Assembly: GCF_014204985.1 (NCBI RefSeq)
Contig: NZ_JACHMP010000001.1
Coordinates: 6,882,001-6,946,000, forward strand
Reading direction: 5' to 3'
Source of the DNA: Streptosporangium becharense
GTDB taxonomy: Bacteria > Actinomycetota > Actinomycetes > Streptosporangiales > Streptosporangiaceae
DNA: 64,000 nt
Shown here: positions 1 to 64,000 of the stretch, one piece after another
Numbering within the stretch: the stretch's first letter is position 1
Layout: every line of letters begins with the position of its first letter
Program-made: the position numbers and the translations under genes
The notes under the pieces: model-generated
What the model was told of the DNA's origin: nothing
Databases searched by the model: none
The model's input: the letters and a program-made list of their open reading frames with translations, nothing else

Positions 1-1
1 G

Positions 2-751
2 TACCTGGGCGACGGCAGGATCATGGGCGGCCTGTGGGTGACGATCCAGCTCACCGTGCTGTCGATGGCCATCGGCCTGGCCCTGGGGATCGTCACCGCG
101 GTGATGCAGCTGTCCGACAGTCCCGTCCTGCGGGGGACCGCCGCGCTCTACACCTGGTTCTTCCGCGGCACCCCGCTGCTGGTCCAGCTCATCTTCTGGT
201 TCAACATCGGGCTGGTGTTCCCCAGCTTCGGCATCGGCATCCCGTTCGACGGCCCCAAGCTCGTGGAGTGGCAGGCCAACGAGCTGATCACCCCGTTCAC
301 CGCCGCGCTGCTGGGCCTGGCCATCAACGAGGGCGCCTACATGGCGGAGATCGTCCGGGCCGGCATCCGTTCGGTCGACCCGGGCCAGCGCGAGGCGGCC
401 GAGTCGCTCGGCATGTCGCACCGGCAGGTGCTCCGCAGGGTGGTGCTCCCCCAGGCCATGCGCGTGATCATCCCGCCCACCGGCAACCAGTTCATCTCCA
501 TGCTGAAGACCACCTCGATGGTCTCGGTCATCGCCGGGGCCGAGCTGCTGACCGTGGCGCAGCGCATCTATCTCGGCAACTTCGAGGTCATCGCGCTGCT
601 GATCGTCGCGTCCGTCTGGTACATCGTGCTCACCACCATCGCGAGCGTCGCCCAGCACTTCATCGAGAAGCGGTTCGAGCGCGGCCACCACGCGCTGCCG
701 GCCAGGGTCCGCCGCAACCTGCGGCCGTTCGGTGGGAGGGGCGTCCGATGA
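2..751 (+). CDS. Polar amino acid ABC transporter permease (5' end outside window)
   Basis: Inner-membrane permease of the HisM/GlnP family. The frame is open to base 2 and the first codons ([14 protein letters not shown]) already read as family sequence, so the true start lies upstream; the first ATG in the window is at 23. Several hydrophobic segments are visible. The EAA-type cytoplasmic loop that docks the ATPase reads [12 protein letters not shown] followed by VVLPQAMR. The stop overlaps the ATG of the ATPase gene (ATGA at 748-751), so the two are translationally coupled. The solute-binding protein is not in the window and may lie just upstream. The substrate is inferred to be an amino acid released by the downstream deacylase. 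Confidence 0.93.
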
Positions 752-1512
752 CCGAGCCCATGGTGCGGATCCGCTCGGTCCGCAAGTGCTTCGGATCGGT
801 CGAGGTGCTCAAGGGCATCAGCCTGGACGTGCCCGAAGGCGGCGTGGTCTGCGTCGTCGGCCCCTCCGGGTCGGGCAAGTCGACGCTGCTGCGCTGCGTC
901 AACCGGCTGGAGACCATCGACTCGGGCCGCATCTGGGTCGACGGGGACCTCATCGGCTACGCCGAGCAGGGCGACCGGCTCCACCACCTCAGCCCGGCCC
1001 AGCTCTGCCGCCAGCGGCAGGACATCGGCATGGTCTTCCAGCGCTTCCACCTGTTCCCGCACCGCACCGCCCTGGAGAACGTCATGGAGGGCCCGGTCGT
1101 CGTCAAGGGCGTCCCGGCGGCCCGAGCCAGGAAACGGGCACTGGAACTGCTGGAGCGGGTGGGCCTCGCCGACCGCGCCGGCCACTACCCCGCCCAGCTC
1201 TCCGGAGGCCAGCAGCAACGCGTGGCGATCGCCCGCAGCCTGGCCATGGATCCCAAGCTGATGCTGTTCGACGAACCGACCAGCGCTCTCGACCCCGAAC
1301 TCGTCCAGGAGGTGCTCGCGGTCATGCGGGACCTGGCCGCCAGCGGCATGACGATGATGGTGGTGACCCACGAGATGGGCTTCGCACGCGAGGTCGGCGA
1401 CAACCTGGTCTTCATCGACGGAGGAGTGATCGTCGAGCAGGGCCACCCCCGCGAGGTGCTCGCCGCCCCCCGCCACGAGCGTTTCCGCGCCTTCCTGGGG
1501 CAGGTGCTGTGA
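748..1512 (+). CDS. Polar amino acid ABC transporter ATP-binding protein
   Basis: ATPase of 254 residues, normal for GlnQ/HisP proteins, energising the permease encoded immediately upstream. Walker A reads GPSGSGKST, the signature [16 protein letters not shown], Walker [15 protein letters not shown], and the switch histidine lies in VVTHEMGFA. The start ATG overlaps the permease stop by four bases. The stop overlaps the GTG of the next gene in the same way, so permease, ATPase and deacylase form one coupled operon. Family assignment is firm. The transported amino acid, possibly a D-amino acid or its N-acyl form, is inference from context. Confidence 0.95.
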
Positions 1513-3113
1513 CCCGCTTCGACCTGCTGCTCCGCGGCGGCCTGGTGATCGACGGGACGGCGTCCCCGGACGCCGCCCGGCACGCCGACGTCGGAGTCCT
1601 GGCCGGGCGCCTGGCCCTGCTGCCCCCGGGAGAGCCCGCGCACTCCGCGCGGACCGAGGACGTCACCGGCCTCGTCGTCACCCCCGGCTTCATCGACGTG
1701 CACACCCACTCCGACGGGGTCGCCCTGATCGCCGGAGAACTCGGCCGCGACATGGTCCGGGCCGCCGTCCTGCAGGGCGTCACCACCGAGATCTGCGGCA
1801 ACTGCGGCTCCAGCCTCTTCCCGGCGCGGCCGGAGCGGCTGGACGCGATGCGCGCCGAGGCCCGCGTCCACTTCGGCGGCGACGTCGGAGTCTACGAGGG
1901 CTTCGCCGGGTTCGCCGCCGCGCACGCCGCCGTGCCCCGGGCCAACCACCTGGCCTCGCTGGTCGGGCACGGTACGCTGCGCAGCGGGGTGATGGGCCCG
2001 GTCGACCGGCCGGCCACCCCCGCCGAGCTGGACGCCATGTGCGCGCTACTGGACCGGGCCCTCGCGGAGGGGGCCGCCGGGCTGTCGACCGGACTGATCT
2101 ACACCCCCGGCACGTACGCGGGCACGGACGAGGTGGTCGCGCTCGCCGCCGTCGCCGCCCGGCACGGCAAACCGTACGTCACCCACCTGCGCGACGAGAT
2201 GTCGCGCGTGGAGGAGGCGCTGGAGGAGGCCGTGGAGATCGCCCGGCGGAGCGGCGCCGCACTGCACGTCTCCCACCACAAGACCGCCGGCAGGCACGCC
2301 TGGGGACGCACCGAGCGCACCCTGCCCAGGATCGCCGCACTGCGCGCGGAGGGAATGGACCTCACCTGCGACGTCTACCCCTACACCGCGGGCAGCACCG
2401 TGCTGGCCGCGATGTTCCCCCCGTGGGCCGCCGACGGCGGGATCGCCGCGCTGACGGCGCGGCTGGCCGACCCCGGCGAGCGTGACCGGATGCGCAGGGC
2501 CATCGCCGAGGGCGTGCCCGGCTGGGAGAACACCGTCGGCAACGGCGGCTGGGACCGCATCTCGGTCGCCTGCGCGCCGCGCCACCCCGAGACGGAGGGG
2601 AGCACGATCGCCGAGCTGGCCGCCGCGCGCGGGCAGGACCCCCTCGACACGGCCGCCGACATGCTCCTCGCCGAACAGGGCGAGGTCACCATCATCAGCC
2701 ACTCCATGGTCGAGGACGACGTGCGGCGGGTGCTGGCCGCGCCGTACTCGATGATCGCCTCCGACGGGGTGCCCAAACCGGGAGGCCGCCCCCACCCACG
2801 CTGGGCGGGGACGTTCGCGCGCGTGCTCGGCCACTACGTCCGGGAGCTGGGCCTGCTCGACCTGCCGACGGCGGTGCACAAGATGACCGGCATGGCCGCC
2901 GACAGGTTCGGGCTGACGGGCCGCGGCGTGCTCAGCGACGGCGCCCACGCCGACCTGGTCGTCCTCGACCCCGCCGCGGTCGCCGACGGCGCGACCTTCG
3001 CCGCCCCGCTCCTCCCGCCGGCGGGGATCCACTCGGTCGTCGTCGCGGGCGAGACCGTGGTCCGCGACGGTGCGGAGACGGGCGCCCGGCCGGGGACGGT
3101 GCTGCGCGCATGA
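1509..3113 (+). CDS. N-acyl-D-amino-acid deacylase (D-aminoacylase family amidohydrolase)
   Basis: Zinc-dependent amidohydrolase of 534 residues that releases free D-amino acids from N-acyl-D-amino acids. The metal-binding HxH lies near residue 65 (DVHTHSDG). The D-aminoacylase landmark EICGNCGSS follows at about residue 95, then HLRDE, HVSHHK and a late [14 protein letters not shown] segment that is strongly typical of the subfamily. The GTG start at 1509 overlaps the ATPase stop, and the stop overlaps an ATG at 3110. Together with the amino acid ABC transporter this suggests uptake and salvage of acylated D-amino acids, perhaps from peptidoglycan or lipopeptides. Substrate specificity cannot be read from the sequence. 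Confidence 0.9.
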
Positions 3114-3319
3114 GCGGACGGCACGGGACCACCGGGCACCGGGACGGTCGCGGTTCCCGGGGCCGGGAAGACCACATCAGGGAGGATGACACCGGGGAAG
3201 CCCACGCCGGGGACGAGCACGGCCAAGACGAGCGGGCCCGGAACGAGCGCGGCCGGGACGAACACGGGAACCGGGGCGGTCACGGAGGTCCGGACTGCCG
3301 GGGAGAGGGGGAAGAGCGC

Positions 3320-4165
3320 ATGGGTTCCATCACGGTGGCCGTCTCGGTGCCGGGGATGATCTCCCGGGACGAGGACGCCGAGCTGGTCCTCGCCAGCACC
3401 GGCAAGCTGCTCCTGCTGGCCTCGGTCGCCAGGGGGATCGCCGCGGGGGAACTGGACCCCGCCGAGGTCGTCGAACTCCGCGACGACGACCGCTGCGGCG
3501 GTTCCGGGCTCCTCGGCGCCCTGTCCGGACTCCGTTGGACGATCCGGGACCTCGCCGTGCTGACCGCGTCGGTCAGCGACAACACCGCCACCAACGCGCT
3601 GCTGCGCCGGATCGGCCTGGACCGGGTGGCCGAGGACGCCGCCGGGCTGGGCCTCGTCCGGACGCGGATCCTCGACCGGATCCGTGACCGGCGGCTGCCG
3701 TCGCACCCGCCCGCCTTCGCCGTGGGTACGGCGGGCGAGCTCGCCCGGTTCGCCGCCGGGCTCGACGGGCGGCGGGAGTGGACCCGGATCCTGCTGGACT
3801 GGATGGCCCGCAACACCGACCGGGGCTTGGTCCCCGCCCTGTTGCCGCACGACCCCGAGGAACGTGAGGCGCCCAGGGCGGCCCCCGAGGGGAGGGTCTG
3901 GGTGGCGCACAAGACCGGCACCGACACCGGAGTGCGGGCCGACGTGGGCGTGATGATCGGCCCGGAGCGGCGGATCGGCTACGCCGTGCTGGCCAACGGG
4001 CCCGCCGGAAGCGAGCACGCGCTGGTGACGGCCGTCCGCCGGGCCGGCCTGGAGATCGGCCGCCTGACCGGCCTGCCCCCGGCCGCCCTCCCCTCGGGGG
4101 GCCTCCCCTCGGCCGGTCTTCCCCAGACCGGCCTTCCCCCGGCGGGCGGCCCCGGCACCCGCTGA
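3320..4165 (+). CDS. Beta-lactamase-fold serine hydrolase without the general-base Glu motif
   Basis: Penicillin-recognising fold protein of 281 residues. All three core motifs are present: S-T-G-K (catalytic Ser26/Lys29), S-D-N at 86-88 and K-T-G at 198-200 in VAHKTGTDTG. The ExxLN motif holding the class A deacylating Glu is not visible; the region reads LPSHPPAFAVG. This points to a relative of class A enzymes rather than a true beta-lactamase. No signal peptide is seen. An ATG at 3110 overlaps the deacylase stop but would add 70 hydrophilic, low-complexity residues. I chose 3320 because a strong GA-rich ribosome site precedes it and homology begins there. The C-terminus is a Pro/Gly/Leu-rich repeated tail (LPSGGLPSAGLP). 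The role is probably in cell-wall or peptide metabolism. Confidence 0.8.
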   Translation: MGSITVAVSVPGMISRDEDAELVLASTGKLLLLASVARGIAAGELDPAEVVELRDDDRCGGSGLLGALSGLRWTIRDLAVLTASVSDNTATNALLRRIGLDRVAEDAAGLGLVRTRILDRIRDRRLPSHPPAFAVGTAGELARFAAGLDGRREWTRILLDWMARNTDRGLVPALLPHDPEEREAPRAAPEGRVWVAHKTGTDTGVRADVGVMIGPERRIGYAVLANGPAGSEHALVTAVRRAGLEIGRLTGLPPAALPSGGLPSAGLPQTGLPPAGGPGTR

Positions 4166-4193
4166 GGCGTCCGGGCATGGACGGGCGCCCGGT

Positions 4194-5105
4194 TCAGCGC
4201 AGGGCGTTGCGTATCTGGGTCGAGGCGTCGCGCAGGTAGGCGATGAAGGAGCGCAGCGCCGGGTTGGGGTTGGTGGGCCGGACGGCCGCGCCGATCCTGC
4301 GGTAGAGCCGGGGCCCGTCCAGGCGGCACACCTGGATGCCCGAGGCCCCCTGCGCGCCGAGGCTGGGCACCAGGGCCACCCCCAGTCCGGCGCGTACCAG
4401 GCCGAGCGTCACCTCGTAGTGGTCGCTGCGGCAGCGGATCATCGGGTTGAACCCCTCCAGCGCGCTCGCCCGCTCCAGCACCGAGACCGGGGTGCCGGTG
4501 CCGTAGGTGGTGATCCACGGCTCGTCGGCCAGGTCGGCCAGGCGTACCCGCTGCCGCTGGCCCGCCGGGTGGCCCGGTGGTACGACCAGCAGATGTGGTT
4601 CGTCGAAGAGATGGGTGATCTCCACTCCCTCCGGCGGCTTCCACGGGTCGAGCGCGTGCTCGAAGACCACCAGCACGTCGAGCGCGCCGCGCTCCAGGTC
4701 GGGCAGCAGCTCGTGGGGCTGGCCGAGCACCAGGTCGAGTTCCACGGCGGGGTGCCGCGCGGTGAAGGTGGACAGCGCCAGCGGCAGCAGCCGGTAGCCC
4801 GCAGAGGCGAAGAACCCGATCCGCAGCTGACCGGCGTCCGCCCTGGCCTGCGCCAGCAGGTCCTTCTCCGCGGCCTCGATGATGTCGAGCACCTCCTGCG
4901 CGCGGGTCGCCAGCCGCCGCCCGGCACCGGTCAGCCGCAGGCTCTGCGCACCCCGCTCGACCAGGCCCACGCCGGCCTCCTCCTCCAGCTTGGAGAGCTG
5001 GTGGGACACGGCGGACGGCGAGAGCCGCAGAGTTCGCGCGGCTCCCGCGATGCTCCCCGTACGGAAGACCTCCAGGAGAACCCGGAGGCGGTGGCTGCTC
5101 AGCAC
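4194..5105 (-). CDS. LysR-family transcriptional regulator
   Basis: Regulator of 303 residues, normal length for the family. The N-terminal winged helix-turn-helix reads GSIAGAARTLRLSPSAVSHQLSKLE, and an effector-binding domain of two Rossmann-like lobes follows from about residue 90. It is convergent with the deacylase operon (29 bp between stops) and lies about 500 bp from the divergent C-S lyase gene. LysR proteins usually control a divergent neighbour, so the lyase is the more likely target. The effector is unknown. Confidence 0.93.
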   Translation of the reverse strand: MLSSHRLRVLLEVFRTGSIAGAARTLRLSPSAVSHQLSKLEEEAGVGLVERGAQSLRLTGAGRRLATRAQEVLDIIEAAEKDLLAQARADAGQLRIGFFASAGYRLLPLALSTFTARHPAVELDLVLGQPHELLPDLERGALDVLVVFEHALDPWKPPEGVEITHLFDEPHLLVVPPGHPAGQRQRVRLADLADEPWITTYGTGTPVSVLERASALEGFNPMIRCRSDHYEVTLGLVRAGLGVALVPSLGAQGASGIQVCRLDGPRLYRRIGAAVRPTNPNPALRSFIAYLRDASTQIRNALR

Positions 5106-5604
5106 GGTTAACAGTATCCGTCCGGACCGGGGCCGCCTCCCCGCCGGTCACGGCCGCGGGACGGGCCCCGGGGCGGGGCGTCGCGGGGGCGGCCGGGGTG
5201 GTGCACGGGCTGCCGGGACGGCGTTCGGCCGCCGGGCGGTGGCTCGCCGCCGTGACACTGTTTCCGCGCTCCTCATGCCGCATCGCCGGCGGTTGCCGCT
5301 GACGAAGACGAAGCCCGTTTCACGATCTTGACAGGCGACGTTCCGAGCGCGCAGTGTGGCGTCACCCGCTTGTCGGGGGACGTGGATCCGACGACCCTGG
5401 AGCCGGATTGATCACCGATGACGACCACCTCCACCACACCGACCGGGCTCAGGCCGGGATGACCGGCATCGGCGCCGCTCGCATCAGGCACGCCGTCCGC
5501 ACGAAATGCGCCGTCCGCGCCGAACGTACTGGGCAGGCCGAACACGCCGTCCGCACCGAGCGCGCTGAGGATGCCGAGCACGTCGAGCGGATCGGAGCGC
5601 GCCG
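5106..5604. other. Intergenic region between lysR and the C-S lyase gene
   Basis: About 500 bp separating divergent genes. The part next to the lysR start holds its promoter and presumably a LysR site; I could not fix a clear T-N11-A box. The stretch 5480-5600 is made of short imperfect repeats related to gccgtccgc and encodes only low-complexity peptides in every frame. I call no gene here. Confidence 0.5.
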
Positions 5605-6825
5605 GTGAGCCGAGAGCCCTCCCAGCCGTCCGCCGCCTCCGCGGCAGCCGACCCGTTCGCGACCATCGACGTCGAGCGTCTGCGCTCCGGACACGGCGTC
5701 AAGTGGGGCTCGCTCGCCCCCGGCACCATCGGGGCCTGGGTCGCCGACATGGATTTCGGCATCCCGCCCGCGGTGCGCGAGAGCGTCATCCGGATGGCCG
5801 AACGCGAGGACTTCGGGTACCCGTACTGGCCCGGAGAGGACCCCGTGGTCGAGGCGTTCGAGGAACGGATGGCCGGGCGTCACGGGTGGCGGCCGGACCC
5901 CGGCCGGACGCGCGTGTTCGCCGACGTCCTGCAGATCCTCCAGGTGATGGTCGAGTACGCGACCGAACCGGGTGACGGTGTCGCGATCCACGTCCCCTCC
6001 TACCCGCCGTTCCTCGCGAGCATCGCCCGTTCCGGCCGGCGGATCGTGCCGCTGCCGATGGTCCGGCAGGAGGCGGGCTGGGGCTTCTCGGCCGACGGGC
6101 TCGCCGGGCGCCTGCGGGAGCAGGGCTGCCGCATGCTCGTGCTCGTCAACCCGCACAACCCGACCGGCCGTGTCCTCACTCGTGGCGAGCTCGTCTCCCT
6201 CGCCGAGGTCGCCGGGGAACTGGACCTGGTGGTGCTGGCCGACGAGATCCACGCCGACCTGGTGTTCGCCCCGCATCGGCACGTCCCCTTCGCCTCGCTG
6301 GGGCCGGCCACCGCCGCCCGGACGATCACCACGACCTCGGCGACCAAGGCGTTCAACATCGCTGGGCTCCGCTGCGCCGTCGCGCACATCGGGCCGGACC
6401 GGGTCCGGGACGCGCTGGCCCGGGCCCCGCTCGACTACTTCGGCACCCCCGGCATCCTCGGCCGGGTCGCCACCGTCGCCGCCTGGCGCCGGTCCGACGC
6501 CTGGCTGGAAGCCCTCTTGCGGACCTTGGAGGGCAACCGGCTCATGATCGAGGAGTGGGTGAGGGCCCTGCCGTGGGAGCCGCGCTACCACTCCCCGCAG
6601 GGGACCTACCTGAGCTGGCTCGACTTCACCGGCAGCCCGTACGGGACCGACGCACCCGCCGGACACCTCGAACGCCTGGCGAGGGTCAAGCTCACCGAGG
6701 GGGCCGACTTCTCCCAGGAGACCGCCGTCGACACCTCCGCGTTCGCCCGGCTCAACTTCGCGACCAGCCCGTCCAACCTCCGGGAGGTGCTGACCCGCAT
6801 AGCGGAGGCGTCGCCCCCGGGATGA
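5605..6825 (+). CDS. MalY/PatB-type PLP-dependent C-S beta-lyase (aminotransferase class I/II fold)
   Basis: PLP enzyme of 406 residues. The N-terminal signature VKWGSLAPGTIGAWVADMDF is typical of MalY/PatB cystathionine beta-lyases rather than true aminotransferases. The nucleotide-loop and cofactor motifs VNPHNPTGRV, DEIHADL and TTTSATKAFNIAGLR (Schiff-base lysine) are intact. Family members cleave cysteine-S-conjugates or cystathionine to a thiol, pyruvate and ammonia. The start is a GTG at 5605; the first 15 residues are Ser/Ala/Pro-rich. The gene is convergent with bioD (71 bp). It may simply serve methionine metabolism, or may supply sulfur to the adjacent biotin-like cluster, which is speculation. 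Confidence 0.87.
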   Translation: MSREPSQPSAASAAADPFATIDVERLRSGHGVKWGSLAPGTIGAWVADMDFGIPPAVRESVIRMAEREDFGYPYWPGEDPVVEAFEERMAGRHGWRPDPGRTRVFADVLQILQVMVEYATEPGDGVAIHVPSYPPFLASIARSGRRIVPLPMVRQEAGWGFSADGLAGRLREQGCRMLVLVNPHNPTGRVLTRGELVSLAEVAGELDLVVLADEIHADLVFAPHRHVPFASLGPATAARTITTTSATKAFNIAGLRCAVAHIGPDRVRDALARAPLDYFGTPGILGRVATVAAWRRSDAWLEALLRTLEGNRLMIEEWVRALPWEPRYHSPQGTYLSWLDFTGSPYGTDAPAGHLERLARVKLTEGADFSQETAVDTSAFARLNFATSPSNLREVLTRIAEASPPG

Positions 6826-6896
6826 CCGGAGCCGTGCCCGCCACGCGGGAGCGCCCGCCGGGACCGGAGGCCCGCGACGAGCGCTCACCGGCGGGA

Positions 6897-7610
6897 TCAG
6901 CCGACCGCCGCGATGAGATCGTCAGCTCTGAAGTCGCCCCGGAGTTCGGGGGCCAGTCCCCTCCGGGCGGAGGCGAGGAACTCCGGCCTCGACAGCCTCC
7001 CCATCCCCTCGGGCAGCACGCCCAGCAGAGGCAGGCCCGAGACCACCGGGAGGTCGCTCAGGTTGCACCGCATGGCCAGATCCGGCTCCACCGGCCAGCT
7101 TCCGATGATCATCCCGAGGCAGGGGAGGTCGCGACGCCTGAGAGCCTCCGCCGTGAGGGCGGTGGCGTTGAGCGTTCCCAGGCCGGGGGCGGTGACCACG
7201 ACCGCAGGCGCGCCGAGGGCCGCGATGAGGTCGGCGAGAGTGGTGCCGAAATCGTCGAACCAGGCGAGAACCCCGCCGGCGCCTTCGACGAGGACCAGGT
7301 CATGGGTGGCTTCGAGCCTCCTGACCTCGTTCACCATGTCGTCCAGCCGCGGCGCCGGGCGACCCGCCCGGCGCGCGGCGGTGTTGGGCGCCAGCGGCTC
7401 GGGAAGCCTGAGCAACTCCCGGTGGGCGACGTCGCCGACGAGACGCAGAACCTCGGCGACGTCGCCCGGCGCGTCGCCGTCCACCCCGGTCTGCACGGGC
7501 TTCAGCACGGCCACGCGGCGGCCGGCGGCGACCTCCAGCGCGGCGATGGCCGCCGTGGCCACCGTCTTCCCCACATCGGTGCCGGTCCCGGTCACCACCA
7601 TGATTCCCAT
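6897..7610 (-). CDS. bioD: Dethiobiotin synthetase BioD
   Basis: ATP-dependent enzyme of 237 residues that closes the ureido ring, turning 7,8-diaminopelargonate plus CO2 into dethiobiotin. The N-terminal P-loop is VVTGTGTDVGKT. The substrate Lys lies in VLKPVQTG, and LVEGAGGVL is the second nucleotide/Mg segment. Length and motifs match family norms. It is downstream of bioA on the same strand with a gap of about 28 bp, so the two are probably co-transcribed. No bioB is in the window. Whether this is the housekeeping copy or one dedicated to the neighbouring cluster cannot be decided here. Confidence 0.93.
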   Translation of the reverse strand: MGIMVVTGTGTDVGKTVATAAIAALEVAAGRRVAVLKPVQTGVDGDAPGDVAEVLRLVGDVAHRELLRLPEPLAPNTAARRAGRPAPRLDDMVNEVRRLEATHDLVLVEGAGGVLAWFDDFGTTLADLIAALGAPAVVVTAPGLGTLNATALTAEALRRRDLPCLGMIIGSWPVEPDLAMRCNLSDLPVVSGLPLLGVLPEGMGRLSRPEFLASARRGLAPELRGDFRADDLIAAVG

Positions 7611-7638
7611 ACCGTTCCCACCTGCTTCTCGAGTGCGA

Positions 7639-8931
7639 TCAGGATGCGCGGGCAGCCGCCAGGATCGCCGAGCAGATCCTGGCCAGGTCTTCGTCGTCGG
7701 TGACGTAGGGGGGCATGGTGTAGATCATGTCGCGGAACGGCCGGATCCAGACCCCCTCACGCAGCGCCGCGCGGGTGGCGGCTTCCATGTCCACCCGGTG
7801 GTCGAGTTGCACGACGCCGATGGCTCCCAGGACCCGGACGTCGGCGACCCCGGGGAGGTCTCGCGCGGGTGACAGCCCCAGGGTCAACCCGGTCTCGATC
7901 CGCTTGACGTCCTGCTCCCATCCGCCGCGGAGGAGCAGGCCGAGGGAGGCGCAGGCGACGGCCGAGGCGAGCGGGTTGCCCATGAAGGTCGGGCCGTGGG
8001 CGAGGACAGGGAACTCCCCGCGGCCGATGCCGTCGGCGATCTCGTGGGTGCACAGGGCGGCCGCCATCGACATGTACCCGCCCGTCAGTCCTTTGCCGAC
8101 GCACATGACGTCGGGATCGACCCCCGCGTGGTCGGCCGCGAAGAGCGCTCCCGTTCTGCCGAATCCGGTGGCGATCTCGTCGAAGACCAGCAGGACGTCG
8201 TTGGCGCGGCTCACCTCACGGAGAACCCGCAGGTATCCCGGGTCATGGAAACGCATGCCACCCGCACCCTGCACGACCGGCTCCACGATCACCGCCGCCA
8301 GCTCGCCGGCGTGCCTCTCGATCACTTCGGTCAGATGCCGGGCGTAGACGGGATCGACGCCCGCGTCGAACCCCGCGGGCGGCCGGTCGGCGAACACCTG
8401 GGGCGTCAGGACTCCCGTCCAGAGACTGTGCATGCCCCCCTCGGGATCGCAGACGCTCATCGGCATGAAGGTGTCGCCGTGGTACCCCCCGCGCCAGGTG
8501 GCCAGCTTCCGCTTCTCCGGACGGCCCAGGGACCGCCAGTACTGCAGGCACATCTTGACCGCGACCTCCACCGACACCGAGCCGGAGTCGCAGAGGAAGA
8601 CGTGCCGGAGGGGAGCGGGTGTCATCTCCACCAGGGTGGTCGCGAGTCGTACGGCGGGCTCGTGCGTCAGGCCGCCGAACATGACATGGCTCATCCGGCC
8701 GAGCTGGTCGCGCACCGCCTCGTCGAGGACGGGGTGACGATATCCGTGAATGGCCGCCCACCACGAGGACATCCCGTCCACCACTTCACTGACGCCTTCG
8801 ATCTCCTCGGCCAGTCTGAGTCGTACGCCCGAGGCGGATTCCACGACCAACGGCCGCTGCCGGCCCGGCATCGGCGCGTACGGGTGCCAGACATGGGCCA
8901 GGTCGAGGGCTGTCAGCTCGTCAGGGGACAT
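7639..8931 (-). CDS. bioA: Adenosylmethionine-8-amino-7-oxononanoate aminotransferase BioA
   Basis: PLP class III aminotransferase of 430 residues, normal BioA length, converting 7-keto-8-aminopelargonate (KAPA) to 7,8-diaminopelargonate with SAM as amino donor. BioA-specific features are present: HVWHPYAPM near the N-terminus, [24 protein letters not shown], the PLP lysine in [22 protein letters not shown] and the C-terminal [16 protein letters not shown] chose the ATG at 8931 ([18 protein letters not shown]). Upstream in-frame ATG/GTG codons would add non-homologous residues and overlap the divergent ACP gene. It is read divergently from the ACP-ketosynthase operon across about 150 bp. Confidence 0.95.
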
Positions 8932-8953
8932 GGTCAGGAGGCTACGGTACGAC

Positions 8954-8972
8954 GCGGATATTTTAAATCCGC
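8954..8972. promoter_or_regulatory. Palindromic element between bioA and the ACP operon
   Basis: A 19-bp inverted repeat, GCGGAT-N7-ATCCGC, with an A/T-only centre, lies 23 bp upstream of the bioA start and about 110 bp upstream of the ACP start. It is the only clear dyad in this divergent promoter region. It does not match the TGAAC-N3-GTTAC BioQ box I know. An operator for an unidentified regulator is inference. Confidence 0.45.
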
Positions 8973-9083
8973 CCGATCCGAATTCAACTGGAAACAGCCG
9001 TCCGCGCCGCCGGTCAAGGAATGGGGAACTATATTCGATCCCTGGAGGACTTCCTGTTTCCGGCGGCATGGAGGGCTGACGCG

Positions 9084-9317
9084 GTGAATGACGTATTTCG
9101 GACAATCCAAAAATGTGCCTCAGAAGTGTTGCTCGTGGCACCCGAACAGGTGACGCCCGAGGCCGACCTCTTCGACGATCTGCACGCCACGAGCCTCATC
9201 CGGGTCGAGCTCCTCATGGCGCTGGAGGAGGCTTTCGACATCAAGGTGCCCGACGAGGAGGTCGCGGACGTGCGCACGATCGGAGACGTCCACAGGCTCG
9301 TCGTCAAGCTGTCGTGA
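9084..9317 (+). CDS. Discrete acyl carrier protein
   Basis: Carrier protein of 77 residues. The phosphopantetheine attachment serine is Ser37 in [19 protein letters not shown], where the usual DSL is TSL, and helix III follows ([15 protein letters not shown]). The GTG at 9084 has a good ribosome site (GGAGGG about 8 bp upstream), while the ATG at 9021 would add residues unlike ACPs. The stop overlaps the GTG of the ketosynthase (GTGA), so the carrier and condensing enzyme are coupled. It is probably the dedicated carrier of the chain extended by the ketosynthase and taken by the BioF-type enzyme. Confidence 0.9.
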
Positions 9318-10492
9318 ACGCGGCGCGGAGGGTCGCCGTGACCGGTCTGGGCGTGGTGACGGCCGACGGCGACGGACATGAGGTCTTCTGGCGTTCCCTG
9401 TTCACCCCGCCGCCACCCGGTCACCGGACGATGGCGGACTGGGACCCGGCTCCGTGGCTGGGCCCGCGCGAAACGCGGGTGCTCGACCGGTTCACCCAGT
9501 TCGCGGTCGCGGCGGCGGATCTGGCGCTGCGCGACGCCGGGCGTCCGGTGTCCGATCCCACGCGCTCCGGGGTGCTGGTGGCCACCGCGCTGGCCGGAAT
9601 GGCGACGGTCGAACGGCAGGCCGTCGCGCTGCGGGAACGCGGGGAGCGGCGGGTCTCCCCCCACTTCGTGCCGATGTTCATGCCGAACGCCGCACCCGCG
9701 GCCGTGTCCATGCGCAACGGCTGGCGCGGTCCCTGCGAGACGATACAGACCGCCTGCGCGGCCGCCACCCACGCGATCGGCCGGGCGGCGAAGCTGATCG
9801 CGAACGGCGAGTGCGATCTGATGCTCGCCGGAGGCACGGAGGCCGCGGCCACTCCGCTGGTCGTCGCCGGCTTCACCAACATGCGCGCGCTGTCGTCCAC
9901 CCGGCGGCTGCGTCCCTTCGACGGGGAACGCGACGGCTTTGTCATCGCCGAGGGTGCCGCACTGCTGGTGCTCGAGGAACGGGACGCCGCCACAGCCAGG
10001 GGAGCGCGTATCTACGGCGAGGTCATGGGGCTCGGCAGCACGGCTGACGCGCATGACATCACGGCTCCCCGGTCCGACGGGGCGGGAGCGGCGGAATGCA
10101 TGCGGCTCGCGCTGCGGGACGCCGGGGTCGAGCCGGCGGCGGTCCGCCAGATCAACGCCCACGGGACGGGGACGCTGCTCAACGACGCGGCGGAGGCCAG
10201 AGCCGTGTCCGCCGTCTTCGGGCCGGAGACCCCGCCGGTGACCTCCACCAAGGGAGCGACCGGTCACGCCTTCGGCGCCGGCGGCGCGCTCGAGGCGGTT
10301 GCGGTGCTCCTGTCGATGCGCCACCGCGTCATCCCGCCCACCATCGGCCTGGAGAAGGTCGACCCGGAGATGTCCCTGGACGTGGTCACGGGGAGCGGTC
10401 GCGCGTGGGCCCCCGGGCCTGCCCTGTCCAACTCCTTCGGTTTCGGCGGGCACAACGGTTGCCTGGTCCTGGGGCCCGGAGGAGAGCCGTGA
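9314..10492 (+). CDS. Beta-ketoacyl-ACP synthase, FabF (KAS II) type
   Basis: Condensing enzyme of 392 residues with the full Cys-His-His triad: Cys148 in TACAAATHAIG, His283 in INAHGTGT and His318 in KGATGHAFGAGG. The N-terminal VAVTGLGVVTADG and C-terminal SNSFGFGGHNG signatures are typical. It performs decarboxylative Claisen elongation on ACP. The GTG start overlaps the ACP stop and its own stop overlaps the GTG of the alpha-oxoamine synthase. In standard biotin synthesis the pimeloyl chain is built by general FAS enzymes, so a dedicated FabF-type copy here is unusual and suggests a tailored acyl chain. Confidence 0.92.
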   Translation: MNAARRVAVTGLGVVTADGDGHEVFWRSLFTPPPPGHRTMADWDPAPWLGPRETRVLDRFTQFAVAAADLALRDAGRPVSDPTRSGVLVATALAGMATVERQAVALRERGERRVSPHFVPMFMPNAAPAAVSMRNGWRGPCETIQTACAAATHAIGRAAKLIANGECDLMLAGGTEAAATPLVVAGFTNMRALSSTRRLRPFDGERDGFVIAEGAALLVLEERDAATARGARIYGEVMGLGSTADAHDITAPRSDGAGAAECMRLALRDAGVEPAAVRQINAHGTGTLLNDAAEARAVSAVFGPETPPVTSTKGATGHAFGAGGALEAVAVLLSMRHRVIPPTIGLEKVDPEMSLDVVTGSGRAWAPGPALSNSFGFGGHNGCLVLGPGGEP

Positions 10493-11634
10493 CCGGTGTG
10501 TTCGACTGGATCGACGTCAGCGCGCGCCGCCGTGACCGCGCGGGCCTGACCCGTCGCATGCTCGTACGGCCCGCCCGCTCGGCCCTCGTCGACCTGGCCG
10601 GCAACGACTATCTCGGCCTGGCCCGCCATCCGGAGGTGACCGGGGCCGCAGCCGAGGCCGCGCTGGTCTGGGGCAGCGGCGCGACGGCCGCCCGCCTGGT
10701 CAGCGGCACCACCGTGCTGCACCGGGAACTGGAGGAGGAACTGGCGGACTTCTGCGGGGCGGAAGCGGCTCTGGTGTTCTCCTCCGGATATCTCGCCAAC
10801 CTGGGAATGATCACTGCGCTCAGCCGTCCGGGTACGCTCCTCGTCGTCGACGCGGGCAACCACGCCTCGCTCATCGACGGGTACAAGCTGGCGGGGGCAC
10901 AGGTCCAGACCGTCGCTCACAACAGTCCCCAGGCGGTGGAGAAGGCGCTGGCGGACACCCGGTCGGCCCGTGTCCACGCGGTCACCGAGTCGGTCTTCTC
11001 GGTCGACGGCGACCTCGCGGACCTGCCGGCGACCCTGGAGGCGTGCCGCCGTCACAACGCCGCGCTCCTCGTCGACGACGCGCACGGCATCGGAGTCGTG
11101 GGGGAGAGGGGAGAAGGGGCCGTGGCGGCGGCGGGGCTGGCGGGCGCTCCCGACGTCGTGTGGACCCTCACCCTCTCCAAGGCGTTGGGGTCGCAGGGCG
11201 GGGCCGTCCTCGGCCCGCGCCGGGTGATCGACCATGTCATGAACACCGCGCGGAGCTTCCTCTTCGACACCGGTCTCGCGCCGGCCCCGGTGGCGGGAGC
11301 GCTGACCGCCCTGCGGGTACTACGCGACCGGCCGGATCTCCCCGCGCGCACGCGCCGGGTGGCCGCCGGACTGCACACCCGGCTGCGGGAGGCCGGGCTC
11401 ACCGTCTCACCGCCGGAAGGCGCCGTGGTGTCCGTTCTGGCTCCGTCCGCCGAGGCGGCGGTGGCCTGGGCGGACGCGTGCCGGTCGCAGGGGGTGGCGG
11501 TGAGCTGCTTCCGCCCGCCCTCCGTGCCCGACCGGTTCTCCCGGCTCCGCCTGACCGCCAGAGCGGACCTGACGGACGCCGACGTCGAGCGCGCCGTCGA
11601 GGTGATCCTCGCCGCCCGACCCGCCGGAGGATGA
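10489..11634 (+). CDS. BioF-type alpha-oxoamine synthase (8-amino-7-oxononanoate synthase-like)
   Basis: PLP enzyme of 381 residues that condenses an acyl thioester with an amino acid, with loss of CO2, to an alpha-amino ketone. Visible motifs are LAGNDYLGLARHPEV, GSGATAARLVSGTTVLHRELEEELA, LVDDAHGIGVVGERG and the Schiff-base lysine (about Lys231) in TLTLSKALGSQGG. The GTG at 10489 overlaps the ketosynthase stop. With BioA and BioD beside it the obvious role is KAPA formation from a pimeloyl-type thioester and alanine. It could equally use another acyl chain from the adjacent ACP and ketosynthase. I leave the symbol open because substrate identity is unproven. Confidence 0.88.
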   Translation: MTGVFDWIDVSARRRDRAGLTRRMLVRPARSALVDLAGNDYLGLARHPEVTGAAAEAALVWGSGATAARLVSGTTVLHRELEEELADFCGAEAALVFSSGYLANLGMITALSRPGTLLVVDAGNHASLIDGYKLAGAQVQTVAHNSPQAVEKALADTRSARVHAVTESVFSVDGDLADLPATLEACRRHNAALLVDDAHGIGVVGERGEGAVAAAGLAGAPDVVWTLTLSKALGSQGGAVLGPRRVIDHVMNTARSFLFDTGLAPAPVAGALTALRVLRDRPDLPARTRRVAAGLHTRLREAGLTVSPPEGAVVSVLAPSAEAAVAWADACRSQGVAVSCFRPPSVPDRFSRLRLTARADLTDADVERAVEVILAARPAGG

Positions 11635-11635
11635 C

Positions 11636-14600
11636 GTGATGCCGACGATCCCCGAGACGCTCGCCGCTTCGGCCGCGGACAGAGGAGACGCCGTCGCGAT
11701 CGTGGATCAGGACGGACGGTCGCTGACGTACGCCGACTGGGACGACCGGGCCTCGCGGATCGCGCGGGCCCTGTCAAGGGGGGTGCTCTCCGACGGCCCG
11801 GTGGCCATGTGGTTCGACGACCGCGACTGGATCGACGCGGCCGTCGGGCTCCTGGGGATCATGCGCGCGGGCGGTCTCGCCCTGCCCCTGTCCAGCCGGT
11901 TCCATCCGCACGAGGTCGCCGCCATCGTCGAGAAGTACTCCGTCGCGCGGCTCATCGTGGGTCCGGGGCTCTCCCTCCCCGGGCGTGACGCCGGTGCGCG
12001 GATCCTGGAGTTCGCGAAGGCGCTGGAGGGGCCGCCGGGGGAGACGTCGGGGGAGAGGCCGTCCACCGGCCCGCAACGAGGATGCCTGGTCTACACGTCA
12101 GGCACGACGGGCTGGCCGCGCGCCGTCCGGTGCGACCACGAGAACCTCGCCTACTTCCTCGACTGGCGGCCCGGGTTCGGCAGCGAGGGCATCATCCACT
12201 CCTTCCCCTTCGACACCGCGGCGGGCGTGCTCTTCACGATCTTCGCACTGACCAGGGGGCCGGTCATCAGGAGCGCGAGGCTCGACGCGGGGGGATTCCT
12301 GCGGTCCCTGAACGCCCACCGCCCGCGTGATCTGATGCTGGCGCCGTCGCAGATGCGCGCGCTCATACGCGACCTGCCGGAGCTGGCCGGGACGGAGGCC
12401 GCGAAGGCGGTGAGGAGCGTCGTCATGACCGCCGCCCCCACCGAGGCGGCCCTGGTGGAATCCGTGCGCGCCACGTTCGGGAACGCGGTCGTCATCAACT
12501 CGTACTCCTCCAGCGAGGCGGGCATCGCGGCGACCAACCTGCACTATCCGCCGGCGGGGTCGCCTCCGGCCGGGCCGGTTCACCGGCCCGAGGACCATCC
12601 CGGCATGATCTGCGTCGGGTACCCAAACGAGGACACCGAGGTGGAGGTCCGCGACGAGACGGGCGGACGATGCCCGCCGAACGTCGTCGGCGACGTCTAC
12701 CTGCGAACCCCGCGCAGACCGCTGCGCGACTACTACGGCCCCGACGGCGCCGCGTCGGCGACGGTGTTCCGCGACGGCTGGGTCCGCATGGGCGACGTGG
12801 GTCTTCTCGACACCACGGGGGCCCTGCACCTGGCGGGGCGGTCGAGCGACCTCATCGACGTGGGCGGGCTCAACGTGTCCGCGTTGCAGATCGAGTCCGT
12901 GCTGAGAACCCATGAGGGCGTGGCCGACGTGGCCGTCTTCGGGGTCGCGGACGCGCGGTTCGGCGAGCGGATCGCGGCGGCGGTGGTCCCCCGGGGCATG
13001 GTCACCGGCAGGCAGCTCCACCGGTGGGTCGTGGACGGGCTGGGCGAGTTCAAAGCACCGGCCCACTACGCCTTCGTGCCGGAGATCCCGCTCAACTCGA
13101 TGGGGAAGGTGCTCAAACGCACGCTCCGCGAGCGGTTCGAGGCCATCCTGGAGGCGTCCCCCGACCGGGTGGCCTCCGTGCCGGAGACCGTGTCCGGCGC
13201 TTGTGACGGCGCGGTGGCCGACCTCTGCGCTCAGGTCCTCGGCCTCGACCGGGTCGATCCCGGTGACGACTTCTTCACGCTGGGCGGCAACTCACTCACG
13301 GCGACCCGGCTCGTCCAGCGATTCCGTCACGCGTTCGGGGTCGACGTGCCGATGAAGGCGCTGTTCGAGTCACCCCGGGTGGCCGACGTGGCGGCGCTGC
13401 TGCGCTCCCTCCAGCGGGGTGGCACGGAACCGGCCGTGGTCGACCCGGTGACGGCCGATCCGGCGGCGGACGCGGCTCCGCTGGAAGGGCTCCTCGGCTT
13501 CGTCGCGCCGGAGGATCCCAGTGACCCGCGAGAGGTGCTGCTGACCGGCGGCACGGGTTTCCTCGGTGCGTTCCTGCTCGGGGAACTGCTGACCTCCACC
13601 CGAGCCGACGTCCGCTGTCTGGTGCGGGCGGAGGACGACGCCGGGGCATTCACGCGGTTGCGGGAGGCGCTGCGCAGGTACGGCCTGTGGCAGGACGGGT
13701 TCGAGCGCAGGATCGTCCCGGTACGCGGAGATCTGGCCGACGCCGGGCTGGGACTGACCGAGGAGGACCGGGCCGACCTGGCCCGCCGCGTCGACGCGAT
13801 CTATCACTGCGGCGCCGTCGTCAACGTCGTCCATCCGTACTCACGCCTCAGGGCGGCCAACGTCGACGGGACGAAAGAGATCATCCGGCTGGCGGACATG
13901 TCAGGACGCGCTCCGCTGCACTACGTGTCCACCATAGGGGTGTTCGAAGGGGCCGGGCGACCGGGCCGGCCGATAGGGGAACTGGACCCGCCGGGCCCTC
14001 CCTCCGCCATCCGGCAGGGATACGCCCAGAGCAAGTGGGTGGGCGAGCGCCTGGTCGCCCACGCGGCCGAGGCGGGGATCCCTGTCACGATCCATCGGCC
14101 CAGCCGGATCGTCGGCCACTCCGCGACCGGTGCCTGCCAGACGGACGACTATCTGTGGCGGGTGATGAAGGCGTGCGTCCAGCTCGGCAGCTGCCCGGCG
14201 GATCTGCGGTCACCGGTGGACCTGGTGCCCGTGGACTACGTGAGCGCGGCGATCGTCGCCCTGACGACGCGTCCGGGGGCGATCGGCCGGACCTTCCATC
14301 TGGTGGGTGCGGAACCCGTGGAGATGAACCGGCTGCTGGAGTACGTCCGTGACTTCGGCTACGACCTGGCCGGTGTCACCTCCGCGGAGTGGCTCGACGG
14401 CGTCCGGGCGGATCCGGGCAACGCCGCCTACCCGCTGCTCAGCGTCCTGCACCCGGGGGAGACCGGTGAGCTGGGAGCGGGTTCGCTCACGGGAGGACCC
14501 GGCGTGACGTTCACGGCGGACGCCACCCTCGCCGGTCTCGGTGGGACGCGGATCCGTCCGGTGAGGATCGACTCGAAGATCTTCGGTCGTTACCTGTCCT

Positions 14601-14659
14601 ACTTCGTGGACATCGGTTTCCTTCCTCCCCCGGGAAAGGACGCCGGCCGGCAGGGGTGA
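11636..14659 (+). CDS. Adenylation-carrier-thioester reductase (CAR/NRPS-like)
   Basis: Three-domain enzyme of about 1007 residues. The adenylation domain (about 1-510) has the P-loop LVYTSGTTGWPRAV, YSSSEAGI, GDVGLLDTTGALHLAGRSSD and the A10-type lysine in PLNSMGKVLKR. A carrier domain (about 520-600) has the attachment serine in DDFFTLGGNSLTATRL. A C-terminal NAD(P)H reductase (from about 630) has VLLTGGTGFLGAFLLGELL and the Tyr-Lys pair in QGYAQSKWVGERL. Such enzymes activate a carboxylic acid, hold it as thioester and release it by reduction, usually as an aldehyde. The start is GTG 11636 or ATG 11639, two bases after the BioF-type gene. It is the last gene of the four-gene operon. The substrate may be a dicarboxylic or amino acid, which is inference. 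Confidence 0.9.
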   Translation: MMPTIPETLAASAADRGDAVAIVDQDGRSLTYADWDDRASRIARALSRGVLSDGPVAMWFDDRDWIDAAVGLLGIMRAGGLALPLSSRFHPHEVAAIVEKYSVARLIVGPGLSLPGRDAGARILEFAKALEGPPGETSGERPSTGPQRGCLVYTSGTTGWPRAVRCDHENLAYFLDWRPGFGSEGIIHSFPFDTAAGVLFTIFALTRGPVIRSARLDAGGFLRSLNAHRPRDLMLAPSQMRALIRDLPELAGTEAAKAVRSVVMTAAPTEAALVESVRATFGNAVVINSYSSSEAGIAATNLHYPPAGSPPAGPVHRPEDHPGMICVGYPNEDTEVEVRDETGGRCPPNVVGDVYLRTPRRPLRDYYGPDGAASATVFRDGWVRMGDVGLLDTTGALHLAGRSSDLIDVGGLNVSALQIESVLRTHEGVADVAVFGVADARFGERIAAAVVPRGMVTGRQLHRWVVDGLGEFKAPAHYAFVPEIPLNSMGKVLKRTLRERFEAILEASPDRVASVPETVSGACDGAVADLCAQVLGLDRVDPGDDFFTLGGNSLTATRLVQRFRHAFGVDVPMKALFESPRVADVAALLRSLQRGGTEPAVVDPVTADPAADAAPLEGLLGFVAPEDPSDPREVLLTGGTGFLGAFLLGELLTSTRADVRCLVRAEDDAGAFTRLREALRRYGLWQDGFERRIVPVRGDLADAGLGLTEEDRADLARRVDAIYHCGAVVNVVHPYSRLRAANVDGTKEIIRLADMSGRAPLHYVSTIGVFEGAGRPGRPIGELDPPGPPSAIRQGYAQSKWVGERLVAHAAEAGIPVTIHRPSRIVGHSATGACQTDDYLWRVMKACVQLGSCPADLRSPVDLVPVDYVSAAIVALTTRPGAIGRTFHLVGAEPVEMNRLLEYVRDFGYDLAGVTSAEWLDGVRADPGNAAYPLLSVLHPGETGELGAGSLTGGPGVTFTADATLAGLGGTRIRPVRIDSKIFGRYLSYFVDIGFLPPPGKDAGRQG

Positions 14660-14677
14660 CGGCGGCGCGCCGATGTG

Positions 14678-14700
14678 CCCCGCCTCACCGTGAGGCGGGG
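14678..14700. terminator. Bidirectional hairpin between reductase gene and P450
   Basis: A perfect dyad with 11-bp arms around a single central base (CCCCGCCTCAC / GTGAGGCGGGG) lies between two convergent genes, 18 bp after the reductase stop. There is no T-run on either side. Strong T-less hairpins are common at operon ends in high-G+C actinomycetes, so I read it as a shared terminator. Confidence 0.7.
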
Positions 14701-14756
14701 TGTCCCGGGCCCCGCGGCGGTGGGTTTCCGGATCGCCGGATCGGACGGAGAGCCGA

Positions 14757-16004
14757 TCACGTCGTGGTCACCACGACCCGGGCGGGGGACCGGAACGACA
14801 GCAGACCGCTGAGCATGGGCGGGGGGCCCGGCTCCGCCAGCCGGAGACCGGGCAGCCGGGCCGAGGTCATCCGGAGCATGATCTCGGCTTCCGTCCGGGC
14901 CAGTTCGGCACCCGGGCATCGATGGCGGCCGAGCCCGAAGGCCAGATGCTGGCGCTGGTTGACGCGGTGTGGGCAGATCTCCTCGGGAGACGGGAAGACG
15001 TCCGGGTCCGATCCGGTGCCGGAGAGCATGAGGAGCACCTTCGCCCCCGACGGCAGCTCGACGTCGCCGACACGGACGGGGCGGCCGGTGACACGGCGCC
15101 AGGTGGTGATCGGCGGGTCCCGCCGGATCACTTCCTCCACCCACGGCGCGATGAGCTGGGGTTCCCGGCGGAAAGACGCCCACCGTCCCTCTTCGGCCAG
15201 AGCCCGGTACAACATGGTGGCGAACATCTGCCCGGTGGTCACCTGCCCGGCGATGATCATGAAATAGCACAGGGCCACTTCCTCCGCCGTGTCGAGCGGC
15301 CTGTCACCGGGGCAGCGGTGAGCGCTGAGAGCGCGGAAGAAGCCGGACTCCTCCCGGTCGGAGCGCCGGACGAGCCCGGTCAGCCACCGGTAGAAGTCCG
15401 CCGCCTCCCGGGCGAGGCCCTCCTGCCGCTCGGGCCTCGGGTGCCCCCAGAACAGTTCGAGCGATGCCTGCGTCCACCGCGCCAGGGTGGCCGTGTCGAC
15501 GTCCACCAGGCCGTCCAGATCGAGCATCTCGAACATGACCTGGTAGGGCACGTCACGCGCGTAACCGCCGACCAGCTCATGGCCGCCGGTGGCCGCGAGT
15601 TCCGTCTCGACACGCTCCAGATTCCGGGCGACGACGCGTTCGATCACCGGCCTGTTCGCCCGCACAGCCGACGTGCTGAACATCCGGGTGATCAGACCTC
15701 GTAGGCCGGAATGGCTTTCCGTGCCGTTGTTGGCCAGCGTCGGCGGAAGTCTGAAACCCGCGCGGGCGAGAACGCGCAGGGCCGGCGTCCCCAGGTCGAC
15801 GAGAACGTCCAGCGCGTTGTCCGGCCGGAATGTGTCCGGATCCAGCAACGCCGCCTTCACGTCGGTGTAGCCGCTGAGCAGCCACAAGCCGGTGCGCGGG
15901 TCGTGGTGGACCGGGGCGTGCGCACGGAGGGCCGCCATTGTGGGGTAGGGATCGACGGCGAAGTCATGACCGAAGACGTCAAACTCTTCGAGGTACGCAG
16001 TCAT
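14757..16004 (-). CDS. Cytochrome P450 with atypical I-helix
   Basis: Soluble bacterial P450 of 415 residues. The haem-thiolate loop is intact (LAFGLGRHRCPGAELAR), as is the ExxR of helix K (EEVIRRDPP, then TTWRRV). The I-helix oxygen-activation motif, normally AG-x-(D/E)-T-T, reads IIAGQVTTGQM: Val replaces the acidic residue. Such substitutions usually signal altered proton delivery or non-hydroxylating chemistry. It is convergent with the BioF/reductase operon and last in the biotin-like block. The known P450 of biotin synthesis, BioI, cleaves acyl-ACP to pimeloyl-ACP. A similar chain-cleaving or tailoring role is possible but unproven. No redox partner gene is nearby. Confidence 0.9.
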   Translation of the reverse strand: MTAYLEEFDVFGHDFAVDPYPTMAALRAHAPVHHDPRTGLWLLSGYTDVKAALLDPDTFRPDNALDVLVDLGTPALRVLARAGFRLPPTLANNGTESHSGLRGLITRMFSTSAVRANRPVIERVVARNLERVETELAATGGHELVGGYARDVPYQVMFEMLDLDGLVDVDTATLARWTQASLELFWGHPRPERQEGLAREAADFYRWLTGLVRRSDREESGFFRALSAHRCPGDRPLDTAEEVALCYFMIIAGQVTTGQMFATMLYRALAEEGRWASFRREPQLIAPWVEEVIRRDPPITTWRRVTGRPVRVGDVELPSGAKVLLMLSGTGSDPDVFPSPEEICPHRVNQRQHLAFGLGRHRCPGAELARTEAEIMLRMTSARLPGLRLAEPGPPPMLSGLLSFRSPARVVVTTT

Positions 16005-16378
16005 TCTCCGATGTTATCGACGTGAGATGTCGTCGGCGGCGAAGAACGGGCCGCTTGGTCGGCCCTGATCGACGGAAGTCGCCTCTGGTGCGCTTGTGCG
16101 CGCTCCCCGGGGAGAAACGCCTCCGGCGCCGGAGGATTCATCCGGTATTCCTTCCCGCAGGGAAACGAGGATCGGCCTGATCCGTTCTGCGGGCCATGCG
16201 GAATCAGAGGCTCACCCGGAAAGTGGATTCGTGCACCCGTTCATCGGGGTGGAGAAATTCCGGTGAGGATTTTTCATTCTGGGGGGGCGACCGGAAAGGT
16301 CGGCTCCGATCGGTGTCGGCCGCCGTTCCCCTCTGAACTTCCCCGTGGCGGCGCGGGGCCGGGCGGATCCCGGGATAA
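16005..16378. other. Intergenic region upstream of P450
   Basis: About 370 bp between the P450 start and the stop of the leucine-rich-repeat gene, both on the minus strand. It should carry the P450 promoter. Two perfect loopless palindromes sit side by side: CTCCCCGGGGAG at 16103-16114 and a 16-bp one, CCTCCGGCGCCGGAGG, at 16120-16135. They may be transcription stops or protein sites. I see no convincing gene. Confidence 0.5.
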
Positions 16379-17794
16379 CTAATCCAGTGGATTGCCGTCC
16401 AGGCGGAGGTTCCGGCGCAGGGGGTGAAGCTCGATCGATTCCGGCAGGGCGGTCAGCCGGTTCTCCCGCAGGTCGAGGCTGCGGAGGCCGGTGAGTTCCG
16501 TCAGCCACTCGGGCAGGGTGGTCAGCAGGTTGTGGTTCAGATGGAGATAGGCGAGCTCGGCGAGGTTTCTCACCCACCCGGGCACGGCGGTCAGCCGGCT
16601 GGAGCTCAGGTCGAGGGAGGTGAGATCGCGGAGGTCGCCCAGCCATTCGGGCAGGGCGGCCAGCTCATTGCCGCCCAGTTGGAGGGTGTGGAGGCCGGTG
16701 AGGTCGCCGAGGGACCCGGGGAGGGCGGTCAGCCGGTTCTCCCCCAGGCGGAGGGTGCGGAGGTGGGTGAGGCCGCCCAGGGAGCCGGGCACGGCGGTCA
16801 GCCGGTTGGCGTCCAGATCGAGTTCGACGAGGTTCGTGAGGTCACCCAGCGACGCGGGCACGGTGACCAAGCGGTTCCGGCTCAGGCCGAGGTAGGTGAG
16901 GTCGCCGAGGTTTCCCAGGAGCTCGGGCAGGGTGGTCAGCCGGTTCTCTCTCAGGTCGAGACGACGGAGGCCGGTGAGCTCCGTCAGCCATTCGGGCAGG
17001 GTGGTCAGCCGGTTGCCGTACAGGTTGAGCTCGGTCAGCCCGTGGAGGTCGCCCAACCGCTCGGGCAGGGTGGCCAGTTCGTTGCTCCCCAGGTCGAGGT
17101 AGGTGAGATCGGTGAGGTCGCCGAAGGACTCGGGCAGGGCGGTCAGCTCGTTCTGGGACAGCTGGAGCCGGGCGAGGCTGCCGAGGCCGCCGAAGGACTC
17201 GGGCAGGGTGGTCAGCCGGTTCTGGCTCAGGTGGAGGTAGGTGAGGTCGCCGAGGTCTCCCAGGGATTCGGGCAGGGTGGTCAGCTGGTTGTGCCACAGA
17301 AGGAGCTCGGTGAGGTCGCGGAGGCCGCCGAGGGACTCGGGCAGGGTGGTCAGCCGGTTCTGGACCAGGTTGAGTCCGGTGAGGTCGCCGAGGTCGCCGA
17401 GCGATTCGGGCAGGGTGGTCAACCGGTTGTAGCTCGCGTCGAGTCCGGTGAGTCCGGTGAGGCTCCCCAACGACCGGGGGAGGGCGGTCAGCCGGTTGTA
17501 GCTGACATCGAGCGTGGTGAGGCCGGTGAGGTTCCCCACCCACCCGGGCAGTTCGGTCAGCCGGTTGGCGCTCAGGTCGAGTTTCGTGAGGCCGGTGAGG
17601 TCGCCGAGGGACTCGGGCAGGGCGGCCAGTTCGTTGCCACTCAGATCGAGCTCGGACAGGTGGATGAGGCCGTCGAGCGGATCGGGCAGCGTCTTCAGGC
17701 TGAGCCCGGACAGGTCGAGGCGGGTCGCCCCCTCTCGTACGCACCTGTCGATCCGCGCGGCGGCGGTCACCTGACCGCTCTCGGACTCCGCCAT
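16379..17794 (-). CDS. Leucine-rich-repeat protein with about 19 near-identical 23-residue repeats
   Basis: The 471-residue product is almost wholly LRR. After about 40 N-terminal residues (MAESESGQVTAAARIDRCVREG) the unit LxxLxLSxNRLTTLPESLGDL recurs about 19 times, plus a partial last copy, with a strict 23-residue (69-bp) period. No signal peptide, membrane segment or LPXTG anchor is visible, so a cytoplasmic recognition protein is likely. I chose the ATG at 17794, which has GAGGGG in good position; an upstream ATG at 18031 gives non-homologous residues. The 69-bp DNA repeat creates a long spurious open frame on the other strand. Function unknown. Plant-type 23-residue LRRs in bacteria are often protein-binding or effector-like. 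Confidence 0.85.
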   Translation of the reverse strand: MAESESGQVTAAARIDRCVREGATRLDLSGLSLKTLPDPLDGLIHLSELDLSGNELAALPESLGDLTGLTKLDLSANRLTELPGWVGNLTGLTTLDVSYNRLTALPRSLGSLTGLTGLDASYNRLTTLPESLGDLGDLTGLNLVQNRLTTLPESLGGLRDLTELLLWHNQLTTLPESLGDLGDLTYLHLSQNRLTTLPESFGGLGSLARLQLSQNELTALPESFGDLTDLTYLDLGSNELATLPERLGDLHGLTELNLYGNRLTTLPEWLTELTGLRRLDLRENRLTTLPELLGNLGDLTYLGLSRNRLVTVPASLGDLTNLVELDLDANRLTAVPGSLGGLTHLRTLRLGENRLTALPGSLGDLTGLHTLQLGGNELAALPEWLGDLRDLTSLDLSSSRLTAVPGWVRNLAELAYLHLNHNLLTTLPEWLTELTGLRSLDLRENRLTALPESIELHPLRRNLRLDGNPLD

Positions 17795-18056
17795 GTTCTT
17801 CCCCTCGTCGTCGCTTGCGGTTCCGGGCCCTCTGCGCTGTGCGGTCCTGGTACGCGTCTCCGGCGTCTTCTCGCACAGGGGGACCGATGGGGACGGTACT
17901 GACCGGCGCTGGGAAACGAGTTGTAGATCATTGGGACGGGCGGACACTCCGTTGTGATCCAGAAATCGGCATGCCACGTGGCGGAGGACCCGCCCCCGCT
18001 CGTCGCTCGTCGCCCGCCGGTTGCCGGGCACCGTCCCGGCCTGCCGGGGTGGCCGG

Positions 18057-18830
18057 TCACCCCTCTGCGGGCAGTGGCTGGACCCCGGTGTACAGGCGGG
18101 CGACGACGTCCTCGATGGAGTCCTCCTCGGGGGCGGTGGCGCGCAGTTCGTCGAGGGTGCCGTCGAAGGCGAGGCTGCCGTGGTCGATGAGCATGACCCG
18201 GCGGCAGAGTTTCTCGATGTCGCCGAGGTCGTGGGTGGTCAGCAGGACGGTGGTGCCGTGCTCGGCGTTGAGGCGGCGCAGGAAGTCGCGCATGGCGGCC
18301 TTGCTGACCACGTCCAGGCCGATGGTCGGCTCGTCCAGCACCAGGACGGCCGGGTCGTGCAGCAGGGCGGCGGTGACGTCGCCCCGCATGCGCTGACCGA
18401 GGCTGAGCTGGCGGACCGGGGTGGTCAGGAAGTCGGAGAGGCCGAGCAGGTCTGTCAGCTCGGCCAGCCGACGCCGGAAATCCTTTTGATCTACTTTGTA
18501 CAGGTGTCGGACCAGTTCGAAACTGTCCCGCAGCGGGAGATCCCACCACAGGGTGGTGCGCTGGCCGAAGACCACCCCGATCCTGCGGGCCAACTCCACG
18601 CGGCGGTGTGTCGGGTCGAGCCCGGCCACCCGCAGGTTTCCCGAGGTCGGCGCCAGGATGCCGGTGATCATCTTGATGGTGGTCGACTTGCCCGCGCCGT
18701 TGGGGCCCAGGTAGCCGACGAACTCCCCGGCGTGCACGGTGAACGACAAGTCCCGTACGGCGTGCACGGTCTTCGCGGTCCTGCGACGGCCCACGGTGAA
18801 GGAGCGGCCGACCCGGTCGAGTTCGATCAT
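18057..18830 (-). CDS. ABC-2 type exporter ATP-binding protein
   Basis: ATPase of 257 residues. Walker A is GYLGPNGAGKSTTIKM, the signature LSLGQRMRGDVTAALL, Walker B VLVLDEPTIGLD, and the H-loop LLTTHDLGDIEKL. The altered signature (LSLGQ) and overall style match the ATPases paired with the two-permease COG3694/COG4587 systems of actinomycetes. It lies 3 bp after the first permease gene and is the last cistron of a three-gene minus-strand operon. Substrate unknown; relatives are often placed near antibiotic or stress loci. Confidence 0.92.
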   Translation of the reverse strand: MIELDRVGRSFTVGRRRTAKTVHAVRDLSFTVHAGEFVGYLGPNGAGKSTTIKMITGILAPTSGNLRVAGLDPTHRRVELARRIGVVFGQRTTLWWDLPLRDSFELVRHLYKVDQKDFRRRLAELTDLLGLSDFLTTPVRQLSLGQRMRGDVTAALLHDPAVLVLDEPTIGLDVVSKAAMRDFLRRLNAEHGTTVLLTTHDLGDIEKLCRRVMLIDHGSLAFDGTLDELRATAPEEDSIEDVVARLYTGVQPLPAEG

Positions 18831-18833
18831 TTT

Positions 18834-19622
18834 TCAGCTCCCCGTCGAGCGGTAGCGGCGGACACCCGTCCGCCAGGCGAGGGCGGCGACGGCGGCGATG
18901 GCGACCGCAGCCAGAGGTGAGGCGAACCTGAGCCAGTGGGGCAGGCCGAAAGGGTCCTCGCGATCCAGGACGAACAGCGCGGGCTGCCAGTTCACGAACG
19001 CCAGCGGCACCACGAAGGTCACGCCTCGGACGAGTTCGGCACCGTAGACGCTCAGCGGGTACTGCGTCAGAGCGCTGCCACCGTAGGTGAAGGCGTTGGC
19101 CACCTCGGGGGCGTCGGTGAGCAGGAACTGCAGGGCACCGCCGAGGGTGAAGATCGAGGTGAAGATGACGATCCCGCACAGGATCATCAACGGGATCATC
19201 CAGGCCCTGCTCCAGGGGACGTCGAGCTGGGGCAGGGCGATGGCGAGTACCACGATCGCCTGGGTGACGCGGCCCAGACGTTGCACGCCGAAGCGGTCGA
19301 CGGCCATCTGGACGAACGCGCCGGCCGGGCGGATCAGCATGGTGTCGAACCCGCCGGTCCTGATCTGCTCACTGAGCCGCGTGACGTTGCCGAAGAGCAT
19401 GTCGGAGACGGCGAAGGCCAGTTCCGTGGTGCCGTACAGGAACATCACCTCGGCCAGCCCGAACCCGGCGAGCGTCTCGGTGTGCTGGAAGATCAGCAGG
19501 ATCGCCGTCACGTCCAGGACGTTCACCGCGAGGGAGCCCAGGATCATCATGGCGAACTGCGCGCGGTACTGCGCGGACGCCCGCAGCCACGTCCAGGCCA
19601 GCAGCAGGTAGGTCCTCACCAC
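18834..19622 (-). CDS. ABC-2 type permease, COG3694-like
   Basis: Membrane protein of 262 residues with about six hydrophobic segments. Typical family text includes the N-terminal LAWTWLRASAQYRAQF, the loop SEQIRTGGFDTMLIRPAG, and the late QYPLSVYGAELVRGVTFVVP followed by PLAFVNWQPALF. It pairs with the following ATPase and the preceding second permease to form a heterodimeric exporter. The start ATG lies 40 bp after the upstream permease stop. Confidence 0.9.
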   Translation of the reverse strand: MVRTYLLLAWTWLRASAQYRAQFAMMILGSLAVNVLDVTAILLIFQHTETLAGFGLAEVMFLYGTTELAFAVSDMLFGNVTRLSEQIRTGGFDTMLIRPAGAFVQMAVDRFGVQRLGRVTQAIVVLAIALPQLDVPWSRAWMIPLMILCGIVIFTSIFTLGGALQFLLTDAPEVANAFTYGGSALTQYPLSVYGAELVRGVTFVVPLAFVNWQPALFVLDREDPFGLPHWLRFASPLAAVAIAAVAALAWRTGVRRYRSTGS

Positions 19623-19661
19623 GGGCGACCGCCTCCGGTCCGTCGCGCGGCGGTCGTGTGG

Positions 19662-20459
19662 TCAGCCACCCTGGATCACGACCTTCCGGCGGGCGGCGCG
19701 GGTGGCCAGCGCACCCAGCAGCAGCAGCGCCGCCGCCCAGGCCGCTTGGAAGCCGAGCGCTTCGAGGCCGTCGCGCTTGCCGAGGTAGACGTCGGCGGGC
19801 ACCTGGACCATCGCGGACCAGGGCAGGGCGTCGGCCAGGACGCCGAACCAGCCGGGGAAGAGGTTCAGCGGCAGGGTGATGCCGCTGAAGAAGAGTGTCA
19901 GGATCAGGGAGAGGGCCTGCACGCCCCGGTCGTCGATCACCCAGCAGGCCGACAGCGCCACCAGATAGCGCCAGCCGAAGCTGACGACCACCGCGAGGAC
20001 GAAACTGGCCGCGAAGAACAGCCAGGCCGCGGGGGTCGGCGGGGTGACGATGCCGAACAGCGCGGCGCCGAGGGCCATCGGCGGCAGGCTGCGCAGCAGG
20101 AAGAGGTAGGCGGCCCGGCCAAGGTCGTCGGCCAGGCTCCACATCTGCAGGGACGCCGGGCGGACCAGGTCGACGGCGACGTCGCCGCTGCGGACGCGGC
20201 CGGACAGCTCCATGGTGCCGAAGACCTGCATGGGACCGATGCACGCCTGACTGAGGAAGCAGAAGGTCACGGCGTCGACGACGTCGTATCCGGCGAGGCC
20301 GGGGCGGGCCTGCCAGAGGGCGATCAGGATGTAGGCGCGCAGGATCCCGAAGACGGTGTTGGTGAACGCTCCGGCGAGGGCGGCGGCACGGTAGGAGGAA
20401 TGCCGGCGGAAGCCGTACCGGGCGATACGCAGGTAGAGCGGGAAGAAGACTGCCTCCAG
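19662..20459 (-). CDS. ABC-2 type permease, COG4587-like, probable CTG start
   Basis: Second permease of the exporter. The nearest conventional start (GTG at 20270) gives only 202 residues and removes the first membrane segment. The same frame is open back to a TGA at 20466-20468. Those extra residues are clear family sequence (FPLYLRIARYGFRRHSSYRA, then AGAFTNTVFGILRAY). No ATG, GTG or TTG lies in that stretch. The first candidate is a CTG at 20459, giving 265 residues, the normal length. An AGGAGG lies upstream at a long spacing. Alternatives are a frameshift or sequencing error near 20460, since another frame has an ATG at 20526. Confidence 0.75.
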   Translation of the reverse strand: MEAVFFPLYLRIARYGFRRHSSYRAAALAGAFTNTVFGILRAYILIALWQARPGLAGYDVVDAVTFCFLSQACIGPMQVFGTMELSGRVRSGDVAVDLVRPASLQMWSLADDLGRAAYLFLLRSLPPMALGAALFGIVTPPTPAAWLFFAASFVLAVVVSFGWRYLVALSACWVIDDRGVQALSLILTLFFSGITLPLNLFPGWFGVLADALPWSAMVQVPADVYLGKRDGLEALGFQAAWAAALLLLGALATRAARRKVVIQGG

Positions 20460-20780
20460 AGCCGGTCAGGACAACCCTCCTATATTCCTCGTGGTCCTCC
20501 GGCCGGGCAACGAGTTTTCCGGTCACCGGTTCCCGGCCGGTCCGGCCTGGTCGCTCCGGTCTGGTCGGGGTGGTCGGATCCGCTCCGGATCGCTCTGGTC
20601 CGGTCCGGGCTGCGGAAGGGGCGGGCGTGACTCCTGGTTTCCGGGGAAGCGGGGGCTGGAGTGTTCGGCCATGACGAAGGAGTGGATGGGGCGGTGAGGT
20701 ACGTATCTGTCATTCTCCCGACACATCCCCTCGCCGATAGAAGGATGTTCTGCGGGGAATGCTCCCCGGTGGAGGTGCGC
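20460..20780. other. Divergent promoter region of exporter and esterase genes
   Basis: About 320 bp between divergent genes. On the plus strand, 20520-20640 is rich in short repeats related to ggtcggatccg and ctccggtctgg. An AGGAGG read on the minus strand lies near 20480 and probably belongs to the permease. No gene is supported. The ATG at 20661, in frame with the esterase, would add 40 non-homologous residues. Confidence 0.45.
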
Positions 20781-21821
20781 ATGCACGACGAGCTCGACAT
20801 CGACGTCTGTCCCGCCTACCCCTTCAGCTGGCAGGCGGCGGCCCTCAGCATGATCATGCACAGCACCTTCAAACCGATCTCCGGCCTGCTGCTCCGGACC
20901 GGTGCCGGGATCGCCGCGGCCTCCCGGATCGCCACACTGGCCGCGCGGGTCCCGCTTCCCCTGCCCGTCCACGTGACCGTGACGCCGGACGGTGACGGAC
21001 CCTGCCCCAGTGAGTGGGTCCGCGCGGGGGAGGACCTCGACGAGGACAAGGTGCTGCTGTACTTCCACGGCGGCGCCTACTTCGCCTGCTCCCCGGCGAC
21101 CCACCGGCCGATCACCTGGCGGCTGTCCGCCGCGGCCGGGCGGCCGGTGCTGGCCGTCGACTACCGTCAGGGCCCGGTGCACACGCTGGCCGAGTCGCTG
21201 CACGACGCGATCGCCGCCTACGAGGGCCTGTTGGAATGCGGCTACGACCCGGCCGACATCATCGTCGCCGGCGACTCCGCGGGCGGGCATCTCACCCTGG
21301 CGACTCTCCTGGCGCTCCGCGACCGCGGTGTGCCGCTGCCCGCCGCCGCGGTGTGCCTGTCGCCGTGGGCCGACCTCACCGGCACGCCTCGCCGGGTCAA
21401 CCGCCTGCTGGACCCGATGATCCCGGCCGGTCGCGTCGACTGGCTCGCCCGCCGCTGGACGGCCGGGCTCGACCCCCACGACCCGCTGATCTCGCCGGTG
21501 CTCGGCGACTACACCGGCCTGCCGCCGCTGATGGTCGTCACCGGCTCCACCGAGGTCCTCCGGGACGAGGGCCGCCGGGTCGCCGAGCAGGCACGGTCCG
21601 CCGGGGTGCCGGTCACGTATGAGGAGTGGCCCCGGATGCCGCACGTCTTCGCGATCCTGGCGGACGTCGTCCCCGAGGCCCGCCGGGTCTACCCGCACAT
21701 CGCCCGGTTCCTGGCCGCGGCGCAGAACCTGCCGGTCCGTGAGGTGCCGGCCCACGGGACGTCCGCCGCGGCGGCCGGGCAGGAAGCGGGTCTCGCGCGG
21801 CCGGGCTCCGCGGCGGCCTGA
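20781..21821 (+). CDS. Alpha/beta hydrolase of the hormone-sensitive-lipase (HSL) family
   Basis: Carboxylesterase-like protein of 346 residues. The oxyanion-hole motif HGG is in LLYFHGGAYFACSP, the nucleophile in GDSAGGHLTLA, and late acid/His candidates are in GSTEVLRDE and EWPRMPHVF. This is the family IV layout. The ATG at 20781 is preceded by GGAGG at about 5 bp, and the protein from there (MHDELDIDVCPAYPF) has normal length. The last 25 residues are Ala-rich and poorly conserved. It is read away from the exporter operon and the physiological substrate is unknown. Confidence 0.85.
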   Translation: MHDELDIDVCPAYPFSWQAAALSMIMHSTFKPISGLLLRTGAGIAAASRIATLAARVPLPLPVHVTVTPDGDGPCPSEWVRAGEDLDEDKVLLYFHGGAYFACSPATHRPITWRLSAAAGRPVLAVDYRQGPVHTLAESLHDAIAAYEGLLECGYDPADIIVAGDSAGGHLTLATLLALRDRGVPLPAAAVCLSPWADLTGTPRRVNRLLDPMIPAGRVDWLARRWTAGLDPHDPLISPVLGDYTGLPPLMVVTGSTEVLRDEGRRVAEQARSAGVPVTYEEWPRMPHVFAILADVVPEARRVYPHIARFLAAAQNLPVREVPAHGTSAAAAGQEAGLARPGSAAA

Positions 21822-21985
21822 GCCGCCCCGCCCTCCCGGCTGGTTCCGCTTGCGCGGCTGTTCTTTTCCTCTCCGTCATCCCCGGTCGTCGTCCCCCTCC
21901 TGTGGCCGTCCCCTCCGCCCGGCTGCTTCCTCCACTCCGGTCGCAGCCGTCTCTGGGACCTCACCGGGTCCGTGTCGCATCACCC

Positions 21986-22093
21986 ATGCCTTACCTGGAG
22001 GCATCATTCGCCTTACCCGCGATATCTCTTGGCGCAGGTGAGGGGTGAAATCCCCGCGAACCGGTCACAGTGTGCTTGCCGCGGCTCGCACAC
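21986..22093 (+). promoter_or_regulatory. Candidate structured 5' leader of the kinase gene
   Basis: Three hairpins lie in about 110 nt ending 15 bp before the kinase ATG: ATGCCT/AGGCAT (21986-22004), GGGG-TGAAAT-CCCC (22042-22055) and GTGTGC/GCACAC (22070-22093). The middle one superficially recalls the GGTGAAATCC element of cobalamin riboswitches, but the rest of that consensus is missing. It may be an unrelated leader or chance. Confidence 0.3.
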
Positions 22094-22108
22094 GAGAGGT
22101 CCGACGAC

Positions 22109-23080
22109 ATGGCGCCTGGGGGAACCGGTTCCGGGAACGGCATGCCGCCCGGGGTGCGACCGCTGACCGCGGGCGACCCGGCCGCCATCGGAGGCCGTCC
22201 GCTGCTCGGCCGCCTCGGTGCCGGCGGCATGGGTGTGGTCTACCTGGCCGGGCATCCGCGGGGCGGGGTGGCGGCGCTCAAGACGCTCCACCCGGAGCAT
22301 CTCCACGACGCCGTGCTTCGTGCCCGTTTCGCGGAGGAGGTGGAGTTCTCCCGGCGGGTGGTCCCGTTCTGCACGGCCGCGGTGGTGGAGGACGGCGTCG
22401 ACGGCGACCGCCCCTATCTCGTCTCGGAGTATGTTCCCGGGCCCGCGTTGTCGCGGGTGGTCGCCGCCTGGGGCCCGCTCCCCGCGGACCTGACCTACGG
22501 GGTCGCCCTCGGGATGGCCGCCGCACTGGTGGCGGTGCACGAGGCGGGGCTGGTCCACCGCGACCTCAAGCCGGGCAACGTGCTGCTGTCGGACACCGGT
22601 CCCCGGCTGATCGACCTCGGTATCGCCAGGGACGTCACCGGCGTGGACGCGCACACGCGGGCCGGTCAGGTGATGGGCAGTCCCGGCTGGGTCTCGCCGG
22701 AGCGCCTCACCGGCGGGCTCGCACTGCCCGCCTCGGACGTCTTCGCCTGGGGCTGCGTGGTCGCGTACGCGGCGACCGGCCGCCATCCGTTCGGCGGTGG
22801 CGGGCATGACGAGCTGAGCCGGAGGATCCTGCTGGAGCAGCCGTGCCTGGCCTCGGTGCCCGCGCCGCTGCGTCCGGCGGTCGAGGCGTCCGTGGCCAAG
22901 AACCCGGCCGACCGGCCCCGGGCCGCCGACCTGCTCGGCGCGCTGCTGGCCGTGGGCGGCGCGGGTGCCCCGCGGGACCGGCGTGAGGCGGTCGCCGGCG
23001 CGCTGGCGCGGATCTGGGTGCCGGTGCCGCATCCGCCGCGGCCCGGACGGCACCGGCTCGTGCCCGGCGGGCCTGCGTAG
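22109..23080 (+). CDS. Soluble serine/threonine protein kinase (PknB-like)
   Basis: The 323-residue product is almost only a kinase domain. It has the Gly-rich loop LLGRLGAGGMGVVYLA, the ATP lysine in AALKTLHPEH, catalytic loop VHRDLKPGNVLL, DLG in place of DFG (LIDLGIARD), APE-like SPERLTGG and FAWGCVVAYAATGRHPFGG. It lacks a transmembrane segment and any PASTA or sensor domain, so it is cytosolic. I chose the ATG at 22109 (MAPGGTGSGNG); an ATG at 22070 is possible. It is followed by the remnant of an ABC ATPase gene. Targets unknown. Confidence 0.9.
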   Translation: MAPGGTGSGNGMPPGVRPLTAGDPAAIGGRPLLGRLGAGGMGVVYLAGHPRGGVAALKTLHPEHLHDAVLRARFAEEVEFSRRVVPFCTAAVVEDGVDGDRPYLVSEYVPGPALSRVVAAWGPLPADLTYGVALGMAAALVAVHEAGLVHRDLKPGNVLLSDTGPRLIDLGIARDVTGVDAHTRAGQVMGSPGWVSPERLTGGLALPASDVFAWGCVVAYAATGRHPFGGGGHDELSRRILLEQPCLASVPAPLRPAVEASVAKNPADRPRAADLLGALLAVGGAGAPRDRREAVAGALARIWVPVPHPPRPGRHRLVPGGPA

Positions 23081-23211
23081 GTGGACGCAGGGGGCACGGG
23101 GGGCACGGACGGCCAGCCTTCGGCAATGAACGCCGTTTTTAACCGTTTCGCCAGGATTTTTTGGCGCATCGGTTGAGTGAGCGCCGCGAATCGACGCGGA
23201 GGGGGATATCG

Positions 23212-23352
23212 ATGGGCGAGCCTGTGCCCGGGGCGGTGGAGCTGAGCGACGTCAGCGTCCGGGTGGTGGGCCGGACCCCGCTGGGCGATATCGACTGGCG
23301 GGTGGGGTACGGCGAGCACTGGGTGGTGCTCGGCCCGAACGGGGCCGGGAAG
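23212..23352 (+). pseudogene. 5' fragment of a disrupted ABC transporter ATPase gene
   Basis: Starting at an ATG with a strong GGAGGGGG site, the frame encodes a normal ABC ATPase N-terminus: VELSDVSVRVVGRTPLGDID, WRVGYGEHWVVLGPNGAGK. Immediately after the Walker A lysine codon (23350-23352) homology stops, and the frame ends eight codons downstream. The matching 3' part begins at 26067 in the same orientation. The codons from Walker A to Walker B, about 110 residues, are missing from both pieces. The product cannot be functional. Confidence 0.88.
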
Positions 23353-23415
23353 CCCGATGCTGGATTGTGACACTTCTGGGTCTCTGCCATGCGGGCACCC
23401 GCACATCTTTCCCCT

Positions 23416-23573
23416 GGCCTGCTCATCCCGTCTGCCGTCGTCCCGCCCGTAGGGGTGGCGGGTCGGTGCCAGGGCGCCGAAGTGGAGCGCCCTACCGGAC
23501 GACCGACTTTGGTGCCCTGGTGCCGGTCTGCTACGGCTTGTTCCGGGACGACGGCAGACGGGATGAGCAGGCC
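23416..23573 (+). ncRNA. Candidate structured RNA: 158-nt near-continuous hairpin
   Basis: Outer arms 23416-23445 and 23544-23573 are perfect 30-bp inverted repeats. After a small internal loop, 23455-23483 pairs with 23506-23534 as 29 consecutive base pairs. Of these, 21 are Watson-Crick and 8 are G-U on the plus strand, with no A-C mismatch. The apical loop is 22 nt (23484-23505). Transitions kept only as G-U indicate constraint on an RNA read from the plus strand rather than on the DNA. No promoter was identified. A decaying inverted-repeat element is the main alternative. Confidence 0.45.
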
Positions 23574-23912
23574 CTACCTCAGCCACCATCAAACCTGCGC
23601 GCTGCACACTTTGCCCTACCCCGGAGCCGGAATGCCCCCGCCGGAGGCGTCTTCTCTAACCGAGTCTTCCCGCAGTAATGATCAAGACGGATGGTCACTC
23701 TTGCGTAGCGTTCATCTCGATCTCTATAAGAACAATTCGGCAATGCGCTGCGGTCGCCATTGCGTCAAGCATCAAACGAGATCGGACACTTGGCTGCGTC
23801 CGCGCGTCAGCGTTCGGGCTTGCATGCTTGGACGATCGCCGAGTGCAAGCCGCCGGTTGCGGCATGAGTGCGTGTGACCTGGTATTCGCCGACAGTGCTG
23901 ACTACACCGTGA

Positions 23913-25442
23913 TCATGCGGGCCGATCATTGACCGTGGAGCAAGTCACGTTCGCGCTCTCACGCTTGCCGTTCTGGTTCTTGAGCACCCATATTCCCTTT
24001 TCATTGAAGCGGATCCATGCCTCGCCATCGTTAAGTCCCCGTATCCAGCCGGCGGACACACCACCGAATATCCGCACCCCCTTGTCCTTTTCCAGGAACT
24101 TGATGTACCCCTTACCTTCGCCTGCCCCCTGGACCTGGTTGGTGATCACGCTGTTCACGTCGGCCTTGTCAGCAAACACGATTCCCCAGTCCTGTCCGGC
24201 CCCCTTGCGCACGTTCAGGCCTTCCTTGGGGAAGCTGATCCATCCGTCGTCGGTGCTTCTGCCTTGTACCCATTCGGTGTTGATGCCGTTGAGGTCGGCT
24301 TTGTCGGCGTGCACGGTTCCCCATGCTCCGCTTCCTTGGCGGATGTTCAGCCCGTCCTTGGGGAAGGTGATCTTTCCGTCGTCGGTGCTTCTGCCTTGTA
24401 CCCATTCGGTGTTGATGCCGTTGAGGTCGGCTTTGTCGGCGTGCACGGTTCCCCATGCTCCGCTTCCTTGGCGGATGTTCAGCCCGTCCTTGGGGAAGGT
24501 GATCTTTCCGTCGTCGGTGCTTCTGCCCTGCACCCATTCGGTGTTCACACCATTGAGATCAGCCCTGTCGGCCGTCACAGCCCCCTGCCCGCCGGAGTCG
24601 TTGGAGATCTCCACCCCTGCGCCGGTGAAGGTGACGCGCCCCTTGTTCGCCGTCCCCTGGACCCAGGGGGTGTCGATGCCAGTCGTGGCGGTGAGTGTTT
24701 CCAGGACGGGATAGCGCACCTGAACGGTCGTGGTGAGGAAGTGCTGCTTCTGGGTGCTGGGGTCGGTGGCGACCAAGATGTAGGTGGTGGCCCGCTTCGG
24801 GGCGTCGGCCGGCGACCAGGTACGCGTGCCCGGGGTGATGGCCGCCTGCCCGCCGGGGAACCGGATCTCATAGGTGAAGTCGGCGGAGCCCTCCCAGCTC
24901 AGCGTGAGGTCTTCTCCGGCGTCCACCATCGCCTTGTCCGGGCGGAAGTCGCGCGGCGCGGGAATCTCCTTGGGAGCGGTCTTCACCAGCGCCACTGATG
25001 TGTAGCGGGTGTGCTCCCCGTCATCGTCTTCGGTCTTCTCCCTCACCGTCAGCACGGTCGGCCCGGCGGTGGATGCGACGGTGAAGTTCTCCAGCGTCAG
25101 CACCATGTAGTCGCCGAATCTGAAAGAGGCTGTGCCACCGGTCTGGGGAGTGACTTTAAAGACGTTGGTTCCCTGCTGCCGCTCGATATTCACTTCCCGG
25201 GTTCTCTCCTGGGCTCCCCACTGGTTCTCGGTGTACGTGCCCTTCATCTCCGGGATGTTCGGGGTGAGGTCGCCGGCGCCGTCGCCGACGGGTACCTTCA
25301 CCTCGATCGTGGACCAGTCTGTCCTCCTTGCGGTGTTGGTGACGACCAGGTGCACCGTTCCTATGGACTTGGACTGCCTCCCGGCCGCTGACGCCTCCAG
25401 GGGCGCTGGGTCAGTGAGGATGGTGTAGGTCAGCGCGGTCAC
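23913..25442 (-). CDS. Repeat-containing protein with 44-residue WVQG units, unknown function
   Basis: The 509-residue protein is not assigned to a family. Residues 1-260 look like two beta-rich, Ig-like modules, including the segments DLTLSWEGSADFTYEIRFPG and TTYILVATDPSTQKQHF. From about 265 a unit of 44 residues repeats five to six times with the core EWVQGRSTDDGKITFPKDGL and a WG-x-V-x-ADKAD end. This suggests a beta-solenoid or fibre-like C-terminal half. The start is a GTG at 25442 with GGAGGAG 8 bp upstream. There is no signal peptide. Codon use is less G+C-biased than in neighbours. It lies inside the foreign segment. A receptor-binding or structural role is speculation. Confidence 0.7.
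   Translation of the reverse strand: MTALTYTILTDPAPLEASAAGRQSKSIGTVHLVVTNTARRTDWSTIEVKVPVGDGAGDLTPNIPEMKGTYTENQWGAQERTREVNIERQQGTNVFKVTPQTGGTASFRFGDYMVLTLENFTVASTAGPTVLTVREKTEDDDGEHTRYTSVALVKTAPKEIPAPRDFRPDKAMVDAGEDLTLSWEGSADFTYEIRFPGGQAAITPGTRTWSPADAPKRATTYILVATDPSTQKQHFLTTTVQVRYPVLETLTATTGIDTPWVQGTANKGRVTFTGAGVEISNDSGGQGAVTADRADLNGVNTEWVQGRSTDDGKITFPKDGLNIRQGSGAWGTVHADKADLNGINTEWVQGRSTDDGKITFPKDGLNIRQGSGAWGTVHADKADLNGINTEWVQGRSTDDGWISFPKEGLNVRKGAGQDWGIVFADKADVNSVITNQVQGAGEGKGYIKFLEKDKGVRIFGGVSAGWIRGLNDGEAWIRFNEKGIWVLKNQNGKRESANVTCSTVNDRPA
24129..24656. repeat. 132-bp in-frame tandem repeats within the repeat-protein gene
   Basis: Four consecutive 132-bp units encode the 44-residue repeats. 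The two central units, 24261-24392 and 24393-24524, are almost identical at the DNA level, while the flanking ones (24129-24260, 24525-24656) are diverged. The near-identity suggests recent duplication or gene conversion, so copy number may vary between strains and the region is prone to assembly collapse. Confidence 0.85.
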
Positions 25443-26066
25443 GGTCGCGACTCCTCCTTTGAGGACGGTGCAGGCTGTTGGCCTGCCAGTACGAGAGGAC
25501 TGGGCCGGGGAAGGACAGGTGGCGACATGGGGGGACGCGTCCGGGCCCCGCCGCCTGCGGATGCGCCGCAGAAGATCACTCCTAGATCCAAACGCCAGTT
25601 TTGGAGCGTGACAAGAGCATTCAAGGAGGTGGTGGCAGCAGTGCAGATCAGAGGCTTTACGGATACCCTTATATTGCGTTTCAGTCGCTTTGAATATCTA
25701 TAGGCCGGTTTGTGGGCGGTCCTTATTTCCGATTAAGGATGTGCCTAGTAAATGCTTAATTTGAGAGGCTTTGCGGAGCTTTCGGCCGTTGGTCGGGTAC
25801 AAGTTATCCGGAACGGCGAAAGGGGTCATTGTTGATTTTGCAGGGTCCGATCCCTGTTTCTCATCATCTGGTGTTACCCCACGACTGCTATGTCGTGGGT
25901 GAAGTATCCCAAGTCCTCGATTTCGAGGCGAGTATCAAGGAAAGCCGGTTTCGGCTCGCGACAAGGCGACAGGCGAGTTGATGTGGGCGGTCCCCGTGAT
26001 GGACGGTGACCCTTCCCTCGTAGCCGCCACGAAGTCGATCACCGTTAAGGTGATCTCTCCTGTTGA
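25443..26066. other. Gene-poor, A+T-richer right end of the insert with a hairpin series
   Basis: About 620 bp with no supported gene. Four dyads occur near the right edge: CCCACGAC-N6-GTCGTGGG (25878-25899), CCTCGA-TT-TCGAGG (25915-25928), AGCCG-GTTT-CGGCT (25943-25956) and GATCACC-GTTAA-GGTGATC (26037-26055). The last ends 11 bp before the junction with the ATPase fragment. Subterminal hairpins are known for IS200/IS605- and IS91-type elements, but no such transposase is present. Confidence 0.5.
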
Positions 26067-26354
26067 GACGAGCCGTTCGCCGGGCTCGACCTGCCCGCCC
26101 GGGAGGATCTGATCAGCGCGGTGGAGGGTCTCGCGGAGAGCCGCCCGGCGCTGACCAAGATCACCGTGACCCACCACCTGGAGGAGGTCCCGGCCATCAC
26201 GACCCACGCTCTGCTGATGCGCGACGCGCGGATCCAGGCGGGCGGCCCGGTGGCGGAGATCCTCACCGCGGAGAACCTGTCGGAGTGCTTCGGGCGCCCG
26301 CTGCGCGTCGACCACCTCGACGGCCGCTGGTCCGCGCGGGCGCTGCGGGTCTGA
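26067..26354 (+). pseudogene. 3' fragment of the disrupted ABC transporter ATPase gene
   Basis: The frame resumes exactly at Walker B (DEPFAGLDLPAREDLISAVE) and continues through the H-loop (ITVTHHLEEVPAITTHALLM) to a normal C-terminus and TGA at 26352-26354. In-frame sequence directly before gac at 26067 is a stop (tga) and unrelated. With the 5' fragment at 23212-23352 it accounts for both ends of one ATPase of roughly 250 residues whose middle is absent. Confidence 0.88.
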
Positions 26355-26441
26355 CGCCTCGACGGCCGCTGGTCCGCGCGGGCGCTGCGGGTCTGACGCC
26401 TCGACGGCCGCTGGTCCGCGCGGGCGCTGTGGGCCTGACGC
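26316..26441. repeat. Three tandem 42-bp copies of the ATPase gene's 3' end
   Basis: Units begin at 26316, 26358 and 26400. The first contains the last codons (LDGRWSARALRV) and stop of the ATPase remnant, the second is identical, and the third differs at two visible bases. The duplication of a gene terminus next to the disruption suggests local slippage or repair. A shorter 28-bp near-repeat (ggtcctttccgtgcccgcgc core) follows at about 26513 and 26573. Confidence 0.85.
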
Positions 26442-26597
26442 CTCCGCGATGTCCGGCGGGGGCCGCCGAGCGCACCGGCCCGCGGGGAGAGCGTCCTCGT
26501 GGGCCGGGGCCGGTCCTTTCCGTGCCCGCGCCGGTGTCGATCCAGGTGGCTGGCCCGGTTGGACAGGTTCGCGGTCCTTTCCGTGCCCGCGCCGGGG

Positions 26598-26885
26598 TCA
26601 GTCCTTCTTGCGCTGGCGGATGAGCCCCATGAACCCGGGGCTGGGCTTGAACTTGGCGGTCCAGGTCTCGGCGATCTCCAGCGGCTCTCCGGTCTGCGGG
26701 TTCCGTCCGGTCCGGGCCGGCTTGTGCACGATCTCGAAGGAGCCGAAGCCGGGGATCGCGACCTTCTCCTCGGCCGCCACGGCCGTCTGGATGGTTCCCA
26801 GGATCGCGTCGAGAGCCGCGGCGGTCTGCCGCCGGGTGAGTCCAGCCTCGGCGGCGGCCTTCTCGACCAGCTCGCGCTTGTTCAT
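26598..26885 (-). CDS. HU-family nucleoid protein
   Basis: DNA-binding protein of 95 residues. It has the HU N-terminus MNKRELVEKAAAEAGLTRRQ, the core VAIPGFGSFEIVHKPARTGRN and the DNA-arm NPQTGEPLEIAET, and it ends with a short basic tail (IRQRKKD). It lacks the long Lys/Ala-rich C-terminal extension of mycobacterial HupB and Streptomyces HupS, so it is the short HupA-type form. The ATG at 26885 has GGAGG 8 bp upstream. It is monocistronic. A 20-bp perfect G/C palindrome lies in its leader at 26907-26926. Confidence 0.95.
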   Translation of the reverse strand: MNKRELVEKAAAEAGLTRRQTAAALDAILGTIQTAVAAEEKVAIPGFGSFEIVHKPARTGRNPQTGEPLEIAETWTAKFKPSPGFMGLIRQRKKD

Positions 26886-27060
26886 CGAATTCCTCCAGGA
26901 TGGAGACCCCGGGCCCGGGCCCGGGGAGAAGACGCGTAACGGCGACGCACCGTCCCTGGTACGGTACCGACTGCCTGACGGGGAGGATCAACGGCGTCGC
27001 GACCGGGGGAGGACCGTGCGGTGGCCCGCTCCGCCGGCCGTCTGTCCGGGCGCGCGGGTC

Positions 27061-28365
27061 TCATGATCTCTTCGCGGGGGCGGTGAGCCGGGTGAGCCAC
27101 CGCCGGGTGTCGCAGGCGGCGGGGTGATCGGCGCCCTGCGCGTGGATCTGTGTCCGGAGGATCCGGTGAAGGCGTCGCCGCAGGCGGTGGCGTGCGACAG
27201 GGCCGGGCTCGGGGTGGGCCGTGAGGCGGGCCAGCGCGAGGTATTTCGCCGTCTCCAGGGTGTCGGGATGTCGGCGTCCCTGCAGCCGCCGCCGTTCGGT
27301 GAGCACCGGACGCAGAATTTCCAGGGCCTGTGCCCCGTCTCCGTCCAGGACGAGCATCTTGCCCAGGCTGTGCCTGGTGTCCAGGGTGTCGCCGTGGCTG
27401 AAGCCCAGCTCGCTCGACCGGTCCGCGATGACCTCGCGATATCCCTCCGCCGCTCGGTGCCTCCTGCCCAGTTCGCTCTGCACCCAGTGGCGTTTGCACT
27501 GGATGTGCCTGAGCAGGGACAGGTCGGGGTCGGGCAGGCGTGCGATGCGGGCTTCGAGGGCCCGCAGTCCCGCTTCGGCCTCCTCGTGCCGTCCCGCCTG
27601 CGCCGCGGCCCAGCACAGGAGTTGCAGGGTGGGGAAGGTGCGCGGGTCGTCGCGGCCGAAGAGGGCGGTCTCGTCCCGGTGCAGCTCACGCAGCAGCCCC
27701 TCGGCCTGCGGATGGCCGAGCTGGAGCCGCGCGTGGGCGTGTGAACGGCGTACGCCCAGCATGGCCGGATGATCGGAGGCCAGCCGCCCGGCCACCGGGT
27801 GTCGCCCGCCGGCGAGGGGGGCGGCGAGGGTCACGGCCAGTCGCTCGGCCCGGTCGTTGACGAGGGCCTCGCAGGCGATCGCGACGGCGGAGGCGAGGCG
27901 CGCCAGGGTGTCGTCGTCGAAGTCGTCCGCCGGAAGACGGCACAGCTCGCCCAGTCGCGCGGTCAGCGCGTCGAACTGTCTGCGGCGGCGCCGGGACAGC
28001 TGGCGGATGTCCTCGAACCCCCGCATGCCGACAGGATCGCAGGCGTACAGCTCCTGCGCGGTCCGTACGCCGCCCCGCCGCAGGAGCATGGACAACGCCC
28101 ACCTGTTGGCGGCGACCAGCCGGGTGATCGGCCCCGCTCCGGTCTCCCCGCTGAGCTGGAACTCCAGGTCCGGCAGCCACTGCTTCTCGTAGACCTCAGC
28201 GTGCAACTCCTCCGGCAGCCGGCGGGCGGCGAGCCGCAGGATCGCGAAGGGCAGCCTTTCCAGGCGCGCCCGGATCTCCTCGCTGACCAGGTCCTGCAGG
28301 GCGGCGAGGACGAGCAGGCCGAGGAAGGCGACGACGACGCCGCCCGTCATCAGCACCTGGCTCAT
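27061..28365 (-). CDS. Membrane-anchored TPR-like protein
   Basis: Protein of 434 residues. One N-terminal hydrophobic helix (residues about 6-25, GGVVVAFLGLLVLAALQ) is followed by a conserved segment (EELHAEVYEKQWLPDLEFQL). Alpha-helical repeats typical of actinobacterial tetratricopeptide proteins follow, with GHPQAEGLLRELHRDETALF, GRHEEAEAGLRALEARIARL and HGDTLDTRHSLGKMLVLDGD. The start overlaps the upstream PadR stop by four bases (ATGA), so the pair is coupled. PadR-TPR pairs of this type are frequent in streptomycetes and relatives. The role is unknown, presumably a membrane-associated scaffold under PadR control. Confidence 0.75.
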   Translation of the reverse strand: MSQVLMTGGVVVAFLGLLVLAALQDLVSEEIRARLERLPFAILRLAARRLPEELHAEVYEKQWLPDLEFQLSGETGAGPITRLVAANRWALSMLLRRGGVRTAQELYACDPVGMRGFEDIRQLSRRRRRQFDALTARLGELCRLPADDFDDDTLARLASAVAIACEALVNDRAERLAVTLAAPLAGGRHPVAGRLASDHPAMLGVRRSHAHARLQLGHPQAEGLLRELHRDETALFGRDDPRTFPTLQLLCWAAAQAGRHEEAEAGLRALEARIARLPDPDLSLLRHIQCKRHWVQSELGRRHRAAEGYREVIADRSSELGFSHGDTLDTRHSLGKMLVLDGDGAQALEILRPVLTERRRLQGRRHPDTLETAKYLALARLTAHPEPGPVARHRLRRRLHRILRTQIHAQGADHPAACDTRRWLTRLTAPAKRS

Positions 28366-28694
28366 CGCAGCCCCTTCTCGGGACGCAGGGTACGCAGCCC
28401 GGGCGGCGGTCGCAGCCGCTCACTGAGCTTTGCGAGCTCCAGCCGGGCGACGCGCACACCCTCGGTGGTCAGCCGGTATCCGCGACGGGCCGGGCGGCCC
28501 GCCACCGCCGGGTCGATGTCCTCCTCCGTCACGGTCAGCCACCCGGCGCCCTGCAACCGGGCCAGCAGCGGATAGATCTTCCCGCTGGGGAAGCCGGTCT
28601 CCTTCATGAGGTCGTAGCCGTAGCGGTCCCTGCCGGGGTCGTCGAGGAAGGCCCCGAGGATCGTCGCCACCGCGAGGGTGATCTGTGGAGGCAT
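28362..28694 (-). CDS. PadR-family transcriptional regulator
   Basis: Regulator of 110 residues with the winged helix typical of PadR: ITLAVATILGAFLDDPGRDR, YGYDLMKETGFPSGKIYPLL, then EGVRVARLELAKL. I chose the ATG at 28694 (MPPQITLAVATIL) with TGGAGG-like sequence near it. A longer in-frame start at 28763 would read through the palindromic element that lies just upstream of the shorter start. It is co-transcribed with the downstream TPR gene and probably autoregulated. Confidence 0.9.
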   Translation of the reverse strand: MPPQITLAVATILGAFLDDPGRDRYGYDLMKETGFPSGKIYPLLARLQGAGWLTVTEEDIDPAVAGRPARRGYRLTTEGVRVARLELAKLSERLRPPPGLRTLRPEKGLR

Positions 28695-28696
28695 GA

Positions 28697-28709
28697 GTAA
28701 AACTTTTAC
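28697..28709. promoter_or_regulatory. Probable PadR operator
   Basis: A perfect 13-bp palindrome, GTAAAACTTTTAC, lies 3 bp upstream of the padR start codon in otherwise G+C-rich sequence. PadR proteins commonly bind A/T-rich dyads of the ATGT-N8-ACAT kind in their own promoters, and this one with its flanks (ATGT on the minus strand) is close to that pattern. Autorepression is inferred. Confidence 0.55.
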
Positions 28710-28775
28710 ATAGGGAGGAGACGGGTGCAAGGGCTCGTCCGCCCCGGATTCCCCGATGCTCACCGCCCGCCCAGG

Positions 28776-28865
28776 GTCTCGGGTGGGGGTCTCGGGTGGG
28801 GGTCTCGGGTGGGGGTCTCGGGTGGGGGTCTCGGGTGGGGGTCTCGGGTGGGGGTCTCGGGTGGG
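28776..28865. repeat. 13-bp G-rich tandem repeat, seven copies
   Basis: The unit GTCTCGGGTGGGG recurs seven times head to tail, the last copy partial, with no variation among complete units. The plus strand therefore carries regularly spaced runs of three and four to five G, a good setting for G-quadruplex formation. It lies between the padR promoter and a very small ORF. Open frames through it are artefacts of the repeat. Confidence 0.9.
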
Positions 28866-28897
28866 CGCCCGCGGTCTTCGACCGGCGGGCGCCCCCC

Positions 28898-29005
28898 TCA
28901 GCGGTCGGGCTGGGCGGCCAGCCGTTCCGCCTCGGTGTGAAGGGCCTCGACGAGGATGAGCTCCAGGAGGAGATCGTCGTCGATGAGGCCGAACAGAACT
29001 TCCAT
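28898..29005 (-). CDS. Possible 35-residue acidic/hydrophobic small protein
   Basis: A short ORF from an ATG at 29005 with GGGAGG at 5 bp encodes MEVLFGLIDDDLLLELILVE plus 15 residues ending AAQPDR. It has an amphipathic, helix-like, Leu-rich character and no recognisable family. The good ribosome site and isolated position support it; length alone cannot. It lies just before the 13-bp repeat array and could be co-transcribed with the next small gene upstream at 29251-29424. Confidence 0.35.
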   Translation of the reverse strand: MEVLFGLIDDDLLLELILVEALHTEAERLAAQPDR

Positions 29006-29250
29006 CGGGCCTCCCGAGTACTCGGACGCCCCACCCGCCGCACGCGTTGACACGGGGTCGCGAACAAGCTGGATCCGTGATCGAACCTTGATCGTCTCTG
29101 GAGAGGGTGGGGTGCCGCCCCGGGCTGTTCCGCGGAGCGGGGGGCCGCCCGGGTCCTCCGTTCCTCCGCCGGCTCTCGACCCGGTTCTTCCGCCGGCTCT
29201 CGGCTTGGCTCTTCCGCCGGCCCTCGGCCCGGCCCGGTGCGCGGGCGCCG

Positions 29251-29424
29251 TCAGGCCGGGACCAGTTCGGCCAGGTCGACGTGTTCGCCCACCTCGCGCA
29301 CGTCCGTGCAGTAGGCGACCAGGAAGCGCAGGCCGCCGACGCGGCGGGTGATCCGCAGGCACAGCAGGTCGGCCATCACGACCGCCTCGACCTCGATGCC
29401 CTCAGGGCCTCTCCAGATACCCAT
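29251..29424 (-). CDS. 57-residue conserved-looking small protein
   Basis: An ORF of 58 codons from the ATG at 29424 encodes MGIWRGPEGIEVEAVVMADL, then LCLRITRRVGGLRFLVAYCT and DVREVGEHVDLAELVPA. It begins MGIWR, has an alternating hydrophobic beta-strand pattern and ends in an acidic helix. I recall similar 60-residue hypothetical proteins in streptomycetes, but this rests on memory, not a search. Codon third positions are G/C-biased as in real genes. Function unknown. Confidence 0.55.
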   Translation of the reverse strand: MGIWRGPEGIEVEAVVMADLLCLRITRRVGGLRFLVAYCTDVREVGEHVDLAELVPA

Positions 29425-29602
29425 GAGCAGAGGCTACGAAGAGCCGGGTAAGAGCGGGGTAACTAAACGGGCATATCGTGATGCATGGTGAGTGTCCCCT
29501 GCTTTACCCCAGGTTTCCGGCTTTCCACCAGGCCCAGGATGATTAACCACGTCGCCACGGGTAACAGGACGCAGGGATTCCAGTCACCAGGGAGAAACGA
29601 AC

Positions 29603-29911
29603 ATGGCATTGCCCAAGCTCACCCCCGAACAGCGTCAGGCCGCTCTGGCGAAGGCCGCCGAGATCCGTACGGCCCGCGCCAAGCTCCTCTCCGAGGTCAA
29701 GGCCGGTGCGCTCAGCCTGGAGCAACTGCTCGACCGTGACGACGACGTCGCCAAGCGCATCAAGGTGTCGCAGGCCCTGCGGGCCCTGCCCGGGATCGGC
29801 ACCGTCAAGGCCGCCCAGCTGATGGCGCAGGCGGACGTGGACGAGGCGCGCCGTCTGGGCGGGCTCGGCGCGCAGCAGCGTCGCAAGCTCATCGAGGCCG
29901 TCGGCAGCTGA
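29603..29911 (+). CDS. Actinobacterial integration host factor (mIHF-like)
   Basis: Small basic DNA-binding protein of 102 residues. The N-terminal helix MALPKLTPEQRQAALAKAAE and the helix-two-turn-helix core RALPGIGTVKAAQLMAQADV (an HhH-like DNA contact) match mIHF, followed by EARRLGGLGAQQRRKLIEAV. mIHF/sIHF organises the nucleoid and supports replication and differentiation. In most actinomycetes the gene sits beside gmk; here it stands alone ahead of a hairpin terminator and convergent with aceA. Together with an internal sequence unlike the sIHF I know (LLSEVKAGALSLEQLLDRDD), this suggests a paralogue. Confidence 0.88.
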   Translation: MALPKLTPEQRQAALAKAAEIRTARAKLLSEVKAGALSLEQLLDRDDDVAKRIKVSQALRALPGIGTVKAAQLMAQADVDEARRLGGLGAQQRRKLIEAVGS

Positions 29912-29930
29912 GGCCCGGCGGACGGGCGAG

Positions 29931-29971
29931 GCCCCGCCTCATGGATCCGGGGGAGATCCACGTGGCGGGGC
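29931..29971 (+). terminator. Hairpin terminator after mIHF
   Basis: Outer arms GCCCCGCC/GGCGGGGC enclose an inner TGGATC/GATCCA stem. The structure starts 19 bp after the mIHF stop and also faces the end of the convergent aceA gene. There is no T-run, as is usual in actinomycetes. Confidence 0.75.
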
Positions 29972-30056
29972 CTCTGGCGACGACCTGGCCGTCGAGCCCG
30001 TCCGGAGAAGCCGTCCCATGCCCTGGACGCCCTCCGGGCGAGCCCGGTCCGGAGAG

Positions 30057-31349
<1,293 letters not shown>

Positions 31350-31553
31350 TGTTCACTCCTTTTCGTCCCCTGGGTGCCTTGCTCCGAGTGTCCGCTCCGA
31401 CGAAAGCGGCAAACAAGACCAATTTTCACGAAAGAATCAAGTTTTTTCTCTATCGGCGAATACTGTCCGGTATTCAACTGAGAAGAACTTCTGAGTTTTC
31501 GCTATGGACTAGACCAATCCGGAGGCGGTCCCTGGCGGAGGGGAGCGGACGGT

Positions 31554-31573
31554 GAAATTTCAGCAGAAATTTC
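31554..31573. promoter_or_regulatory. Duplicated GAAATTTC site in the aceA/ramB promoter region
   Basis: Two copies of the self-complementary octamer GAAATTTC, four bases apart, end 15 bp before the ramB-like ATG and about 205 bp upstream of aceA. They stand out in A+T content from the surroundings. The sequence differs from the TTTGCAAA-type RamB box known in corynebacteria, so it may be the operator of this homologue or of another regulator. Confidence 0.45.
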
Positions 31574-31588
31574 GTCTAGCATCGTGGT

Positions 31589-33058
31589 ATGGCATCGTTG
31601 GTCGGTGAAGAACCGCTGTCCTTGACGCAGGAGCTCGACCTCATCGCGTTCGGCCAGCGACTGAGGCATCTGCGCAAGCAACGCGGTCTGACGCTCTCCG
31701 ACCTGGGTGAGCGGGTCGGCCGGGCGCCCAGCCAGCTCTCCCTGCTGGAGAACGGCAAGCGCGAGCCGAAACTGTCGCTGCTGAAGTCGCTGGCCGCCGC
31801 GCTCAACGTGCCGGTCGAGGAACTGCTGCGCCGCCAGGCCCCCAGCCGGCGGGCCCAGCTGGAGATGGCCCTGGAGGAGGCGCAGCGCGATCCGCTGTAC
31901 GCCGGGCTCGGCCTGGCCAGGCTGAAGGTCTCCGCGCGCGTCCCCAACGACGTGCTGGAGCACATCCTGGGTCTCTACGGCGAGCTGCGCGCGCGCCAGG
32001 CCAAGGGGACCGCCACCCCCGAGGAGGCACGCGTCGCCAACGCCGAACTCCGCCGCAAGCAACGCGAGCAGGGCAACTACTTCGCCGAGATCGAACAGGC
32101 CGCGGCCAAGGCGCTCGCCGCGGTCGGCTACCGCGCCGGCGCGCTGTCGCAGAGCACCGTCCAGGCGCTGGTCAGCCACTTCGGCTACACCGTGCAGACG
32201 GTCCCGGACCTGCCGCGCACCGTCCGCTCCATCACCGACCTACGCAACCGGCGTATCTACGTCAAGCACGAGCAGGTCGGCATGCACACCCCGCGCACGA
32301 TCCTGCTGCAGACGCTCGGCCACCTCGCCCTCGGTCACCACAAGCCCCGTGACTTCGCCGACTTCCTGCGCCAGCGCACCGAGGCCAACTACTTCGCCGC
32401 CGCCATCCTCGTGCCCGAGACCACCGCGGTGCCGTACCTGCGCGAGGCCAAACAGGACCGGGCGCTCAGCGTGGAGGACCTGCGCGACGTGTTCGCCGTC
32501 TCCTACGAGATGGCCGCGCACCGCTTCACCAACCTGGCGACCCACTTCCTTGACCTGACCTGCCACTTCGTCCGCAACGACGCCGGCGGCATCATCTACA
32601 AGGCGTACGAGAACGACGGCATCGTCTTCCCCGCCGACGAGCAGGGGGCGATCGAGGGACAGCGCATGTGCCTGCAGTGGTCCGGGCGTCAGGTCTTCCT
32701 GTCGCCCGACCGGTTCTCCGTCTACTACCAGTACTCCGACTCGCCCACCGACACCTACTTCTGCGTCGCCCACGTCGACCCGTCGCGGGAACGCGACTTC
32801 GCCATCACGCTCGGCGTCCCGTACCGGGAGTCGCGCTGGTTCCGGGGACGCGAGACGACGAACCGCACCAGATCGGCCTGCCCGACCGGTGACTGCTGTC
32901 GCCGCCCACCCGTCGAGCTGGCCCAGCGCTGGGAGGGCTACGCCTGGCCGTCGGCCTGGGGAAACTCGCACGTCGTCGCCGCGCTGCCGCCCGGGTCCTT
33001 CCCCGGGGTGGACGAGGCCGACGTCTACTCGTTCCTGGAACGCCACTCCGGGAGCTGA
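31589..33058 (+). CDS. ramB: RamB/ScfR-type XRE regulator of acetate and short-chain acyl metabolism
   Basis: Regulator of 489 residues. The N-terminal XRE helix-turn-helix (about 20-75) includes RKQRGLTLSDLGERVGRAPS. A central region has the IrrE-peptidase fold (about 220-330) with TLGHLALGHHKPRDFADFLR; its HExxH-like site has no Glu, so it is not a protease. The C-terminal short-chain fatty-acyl regulator domain carries a Cys cluster (ACPTGDCCRRPP). This architecture is that of RamB. RamB controls aceA in corynebacteria and mycobacteria, and the divergent aceA here fits. The symbol rests on architecture plus context. Confidence 0.85.
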   Translation: MASLVGEEPLSLTQELDLIAFGQRLRHLRKQRGLTLSDLGERVGRAPSQLSLLENGKREPKLSLLKSLAAALNVPVEELLRRQAPSRRAQLEMALEEAQRDPLYAGLGLARLKVSARVPNDVLEHILGLYGELRARQAKGTATPEEARVANAELRRKQREQGNYFAEIEQAAAKALAAVGYRAGALSQSTVQALVSHFGYTVQTVPDLPRTVRSITDLRNRRIYVKHEQVGMHTPRTILLQTLGHLALGHHKPRDFADFLRQRTEANYFAAAILVPETTAVPYLREAKQDRALSVEDLRDVFAVSYEMAAHRFTNLATHFLDLTCHFVRNDAGGIIYKAYENDGIVFPADEQGAIEGQRMCLQWSGRQVFLSPDRFSVYYQYSDSPTDTYFCVAHVDPSRERDFAITLGVPYRESRWFRGRETTNRTRSACPTGDCCRRPPVELAQRWEGYAWPSAWGNSHVVAALPPGSFPGVDEADVYSFLERHSGS

Positions 33059-33210
33059 CCCGCCCGCCTCACCGGACCCCCTACTGCGCCGGACCCCGCC
33101 GCCGGACCCGCCCGCCTCACCGGCCCGGTGAACCGGCGGGCCCGCCCGCCTCACCGGGCCGGCGGACCCGCCGGGCCCGCAGTGGCACGGCCGGGTCCGG
33201 CGGCGGGAGG

Positions 33211-35184
33211 TCACACCGGCGGCACCGCCCGGCGCAGCGTCAGCCACGGATGGCCGTAGAAGCGGTACGCCTCCGCGGCGCCGTGCCCCTGCCCGCGCAT
33301 CGAGCGCAGCACCTCGGCCGGGGGCTCACCGGCGAAGCAGCGCCGGTAGAACTCCTGCGCCAGGCCGCCGCCGTTCGGCCAGAGCGGGGCCACGACCCCG
33401 CAGGCACCCGCCAGCAGGAACGCGTGCGCGTCGCCCGGCTCCTCCAGGAAGACGAACGGGGCCCCCTTCAGGTCGTGCCCGAGCGCCTCGGCCGCCGACG
33501 CGCCGGCGGTGAAGTGGATCACGTCCGGCGCGTCGGCCAGCATGTCCAGCACGTCGCCGAGCGCGGGGGAGACCTGCGTCGCACCGTACTCGCCCACCAG
33601 CGGGTGCGGCTGCGACTCGCCGTACACCACCGCCATGCCGTCGGCCCGTGCCCAGGCGGGCGGCGGCAGCTCGGGACGCCTGCCGCCGACGGGCCAGCGG
33701 CCGGTCACCGTCTGGCAGTTCAGGTAGCGGGGCAGCGCCGGGTCGTAGGAGTGCTCCAGCACGGCCAGTTCCCAGGGGACGTGCGGTTCCTGGGAGAGGA
33801 ACAGCACGCTCGGCCGGCGCGGGGCGACCCGGCCGGCCACCGCGTCCAGCAGCTCCCAGAACCCCGGCGGGATCCGCATGGCGACCCGCCGTCCGAGCTC
33901 CTCGGAGAGCTCGCCCGCGGCGGTCAGCCGCCGCCCGAACTCCGAGGCCCGCTCGCCCAGGTCGCAACTCTCCGGCCGGTCGGGGGTGACGAAGTGCGGC
34001 GACTGGTACGTCCACCACAACCGGCCCGGACGGTCACCGTGGACGATGACCGCCGTGACGTCCGGCGGTTCGCTCAGGGCGGCCGGGTTGATCCGGGTGC
34101 CGGAGACCGGTTCCGGGACCTCCTCCCCGCTCAGCTTGCCGGGCGAGCCGAGCACCGTGATCGCGCGCACCCCGTACCCGGCCACCTGGCCGCGTACGGT
34201 GTAGACCGCCTCGATCTGCCGGGCCGTCTCGGTCTCCTCGTGCGGCAGGGCGACCAGGCTGACCGCGGCCCGCGGGTACGGGTTCGCCTGGTCGGCCAGC
34301 AGGCGGACCCGCCAGCCCGCCGGCGCGTCGAAGCCCTCGGCCACGAGCTGGATGTCCAGCTCGACCGGCCCGCGCGGGACCGCCTCCTCCAGGCCCTCCC
34401 CGGGGCCGACGCCGACGACCATGTCGACCCCCCAGCCGCCGACCACCTCGCCGGGCGCCTCGATCAGCGGGGCCGCCTCCCACTCCGGCCCGTCGGCGGG
34501 CAAACGCACGGCGGGGAAGGTCCCGGTGGGGGCGTCGGCGCTCTCCTTGCGGCGCTTGCGGAAGGCCCCGGTGAGCCGGTCCAGCATGGAGGGGCCGCGT
34601 TCGGCGCCCGGCGCGCGGGACATGGCGGTGGCCGCCTCGTCCGGCGGCGGCCCGTACGCGCCGGGGGCCTGGGGCGGCGGGAGGTGGCCGGGCCCGGACG
34701 GCGGCGCGGTGGCTCCGGCGGCGGGCCACTCGGAGAGCGCGGACCCCGGGTGGGCCTGGGGGCCGGTTCCCGGCACGCCTCCCGGCACAGCCTCGGCGCC
34801 GGCCTCCGTACCGGTTTCCGGGGCGGGCCACTCTCCCGGGACGGGCCATTCGGGAGCCGTGCCGCCGGGAGCGGACTCCCGGGCGAATCCGTGGTCCCGG
34901 GACGCCGGAGCCTTGGCGTTGCGCGGCTCGGCGAGCATGGGGATCACCTGCTCGGCGGTCAGCCCGTGCTCCAGGCTGAGCAGGGTGGCGAGCCGGTCCC
35001 ACGCGGGGCCGTACTCGGCGATGAGCATGACGAGCGAGTCGGCCAGCTGCGCGGCCGGCCGGTCGCCCGCCTCGGCCAGCAGCGGGTCGAGGCGACCGCG
35101 GAGCTCTCCCGCGGAACGGCCCATCAGGTCGTCCAGTTCGTCACGGACCGTGCGTGCCGCCCGCACCACGGCTACCGGGTTCAT
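33211..35184 (-). CDS. CHAT-fold protein lacking the catalytic His-Cys pair
   Basis: Large cytosolic protein of 657 residues. A helical N-terminal module (about 1-75, MNPVAVVRAARTVRDELDDL) resembles recruitment domains. A long Pro/Ala/Gly-rich linker (about 95-230) is followed by a beta-rich segment and a C-terminal CHAT-like caspase-fold domain: PSVLFLSQEPHVPWELAVLE, APDVIHFTAGASAAEAL and HAFLLAGACGVVAPLWPNGG. In active CHAT proteases the second segment ends HG and a Cys lies in an SACESG-like motif. Here these read TAGA and FLEEPGD, so both catalytic residues are gone. The ATG at 35184 has GAGGGG 8 bp upstream. It is probably a pseudo-protease scaffold. Divergent from gpgS. Confidence 0.75.
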   Translation of the reverse strand: MNPVAVVRAARTVRDELDDLMGRSAGELRGRLDPLLAEAGDRPAAQLADSLVMLIAEYGPAWDRLATLLSLEHGLTAEQVIPMLAEPRNAKAPASRDHGFARESAPGGTAPEWPVPGEWPAPETGTEAGAEAVPGGVPGTGPQAHPGSALSEWPAAGATAPPSGPGHLPPPQAPGAYGPPPDEAATAMSRAPGAERGPSMLDRLTGAFRKRRKESADAPTGTFPAVRLPADGPEWEAAPLIEAPGEVVGGWGVDMVVGVGPGEGLEEAVPRGPVELDIQLVAEGFDAPAGWRVRLLADQANPYPRAAVSLVALPHEETETARQIEAVYTVRGQVAGYGVRAITVLGSPGKLSGEEVPEPVSGTRINPAALSEPPDVTAVIVHGDRPGRLWWTYQSPHFVTPDRPESCDLGERASEFGRRLTAAGELSEELGRRVAMRIPPGFWELLDAVAGRVAPRRPSVLFLSQEPHVPWELAVLEHSYDPALPRYLNCQTVTGRWPVGGRRPELPPPAWARADGMAVVYGESQPHPLVGEYGATQVSPALGDVLDMLADAPDVIHFTAGASAAEALGHDLKGAPFVFLEEPGDAHAFLLAGACGVVAPLWPNGGGLAQEFYRRCFAGEPPAEVLRSMRGQGHGAAEAYRFYGHPWLTLRRAVPPV

Positions 35185-35316
35185 ATCGTTTCCCCTCGTT
35201 CCGGTCTGGACTGATCCTCCCACTTGTGCGGCGGTGAACGGGAGCCGGTGCTCATGGAGAATCAGCGCCGCATAAGGTGATACCCCTAAGCGCCGAAGTG
35301 ATGGGAAAGGTGAGCC

Positions 35317-36267
35317 GTGCTGCCTGAGGTCGAGGCATGGCTGCGCAGGCGCACCTCATCCGCCGGCGACTGGCCGGCGGCCGAACTGGCGGCGGCCAAG
35401 GGGGAGACGACCGTCAGTGTCGTCCTCCCCGCCCGCGACGAGCAGGAGACGGTCGGTGAGATCGTCACCGCGATCCGCCGGGAGCTCGTGGAGGCGGTGC
35501 CCCTGGTCGACGAGCTCGTGGTCGTCGACTCCCGGTCCGTCGACGACACCGCCGGGCGTGCCGCGCGGGCCGGTGCCCGGGTGGTCGCCCAGGACGAGAT
35601 CCTGCCCGATCTCAAACCACTGGACGGCAAGGGGGAGGCGCTGTGGAAGTCCCTGGCCGCGACCTCCGGCGACCTGCTGGTCTTCGTCGACGCCGACCTG
35701 CGTGAGTTCGACGCGTCCTTCGTGACCGGGCTGCTCGGCCCGCTGCTCGCCGACCCCGGCGTGGCCTACGTCAAGGGCTGCTACGACCGGCCGTTGCAGG
35801 ACCTGCAGGGCGGCGGCGGCCGGGTCACCGAGCTCGTCGCCCGGCCCCTGCTCAACCTGCACTGGCCGCAGCTCGCGGGCTTCGTCCAGCCCCTGGCCGG
35901 GGAGTACGCCGGACGCAGGTCCGTGCTGGAGCGGATCCCGTTCGTCACCGGGTACGGCGTGGAGATCGCCATGCTGGTCGACCTGCTCGACCTCGTCGGG
36001 CTCGACGCCCTCGCCCAGGTCGATCTGGGCCGCCGCGTGCACTCCCACCAGTCGACCGAGGCCCTCGGCGGGATGGCCGCCCAGATCCTGCAGGCGGCCT
36101 GGTCCCGGCTGGAGCGCCAGGGCAAGATGGTGGCCCTGCACACCCCTGTCGCGAGCCTGGCGCAGTTCCGTCGCGACGCCGCCGGCCACCGGGTGACCGT
36201 CCGCGACGTCGCCGTCGCCGAACGCCCCCCGATGGTCACCGTCCCCGGTTACCGGCCCGGGAGCTGA
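35317..36267 (+). CDS. gpgS: Glucosyl-3-phosphoglycerate synthase
   Basis: GT81 glycosyltransferase of 316 residues. It joins glucose from a nucleoside diphosphate sugar to 3-phosphoglycerate, the first step to glucosylglycerate and methylglucose polysaccharides. Motifs are VSVVLPARDEQETVGEIV, ELVVVDSRSVDDTAG, the metal-binding VDADLREFD (DxD), KGCYDRPL and FVTGYGVEIAMLVD, with RRVHSHQS near the end. The GTG at 35317 gives family length. It is divergent from the CHAT-like gene. Confidence 0.93.
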   Translation: MLPEVEAWLRRRTSSAGDWPAAELAAAKGETTVSVVLPARDEQETVGEIVTAIRRELVEAVPLVDELVVVDSRSVDDTAGRAARAGARVVAQDEILPDLKPLDGKGEALWKSLAATSGDLLVFVDADLREFDASFVTGLLGPLLADPGVAYVKGCYDRPLQDLQGGGGRVTELVARPLLNLHWPQLAGFVQPLAGEYAGRRSVLERIPFVTGYGVEIAMLVDLLDLVGLDALAQVDLGRRVHSHQSTEALGGMAAQILQAAWSRLERQGKMVALHTPVASLAQFRRDAAGHRVTVRDVAVAERPPMVTVPGYRPGS

Positions 36268-36339
36268 CCGCCTCAGGATCCGGAGGTCGTACGCCGGCGC
36301 CTCCCCGCCCGCCCCCGGGGAGCGGTCGCCGGCCTCTGC

Positions 36340-37464
36340 TCAGCCGTTCGGCGGCGCCGTGCTGTCGCGGACCACCAGACGTGTGGGGACGAACTCGGTG
36401 CCGGGACGGGAGGTGCCGCCTTCGCGGATCTGCCGCAGGACGCCCTGGACGCAGCGTCGGCCGATCTCGGCGAAGTCCTGGTGGACGGTCGTCAGCGGCG
36501 GGATGAAGCAGGCGGCCTCGGGGATGTCGTCGAAACCGACGACGCTGATGTCGTCCGGGACCGCTCGCCCCCGCTCGGAGAAGGCACGGAGCAGACCGAG
36601 GGCCATCTGGTCGTTGGCGGCGAACACCGCGGTGCAGCCGGGTTCGTCGGCGAGGACCAGCCCGGCGGCGTGCCCCGACTCGGCGGACCAGTCGCCGTGC
36701 AGCGGCGGCGGGACCGGCCGCCCGGCCTCCCGCAGGACGCGGTGCCAGGCCTGGGCACGGCGCTGGCTGGCGAAGGACCCCTGCGGGCCGGTGACATGCC
36801 AGACGGTCCGGTGGCCGAGGTCGAGGAGGTGGGTGACGGCGAGGCGGGTGCCCTCCGCCTGGTCGGTGTCGACGACGCTGTAGCGGTCTCCGGCGTCGGA
36901 GTCGGCGACGACGACGTGGACGTCGGGGGGCAGCGTCACCGTGCCGGTGTCGAGGAGGTGGACCTCCATGATGACGATGACGGCGTCGACGGCCAGCTCG
37001 CCCATCCGGGTGAAGGCGCCCAGCATGTTGTCCTGGGTCGGGACGCCGATGGGGATCAGGGTGATCGCGTACCCTTCGGCGGCGGCGTAGGTGGCGATCG
37101 CCTCCACGGTACGGCTGTTGCCGGTCGAGGCCAGGCCGAAGAGGATCACGCCGATCGTGTTGAACTGCCCGTACCGCAGGGCCCGGGCCGCGCTGTTGGG
37201 CCGGTAGCCCAGCTCCCGCATGGCCGCGAGCACCTGCTCACGGGTCGTGCCGATCACGCCGGGATACCCGTTGGCGACCCTGGAGACCGTCTGGGAGGAG
37301 ACGCCCGCGAGCCTGGCCACATCCGCCATGGACACCCGCTGTTTGCGGCGTCCGCCCGGGATGCCGGAGCCGCCGCGCTGCGCGCCGCCCACCGGCACCG
37401 GGATCTGCCGGGCCGGGTCGTCCAGGTCCATCGCCGTGTCACTCCCACCTGATCGCTTCCCCAT
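36340..37464 (-). CDS. LacI-family regulator of the beta-galactoside locus
   Basis: Repressor of 374 residues with the HTH VSMADVARLAGVSSQTVSRV, the hinge LRYGQFNTIGVILFGLAS and a periplasmic-binding-protein-like ligand domain ending VVRDSTAPPNG. About 40 residues precede the HTH, so a start at the ATG at 37431 (MDLDDPA) is an alternative. It is read divergently from the sugar ABC operon, and the shared promoter region holds two perfect copies of GTTTACGTAAAC. A third, imperfect copy precedes the GH42 gene. The ligand is inferred to be a galactoside. Confidence 0.9.
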   Translation of the reverse strand: MGKRSGGSDTAMDLDDPARQIPVPVGGAQRGGSGIPGGRRKQRVSMADVARLAGVSSQTVSRVANGYPGVIGTTREQVLAAMRELGYRPNSAARALRYGQFNTIGVILFGLASTGNSRTVEAIATYAAAEGYAITLIPIGVPTQDNMLGAFTRMGELAVDAVIVIMEVHLLDTGTVTLPPDVHVVVADSDAGDRYSVVDTDQAEGTRLAVTHLLDLGHRTVWHVTGPQGSFASQRRAQAWHRVLREAGRPVPPPLHGDWSAESGHAAGLVLADEPGCTAVFAANDQMALGLLRAFSERGRAVPDDISVVGFDDIPEAACFIPPLTTVHQDFAEIGRRCVQGVLRQIREGGTSRPGTEFVPTRLVVRDSTAPPNG

Positions 37465-37555
37465 CCGTGGTGCATCCTCTGTGGGATCCGCCGAGGGGTC
37501 AAGGAGGGGGGCCCTTGACCTCCGGTGTGACGGGTGCCACCATACCGCAACGGAA

Positions 37556-37567
37556 GTTTACGTAAAC
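37556..37567. promoter_or_regulatory. LacI-type operator 1 (GTTTACGTAAAC)
   Basis: Perfect 12-bp palindrome, 92 bp upstream of the lacI-type gene start, identical to the site at 37634. The central CG and symmetric arms are typical of LacI/GalR-family operators. Confidence 0.8.
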
Positions 37568-37633
37568 ATTTCCTTCGTGTTTCGTGGCACCACCCCATCC
37601 GGCGTCTGACCAGGAATTCCGCCCGATGATGAT

Positions 37634-37645
37634 GTTTACGTAAAC
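37634..37645. promoter_or_regulatory. LacI-type operator 2 (GTTTACGTAAAC)
   Basis: Second perfect copy, 78 bp after the first (start to start), about seven helical turns, and 40 bp upstream of the permease start. The spacing allows looping between the two sites by a tetrameric or paired dimeric repressor. Confidence 0.8.
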
Positions 37646-37684
37646 AAGGGTCGTCGCTAGCATGCGGCTGAGAGGAGCGAGCCG

Positions 37685-38602
37685 GTGGTCTCGGTAGGTC
37701 ATACACATGCTCAGGCCCTGGGAAGGCCACCGACCTCCAAGCGCCGCTCGTGGATCGGCTGGCAGTTCGTCGGGCCGTTCATGGCGGTGTTCGCGCTCAT
37801 CTTCCTGGCCCCGATCGGCTACTCGATCTACCTGAGCCTGTTCCGGACCCAGCTGATCGGCGGGACGGCCTTCGTCGGCGCCGACAACTACCTGAAGGTC
37901 CTGCAGGACCCCCAGTTCTGGTCGTCGTTCGGCCGGGTGGCGATCTTCCTGGTCGTCCAGGTGCCGGTCATGCTGTTCCTGGCGCTGCTGCTCGCGCTCG
38001 CGATCGACAGCGGACGGCTGTACGGGACGGCGTTCTTCCGGATCTCGGTGTTCCTGCCCTACGCGGTGCCCGCGGTCGTCGCGACGCTGATGTGGGGCTT
38101 CATGTACGGCACCCAGTTCGGCCTCGTCGGGAACATCAACGAGGCGTTCGGCCTCTCGCTGCCCGACCCGCTGTCACCCGATCTGATCCTCGCCTCCATC
38201 GGCAACATCGTCACCTGGGAGTTCGTGGGATACAACATGCTGATCCTCTACTCGGCGCTGCGGGTGGTGAACCCCTCGCTGTACGAGGCCGCCGAGATCG
38301 ACGGGGCCGGGCAGCTGCGGATCATCTGGTCGGTCAAGATCCCCGCGCTGCGCGGGGCACTGGTGATCGCGACGATCTTCTCCATCATCGGCAGCTTCCA
38401 GCTGTTCAACGAGCCCAGCATCCTCAAGACGCTGGACCCGAACCTGGTGACCACCTACTTCACGCCGAACCTCTACGCCTACTCGCTGTCCTTCTCCGGG
38501 CAGCAGTTCAACTACTCCGCGACCGTCGCCATCGTCATGGGCGTCATCACAATGATCATCGCTTACGTGGTCCAGCTGCGCGGCATGCGGAAGGCGGTCT
38601 GA
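37685..38602 (+). CDS. Carbohydrate ABC transporter permease (MalF/UgpA type)
   Basis: Permease of 305 residues with six predicted membrane segments. The EAA loop reads YEAAEIDGAGQLRIIWSVKIPALRGAL. The GTG start has AGGAG at a suitable distance. It is the first gene of a permease-permease-binding protein operon. No ATPase gene accompanies it, as is usual in actinomycetes where MsiK-type ATPases are shared. Confidence 0.93.
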   Translation: MVSVGHTHAQALGRPPTSKRRSWIGWQFVGPFMAVFALIFLAPIGYSIYLSLFRTQLIGGTAFVGADNYLKVLQDPQFWSSFGRVAIFLVVQVPVMLFLALLLALAIDSGRLYGTAFFRISVFLPYAVPAVVATLMWGFMYGTQFGLVGNINEAFGLSLPDPLSPDLILASIGNIVTWEFVGYNMLILYSALRVVNPSLYEAAEIDGAGQLRIIWSVKIPALRGALVIATIFSIIGSFQLFNEPSILKTLDPNLVTTYFTPNLYAYSLSFSGQQFNYSATVAIVMGVITMIIAYVVQLRGMRKAV

Positions 38603-38605
38603 GCC

Positions 38606-39547
38606 ATGGCCACGACAACGCACATCGCCGACCGGACGCCCGGCCCGAAGCGCGCGCCGGCCTCCTCACACGGCCCGCTGGTGATCAGGCGCCGCCGGTC
38701 GGCGCGCGGCCGGCGCAGCGCGACGCTGACCGTCCTGACCGGGCTCGTGCTGGTGTACACACTGCTTCCCCTGGTGTGGCTGGCGATCAACGCGACCAAG
38801 ACCCAGGAAGGGCTGCTGGACTCCTTCGGCCTGTGGTTCGCCGACGACTTCGCCCTGTTCGACAACATCGGCGCGACCTTCGCCTACAACGACGGGATCT
38901 TCGCCCGCTGGCTGCTGAACACCCTGCTGTACGTGATCGCCGGCGCGGGCGGCGCGACCATGCTGGCGACGCTCGGCGGTTACGGGCTGGCGAAGTTCGA
39001 CTTCCCCGGCAAGAAGGCGGTGTTCGCCGTCGTGATCGGCGCGGTGGCGGTGCCCGGCACCGCGCTGGCCGTCCCCACCTTCCTGATGTTCTCCAACCTG
39101 GGCCTGACCGACACCCCGTGGGCGGTCATCATCCCGACGCTGGTCTCCCCGTTCGGCCTCTACCTGATGTGGACCTTCGCCACCGACGCCGTTCCCAGGG
39201 AGATCCTGGAGGCGGCGCGCGTGGACGGAGCGGGTGAGTTCCGGACGTTCTTCGGGATCAGCCTGCCGTTGCTGGCACCCGGCATCGTCACGGTCCTGCT
39301 GTTCAACGTGGTCGGCACCTGGAACAACTACTTCCTGCCGCTGATCATGCTGAAGGACCCCGACTGGTACCCGCTCACCATCGGCCTCAAGGCCTGGAAC
39401 CAGCAGGCCGCCACCACGGGAGGCGAGGCCGTGTTCAACCTCGTGATCACCGGATCACTGCTCACCATCGTCCCGCTGATCGCGGCGTTCCTGCTGCTCC
39501 AGCGGTACTGGCAGTCGGGCCTGGCCGCCGGAAGCGTCAAGGAGTGA
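38606..39547 (+). CDS. Carbohydrate ABC transporter permease (MalG/UgpE type)
   Basis: Partner permease of 313 residues, three bases after the first. It has six hydrophobic segments, and the EAA loop is ILEAARVDGAGEFRTFFGISLPLLAPG. A 40-residue basic cytoplasmic N-terminus (RRRRSARGRRS) precedes the first helix. With the MalF-type protein it forms the membrane channel for the sugar delivered by the binding protein. Confidence 0.93.
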   Translation: MATTTHIADRTPGPKRAPASSHGPLVIRRRRSARGRRSATLTVLTGLVLVYTLLPLVWLAINATKTQEGLLDSFGLWFADDFALFDNIGATFAYNDGIFARWLLNTLLYVIAGAGGATMLATLGGYGLAKFDFPGKKAVFAVVIGAVAVPGTALAVPTFLMFSNLGLTDTPWAVIIPTLVSPFGLYLMWTFATDAVPREILEAARVDGAGEFRTFFGISLPLLAPGIVTVLLFNVVGTWNNYFLPLIMLKDPDWYPLTIGLKAWNQQAATTGGEAVFNLVITGSLLTIVPLIAAFLLLQRYWQSGLAAGSVKE

Positions 39548-39611
39548 CAGTGACCGGCGCCCCGACGCGACGCGTCGCATCCCCCTCAAGGAACCGAGAA
39601 AGGCACCACCC

Positions 39612-40964
39612 ATGGCGATAACCCGTCGTCACGCCCTCGTGCTGGGCGCGGCCCTGACCATGTCGTTCACCGCCGCGTGCGGCTCCTCCTCCGGCGGCGC
39701 CGGCGACTCCGGCGCCGCCAAGCCGGCGACGACCGTGTCCGACGCCGACCTCCAGAACGCGCTGAACACCGGCGGCACCATCAAGGTCTGGGCCTGGGAG
39801 CCGACCCTCAAGCAGGTCGTCGCCGACTTCCAGGCCAAGTACCCGAAGGTCAAGGTCGACCTCGTCAACGCCGGCAGCGGCAACGACCAGTACACCGCCC
39901 TGCAGAACGCCATCAAGGCCGGGTCCGGGGTGCCGGACGTCGCCCAGGTGGAGTACTTCGCCCTGCCGCAGTTCGCCCTCGGCAAGTCGCTCGCCGACCT
40001 GAACGCCTTCGGCGCCGACAAGCTGGCGTCGACCTTCACGCCCGGCCCGTGGAACTCCGTCCACACCGGCGAGGGCATCTACGGCCTGCCCATGGACTCC
40101 GGCCCGATGGCCCTGTTCTACAACAAGGAGGTCTTCGACAAGCACGACATCGCGGTCCCGACCACCTGGGACGAGTACGTCGCCGCCGCCGAGAAGCTCC
40201 ACAAGGCCGACCCGAAGGCCTACATCACCAGCGACACCGGCGACGCGGGCTTCACCACCAGCATGATCTGGCAGGCGGGCGGCAAGCCCTACACCGTCAA
40301 CGGCACCACCGTCGGCGTCGACTTCACCGACCCCGGCGTGCAGAAGTTCACCGCGACCTGGCAGAAGCTCATCGACGGCAAGCTGCTGTCGCCGGTCACC
40401 GGCTGGACCGACGCCTGGTACAAGGGCCTGGGCGACGGCACCATCGCGACCCTGGTCGTCGGCGCGTGGATGCCCGCCAACCTCGAATCCGGGGTCAAGG
40501 CCGCGTCGGGCAAGTGGCGGGTCGCCCCCATGCCGCAGTGGGAGGCCGGCGGCAAGGCCACCGCCGAGAACGGCGGCAGCTCCCTGGCGATCCCCGAGGC
40601 CGGCACCAACAAGAACCTCGCCTACGCCTTCATCAAGTACGCCAACGTCGAGCAGGGCGTGCAGACCCGCATCGACGGCGGCGCCTTCCCCGCCACCACC
40701 GCCCACCTGAAGGACCCGGCGTTCCTGAACAAGGAGTTCCCGTACTTCGACGGCCAGAAGGCCAACGAGGTGCTCGCCGCCTCCGCCGGCCAGGTCGTCG
40801 GCGGCTGGTCCTACCTGCCCTTCCAGGTCTACGCCAACAGCATCTTCAACGACACCGTCGGCAAGGCGTACACCTCCGCGACCCCCCTCCAGGACGCGCT
40901 GAAGGCCTGGCAGGACGCCTCCGTCAAGTACGGCCAGGAGCAGGGCTTCACCATCCAGCAGTAG
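39612..40964 (+). CDS. Extracellular sugar-binding lipoprotein
   Basis: Family 1 solute-binding protein of 450 residues. A signal peptide with lipobox (FTAACGSSSGG, lipidated Cys at about 23) is followed by a Ser/Gly linker and the binding fold (TIKVWAWEPTLKQVVADFQA, PDVAQVEYFALPQFA, GLPMDSGPMALFYNKEVFDK). In this operon it is third, after both permeases, where many sugar operons place it first. A GC-rich hairpin follows the stop and may keep downstream expression lower. Substrate is inferred to be a galactoside or galacto-oligosaccharide from the adjacent GH42. Confidence 0.93.
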   Translation: MAITRRHALVLGAALTMSFTAACGSSSGGAGDSGAAKPATTVSDADLQNALNTGGTIKVWAWEPTLKQVVADFQAKYPKVKVDLVNAGSGNDQYTALQNAIKAGSGVPDVAQVEYFALPQFALGKSLADLNAFGADKLASTFTPGPWNSVHTGEGIYGLPMDSGPMALFYNKEVFDKHDIAVPTTWDEYVAAAEKLHKADPKAYITSDTGDAGFTTSMIWQAGGKPYTVNGTTVGVDFTDPGVQKFTATWQKLIDGKLLSPVTGWTDAWYKGLGDGTIATLVVGAWMPANLESGVKAASGKWRVAPMPQWEAGGKATAENGGSSLAIPEAGTNKNLAYAFIKYANVEQGVQTRIDGGAFPATTAHLKDPAFLNKEFPYFDGQKANEVLAASAGQVVGGWSYLPFQVYANSIFNDTVGKAYTSATPLQDALKAWQDASVKYGQEQGFTIQQ

Positions 40965-40980
40965 CGGCCCGGCACGCGCC

Positions 40981-41007
40981 GCCGCCGCGCGCGGGGAGCG
41001 CGGCGGC
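40981..41007 (+). terminator. Hairpin after sugar-binding protein gene
   Basis: Arms GCCGCCGCGC/GCGCGGCGGC (10 bp) with a 7-nt loop start 16 bp after the stop. A second GC-rich dyad follows around 41023-41075. It may be a terminator or a 3'-stabilising structure separating transporter from GH42 expression. Confidence 0.6.
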
Positions 41008-41214
41008 GGGACGCTCCGGCCGGCGGCGGCCCGTCACCCGGACGGGACGGCCGCCGCCGCCGCGGCGCGCGGGCACCGCCCCTCCGCGCCGCGTGGGCGT
41101 CGCCTTCCCGCGCCGCGGCCAGGGGCGTCCGGTCCCGGCGTCGTGGGGCCGGCCCCCGCGGAAGGCGTCCGGCACGTCGTTCCGACCATCACCCGCACGC
41201 CGGCCTCCCGGCGT

Positions 41215-41226
41215 GTTCACGTAACC
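41215..41226. promoter_or_regulatory. Imperfect LacI-type operator upstream of GH42
   Basis: GTTCACGTAACC matches the two perfect operators at 10 of 12 positions and lies 28 bp before the GTG of the beta-galactosidase gene. This supports a separate promoter for the enzyme under the same repressor. Confidence 0.55.
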
Positions 41227-41253
41227 ATCACCATGTTGAGGGCAGGAGTCGTT

Positions 41254-43296
41254 GTGGAAGCTGATCACGGTCGCCGGTGGCTGCGCTGGCCGTCGGACCC
41301 CGCACGGGCGAGGCTGGCGTTCGGTGCCGACTACAACCCCGAACAGTGGCCCCGCGAGGTCTGGGATGAGGACATGCGCGGGATGCGGGCGGCCGGAGTG
41401 AACATCGTCTCTTTGGCGATCTTCTCGTGGGCACGGATCCAGCCCGGCGAGGACGTCTGGGATTTCGACTGGCTCGACGACGCGATGGACCTGCTGCACG
41501 CCAACGGCATCGCGGTCGACCTGGCCACCGCGACGGCCTCGCCACCGCCGTGGCTGACGGCCAAGCACCCGGAGATCCTCCCCGTCGACCAGCACGGCCG
41601 CACGCTGTGGCCCGGCGCGCGGCAGCACTGGCGGCCGACCTCGCCGGTGTTCCGTGAGCACGCGCTGCGCCTTGTCCGGGCACTGGCCGAGCGCTACGCC
41701 CACCACCCCGCCCTCACCGCCTGGCACGTCTCCAACGAACTCGGCTGCCACAACGTCTACGACTTCTCCGACGACGCCGCGGCCGCCTTCCGCCGGTGGC
41801 TGCGGTCCCGGTACGGCACCCTGGAGCAGCTGAACCGCGCCTGGGCGACCACGTTCTGGTCGCAGCACTACAGCGACTGGGCTCAGATCCTGCCGCCGCG
41901 CCTGGCGGCCTCCTACCCCAACCCGACCCAGCAACTGGACTTCAAGCGGTTCTCCTCCGACGCGCTCAAGGACTACCTGCGGGCCGAGCGGGACATCCTT
42001 CGCGAGCTGACGCCCGACGTCCCCGTCACCACCAACTTCATGGTCATGGGCGAGACCAAGGGCATGAACTACGCCGACTGGGCCGCCGAGGTCGACTTCG
42101 TCTCCAACGACCACTACCTGCTGACCGGTCCCCAGGCGCAGGACGAGCTGTCGTTCTCGGCGAACCTCACCGGTTCCCTGGCCGGAGGCCGGCCCTGGTA
42201 CCTGATGGAGCACTCCACCAGCGCCGTCAACTGGCAGCCGATCAACCTGGCCAAGAAGCCCGGCGGCATGGTCCGCGACTCCCTCACCCACGTCGCCTAC
42301 GGCGCGGACGCGGTCTGTTTCTTCCAGTGGCGGCAGTCCGCGGGCGGGGCCGAGAAGTACCACTCGGCGATGGTCCCGCACGCGGGCGAGGACAGCGAGG
42401 TGTTCCGGTCGGTGGCCGACCTGGGTGCCACCCTGGCCGCGCTGGCGCCGATCGCGGGCACCCGGCGGCTCCGCGCCTCCGCCGCGATCGTGTTCGACTG
42501 GGAGTCGTGGTGGGCCAGCGAACTGGACTCCCAGCCCACCTCCCACCTGCGCTACCGGCAGGAGGCCCTCGACTGGTACTCGGCCTTCCTGGCCGCGGGC
42601 GTCCGCGTCGACGTCATCGACAAGACCGATGACTTCACCGGCTACGACCTGCTCGTGGCGCCGATCCTGCACGTCGTGCCCGACGCGCTCGCCCGGCGGC
42701 TGGAGGACTACGTCGCCTCCGGGGGCCACCTCGTCACCACCTACTTCTCGGGGGTCGTCGACGAGAACGACCACGTGCTGCTCGGCGGCTACCCGGGAGC
42801 CCTGCGCGACCTGCTCGGCATCCGCATCCAGGAGTTCGGCCCCCTGCTGGACGGCGACACCGTCGACCTGGACCTCGGTGTCACCGGCACCCTGTGGACC
42901 GACCGGATCGACCTGACCGACCCCGCGACCGAGGTTCTGGCCACCTACAAGAGCGGGGACCACGCGGGCCGCCCGGCCATCACGCTGCGCCGCGCGGAGA
43001 CCGGGTCGGCGTCCTACGTCTCCACCCGGCTCGGTCCCGACGGCCTGGCCGTCGTCCTTCCCCGCCTGCTGGACGTCAGCGGCGTCCGCTCCGAGCTGCC
43101 CTTCGAGGCCCGGGGCCTGGTCGACCTGGCCGTCCGCACCGACGGGACGGACGACTACCTGTTCCTGATCAACCGCACCGACGGGCACGTCAACCTCTCC
43201 GCGCTGCCGGGGGACCCCCTGGCCGGCCCTTCCCTGGCCCGGGAGGCGACCCTGGCCCCCCGGCAGGTCCGCATCCTCCGGCGTCCCCGCCCGTAG
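41254..43296 (+). CDS. Beta-galactosidase, glycoside hydrolase family 42
   Basis: Enzyme of 680 residues. The N-terminal TIM barrel starts FGADYNPEQWPREVWDEDM. The acid/base is Glu162 in WHVSNELGCHN and the nucleophile is Glu319 in YLMEHSTSAVNWQ. The trimerisation (about 400-600) and C-terminal domains follow. The GTG at 41254 has AGGAG 5 bp upstream. In-frame ATGs at 41143 and 41233 are possible, but the former would include the operator in the coding region. There is no signal peptide, so the transported galactoside is hydrolysed in the cytoplasm. The CHNVY segment supplies a candidate metal-binding Cys. Confidence 0.93.
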   Translation: MEADHGRRWLRWPSDPARARLAFGADYNPEQWPREVWDEDMRGMRAAGVNIVSLAIFSWARIQPGEDVWDFDWLDDAMDLLHANGIAVDLATATASPPPWLTAKHPEILPVDQHGRTLWPGARQHWRPTSPVFREHALRLVRALAERYAHHPALTAWHVSNELGCHNVYDFSDDAAAAFRRWLRSRYGTLEQLNRAWATTFWSQHYSDWAQILPPRLAASYPNPTQQLDFKRFSSDALKDYLRAERDILRELTPDVPVTTNFMVMGETKGMNYADWAAEVDFVSNDHYLLTGPQAQDELSFSANLTGSLAGGRPWYLMEHSTSAVNWQPINLAKKPGGMVRDSLTHVAYGADAVCFFQWRQSAGGAEKYHSAMVPHAGEDSEVFRSVADLGATLAALAPIAGTRRLRASAAIVFDWESWWASELDSQPTSHLRYRQEALDWYSAFLAAGVRVDVIDKTDDFTGYDLLVAPILHVVPDALARRLEDYVASGGHLVTTYFSGVVDENDHVLLGGYPGALRDLLGIRIQEFGPLLDGDTVDLDLGVTGTLWTDRIDLTDPATEVLATYKSGDHAGRPAITLRRAETGSASYVSTRLGPDGLAVVLPRLLDVSGVRSELPFEARGLVDLAVRTDGTDDYLFLINRTDGHVNLSALPGDPLAGPSLAREATLAPRQVRILRRPRP

Positions 43297-43333
43297 CGGC
43301 GGGCGGCCGAGGTGAGACCCCGCCGGGCTCCGA

Positions 43334-44845
43334 TCACGGACGCGTCCCGGACCGCGCCGTGTCCGCGTCCGGGCGGCCGGTCGTGCCGGGCACCGGCCCG
43401 CCGGCCGGCCGGTGGACGGTGAGGTCCCCGTACGCCGGCAGGGTCTCGGCCGGGTCGCCGGGCCGGCCCCGGAGCGCGACGTCCAGGAAGGCGACGGTGG
43501 CCGCGGCGGTGAGGCGCGGCCCAGCGGTGCGGCCCGGCGAGCCGACGAGGGCGGGGACGGGCGGCAGGTAGAGCGGCGCGTCGGTGAAGGTGAGATGCGC
43601 CGACCCGGGGACGGTGAGGTGGTAGCCCGCCGCGGTGCTGAGCTTGAGAACCTGTGTGAGGCGGGGGATGTAGGTGGGGTTCTCGCCCGGGGCGACGGGA
43701 GCGGTGAGCGCGAGCGCCGGCTGGCGGAACGGCTGCGGGGCGGGGTCGCGGGGGAAGCCGTCCAGGTTGATGACGGCCGCGAACCGGGGATCCTGGCGGG
43801 CGGCCTGAAGGGCGGCGGCCCCGCCCAGGGAGTGACCGGTCGCCGCGGCCCGGCGGATGTCGAGGCGTCCGGCCAGTGAACCCGGGATCTCGCCGCGGTC
43901 GAGACGGCCGAGCTGGGTGAGGACGAAGCTGAGGTCGCCGGCCCGGACCGCCGTCCAGCTGGCCGCCCGCCTGGCGTCCTCGGCCGGGTCGCCGGTGGCC
44001 GCGATCCGGGTGCGGACCGTCCGGCCATCGGCGAGGACGACGGCGGCCGAGTCGTAGGGGTGGTCGAGGGCGGCGACGACGTAGCCGCGGCTGGCCAGTT
44101 CCTCCGCCCAGGCGGTGCTCTGGGTGCGCACCCCTCCCAGGCCGGGGGAGAACAACACCAGGGGGAACCGTCCGCCCCCGTCGGCCACGGCCGCGCCGGA
44201 CACCGAACGGGTACGGGCACGCGGAACCTCGTCGAGCAGGAACCCGGGCACACCCATGTAGTCGGCCAGGCCACGGGAGACGACGCGCGCCTCCCGCTCG
44301 GTGCGGCCGAGGTAGCGGGCCCGCTCGACGCTCGCGGGGCTCTTCCGCGCCGGGTACCAGAGCTGCACCACCACCGTGCGCCGGTCGCCGGGGCCGGGAG
44401 TGGCGGTCTCGGGGCGGTCCGGGTCGGTCCACTGCGTCACCGTGGTGCCGACCGCGTACGGGCCCGACGGCTCGGGGAACACCGGCCGGGGGAACGCCCA
44501 GGCCGCCGCCGCCCCCGCGGCGACCAGGCCGAGGCATGCCGCCGATCCCGGCAGGGCCGCCCACCACGGAGCCCGCCGCGCGGGCCTTTCGGGACGCCGT
44601 CGCAGCAGCGGGGGAGCGGCGAATAGGAGCGCGATCGCGGCGCCCGCGAGGACGGGCACCAGTTGCCAGCGCACCCCGAGCACGAGCAGCGCCGCCCCGG
44701 CCGGCACGACGGCCGCGACCCCGGCGAGGGTGATCGGCCCGCGAGCGCGGGCCGGGAACCAGCGGGCCAGTATCAGGACCACGGCACCCAGTACGACGGG
44801 GATCTCCAGGGGGGAAACGCCGAGCCCCGCGATCGTCTCAGTCAT
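43334..44845 (-). CDS. Membrane-anchored alpha/beta hydrolase, PAF-acetylhydrolase-like
   Basis: Protein of 503 residues. Four hydrophobic segments occupy the first 120 residues (about 13-29, 38-57, 60-77, 97-117), followed by an extracytoplasmic-looking hydrolase domain. It contains VVVQLWYPARKSP, FPLVLFSPGLGGVR, LASRGYVVAALDHPYDS and the nucleophile elbow ATGHSLGG (Ser339), with a late His in VPGSAHLTFTD. Layout and text match the PAF acetylhydrolase/dienelactone hydrolase group. I chose the ATG at 44845 (MTETIAGLG); longer frames are Arg-rich. It is convergent with GH42. Substrate unknown. Confidence 0.85.
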   Translation of the reverse strand: MTETIAGLGVSPLEIPVVLGAVVLILARWFPARARGPITLAGVAAVVPAGAALLVLGVRWQLVPVLAGAAIALLFAAPPLLRRRPERPARRAPWWAALPGSAACLGLVAAGAAAAWAFPRPVFPEPSGPYAVGTTVTQWTDPDRPETATPGPGDRRTVVVQLWYPARKSPASVERARYLGRTEREARVVSRGLADYMGVPGFLLDEVPRARTRSVSGAAVADGGGRFPLVLFSPGLGGVRTQSTAWAEELASRGYVVAALDHPYDSAAVVLADGRTVRTRIAATGDPAEDARRAASWTAVRAGDLSFVLTQLGRLDRGEIPGSLAGRLDIRRAAATGHSLGGAAALQAARQDPRFAAVINLDGFPRDPAPQPFRQPALALTAPVAPGENPTYIPRLTQVLKLSTAAGYHLTVPGSAHLTFTDAPLYLPPVPALVGSPGRTAGPRLTAAATVAFLDVALRGRPGDPAETLPAYGDLTVHRPAGGPVPGTTGRPDADTARSGTRP

Positions 44846-45092
44846 TCGACCATCCTCGCCGGAGGATCGGCGCCCACCCATCCGCCGGGAGGAGGGAATC
44901 GGGTGCGACCGGGGTCGTACCGCGCCGCAGGCCGTGTACCACCCGGGTCGTACCGCGCCGGTCCGTCGCGTCTCCCGCGCGGGTCGCGTCTCCTGTGACC
45001 GGCCGGTTCGCCGCATCTCCCGCGCCGGTCCGCCGCCGTCTCCCGCGCGGGTCGGGTCTCCCGTTACCGGCCGGTTCGCCGATTGCCTATTG
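44846..45092. other. Intergenic region with imperfect direct repeats
   Basis: The stretch 44915-45080 repeats short blocks: ggtcgtaccgcgcc occurs twice, and a block containing tctcccgcgcgggtc and ccggccggttcgcc occurs twice about 60 bp apart. No gene is supported. It separates the hydrolase promoter from the sulfonate leader. Confidence 0.5.
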
Positions 45093-45109
45093 CCTACTTT
45101 TTTGGTAGG
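45093..45109. promoter_or_regulatory. Inverted repeat in the sulfonate operon promoter
   Basis: CCTAC-N7-GTAGG with a T-rich spacer lies 15 bp upstream of the leader-peptide ATG, the only A/T-rich spot in several hundred bases. It could be a promoter element or operator for sulfur control. A related but shorter dyad (ACCTAGTAGGT, 60186-60196) occurs upstream of the methanethiol oxidase gene. Confidence 0.4.
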
Positions 45110-45123
45110 AATTATCTGTGTCC

Positions 45124-45195
45124 ATGACCATGCGCCTGGTCCGGCGTCTCCACCTCGACCTGTGCCGGATGACCGGCTCGGCCTGTCGCTCCTGA
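45124..45195 (+). CDS. Cys-containing leader peptide of the sulfonate operon (23 residues)
   Basis: The ORF reads MTMRLVRRLHLDLCRMTGSA then CRS. This is the recognisable actinobacterial leader-peptide pattern (basic N-terminus, xHLDLCRM, then a late ACR) found ahead of sulfur-assimilation operons. It has two Cys codons in 23. It lies 111 bp upstream of the permease start on the same strand. By analogy ribosome stalling at Cys codons when cysteine is scarce would raise expression downstream. The mechanism is inference; the pattern and position are seen. Confidence 0.75.
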   Translation: MTMRLVRRLHLDLCRMTGSACRS

Positions 45196-45306
45196 CGTCG
45201 GTCCCGTACCCGCGAGGTGCCCGCGGCCGATCTCCCGCCTCCCCGTGTCATCCGTGCCCGCGTCCCGGCGGCCCGGACCGATCGCGCTACCCCCGGAGCG
45301 ACCGCC

Positions 45307-46215
45307 GTGACCTCTTCCACCCCCGCCCCCGCCCTCCCGGATTCCGGTCCGCGCGACTCCGGCACCCTCACCGGGTCCGCCGGCCCGCGGACCGGCGGAG
45401 GGACGCGCGCCGTCCCCGGAACGATCCGGCTCGCCCGTGCGTCCCGGCGGATCGCCGTACGGGTGCTGTCGGTCCTCGTGCTCCTCGGGCTCTGGCAACT
45501 GGCCGCCGTCGCGGCCGGCAACCCGTCGTTCGTACCGGCGCCGCGCGCGGTCTGGGACCAGTTGGTGCTGCTGTCCACCACCCACGACGGGGTCCGCGGC
45601 TACAGCGGCCATCTGCTCGTCGAGCATCTGGGGATCAGCCTGCGCCGCATCCTCATCGGCTCGGCGCTGGGGGTGGCCGCCGGGCTCGTGCTGGGTGTCG
45701 TGCTCGGCGTCGTGCCGTGGATCCGCGTGGTGGCCGAACCGGTGGTGACCTTCGTCCGGGCGCTTCCCCCGCTGGCGTACTTCAGCCTGCTCATCATCTG
45801 GTTCGGCATCGACGAGACGCCCAAACTGTGGCTGCTCGCCATCGCCGCCCTGCCTCCGGTCGCGGTGGCCACCGCCGCCGCGGTGCACGGCGCGCCGGCC
45901 GGACTGGTGGAGGCGGTCCGGGCACTGGGCGCCTCCCGATGGCGCACGATCACCGACGTGGTGCTGCCCAGCGCGCTGCCGGAGATCTTCACCGGCGTCC
46001 GGCTGGCCGTGGGGATCGCGTACTCCTCGGTGGTCGCCGCGGAGACCGTCAACGGGGTGCCGGGCATCGGCGGCATGGTCCGCGACGCGCAGCGCTACCT
46101 GCAGACGGACGTCGTGGTGCTCGGCCTGCTCGCCATTGGCGTCTCCGGGCTGCTCATCGACGGCCTGCTGCGTGCCGCCGAGAGCCGTCTCATCCCGTGG
46201 CGGGGCCGTGCCTGA
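45307..46215 (+). CDS. tauC: Taurine/aliphatic sulfonate ABC transporter permease
   Basis: Inner-membrane protein of 302 residues of the SsuC/TauC family, with FVRALPPLAYFSLLIIWFGI, the EAA loop EAVRALGASRWRTITDVVLPSALPE and GLRL-like VRLAVGIAYSSVVAAE. About 50 Ser/Pro/Gly-rich residues precede the first helix. I placed the start at GTG 45307; an ATG at 45217 is possible but adds more low-complexity sequence. It is first of a tauC-A-B-D-type operon controlled by the upstream leader. Confidence 0.9.
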   Translation: MTSSTPAPALPDSGPRDSGTLTGSAGPRTGGGTRAVPGTIRLARASRRIAVRVLSVLVLLGLWQLAAVAAGNPSFVPAPRAVWDQLVLLSTTHDGVRGYSGHLLVEHLGISLRRILIGSALGVAAGLVLGVVLGVVPWIRVVAEPVVTFVRALPPLAYFSLLIIWFGIDETPKLWLLAIAALPPVAVATAAAVHGAPAGLVEAVRALGASRWRTITDVVLPSALPEIFTGVRLAVGIAYSSVVAAETVNGVPGIGGMVRDAQRYLQTDVVVLGLLAIGVSGLLIDGLLRAAESRLIPWRGRA

Positions 46216-46302
46216 GCCGTCCCGATCCGCCCTCCCGATCCGATGTCCCGCTCACCGTCCCCGCCGGCTCCCGTACCGCCCAGCTCAGAAGGAAACCGCA
46301 CC

Positions 46303-47352
46303 ATGTCCCGACCGCGCCTCAGACACCTGCTCCCGATCGTCCTGGCCACCGTTGCCCTCGCCCTGACCGGGTGCGGCGACGGCGCCGCCTCCGCGGGGGG
46401 CGAAAGCACGGCCGGCAAGACCATCCGCATCGCCTACCAGGCGTTCCCCAGCGGCGACCTCGTCGTGAAGAACAAGGGCTGGCTGGAGCAGGCGCTTGCC
46501 GACTACACCATCACCTGGACCAAGTTCGACTCCGGCGCCAGCATCAACACCGCCTTCGTCGCCGGAAGCGTCGACATCGCGACCATCGGATCGAGCCCGG
46601 TCGCGCGCGGCCTGTCCGCGCCGCTGAACATCCCGTACCAGGTGGCCTTCGTCCTGGACGTGGCCGGTGACAACGAGGCCCTGGTCGTCAGGAACGGCGC
46701 CGGCATCTCGGAGGTGACCGGCCTGCGGGGCAAGAAGGTGGCCACGTCCTTCGCCTCCACCGCGCACTACAGCCTGCTCGCCGCGCTGGACCGCGCGGGC
46801 GTTCCCGAGTCCGAGGTGACGCTCGTCGACCTGGAGCCCCAGGACATCCTGGCGTCGTGGCAGCGCGGCGACATCGACGCGGCCTACACCTGGCTGCCCA
46901 CCCTGGACGAGCTCAAGAAGACCGGCAAGGTGCTCCTGACCAGCCGCGAGTTGGCGACCGCCGGCAAGCCCACCCTGGACCTCGGCGTGGTGGCCACCGC
47001 GTTCGTCGAGGCGCACCCCGAGGCGGTCGACGCCTGGCGTAAGGCCGAGGCCAGGGCACTGGACCTGATCGCCGACGATCCCGACGCGGCGGCGCAGGCG
47101 GTGGGTGCGGAGCTGAACCTCGGCCAGGCCGAGGCCAAGGCGCAGCTCAGCCAGGGAGTCTTCCTCAAGCCCGAGGACCTGGCCTCACCGGAGTGGCTCG
47201 GCACACCGGGCAAGGTCGGCGGCCTGGCGCAGAACCTGGTCAGCGCGGCGCAGTTCCTCAAGGACCAGCAGAAGATCGACGCCGTGCCCGACCTCGCGAC
47301 GGTCCAGCGGGCCGTCTACAACAAGGGACTGCCCGATGTCCTCGCCTCCTGA
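46303..47352 (+). CDS. tauA: Taurine/sulfonate-binding lipoprotein
   Basis: Binding protein of 349 residues with a signal peptide and lipobox (LALTGCGDG, Cys at about 27). The ligand domain has IRIAYQAFPSGDLVVKNKGW, ATIGSSPVARGLSAPLNIPY and GLRGKKVATSFASTAHYSLL, close to TauA rather than SsuA in style. The ATG at 46303 follows an AGAAGGA site. An earlier in-frame ATG at 46243 would spoil the signal peptide. Its 3' end overlaps the ATPase gene by 17 bp. Confidence 0.9.
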   Translation: MSRPRLRHLLPIVLATVALALTGCGDGAASAGGESTAGKTIRIAYQAFPSGDLVVKNKGWLEQALADYTITWTKFDSGASINTAFVAGSVDIATIGSSPVARGLSAPLNIPYQVAFVLDVAGDNEALVVRNGAGISEVTGLRGKKVATSFASTAHYSLLAALDRAGVPESEVTLVDLEPQDILASWQRGDIDAAYTWLPTLDELKKTGKVLLTSRELATAGKPTLDLGVVATAFVEAHPEAVDAWRKAEARALDLIADDPDAAAQAVGAELNLGQAEAKAQLSQGVFLKPEDLASPEWLGTPGKVGGLAQNLVSAAQFLKDQQKIDAVPDLATVQRAVYNKGLPDVLAS

Positions 47353-48259
47353 CCTCGCGGCCACCGCGACCGGGCCCGGCGAGGGCGTCGGGGCCATCGG
47401 GACCGGGCCCGGTAGAGAAGCCGGGATCGCCGCGGCCGGGCCCGGCGAGGGCGTCGGGGCCACCGCGGCCGGGCCCGGTGGGGGCTCCGCGGGCGAGGCC
47501 GCCGTCGACGTGCGGGAGGTCGAACACGTCTACGGCGCGGGCGGCGACGCCGTGACCGTCCTGGGCCCGATCTCCCTGACCGTCCCGAGGGGATCCTTCC
47601 TCGTGATCGTCGGGGCCTCCGGCTGCGGCAAGAGCACGCTGCTGCGCCTCATCGCGGGTTTCGAACGGCCCACCTCCGGCACCGTGCGGACCGGCGGCGC
47701 CGAACCCGTTCCCGGCAGGGGCGCCGGGATCGTCTTCCAGCAGCCCCGGCTCTTCCCATGGAGGACCGTGGGCGGCAACGTCGAGCTGGCCCTGCGGTAC
47801 GCGGGCGTGCCCCGGACGGAGCGTGCCCGCCGGGTGCCGCACCTGCTGGAACGGGTGGGCCTGCACGACGTGGCGGACCGCCGGATCTGGCAGATCTCCG
47901 GAGGACAGCAGCAGCGCGTGGCCATCGCCCGGGCGATGGCGGGTGACGATCCGCTGCTGCTGCTCGACGAGCCGTTCGCCGCCCTGGACGCGCTGACCCG
48001 CGAACGGCTCCAGGAGGACCTGCGCCGGGTGAGCGCCGAGACCGGCCGCACCTTCGTGTTCGTCACCCACAGCGTCGAGGAGGCCGTGTTCCTGGGCACC
48101 CGCGTCGTCGTGCTCACCCGCCAGCCCGGCCGGATCGCCCTCGACCTCGACATCACCCTGCCGCGCACCGGGCCGGAACCCGACGAGTTGCGCGCTCTTC
48201 CCGACTACGCCGCCTTCCGCACCACCGTCGGCCAGGCCGTACGCGCCGCCGCGGAGTGA
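47336..48259 (+). CDS. tauB: Taurine/sulfonate ABC transporter ATPase with repetitive N-terminal extension
   Basis: Protein of 307 residues. Walker A is GASGCGKSTLLRL, the signature [16 protein letters not shown], Walker B LLLLDEPFAALDALTRERLQ, and the H-loop VTHSVEEAVFLG, all as in SsuB/TauB. The first 55 residues are an unusual Gly/Ala/Pro segment made from a repeated unit (ATGPGEGVGA, then AAGPGEGVGA) encoded by a 66-bp DNA repeat (47365 and 47431). A downstream GTG at 47510 would give a conventional ATPase and may be the real start. The ATG overlaps tauA. Confidence 0.9.
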   Translation: MSSPPDLAATATGPGEGVGAIGTGPGREAGIAAAGPGEGVGATAAGPGGGSAGEAAVDVREVEHVYGAGGDAVTVLGPISLTVPRGSFLVIVGASGCGKSTLLRLIAGFERPTSGTVRTGGAEPVPGRGAGIVFQQPRLFPWRTVGGNVELALRYAGVPRTERARRVPHLLERVGLHDVADRRIWQISGGQQQRVAIARAMAGDDPLLLLDEPFAALDALTRERLQEDLRRVSAETGRTFVFVTHSVEEAVFLGTRVVVLTRQPGRIALDLDITLPRTGPEPDELRALPDYAAFRTTVGQAVRAAAE

Positions 48260-48284
48260 GACCCGACCCACGAGGAGGATCGAG

Positions 48285-49175
48285 ATGACCGCGCAGACCG
48301 CTGTCAGGCTGACCCTGAACCCGCTCGGCCCGCATTTCGGAGCCCAGGTCGAAGGACTGGACCTGGCGACGGCCACCGACGACGAACTGGCCGCGGTGCG
48401 GGCGGCGCTGATCGAACGGAAGGTGCTGTTCTTCGGCGGGCAGAACCTCGACGAGGACAGCCAGGTCGCGCTCGGCCGGCGTCTCGGCGAGCTGACCGTG
48501 TCCCACCCCGTCGTCGAGGGCCTCGACGAGGAGCACCCCGAGATCTACGCGCTCGACGGCGCCGACGACGGTTTCGCCGACGTCTGGCACACCGACGTCA
48601 CGTTCATGCCCCGCCCGCCGCTCGGGTCGATCCTGCGGGCCGTCGTCCTGCCCCCCACCGGCGGCGACACGAGCTGGGCGGACAGCCAGCTGGCCTACGA
48701 CTCGCTGTCCGCGCCGGTACGCGACCTGGTGGATCGGCTCACCGCGGTGCACGACGGCACCCGGGAGTTCGGCTACTACCTGGCCCAGCGCCGCGGCGGC
48801 CGGGGCAACCTCTGGGAGGGCGAGGCCGTCACCCGGCTGGACCCGGTGGAGCACCCCGTCGTCCGCGTCCACCCCGAGACCGGCCGCAAGGGCATCTTCG
48901 TCAACCCCGGATTCACCTCGCACATCGCCGGGGTGTCGGAGGCGGAGAGCCGGGCGATCCTGGATCTCCTCTACGCGCACCTGACCAAGCCCGAGCACAC
49001 GATCCGTCACCGCTGGAGCGTCGGTGACGTCGCCATGTGGGACAACCGCAGCACCGCGCACTACGCCAACCGCGACTACGGCACGGCCCGCAGGGTGATG
49101 CACCGCATCACGCTGCGCGGCGACCGTCCCGTCGGTCCCGCCCGGCCGTCGCCCCGCTCCGACCGGCACGGCTGA
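48285..49175 (+). CDS. tauD: Alpha-ketoglutarate-dependent taurine dioxygenase-like enzyme
   Basis: Fe(II)/2-oxoglutarate dioxygenase of 296 residues. The HxD of the 2-His-1-Asp triad is in DVWHTDVTFMP, the distal His in NRSTAHYANRDYG and the 2OG-binding Arg in RRVMHRITLRGD. These enzymes hydroxylate taurine or alkyl sulfonates/sulfates next to the heteroatom, releasing sulfite or sulfate. Last gene of the operon, 25 bp after the ATPase. The exact substrate (taurine, alkylsulfonate or alkyl sulfate) is not fixed by sequence. Confidence 0.9.
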   Translation: MTAQTAVRLTLNPLGPHFGAQVEGLDLATATDDELAAVRAALIERKVLFFGGQNLDEDSQVALGRRLGELTVSHPVVEGLDEEHPEIYALDGADDGFADVWHTDVTFMPRPPLGSILRAVVLPPTGGDTSWADSQLAYDSLSAPVRDLVDRLTAVHDGTREFGYYLAQRRGGRGNLWEGEAVTRLDPVEHPVVRVHPETGRKGIFVNPGFTSHIAGVSEAESRAILDLLYAHLTKPEHTIRHRWSVGDVAMWDNRSTAHYANRDYGTARRVMHRITLRGDRPVGPARPSPRSDRHG

Positions 49176-49212
49176 ACCGGCCGGACCCGGCCTCCGCCGG
49201 ACCGCAACGGTG

Positions 49213-50301
49213 TCAGGCGGAGTCCCGCTCGATCACGTGCACGCTCTCCGGAAGGGGGATCGGGCCGACGCCCGGGAACGCGGCCGGGTCCGCGGGATCA
49301 CCGTCCAGGATGCGCAGCAGGGCGTGGGCGATGCGGGCTCCCAGGTCGCCGCTGTCGATGGCGACGGTGGTCAGGGACGGTACGGCGAAGCGGGCGGCGA
49401 GGATGTCGTCGGCGCCGACGACGGCCAGGTCGGCCGGGGCGTCCAGCCCCAGGGTGCGCATTCCGGACAGCAGGGCCAGCGCGACCTCGTCGTTGAAGGC
49501 GCACACGGCGGTGGGGGGAGCGGGGAGGGCACGCCAGGCCGTCAGCACCTCGGCCGCCGCCGAAGTGTCCGCGGGCACCGCCGAGACGACGGGGGGTGAC
49601 AGGCGGGCGTCGGCGCAGGCCCGCGCGGCACCCTCGGCACGTCCCCTGCCGAGGTCGGTCAGGCGGGGGTCGTCGGGGAGGGCGTAGGCGAGGCGGGTGT
49701 GCCCTTTGGCGATCAGGTGCTCGGCCTGGACGCGGCCGATCCCCCGCACCCAGAGGCTGGAGCCGAGGTCGTGCCCGGGCGGTGACTGCGGCGGGGGCAG
49801 GACCGCGGTGACGCCCGCCCGGCGCATGCCCTCGGCCTCCTCGGAGGTGAACGGCCGCATGCCGAACACGGCGGCGGGGGTGAGCGCCGCCCACAGGTTC
49901 GCCAGCATGCCCGGGTCGCCGGAGTGGACGTGGGTGACGAGGGTGAGTCCGGCGCCGGTCAGCACCCCGGCGGCGCGGTCGACGAACTCGGTCATGGCGG
50001 GGCCCTGGGGCCAGCCGGGCAGCACGAGCACGACCACGTCGCTGCGGCCGCTGCGCAGCGTGCGGGCGGGGGCGTAGGGGGTGTAACCGAGCCGGGCGGC
50101 GGCCTGCAGGACGCGCTCGCGAGTGGCCTGCGGGATGGACTGGTTGGGCGTGTCGTTGAGCACGAAGCTGACGGTGGCGCGCGACAGGCCGGTCTCCCGC
50201 GCCACGTCGGTGCTGGTGACCCTCCGCGCAGGTCTCTTCCCCGCCACGCGCACCCCTTGCTCGTCTTCGTCGCCCGGCACCCTATTGCCGTGATGCGACA
50301 C
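49213..50301 (-). CDS. LacI-family regulator of the rhamnoside locus
   Basis: Repressor of 362 residues. The HTH is VTSTDVARETGLSRATVSFV, the hinge region YTPYAPARTLRSGRSDVVVL, followed by a ligand domain with CAFNDEVALALL and VVGADDILAARFAVPSLTTV. The first 25 residues are extra, so an internal start is possible. The motif TTACACGTGTTAG lies 28 bp upstream of its start, and again upstream of the GH78 and GH3 genes. It is divergent from the MFS gene and presumably autoregulated. Confidence 0.9.
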   Translation of the reverse strand: MSHHGNRVPGDEDEQGVRVAGKRPARRVTSTDVARETGLSRATVSFVLNDTPNQSIPQATRERVLQAAARLGYTPYAPARTLRSGRSDVVVLVLPGWPQGPAMTEFVDRAAGVLTGAGLTLVTHVHSGDPGMLANLWAALTPAAVFGMRPFTSEEAEGMRRAGVTAVLPPPQSPPGHDLGSSLWVRGIGRVQAEHLIAKGHTRLAYALPDDPRLTDLGRGRAEGAARACADARLSPPVVSAVPADTSAAAEVLTAWRALPAPPTAVCAFNDEVALALLSGMRTLGLDAPADLAVVGADDILAARFAVPSLTTVAIDSGDLGARIAHALLRILDGDPADPAAFPGVGPIPLPESVHVIERDSA

Positions 50302-50328
50302 CGATGTTAACGTCCTCGCACCAGTAGG

Positions 50329-50341
50329 TTACACGTGTTAG
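50329..50341. promoter_or_regulatory. Rhamnoside-locus operator 1 (TTACACGTGTTAG)
   Basis: Near-palindrome centred on CACGTG, between the divergent lacI-type and MFS genes. It is identical over 13 bp to the site at 55598 and matches the site at 51741 in opposite orientation with one change. Confidence 0.8.
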
Positions 50342-50456
50342 TGCGTCCGTGCCCGCGTGATGTCCCCTGTCGCCGCACGGCTGTCGAGTCCGTAGACGAA
50401 ATCCGTCCCCGCCGGGTCCGGACCCTTGTTAAAACGATTTGATCACGGAGATCGCG

Positions 50457-51728
50457 ATGTCCGACACCACCCCCCGATCCCCGGCCGTCGCCACCCCCGA
50501 ACGGCCGCCACGGGCCGGCGGCGGGTTCATCGCCGTCTACGTCCTGGCCTATCTCGGGCTGTACGTGGCGGTCATGACCCCGCTGCTGGCCTCGCTCGCG
50601 ATCCGCCTGCAGCAGATCGACCCGACCGGCAAGGAGGTGGCCCTCGGCCTGGTGATCGGGGTCGGCACGCTCGTCAACATCGTCGCGGGCCCGATCGTCG
50701 GCCTGCTCAGCGACAACACCGTCTCCCGGCTGGGGCGGCGCCGGCCCTGGATGCTGGCCGGCATGCCCCTGCTGGTCATCGGGGCCGTGCTCGCCGCCGT
50801 CCTCGACTCGGTGCCCGGCGTGCTGCTGGGCTACGTGGTCGGACAGGTGGGCGTGAGCTTCGTCATGACGCCGCTGATGGCGGTCATGCCCGACCAGGTG
50901 CCCGAGGAGCAGCGCGGCGTGGTGGGCGGGCTGCTCGGGTTCACCGCGCAGATCGCCGGTGTCGCCGGGTTCCAGTTCGCGGGAGCGCCCGGCGGCTCGC
51001 CCCTGCCGCTGTTCCTGGTGCCCGCCCTGGTGGCCTGCGCCACGGTGCTGCTGCTGGTCGTGGTGATGCCGGACCGTCGCCTGTCCGAGGCGGAGCGAGG
51101 CACCCTCGATCTCGCCGGCCTGGTGCGCGACCTCGGGTTCGACCCCCGCCGCCACCCCGACTTCGCCTGGACCTGGCTGGGGCGTTTCCTCATCCAGTTC
51201 AGCCTGATGTTCCTGTCGACCTACCAGCTCTACTTCCTCACCGACCACCTCGGTTACGAGCTGGTCGAGGTCACCGGGCTGCTGGCGATCTCCGGCGGCG
51301 CCGGCCTGCTGATGACCTCGGTGGGTGCGATCGCCAGCGGGTACCTGTCGGACCGGCTGCGGCGGCGCAAGCCGTTCGTCTACCTGGCCGTCGCCCTCTT
51401 CGTCGTCGGGTTCGTGATCATCGCCTTCGCCTCGTCGTTCGCCCCGGTCCTGGTCGGCTCGCAGTTCATCCTGCTCGGCGCCGGGATGTTCGGCGCGGTG
51501 GACCTGGCCGTGGTCGCCGACGTGCTGCCCAACCGCGAGACCGAGGCGGGCAAGTACATGAGCATCTTCGGCATCGCCGGAGCGCTGCCCCAGTCGGCCG
51601 CGCCGGTCGTGGCCCCGTTCGTCCTGGCCGTGGGCGGCGGCGCCAACTACCCCCTGCTCTTCCTGGTCGCCGCCGGCGTCGCGGTCGCGGGCGGCCTGAG
51701 CGTCCGCCCCATCAAGGGGATACGGTGA
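50457..51728 (+). CDS. MFS sugar transporter
   Basis: Transporter of 423 residues with about 12 hydrophobic segments. The A-loop motif reads GLLSDNTVSRLGRRRPWMLA and is echoed in the second half by GYLSDRLRRRKPFVYLA, as in MFS and the GPH-like sugar symporters. I chose the ATG at 50457, which has GGAG about 7 bp upstream; a TTG at 50439 is also in frame. It probably imports the rhamnoside or disaccharide released outside or processed by the following hydrolases. Confidence 0.87.
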   Translation: MSDTTPRSPAVATPERPPRAGGGFIAVYVLAYLGLYVAVMTPLLASLAIRLQQIDPTGKEVALGLVIGVGTLVNIVAGPIVGLLSDNTVSRLGRRRPWMLAGMPLLVIGAVLAAVLDSVPGVLLGYVVGQVGVSFVMTPLMAVMPDQVPEEQRGVVGGLLGFTAQIAGVAGFQFAGAPGGSPLPLFLVPALVACATVLLLVVVMPDRRLSEAERGTLDLAGLVRDLGFDPRRHPDFAWTWLGRFLIQFSLMFLSTYQLYFLTDHLGYELVEVTGLLAISGGAGLLMTSVGAIASGYLSDRLRRRKPFVYLAVALFVVGFVIIAFASSFAPVLVGSQFILLGAGMFGAVDLAVVADVLPNRETEAGKYMSIFGIAGALPQSAAPVVAPFVLAVGGGANYPLLFLVAAGVAVAGGLSVRPIKGIR

Positions 51729-51740
51729 ACACCATCCTTG

Positions 51741-51753
51741 CTAACTCGTGTAA
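51741..51753. promoter_or_regulatory. Rhamnoside-locus operator 2, inverted (CTAACTCGTGTAA)
   Basis: Reverse complement TTACACGAGTTAG, one mismatch from the other two sites. It lies between the MFS stop and the GH78 start, 24 bp before the GH78 ATG, implying an internal regulated promoter. Confidence 0.7.
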
Positions 51754-51776
51754 GTAACCTGTTCGAGGAGACCGTG

Positions 51777-54524
51777 ATGACGACACACGTGACCGATGTT
51801 CGCTTCGAGCACCTGCGTGAACCACTGGGTGCCGGGACGGCACGCCCCCGCCTGTCATGGATCACCCGGACCGCCCGCGGCGGGTGGACGCAGTCGGCGT
51901 ACGAGGTCGAGGCCCGCGGCGAGCGGGTGCGCATCGACTCCGCCGAGTCGGTGCTGGTGGCCTGGCCCTTCGCGCCGCTGGCCTCCCGGGAGCGGGTGGC
52001 GGTGCGGGTGCGGGTGCAGGGGCCCGACGGGTGGTCGCCGTGGAGTGAGGAGGCATGTGCCGAGGCGGGCCTGCTGGAGGTGGGCGACTGGTCGGCGCGG
52101 TTCGTCGGCCCCGGGGAGGGCTCCCTGGTGCGCGGGGAGTTCCACGTGCGCGCGGGGGTACGCGCGGCCCGTCTGTACGCGACCGCGCTCGGCGTCTACG
52201 AGGCGGAGCTGAACGGGCAGGTCGTCGGCGACCAGGTGCTCGCCCCCGGCTGGACCGCCTACGGGCACCGCCTGCGCTACCAGACCTTCGACGTGACCCA
52301 CCTGCTGCGTGAGGGCGTCAACTGCCTGGGTGCCACGCTGGGCGACGGCTGGTACCGGGGCCGGCTCGGTTTCGAGGGCAGGCGGGCCCTGTACGGCGAC
52401 CGGCTCGCCTGGCTGGCCCAGCTGGAGATCGTCTACGACGACGGGACGACGCAGACGGCCGGTACCGACCTCTCCTGGCGGTCCGCGTCCGGGCCGCTGG
52501 TCTCCTCCGACCTGTACGACGGGGAGACCCACGACGCGCGGCTGGAGCGCACCGGCTGGTCGCTGCCCGGCCACGACGTCACCGGCTGGTCACCGGTCGA
52601 GCTCGTGGAGCGCGACCCGGCCACCCTGGTCGCCCCGGACGGCCCGCCGGTGCGCCGCACCGAGGTCCTGACCCCCGTCGAGACGCGCACGACCCCGCTC
52701 GGCACCATGATCGTCGACTTCGGTCAGAACCTGGTCGGCCGGTTGCGGGTCACCGTGCGCGGGCAGGCCGGGGAGCAGGTCGTGCTGCGCCATGCCGAGG
52801 TGCTCCAGGACGGCGAGCTGTGCCTGGCCCCGCTGCGTACGGCGAAGGCCACCGACACCTACACCTTGCGCGGCGGTGGCGACGAGACCTGGGAGCCGCG
52901 CTTCACCTTCCACGGGTTCCGCTACGCCGAGATCAGCGGGCCGGTGCGGGAGGTGGTCGCCGTGGTGTGCCATTCGGACCTGGAGCGCACCGGCTGGTTC
53001 GACTGCTCCGACCCGCTGGTGAACCGCCTGCACGAGAACGTCGTGTGGAGCATGCGCGGCAACTTCCTGGACGTGCCCACCGACTGTCCGCAACGCGACG
53101 AGCGCCTCGGCTGGACCGGTGACCTGCAGGTGTTCGCACCCACCGCGTCGTTCCTGTTCGACAGCGCCGGATTCCTGACCTCCTGGCTGGCCGATCTGGC
53201 GGCCGAGCAGGGCGAGGACGGCGTGGTGCCGTTCATCGTGCCCAACGTGACGAGTGGCGGCGACAGCGCCGCCGCGGCGTGGGGCGACGCCGCGGTGATC
53301 GTGCCGTGGGTGCTGTACCGCCGTTACGGCGACGCAGGCATCCTGGACCGGCAGTTCGCGAGCATGCGCGGCTGGGTCGACCACGTGGCGGGCCTGGCCG
53401 GGCGGGACCGCCTGTGGAACAGCGGTTTCCAGTTCGGCGACTGGCTCGACCCCACCGCCCCCGCCAACCGGCCCGAGCAGGCCCGCACCTACCCCGAGAT
53501 CGTGGCCACCGCCTACTTCGCCCGCTCGGCCGACCTGCTCGCCCGGGCCGCGGCGGTCCTGGGCCGCACCGAGGAGGAGACCCGCTACCGGACGCTGGCG
53601 GACGAGGTGCGCCGGGCGTTCGCCGAGGAGTACACCACCGCGTCGGGGCGGTTGCTCAGCGACTCGCCCACCGCCTACGCCCTGGCCCTGGAGTTCGCCC
53701 TGCTGCCCGGCCCCGCCCGGCGCCGCCGCGCGGCGGCCCGCCTGGTTGAGCTGGTGCGCGGCAGCGGCTACACCGTCGCCACCGGGTTCGTCGGCACCCC
53801 GCTGATCTGCGACGCCCTGGCCGAGGCGGGTCACCTGGAGGCCGCCTACCGCCTGCTGCTCCAGCGTGAGTGCCCGTCCTGGCTGTACCCGGTGACCATG
53901 GGCGCCACCACGGTCTGGGAGCGCTGGGACAGCCTGCTGCCCGACGGCACCGTCAATCCCAGCGGCATGACCTCCTTCAACCACTACGCGCTCGGCGCGA
54001 TCGCCGACTGGCTGCACCGCACCGTCGCCGGGCTGGCACCCGCCGAGCCCGGCTACCGCAGCCTCACCGTCACCCCCCGCCCCGGCGGCGGCCTGACCCA
54101 CGCGAGTGCCCGGCTGCGCACCCCGTACGGCGTCGCCGCCTCCTCCTGGCGGATCGACGACGGGCGGATCACCGTCGAGGCGGTCGTCCCGGCGAACACC
54201 ACCGCCCAGGTGACCCTGCCGGGCGGTGACCGCATCACCGTCGGCTCGGGCACCCACAGCTGGAGCGTCCCGTACGCCGAGGACCGGGCCGTCGCCGTGC
54301 CGCTCACACTGGACAGCAGCCTGGCCGAGGTCGCCGACAGGCCGGGAGCCATGCGGGTCCTCACCGGTGTCATCGTCCGGCACCTGCCGGAGATCGCCGA
54401 ACACGTGGCGGGCGGGCTCGGGGCCGCCCAGCAGAACATGACCGTCCGTGAGGCGATCGCGCTGATCCCGGGCGGGGACCACCTGCCCGCCGAGATCGAG
54501 GCCGGCTTCGCCCGGCTCTCCTGA
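51777..54524 (+). CDS. Alpha-L-rhamnosidase, glycoside hydrolase family 78
   Basis: Enzyme of 915 residues with the standard Bac_rhamnosid layout. It has an Ig-like N-domain (LSWITRTARGGWTQSAYEVE), a jelly-roll (YATALGVYEAELNGQVVGDQ) and a second beta domain. The (alpha/alpha)6 catalytic barrel contains DVPTDCPQRDERLGWTGDLQ (catalytic Asp and Glu region) and TTVWERWDS, with a final beta-sandwich. There is no signal peptide, so it acts inside the cell. The ATG at 51777 has GAGGAG at 6 bp. It removes terminal alpha-L-rhamnose from plant or microbial glycosides. Confidence 0.93.
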   Translation: MTTHVTDVRFEHLREPLGAGTARPRLSWITRTARGGWTQSAYEVEARGERVRIDSAESVLVAWPFAPLASRERVAVRVRVQGPDGWSPWSEEACAEAGLLEVGDWSARFVGPGEGSLVRGEFHVRAGVRAARLYATALGVYEAELNGQVVGDQVLAPGWTAYGHRLRYQTFDVTHLLREGVNCLGATLGDGWYRGRLGFEGRRALYGDRLAWLAQLEIVYDDGTTQTAGTDLSWRSASGPLVSSDLYDGETHDARLERTGWSLPGHDVTGWSPVELVERDPATLVAPDGPPVRRTEVLTPVETRTTPLGTMIVDFGQNLVGRLRVTVRGQAGEQVVLRHAEVLQDGELCLAPLRTAKATDTYTLRGGGDETWEPRFTFHGFRYAEISGPVREVVAVVCHSDLERTGWFDCSDPLVNRLHENVVWSMRGNFLDVPTDCPQRDERLGWTGDLQVFAPTASFLFDSAGFLTSWLADLAAEQGEDGVVPFIVPNVTSGGDSAAAAWGDAAVIVPWVLYRRYGDAGILDRQFASMRGWVDHVAGLAGRDRLWNSGFQFGDWLDPTAPANRPEQARTYPEIVATAYFARSADLLARAAAVLGRTEEETRYRTLADEVRRAFAEEYTTASGRLLSDSPTAYALALEFALLPGPARRRRAAARLVELVRGSGYTVATGFVGTPLICDALAEAGHLEAAYRLLLQRECPSWLYPVTMGATTVWERWDSLLPDGTVNPSGMTSFNHYALGAIADWLHRTVAGLAPAEPGYRSLTVTPRPGGGLTHASARLRTPYGVAASSWRIDDGRITVEAVVPANTTAQVTLPGGDRITVGSGTHSWSVPYAEDRAVAVPLTLDSSLAEVADRPGAMRVLTGVIVRHLPEIAEHVAGGLGAAQQNMTVREAIALIPGGDHLPAEIEAGFARLS

Positions 54525-54621
54525 ACCGGATGTCCCGAAGCGGACGCCCCGGGACCGGACGCTCCATGCCGGACGTCCCAGACCCAGAAGTGAAGACCCC
54601 AGAGAAGGAAGAAGGACACCC

Positions 54622-55392
54622 ATGATGCGACTGACCGACCGGCGTGTGCTGATCACCGGAGCCGCCTCCGGCATCGGGCAGGCCACCGCGCTGCGGCTGC
54701 TGGCCGAGGGTGCCCGCGTGGTCGCCGCGGACGTCGCCGAGGACGGGCTGGAGCAGACCCTCGTGCTGGCCACGGAGCAGGGCGTCGCCGAGCGGCTCAC
54801 CGTCACGGCCGTGGACATCGCCGACGAGGGTTCGGTGAACTCCGTGGTGAGCACGGCGGTCGCCGAGCTGGGCGGGCTGGACGCGCTGGTCAACGCGGCG
54901 GCGATCCTGCGCGGCGCGCACACCCACGACTGCTCGCTGGAGCTGTGGAACCGTGTCATCGCCGTCAACCTGACCGGCACCTTCCTGATGACCCGCGCCG
55001 CGCTGCCGGCCCTGCTGGAGACCGGCAGGGGCGTGGTGGTGAACTTCAGCTCCACCGCCGCCTTCTTCGCCCACCCGTTCATGGCCGCCTACTCGGCCAG
55101 CAAGGGCGGCATCTTCTCCTTCACCCACAGCATCGCCCAGGAGTACGCCAAGCAGGGGCTGCGCGCGGTGAACGTGGTGCCGGGAGGGATCAGCAGCGGG
55201 ATCACCAACAACATCGGCGGCCTGGTGCCCGCCGACACCGACTGGGACCTGTTCCTCAAGCTCACCCCCGCCCTGCCCGGCGGCATCCCGGGGCCGGAGA
55301 AGGTCGCCGGTGTCGTGGCCATGCTCGTCTCCGACGACGGCTCGTTCATCACCGGCACCGAGATCCGCGTCGACGGCGGCGCCCACCAGTGA
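54622..55392 (+). CDS. Short-chain dehydrogenase/reductase
   Basis: SDR of 256 residues with the NAD(P) motif LITGAASGIGQATALRLL, an NAAA motif in place of NNAG (ALVNAAAILRG), catalytic Ser in VVNFSSTAAFF and YSASKGG as the Tyr-Lys pair. The C-terminus reads ITGTEIRVDGGAHQ. Asp in VVAADVAEDG after the second strand favours NAD. It sits between the rhamnosidase and GH3 genes, so oxidation of the released sugar (a rhamnose or glucose dehydrogenase) is a reasonable inference. Confidence 0.9.
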   Translation: MMRLTDRRVLITGAASGIGQATALRLLAEGARVVAADVAEDGLEQTLVLATEQGVAERLTVTAVDIADEGSVNSVVSTAVAELGGLDALVNAAAILRGAHTHDCSLELWNRVIAVNLTGTFLMTRAALPALLETGRGVVVNFSSTAAFFAHPFMAAYSASKGGIFSFTHSIAQEYAKQGLRAVNVVPGGISSGITNNIGGLVPADTDWDLFLKLTPALPGGIPGPEKVAGVVAMLVSDDGSFITGTEIRVDGGAHQ

Positions 55393-55597
55393 ACACGGCA
55401 GGCTGATCGCCGTAGTCGTCGCCGACCGGGTGATCGCCGTCGTCGCCGGCCGGGGGAACGCCGGGGAACGAGGTGCCCGGCCCGTCCTCCGCGCGTCCGA
55501 TGACCGGATGCGCGGGCGAAGCGCGCCGGGTGCCGCCTCGCGTCCGGCCCGCTGTTGCCGCCGTACGACTGCGGTGTTACCGTCCTCGCGCAGACGG

Positions 55598-55610
55598 TTA
55601 CACGTGTTAG
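55598..55610. promoter_or_regulatory. Rhamnoside-locus operator 3 (TTACACGTGTTAG)
   Basis: Identical to operator 1 over 13 bp, in an otherwise unannotated 340-bp gap between the SDR and GH3 genes, 125 bp before the GH3 start. It marks a separate regulated promoter for GH3. Confidence 0.8.
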
Positions 55611-55734
55611 TAACCCGGGCCGCCGGATTCACGGAGGGGAGGCGTGTCCGCAGGCCCGCCGTCACGCCTCCCCTCCCTTCCACCGCCGCACCACCACTCC
55701 GAACCCGTCCGCCGACCCTGTGAGGAACCCGAAC

Positions 55735-58026
55735 ATGTCGCAGACCGACCCCACCGAGCTGAGCCTGGAGCAGAAGGCGTCCCTGCTGTCCGGGCAGGAC
55801 TTCTGGACCACCAAGCCGGTCGAGGAGGCCGGCATCCCGTCGATCGTCCTCACCGACGGCCCGCACGGCATCCGCCGCCAGCGCGAGGGCGAGGGCGAGG
55901 ACCACCTGGGCGTCCACGAGAGCCTGCCGTCAACCTGCTTCCCGCCCGCGGTCGCGGTGGGCTCCAGCTGGGACGTGGAGGTGGCCGCCCGCCTGGGAGC
56001 CGCGGTGGGCCGCGAGGCGCGCGTGTTCGGGGTGAGCGTGGTGCTGGGGCCGGGGGTGAACATCAAGCGCTCCCCGCTGTGCGGACGCAACTTCGAGTAC
56101 TACTCCGAGGATCCGCTGATCAGCGGCGTGCTGGCCGCCGCGCACGTGAAGGCCATGCAGGCCGAGGGGCCCGGGGCGTCGGTGAAGCACTTCGCGGCCA
56201 ACAACCAGGAGACCGACCGGATGCGCGTCAGCGCCGACGTCGACGAGCGCACCCTGCGCGAGATCTACCTGCCGGCGTTCGAGCGCGTCGTCACCGAGGC
56301 GCGGCCGGCGACGGTGATGGCCTCCTACAACAAGATCAACGGTGTCGCCGCCTCGCAGAACTCCTGGCTGCTCACCGACGTGCTGCGCGAACAGTGGGGA
56401 TTCGACGGGGCGGTGGTCTCCGACTGGGGCGGGGTCTACGACCGGGTCGCCGCGCTGGCCGCCGGAACGGACCTGGAGATGCCCGGCGGCGGCGCCACCG
56501 ACGCCGAGATCGTACGGGCGGTACGCGACGGCGACCTGGACGAGGCGGTCGTGGACGCGGCCGTACGCCGGGTGGCGGCCCTGACCGCACGGCGTGTCGA
56601 GGAGACCGGCGAACTCGACGTCGAGGCCCACCACGCGCTGGCCCGGGAACTGGCCGCCGACTGCGCGGTGCTGTTGAGAAACGAACGGAACACCCTGCCC
56701 GTCACCGGGCGGGTGCGGCGGATCGCGGTCGTCGGCGCGTTCGCGGCCGAGCCGCGTTTCCAGGGCGGCGGCAGCTCACACATCAACCCCGCCCGCGTGG
56801 ACACCGCGCTGGAGGAGATCCGGGTGCTCGCCGGTAGCCGCGGGCAGAGCGTCACCTACGCACCCGGCTTCACCATCGGCGGCTCCGGCTCCGGCTCCGG
56901 CTCCGGCATCGGCATCGGCGCCGGTTCCGGCGGCGAGGACGCCCTGCGTGAGCAGGCCGTGGAACTCGCCCGCGGGGCCGACCTCGCGATCGTCTTCGCC
57001 GGATCGGAGGAGGACTCCGAGGGGTTCGACCGCGAGCACCTCGACCTGCCCGCCGGTCAGGTCGAGGTGATCCGCGCCGTCGCCGCCGCCGCACCGCGCA
57101 CCGTCGTGGTGCTGTCCAACGGCGGCGTGGTCTCCCTGGAGGGCTTCCACGACGACGTGGACGCGATCCTGGAGGGCTGGCTGCTCGGCCAGGCCGGCGG
57201 CGGCGCCATCGCCGACCTGCTGTTCGGTGTGGTCAACCCCTCCGGCCACCTGGCCGAGACGATCCCGCTGCGGTTGCAGGACACCCCCTGCCACCTCACC
57301 TTCCCCGGAGAGCAGGGGCACGTGCGCTACGGCGAGGGCGTCATGGTCGGCTACCGCCACTACGAGAGCGTCGGGCGTCGGGTCCGTTACCCCTTCGGCC
57401 ACGGCCTGTCCTACACCGACTTCGCCACCGGCGACCTCACCGTCACCCCCACCGGCGACGACACCGCCGCCGTGTCGGTCACCGTGACCAACACCGGCGA
57501 CCGGGCGGGCAAGCACGTCGTCCAGGTCTACGTGGCCACCACCGCCGGCCCTGTCCGTCGGCCCGCGCGCGAGCTGCGCGCCTTCACCAAGGTCTTCCTC
57601 GAACCCGGTGAGGCCCGCACCGTCGAACTCGTCCTCGACCGCCGCGCCTTCGCCTACTGGGACGTCGAGCTGGGCCGCTGGACGGTCGCCCCCGGCGAGT
57701 ACACCGTCCAGATCGGGGAGAACGCCGCCCGTGTCGTCGCCGAGCGGACCGTCACCCTGACCGGCGAGGTCGTCGCCAAGGTCCTGTCGCTCGACTCCAC
57801 GGTCGGCGACTGGTTCTCGCACCCCGCGGTCGGCCCCGCGCTCACGCGGTCCCTCCGCGAGGGGATGGACGAACAGGAGCGGCGGCAGGCCGAGGAGAAC
57901 GCCGACATGCTCAAGATGGTCGCCTCCATGCCGATGCGGCAGTTCCTCGGCTTCCCCGGCGTCGCCATCGGCGCCGACACCCTGGAGGAGATGATCGAAC
58001 TGAGCGGGTCCACGCGATCCTCGTGA
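55735..58026 (+). CDS. Beta-glucosidase-like glycoside hydrolase family 3 enzyme
   Basis: Enzyme of 763 residues. The N-terminal barrel starts SLEQKASLLSGQDFWTTKPV and has KHFAANNQETDRMRVSADVD. The nucleophile is Asp230 in AVVSDWGGVYDR. The alpha/beta sandwich carries LRNERNTLPVTG, and a C-terminal fibronectin-III-like domain follows (about 600-690). An inserted Gly/Ser/Ile linker (GSGSGSGIGIGAGSGG) lies near residue 385. There is no signal peptide. The ATG at 55735 matches the family N-terminus; in-frame upstream codons from 55555 are non-homologous and span the operator. With GH78 it would dismantle rhamnosylated glucosides. Confidence 0.92.
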   Translation: MSQTDPTELSLEQKASLLSGQDFWTTKPVEEAGIPSIVLTDGPHGIRRQREGEGEDHLGVHESLPSTCFPPAVAVGSSWDVEVAARLGAAVGREARVFGVSVVLGPGVNIKRSPLCGRNFEYYSEDPLISGVLAAAHVKAMQAEGPGASVKHFAANNQETDRMRVSADVDERTLREIYLPAFERVVTEARPATVMASYNKINGVAASQNSWLLTDVLREQWGFDGAVVSDWGGVYDRVAALAAGTDLEMPGGGATDAEIVRAVRDGDLDEAVVDAAVRRVAALTARRVEETGELDVEAHHALARELAADCAVLLRNERNTLPVTGRVRRIAVVGAFAAEPRFQGGGSSHINPARVDTALEEIRVLAGSRGQSVTYAPGFTIGGSGSGSGSGIGIGAGSGGEDALREQAVELARGADLAIVFAGSEEDSEGFDREHLDLPAGQVEVIRAVAAAAPRTVVVLSNGGVVSLEGFHDDVDAILEGWLLGQAGGGAIADLLFGVVNPSGHLAETIPLRLQDTPCHLTFPGEQGHVRYGEGVMVGYRHYESVGRRVRYPFGHGLSYTDFATGDLTVTPTGDDTAAVSVTVTNTGDRAGKHVVQVYVATTAGPVRRPARELRAFTKVFLEPGEARTVELVLDRRAFAYWDVELGRWTVAPGEYTVQIGENAARVVAERTVTLTGEVVAKVLSLDSTVGDWFSHPAVGPALTRSLREGMDEQERRQAEENADMLKMVASMPMRQFLGFPGVAIGADTLEEMIELSGSTRSS

Positions 58027-58033
58027 GGAGCGG

Positions 58034-58054
58034 GCGGCCGGCGGTGCCGGCCGC
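58034..58054. terminator. Bidirectional hairpin between GH3 and the SBP56 operon
   Basis: GCGGCCGGC-GGT-GCCGGCCGC, 9-bp perfect arms with a 3-nt loop, exactly filling the space between the two convergent stops (58026 and 58055). No T-run. Confidence 0.75.
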
Positions 58055-58678
58055 TCAGGCGTTGAACAGCGTGAACACGCCGGCTCCCACGAGGGCGACC
58101 GCCCACATCCGGTCCATGTTGAACCAGGCGCGGCGCAGCACCGTCAGCCCGGCCACCTCGTAGACGATCACCGCCACCGTGCCCGCGACGGCGAACATCG
58201 CCAGCGTGTGCAGCGCCGCGACCCCCAGCCCTCCGGAGAGCGCGTGCCCGACGTGCCCGGCGTGCCCGTCATGGCCGGTGCCCGCCGTGCGCAGGCCGGC
58301 GAACACCGGGATCAGCATCAACCCCGCGCCGTGCGCCGAGGACATGAGGAACGACCAGGCGGCCAGCTGCGGCAGGGACAGCCGCATGCCCACCCAGCGG
58401 AAGTGCCGGTCCGACAGCAGCCGCCACAGGCCGAACCCGACCAGCAGCACGCCCCCCGCGACCGACACCACCGTGCCCGTCGTCAGGGAGCCGGTGACGC
58501 CGACCACCAGCGCCACCAGCGCCACCGAGGCCAGATGCCCGGCCGCGATCGCCGGCAGCGACGCGAGCAGCACGTCCCTGCTGCGCTCCTGCAGGCCGCG
58601 GGCGACCGCGAAGAGCCAGCCCATGGCCGGGTTCAGGCCGTGGAAGGCACCGAGCAGGAGCACCGTCGCGATCGTCAC
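58055..58678 (-). CDS. Multi-pass membrane protein with His-rich loop, NicO-like
   Basis: Protein of 207 residues with about six membrane segments. The N-terminal LLLGAFHGLNPAMGWLFAVA and the internal LMSSAHGAGLMLIPVF each carry His in a helix, as in nickel/cobalt and sulfite-type exporters of the NicO/TauE groups. A loop rich in His (TGHDGHAGHVGHALSGG) could bind metal. The start overlaps the SBP56 stop by four bases, so it is translationally coupled to methanethiol oxidase, a copper enzyme. A role in metal supply or in export of a product is inference. Confidence 0.75.
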   Translation of the reverse strand: MTIATVLLLGAFHGLNPAMGWLFAVARGLQERSRDVLLASLPAIAAGHLASVALVALVVGVTGSLTTGTVVSVAGGVLLVGFGLWRLLSDRHFRWVGMRLSLPQLAAWSFLMSSAHGAGLMLIPVFAGLRTAGTGHDGHAGHVGHALSGGLGVAALHTLAMFAVAGTVAVIVYEVAGLTVLRRAWFNMDRMWAVALVGAGVFTLFNA

Positions 58679-60063
58679 GGGTAGCAGTAGGAGTCGGAGG
58701 AGGCGTCACCACCCTGCAACCGGACCTGGTGGGGACGCAGCCCCCGGAAGTCGTCGCCGTTCGGCAGGAATCGCTCGTCGAAGGTGAACGAGCCGGTGTC
58801 GATCTTGGCCAGCCAGGCGCCGACCCCGTCGGGGTAGAACTGGTCGTCCCACGACCCGTAGAGGGAGTTGCTGACGTAGACGCGTCCGCCGTCCCGGCTC
58901 ACCTCGACCATCTGGGGCCCGCCGCTCAGCGGGCCGTCGGCGGCCGGGTGCGATTCCCGGCGGACGATCCCGCCGATCCGCAGCGACGCCAGCTCGACCG
59001 GTTTGAACGGGTCGCTGACGTCGTACTGCTTGATCTCCCCCGTCCCCCAGCAGGAGACGTAGAGGCGCTGGTCGTCCACGGACAGGTCGATGTCGGTGAC
59101 CAGCGGCGGCACCGCGCCGAACGGCTTGAGCACGTCGGGCAGGTCCTTCGCGTCGGCGGGCTCGGCGGGGATGTCGATCACTTTGCGCGCCTGCCAGCGG
59201 CCGTTCTCGTGGAACCAGGTCCACACCGAGGCCGACAGGTCCTCGACGCTGGTGACGACGCCGGCGAAGCCGTAGGTCTGGGTCGGGTCGTGGGCCGGTC
59301 GCAGCTCCAGTGTCATCTGGTACTGGTCGCCGAGGTCGACCTGCTGCAGGTGGCGGCGTTTGCGCAGGTCCCAGAAGTGCAGCCGGTGACCGTACTTGCG
59401 GCCGAGCAGCAGTTCGCCCACGACCCCGTCCTCGATCATGGACGGGGTCCCCCACTCCGAGCTGACCAGCACGTCGTGGTTGATGTGCCACCAGAAGTCG
59501 TAGGCGAGGTACTGCGGGCCCCGGTCCGCCTCCCAGCGGCCGAGCACCTCGAACGACCGGTGGTCGAGGACCGCGATGCCGCCCGGCCCCTCCTGGCCGT
59601 CCGCCCCGCCGAGCGCCGAGACGTAGATCCCCTCGGGCCCGCAGTGCACGGTGTGCGGCCGGGAGTACCCGGCCCGCGCGGCCAGCTCCTCCGGCTCGAT
59701 CACCTTCACGATCTCGGGGCTGACCCGGTCCTTGGTGTCGAGGATGTAGATGCGCGAGGAGCGCAGGCCCGGCACGACGAGGTAGCGGCGCTCGACGTGG
59801 GGATGCGGGGCTGAGGGACACAGCGCGCTGCTGCAGGCGTTCCAGCCGAAGTGGTGGAGCTCGTCCCCGGTGTGGGGCAGATCCGTCCAGCCGACCACGC
59901 GGCCATAGCCGGGGGAGGAGGGGTCGGTGTCGAGGACGGCTATCGCGTCGGGCCTCTCCGCCCGGCGGTCGAAGGCGGCGACGTAGGCGAGCCGTTCGGC
60001 GGGAGCGGCGGCGGCGTCCCGCGGCGACGGGTAGAAGGTCGGGTCCGGTGTCCAGAGTGCCAT
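58675..60063 (-). CDS. Selenium-binding protein SBP56 / methanethiol oxidase
   Basis: Protein of 462 residues, typical SBP56 length, with DELHHFGWNACSSALCPS, RYLVVPGLRSSRIYILDTKD, SRPHTVHCGPEGIYVSALG, FWWHINHDVLVSSEWGTPS and YVSCWGTGEIKQYDVSDPF. In bacteria and humans SBP56 homologues oxidise methanethiol to formaldehyde, H2O2 and sulfide. The conserved His residues (HTVHC, WWHINHD) fit the copper site. It is first of a two-gene unit with the His-rich membrane protein. About 9 kb away is the taurine operon, another sulfur-release function. Confidence 0.93.
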   Translation of the reverse strand: MALWTPDPTFYPSPRDAAAAPAERLAYVAAFDRRAERPDAIAVLDTDPSSPGYGRVVGWTDLPHTGDELHHFGWNACSSALCPSAPHPHVERRYLVVPGLRSSRIYILDTKDRVSPEIVKVIEPEELAARAGYSRPHTVHCGPEGIYVSALGGADGQEGPGGIAVLDHRSFEVLGRWEADRGPQYLAYDFWWHINHDVLVSSEWGTPSMIEDGVVGELLLGRKYGHRLHFWDLRKRRHLQQVDLGDQYQMTLELRPAHDPTQTYGFAGVVTSVEDLSASVWTWFHENGRWQARKVIDIPAEPADAKDLPDVLKPFGAVPPLVTDIDLSVDDQRLYVSCWGTGEIKQYDVSDPFKPVELASLRIGGIVRRESHPAADGPLSGGPQMVEVSRDGGRVYVSNSLYGSWDDQFYPDGVGAWLAKIDTGSFTFDERFLPNGDDFRGLRPHQVRLQGGDASSDSYCYP

Positions 60064-60688
60064 TCCCCCATAATCTCTCTATTACCTGCAGGGTCAATAG
60101 ACATTCGAAGTGTGGTCCGAATCTGGGCGAGCCGTTGACCTGCGTAAAGAGATCCGGCGCGTCTCGCGCGACTCTTTCCATGCAAACCTAGTAGGTAATG
60201 TTGACTTCCTGGGAGTGGAGTCATAACGTCGGACATGTGGTTCGGAGGCGGTGACCGGACCCTCCAGCCGGTTCACCGCCCACTCCTGGGTGGTGCCCAG
60301 TCGGCCGGGTCGCGTCCCCCGGCCGACCGGGCACCCCGTGAGAGCCGAACCGGCCGACCCCGTCATGCTGGTTCCCGCTCACCTGACGGCGCAGGCGGCC
60401 CGGCTGCGCGAGTGGGCCGTCGCAGTGGCCACGCTCGGAGACCACATGTACCAGGGCATGGACTACGTCTACCTCCATGACACGTCAACCCCCGCGTCTG
60501 GGATCACAACGACACGGTCCGAGCCCGCCGCCGGGTCGCCCGGCCAGGCCCCGCGAGCTGACGCCGGAGACGGTCGTGGCGCCGCCGGCGCCGGGCGAGG
60601 CCCGGCGCCGGCGGAGGCGGAGGCGGAGGCGTCGCGGAAGGCCGGGAGGACGGCACGTGGGTGAGGAGCCGTCCTCACCCCCGGTGCC
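60064..60688. other. Intergenic region between SBP56 promoter and ACC gene end
   Basis: About 625 bp. The part next to SBP56 (60064-60240) is unusually A+T-rich, with ACCTAGTAGGT at 60186-60196 and TTGAC boxes on both strands, and holds its promoter. The middle, 60250-60530, has open frames but none with recognisable protein sequence. A plus-strand stretch reading AHLTAQAARLREWAVAVATL could be a fragment of a decayed gene. The 3' part holds the terminator of the ACC gene. Confidence 0.5.
60582..60614 (-). terminator. Strong hairpin terminator after the ACC gene
   Basis: Perfect 15-bp arms (CCGCCGGCGCCGGGC and its complement) around a GAG loop, about 75 bp downstream of the ACC stop on the minus strand. 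One of the strongest dyads in the window. Confidence 0.8.
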
Positions 60689-63600
60689 TCACCCCCGGCG
60701 CAGGCGGGACTCGATGGTCTCGATGATCCGCGGACGCAGTTCCGCGGCGCGGATGACGGCGTCGACGGAGCCGACCTCGACCGCGCGCCGGATGTCGTGC
60801 ACACGGTCGAACTCCGCGGCCACCTCGCCGAGCTTCTCCGCGCGGACCGACGAGCGGAGCTCGTCGAGCTCCGCGGCCAACGCGGCACGGTCGGCGCCGG
60901 AGGCGGCCGCGACGCGGGTCTCCAGCTCCCGCACGCGCGGATCGTCCGCGGCGCGGGCGTTGACGTCGCCGGAGAACACCACCGCGGCGGCGGGGGCACC
61001 GCCGAGCACCGAGGCGAACGAGCCTTCCAGCGCGAGCACGGTCATGTTCGGGTTCAGCGCCTTCGAGAACACCACGAACGCGCCACCGTGGTACCGGGAG
61101 ATCACGCAGAACACGATGGGCCCCCGGAAGTTCACGATCGCGCGGCCGATCTCGGCGCCGTACTCCAGTTGCAGCTTCCGCATCGACTCCGGCGAACCGT
61201 CGAAGCCCGACAGGTTCGCCAGCACCACCAGCGGCCGGTTGCCGCTGGCCGCGTTGATCGCCCGCGCGGCCTTCTTCGACGACCGCGGGAACAGCGTGCC
61301 CGCGGTGTAGGTGTCCGGGCCGTCGGTGGGCGGGAAGCCGCGCCGCGGCACCGCCCGTGACTCGATGCCGAGCATGCATACCGGTATGCCACCGAGATGC
61401 GCGTCCTGCACCACCGCGGTCTCCGCGTCGGCCATGCCCGCCCAGCGTTCCAGCACCGGGTGGTCCTGGTCGGAGAGCGCCCGCATCACGGTCCGGATGT
61501 CGAACGGCTTCTTGCGGTCCGGGTTCGCCTCGGCGGAGAAGATCTCGCCGACGGTGGTGAAGTCGCTGCCCGCCACGGAATGCGGGAAGTCGCAGACGTC
61601 GCGGTCGACGGGGTCGGTCGTCTCCGTCCGCCGCGGCGCCTCCTCACCGGGTGCGATGTACGTGTGCTCGTAGTGCGACATCAGCACGTCCCGCGCGGCG
61701 GCCAGGTTCGGCGCCCAGTACTGCGCCTGCCCGTTCGGGCCCATCACCCGGTCGTAACCGCCGATGCCGAAGTTGTCCTCGGCCGACACGCCACCGGAGA
61801 AGTCGAGCGACTGCTTGCCGGTGAGCACCATCGCCGAGTCCGGCGTCATCACCAGGATGCCCCTGGTGTGCATGAGCATCGTCGCCTCGGCGTTCCAGTA
61901 CGGCTGCGCGCCGACGTTGATGCCCGCGACCACGATGTTGATCTCGCCGCCGTCCTGGGTGAACTCGACGATCCGCTTGAGCGCCGCGGCCACCCAGTCC
62001 ATGTTCTCCGTGCCCGACTCCATGGAGATCCGGGCACCGGAGGACAGCGCGTACCACTCCAGGGGGACCCGCATCCGCTCGGCCAGGTCCAGCGCCGCGA
62101 TCACGCGGCGGCACTCCGGCTCCGACAGCGCGCCGAGCGACTTCGTCGGGTCGCCGAGCAGCACGACCCTGGTGACGCCCTGCGGGTGCCGCCGGGTCGG
62201 CGTGCTGACCACGCCCGCGACGATCGCCGCGGTGTTACGCCCCTTCGGCCGGTCGACCGGCACCAGCGTGTGGTCGCCGTCGAGGTCGTGCTCGACGAAG
62301 TCGCCGAGCAGGCCGGTCAGCTCGTACGGGTACACCGTGTTGCGGCTGCTCGCGCGCAGCACCTTCTGCCGGTAGTCGTCGAGCGGCTCGACCGGCTCGC
62401 CCGACGGCTCGCCGACGGTCAGCGTGGTGCCGCCGGTGGCGTCGAAGGAGATGCGCACGGCGATCTTGGCCAGCTCGCCGGTCCTCCGGTCACGCTGCCG
62501 CGCGATGAACAGGATCTCCTCCAGCCCGGCACCCGCGGTCGTCGGCAGCACGCGTCCGACGATCATCTCCAGCTCCGCGCGGGTGAGGTCGCTCGGCGGC
62601 CAGATGTAGACCACGATCCGGTTGGTGGTGAAGCGTCTCTTCGACGGTCGCCGCGACTGCGCGCGGCGGATCGAGTCGAGGCAGGCGGCGACGGTGTCCT
62701 CGGCCGTCGGCAGCGCGACCAGCCTGCCGTCGTGCTCACGCAACTCGGTCAGGTCGCGCACCTGCGCGAACGCGACGAGGCGGTCGTCCGACGGGTTCTC
62801 CCGCGCCACGCACTGGAAGAGGTAGACCTCCTCATCCGACGACGGCAGCCGGGTGAGGTCGAACTTGCTCAGCCGCTCCAGCTGCATCCGCTGCGCGATG
62901 TACGGGTGCAGTCCGCGGATCAGCCGCTCCTCGGCCATCCCGGTGGCCGACGGGCGGAACGTGAAGTGATGGTGCATCACCGCGCCGCCGCTACCCGCGA
63001 CGGTGGTGGTGAGCCTGCGGACCTGGTCCGGCAACCGGTGCCTGCTGATGACCTCGTGCAGCGCGGCCGCCATCGCGTCGGAGTCCTCCGGCTGCTTCTC
63101 CCAGGCGAGATAGATGTCGGCGTCGATGGCGTCCTCGCCGCCCGCCAGCTCCGCGAGCCCGCGCAGCGCGTCGCCCAGTGCCTCGAAGCTCACCGCGGAG
63201 GAGACGACGCACGATCCCGCGCGCTCGGCGACCACGAACGTGCAGCCCGCGACCTCGCGGGTGCGGACGCCGGTGAGGCCCTTATTGCCGTAGTACCGCC
63301 GGGTCAGCACCTCCAACATGATCGCGTTGTCCAGGTCGCCGCGGACGAGCCGCTGGCCGAGCAGCCGCACCAGCGGCTCGGTGCTGCGCACCATCTCGGC
63401 GATGCGCTCGGCGCGGTCCGGCGCGTCCGGGTTCGCATCCAGGTGGCGCAGGTGCCTGCGGACGTCGGCGTAGACGCGGGCACGGTTGCGGCGCAGCAGC
63501 GGCTGGCCGAACCAGGCGAACACCACGCCGCGCGCGAGGTCGACGAGCACGGGGAAGCGGACCTGCGTCGCGGCCACCAGCCGCTCCAGCGCGAGGCCGG

Positions 63601-64000
63601 CGGGCTCGCGCAGCGTCTCGTCCGGCGGCGGCTCCCGCAGCCACGCGCGCAGCAACGCCGCGACGACCGCGGCGTCGGCGGACGCGCGTTGCAGGGCGAG
63701 GAAGATCCGGAACACCGCGGCTTCGAGCTCGGGGGAGCGCTCCAGATCGGTGACACCGTAGTGCCCGAGTGCCTTGGCGAGCTTGGCCCGGAACGCCTCC
63801 GGCAGCCCGGCCCGCTCGACGTCGAGACTCTGCAGGTAGATGTGGAAGTACTCGCGGGCGCTGTACACATGGCCGTCACCGCCGCCGTCCTCGCCCGCCG
63901 GCCGGTTACGGCTCAGCTCGGCGAGGTCGGCGAACACGGCGACGAGTTCGAGTTCCTCGGCGAGCGGCCGGTGGCCTTCCTCGGCGGCCGCCCGGCGCGC
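60689..64000 (-). CDS. Large multidomain acetyl/acyl-CoA carboxylase, central and carboxyltransferase regions (5' end outside window)
   Basis: The frame is open to the window edge, so at least 1100 C-terminal residues are present. The first roughly 570 (for example YYGNKGLTGVRTREVAGCTF and RLSKFDLTRLPSSDEEVYLF) correspond to the central region of eukaryote-like ACC. From RQKVLRASSRNTVYPYELTG onward is the carboxyltransferase pair: SGARISMESGTENMDWVAAA, INVVVAG-like INIVVAGINVGAQPYWNAEA, LSGFDGSPESMRKLQLEYGA and FSKALNPNMTVLALEGSFAS. Biotin carboxylase and biotin carrier domains are expected upstream. Actinomycetes often carry such fused ACCs in addition to split AccA3/AccD systems. A GTG at 63937 is not the likely start, because coding sequence continues past it. 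Confidence 0.88.
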   Translation of the reverse strand, partial: ARRAAAEEGHRPLAEELELVAVFADLAELSRNRPAGEDGGGDGHVYSAREYFHIYLQSLDVERAGLPEAFRAKLAKALGHYGVTDLERSPELEAAVFRIFLALQRASADAAVVAALLRAWLREPPPDETLREPAGLALERLVAATQVRFPVLVDLARGVVFAWFGQPLLRRNRARVYADVRRHLRHLDANPDAPDRAERIAEMVRSTEPLVRLLGQRLVRGDLDNAIMLEVLTRRYYGNKGLTGVRTREVAGCTFVVAERAGSCVVSSAVSFEALGDALRGLAELAGGEDAIDADIYLAWEKQPEDSDAMAAALHEVISRHRLPDQVRRLTTTVAGSGGAVMHHHFTFRPSATGMAEERLIRGLHPYIAQRMQLERLSKFDLTRLPSSDEEVYLFQCVARENPSDDRLVAFAQVRDLTELREHDGRLVALPTAEDTVAACLDSIRRAQSRRPSKRRFTTNRIVVYIWPPSDLTRAELEMIVGRVLPTTAGAGLEEILFIARQRDRRTGELAKIAVRISFDATGGTTLTVGEPSGEPVEPLDDYRQKVLRASSRNTVYPYELTGLLGDFVEHDLDGDHTLVPVDRPKGRNTAAIVAGVVSTPTRRHPQGVTRVVLLGDPTKSLGALSEPECRRVIAALDLAERMRVPLEWYALSSGARISMESGTENMDWVAAALKRIVEFTQDGGEINIVVAGINVGAQPYWNAEATMLMHTRGILVMTPDSAMVLTGKQSLDFSGGVSAEDNFGIGGYDRVMGPNGQAQYWAPNLAAARDVLMSHYEHTYIAPGEEAPRRTETTDPVDRDVCDFPHSVAGSDFTTVGEIFSAEANPDRKKPFDIRTVMRALSDQDHPVLERWAGMADAETAVVQDAHLGGIPVCMLGIESRAVPRRGFPPTDGPDTYTAGTLFPRSSKKAARAINAASGNRPLVVLANLSGFDGSPESMRKLQLEYGAEIGRAIVNFRGPIVFCVISRYHGGAFVVFSKALNPNMTVLALEGSFASVLGGAPAAAVVFSGDVNARAADDPRVRELETRVAAASGADRAALAAELDELRSSVRAEKLGEVAAEFDRVHDIRRAVEVGSVDAVIRAAELRPRIIETIESRLRRG

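Follow-up and report, generated by a model that had tools for sequence, protein, structure and literature searches.

A conserved hairpin of RepSA-type AICEs as a candidate lagging-strand origin of replication

The DNA analyzed here, a stretch of 64,000 nucleotides from Streptosporangium becharense which we refer to as the window, contains a long hairpin between the two parts of an interrupted ABC ATPase-like gene (Table 1). The 5′ part of the gene breaks off at its Walker A motif. It is followed on the same strand by the hairpin, a conserved 3′ motif, a decayed nick-like site and a fragment of a regulator gene, with one open reading frame (ORF) on the opposite strand, and finally by the 3′ part of the gene. 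The 52-aa 5′ piece matched no Pfam family, nor did the 95-aa 3′ piece, so that the name ABC rests on motifs read by eye. Two repeats were seen nearby: 42-nt spaced repeats at the end of the 3′ part (26286-26444) and a 13-nt tandem repeat with the unit GGGTCTCGGGTGG at 28761-28878.

Table 1. Features of the hairpin locus in the window; the last row belongs to the related element L082.
Feature	Position	Strand	Basis or remark
ABC-transporter ATPase, 5′ part (attL side)	23212..23352	+	cut at Walker A VVLGPNGAGK; motif read by eye
Hairpin, proposed lagging-strand origin (sso)	23416..23573	+	fold, family alignment A1, covariation
Hairpin, outer arms	23416-23445 / 23544-23573	+	30/30 Watson-Crick pairs
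Hairpin, inner arms	23455-23483 / 23506-23534	+	29/29 paired
Hairpin, conserved tip	23484-23505	+	family alignment A1
Conserved 3′ motif, family form CATCCCGGAGCCGGAG.GCCCCCGCCGGAGGC	23613..23648	+	alignment A1
Decayed nick-like site CTCGATCTCTATAAGAACAATTCGGCAAT	23716..23744	+	CTTGAT in relatives
509-aa ORF between hairpin and regulator fragment	23913..25442	-	132-nt direct repeats
'reg' regulator fragment	25706..26067	+	frame broken and not restored by reading in three frames; upstream of tra in relatives
ABC ATPase-like, 3′ part, DEPFAGLDLPARED to stop	26067..26354	+	far side of insertion; frame reading
Large serine integrase of L082	7069-8610	+	AICE inserted at Walker A region of ABC ATPase-like gene

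The same genome carries a complete element, L082, in an ABC ATPase-like gene. It too sits after LGPNGAGK, so that both insertions follow GPNGAGK, and GKTTTIEILEGF resumes past its integrase at 12458. The hairpin had been placed at the left end of a foreign segment in an initial annotation of the locus, and the comparison bears this out: window positions 23382-23719 are 93% identical to the left end of L082. Further to the right, 25706-26070 is 80% identical to the regulator region of L082 (5683-6048). The hairpin of the window differs from the L042/L082 copy at five positions, four of which give G-T in the window, with the fifth in the tip, and the nick motif of the window reads CTCGAT. Only its left end, the hairpin, the trace of a double-strand origin (dso) and the regulator fragment are left of the element; we found no tra, rep or int match in it, and the ABC gene lacks its middle part. 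The 509-aa ORF had no Pfam or NCBIfam family (E≤0.001) and is perhaps cargo; its 132-nt repeats match the reference copy at 93% and 72%. Judged by these sequence comparisons, the window copy is the remnant of an actinomycete integrative and conjugative element (AICE) inserted in a putative ABC ATPase gene, and it is probably not active.

The initial annotation had further described perfect outer arms of 30 bp and an inner stem of 29 pairs, eight of them not Watson-Crick and all eight G-U on the plus strand. This description is exact: all pairs of the outer arms are Watson-Crick, and the inner stem has 21 Watson-Crick pairs and 8 G-T (G-U) pairs, with no A-C and no other mismatches. Chance does not account for the fold. 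As plus-strand RNA the hairpin folds with −134.7 kcal/mol (z −11.6; none of 200 shuffles was as good), the minus-strand RNA more poorly with −116.2 (191 nt), and as DNA the values are −69.8 for the plus and −64.3 for the minus strand. All 11 matches of a search for 20-mer inverted repeats up to 400 bp apart in the 64-kb window were to this hairpin, and the window has 2 matches to the 29-nt arm, with 0 expected. At the gathering score Rfam gave no match in the window, and at E≤1 only one microRNA model, which scored 20 bits where the gathering score is 58. Eight of eight G-U pairs in one copy is a weak sign test (two-sided p ∼0.008), and it is the family-wide test that bears the claim.

The source genome has four copies of the hairpin, and a search in relatives found matches in 45 of 149 genomes. 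With R1, a covariance model of the inner stem built from 43 sequences, 46 of the 394 genomes sampled in the class gave matches (E≤0.001), part of which are weak. A pattern scan of named genomes returned at least 119 hairpin stretches; genera among the matches listed are Streptomyces, Micromonospora, Actinoplanes, Plantactinospora, Dactylosporangium, Asanoa, Planomonospora, Actinomadura and Streptosporangium. The hairpin is also present on pMR2 itself, and phage records gave no match to the window hairpin or its Streptomyces form. Mapped copies lie in AICEs or their remnants, as the proposed tie to mobile elements had implied, and the hairpin is a family of mobile-element copies, not a lone RNA gene.

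Of the 46 copies collected, 43 form the alignment A1; L072 and L074, which have lost the 5′ arm, and L078, in which the inner stem is deleted, were left out. L155 was a blastn match but reached only 12.4 bits with R1 (E 4.1) and was not counted as a copy. Hairpins are 146 to 154 nt long, with lengths that do not change in steps of three, and no single plus-strand frame is open in all 43 copies (27 at most), with some open frame in 40 of the 43, in GC-rich DNA.

Several places stand somewhat apart. In L134 (G123:C1 88-108 kb), three weaker R1 matches, which may represent another hairpin family, lie within 15 kb of each other in a genome without a RepSA match. L091/L047 (G004:C1 ∼4.29 Mb), where the hairpin lies near a tRNA-Ala gene and 76-bp direct repeats spaced 3.4 kb from each other, is possibly a mini-element; the stretch has neither a rep nor an int match. 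L152 and L154 are located on Streptomyces plasmids, where tblastn found no rep or int match in ∼12-14 kb on each side of the hairpin; some plasmid records have several hairpin places. On a plasmid of Streptomyces sp. JCM17656 (L153, 12041-15513), a RepSA-like gene and an int match come after the hairpin, on its strand, which adds one case to the agreement in strand between rep and hairpin described below. This RepSA-like gene is in two pieces in different frames, and rep and int are absent from the gene table of the plasmid.

Complete elements are composed, in this order, of att repeat, hairpin, cargo, (regulator), FtsK-like Tra, Rep, Xis, Int and att repeat. Five of them (L040, L085, L086, L089, L090) contain int, xis, a rolling-circle (RCR) rep and an FtsK-like tra, by which they qualify as AICEs, and are bounded by direct repeats of 42-66 bp that overlap a tRNA gene. 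Across elements, the hairpin lies 0.2 to 5.4 kb from attL.

Among the 46 mapped sources, 17 had no rep match in the stretch mapped, 28 have rep on the strand of the hairpin and one, L132, has it on the other strand, so that rep and hairpin agree in 28 of 29 sources with a rep match; the 28 share synteny and are thus not independent cases, and they were chosen from the best matches. In L132 the rep-bearing element is reversed and a tra fragment lies on the other side of the hairpin, as two abutting elements might give. By their Rep, 13 of the 28 elements are pMR2-type (found with the pMR2 Rep as seed) and 15 are pSAM2-type (seed from L135). Both kinds are Pfam RepSA proteins, PF20199 being found in L082, L040 and L135. 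Four pSAM2-type Reps pass the NCBIfam RepSA cut-off of 700 bits, against which two pMR2-type Reps have 25 and 32 bits; Pfam RepSA scores of two pMR2-type Reps are 342 and 357 bits.

At the level of genomes, 38 of the 46 hairpin-positive genomes have a RepSA match, compared to 114 of 348 others (Fisher p ∼1e-10). Among the eight without one, the hairpin match is strong in G300 and weaker in the rest. We listed 73 RepSA places in hairpin-positive genomes, these being the best-scoring genes, with pMR2-type ones absent among the rows listed. An R1 match lies within 20 kb of 17 of them, in 16 cases on the same strand (hand count); these 16 overlap with the 28 mapped elements, and the one on the odd strand is L132. 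The remaining 56 have no R1 match within 20 kb, and in the window's own family this holds for 30 of 32 listed places, with 2 having one. Most of the listed RepSA elements would therefore need another sso. Only one set of RepSA elements is marked by the hairpin.

To the covariance model the alignment A1 adds a record of compensatory change. Over 43 copies and 54 pairs, 95.7% of cells are paired and 34 of the 54 pairs have changed on both sides. The covariation score of 0.387 compares to 0.157 in shuffles (0 of 500 as high), and slid controls do not exceed 0.076. A decaying DNA inverted repeat would have its mismatches spread equally over A-C and G-U, but the 54 pairs of A1 contain 214 G-T, 32 A-C and 67 other mismatches. 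As the sequences are related, the cells of this and the following counts are not independent. The two commonest wobbles are both in the inner stem and occur in 37 and 32 of the 43 copies.

Separating the copies by the presence of rep sharpens the bias. Mismatches of the inner stem number 69 G-T, 0 A-C and 11 others in the 27 copies with rep (24 distinct); the 39 other copies (37 distinct), some of them near contig ends so that their element may be whole, have 116 G-T, 12 A-C and 25 others (Fisher p 0.009 for G-T to A-C). Without the two commonest wobbles, the ratios are 30:0 and 60:10 (Fisher p 0.03), and over the whole stem in A1 they are 56:2 in 13 copies with rep and 158:30 in 30 others (p 0.013). 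Both A-C cells of the copies with rep are in the outer stem, the absence of A-C being true of the inner stem only. In either group G-T is thus more frequent than A-C, which is less common in copies with rep. The inner-stem count includes 27 rather than 28 copies with rep, since L145 falls below the E≤1e-9 cut, and it omits L096:14167, which is the same place as L097:2167. These comparisons are further limited in that the alignment A3 was fitted to the model.

Compensatory changes and the large excess of G-T over A-C together give good support to selection on the single-stranded form of the plus strand of the hairpin. A repeat or MITE in decay, without function, would suit the 17 of 46 mapped sources that lack a rep match as well as the broken element of the window, but it is hardly credible given 69 G-T to 0 A-C in the inner stems of copies with rep, and given the compensatory changes. 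More generally, counts of G-T against A-C over homologues can show which strand of an inverted repeat is selected.

A second conserved feature accompanies the hairpin. When we scanned 12 pMR2-type elements against L085, only the hairpin (12 of 12) and one other block were widely aligned outside the profiled genes. In this block, CTTGAT and a conserved tail come after a GC-rich inverted repeat; blastn detected the block in 11 of the 12 elements, and in pMR2 it was recognized by eye. In pSAM2-type elements, the tail after CTTGAT differs from that of the pMR2-type. All 28 elements with rep on the hairpin strand carry a nick-like motif on that strand too, to the 3′ side of the hairpin, as CTTGAT in 26 and as CTTGAA in two (L138 and L150, at a like place by eye); relaxed patterns of the motif gave no match on the other strand of these 28 elements. 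Counted from the inner stem, eleven pSAM2-type elements have the motif at 251 to 394 nt and two more at ∼740 nt, and in the pMR2-type the distance is 0.46 to 5 kb. Origins of the phiX174 and pC194 type are nicked at CTTG^AT, and by analogy CTTGAT would be the site where RepSA nicks these elements.

Could the hairpin itself belong to the dso, as a recognition or nicking site of Rep? It occurs with RepSA in 28 mapped elements, and in eleven pSAM2-type elements it lies as near to the nick-like motif as given above. We dropped this explanation once the separate conserved CTTGAT block, 0.25 to 5 kb away, had appeared. The hairpin is, moreover, common to two RepSA types with different nick motifs, which leaves the dso explanation very unlikely.

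The constant partner of the hairpin is the rep strand with the nick-like motif, not any one gene or integrase. Its location and strand, a fold under selection, and its occurrence with two RepSA types and with both tyrosine and serine integrases characterize the family. That the strand stays the same with respect to both the initiator of rolling-circle replication and the nick-like motif fits a lagging-strand origin that acts as single-stranded DNA. We therefore favor, at a probability of roughly 0.68 and on the strength of sequence comparison, that the hairpin family is the lagging-strand origin, or single-strand origin (sso), of one set of RepSA-type AICEs. Single-stranded DNA rather than RNA would be what acts, with the hairpin priming minus-strand synthesis. 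In such a cycle, the element would circularize on excision, its plus strand would be cut by RepSA at CTTG^AT of the dso, and leading-strand synthesis would displace the old plus strand. On this displaced strand the hairpin would fold, and host enzymes would recognize the folded stem with its conserved tip and prime the minus strand. Being 5′ of the nick, the hairpin would be displaced last. Four features expected of an sso are seen in the family: copies with rep belong to rolling-circle replicons, they fold as a single strand, they would lie in a fixed orientation on the strand that is displaced, and they occur with more than one type of Rep; the window remnant, having lost rep, is no longer part of a rolling-circle replicon.

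The initial annotation had read the hairpin as a structured RNA transcribed from the plus strand. Its central point, selection on the single-stranded plus strand, has held up, but RNA is the weaker reading compared to single-stranded DNA. G-U in RNA and G-T in folded single-stranded DNA are identical in sequence, so that neither the bias nor the covariation can separate the two; both suit a regulatory or antisense RNA of the element equally well. The strand of the hairpin is also compatible with RNA, because rep, tra and most int genes share it, as do nearly all profiled genes of the elements. The distance to the next profiled genes varies, however, tra lying between 1.6 and 9.5 kb downstream, and it is the nick-like motif that stays with the hairpin; no Rfam family corresponds to the hairpin. 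We consider an RNA function unlikely.

A more specific RNA function would be that of the lambda sib hairpin, a retroregulator located across attP from int. As a target of RNase III past attP, such a hairpin would lead to the destruction of int mRNA in the excised circle. Five pMR2-type circles (L040, L085, L086, L089, L090) resemble this arrangement, since the inner stem is 361 to 642 nt 3′ of the int match on the same strand. Unlike in lambda, strand and distance of int are not kept across elements. The serine integrase of L082 is on the strand opposite to the hairpin and reads away from it, with the hairpin fold unbroken (0 broken pairs), and in ten pSAM2-type elements the hairpin is 1.3 to 5.4 kb from attL. 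The sib model, good in five elements, failed on L082 and on these attL distances, and we regard it as quite improbable. L142 has a serine-integrase match at 13988-15352, on the hairpin strand.

The conserved motif 3′ of the hairpin, which has the form CTACCCCGG in the window, contains repeated CCGGAG. Such repeats would suit a locus for transfer (clt) on which the FtsK-like Tra protein acts, and each of the 28 elements whose rep shares the hairpin strand has a Tra match. A clt acts as double-stranded DNA repeats, though, which would give neither a G-T bias on one strand nor compensatory changes, and this function for the hairpin appears extremely improbable.

The first part of the 3′ motif repeats the 5′ arm of the hairpin, and the 3′ arm could pair with either. 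In the second helix, 86.9% of cells are paired and 6 of 10 pairs show double changes. None of 500 shuffles reached the observed values for cells paired, cells changed or score; for pairs 6 of 500 did so, and for pair types 40 of 500. As this signal comes in part from the pairing of the 3′ arm with the 5′ arm, a switch is only a possibility. A wider proposal, that of a new sso class in many actinomycete genera, shared across different dso types and switching between two mutually exclusive folds, is unlikely. If it were true, the switch could delay priming until displacement reaches the end of the circle.

For the replicons concerned, the accessible sections of one study (PMC3218068) describe rolling-circle replication by RepSA and two subfamilies, RepSA-MR2 and RepSA-SAM2, with a different dso predicted for each. 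We find the hairpin in both pMR2- and pSAM2-type AICEs; in its accessible text, the same study treats dso and Rep, and no sso. It also reports that transfer of pSAM2, the model AICE, needs replication, and that AICEs are held to transfer double-stranded DNA, so that the step from single- to double-stranded DNA considered here concerns replication. As of 2015, virtually nothing was known, according to the available part of PMC4595007, on how transferred ICE single-stranded DNA becomes double-stranded, and sso-like regions in other ICEs were found by similarity to origins of Firmicute plasmids. Among titles and the beginnings of abstracts, with the subscription literature mostly out of reach, we found no paper on an sso of an AICE. 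AICEs carry genes among actinomycetes, and the hairpin provides a candidate site with a predicted strand and a partner motif.

A known sso exists in Streptomyces, in the sti/sso of the rolling-circle plasmid pIJ101 (PMC4170104). R1 found nothing significant in pIJ101, with a best match of 11.1 bits (E 7.5). The CS-6 hexamer of the ssoA class, which we take to be TAGCG[TA], occurs between 60 nt before and 260 nt after the inner stem in only 2 of the 28 elements (L082, L087). The accessible parts of the literature describe an sso as working only on the leading strand, with a length of ∼160 nt for ssoA and a flexible position (PMC5703833), and assign Rep no part in its function (PMC5714925). The Firmicute origins ssoA, ssoU, ssoT, ssoW and ssoL as well as sso1 of ICEBs1 resemble the hairpin in their length of ∼160 nt, in the extended fold of the displaced strand, and in having a fixed orientation with a flexible place relative to rep (PMC5703833, PMC4595007). 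Unlike these, the hairpin belongs to actinomycete AICEs and forms one long two-part stem with a conserved tip, and by these sequence features it likely represents a new class of sso.
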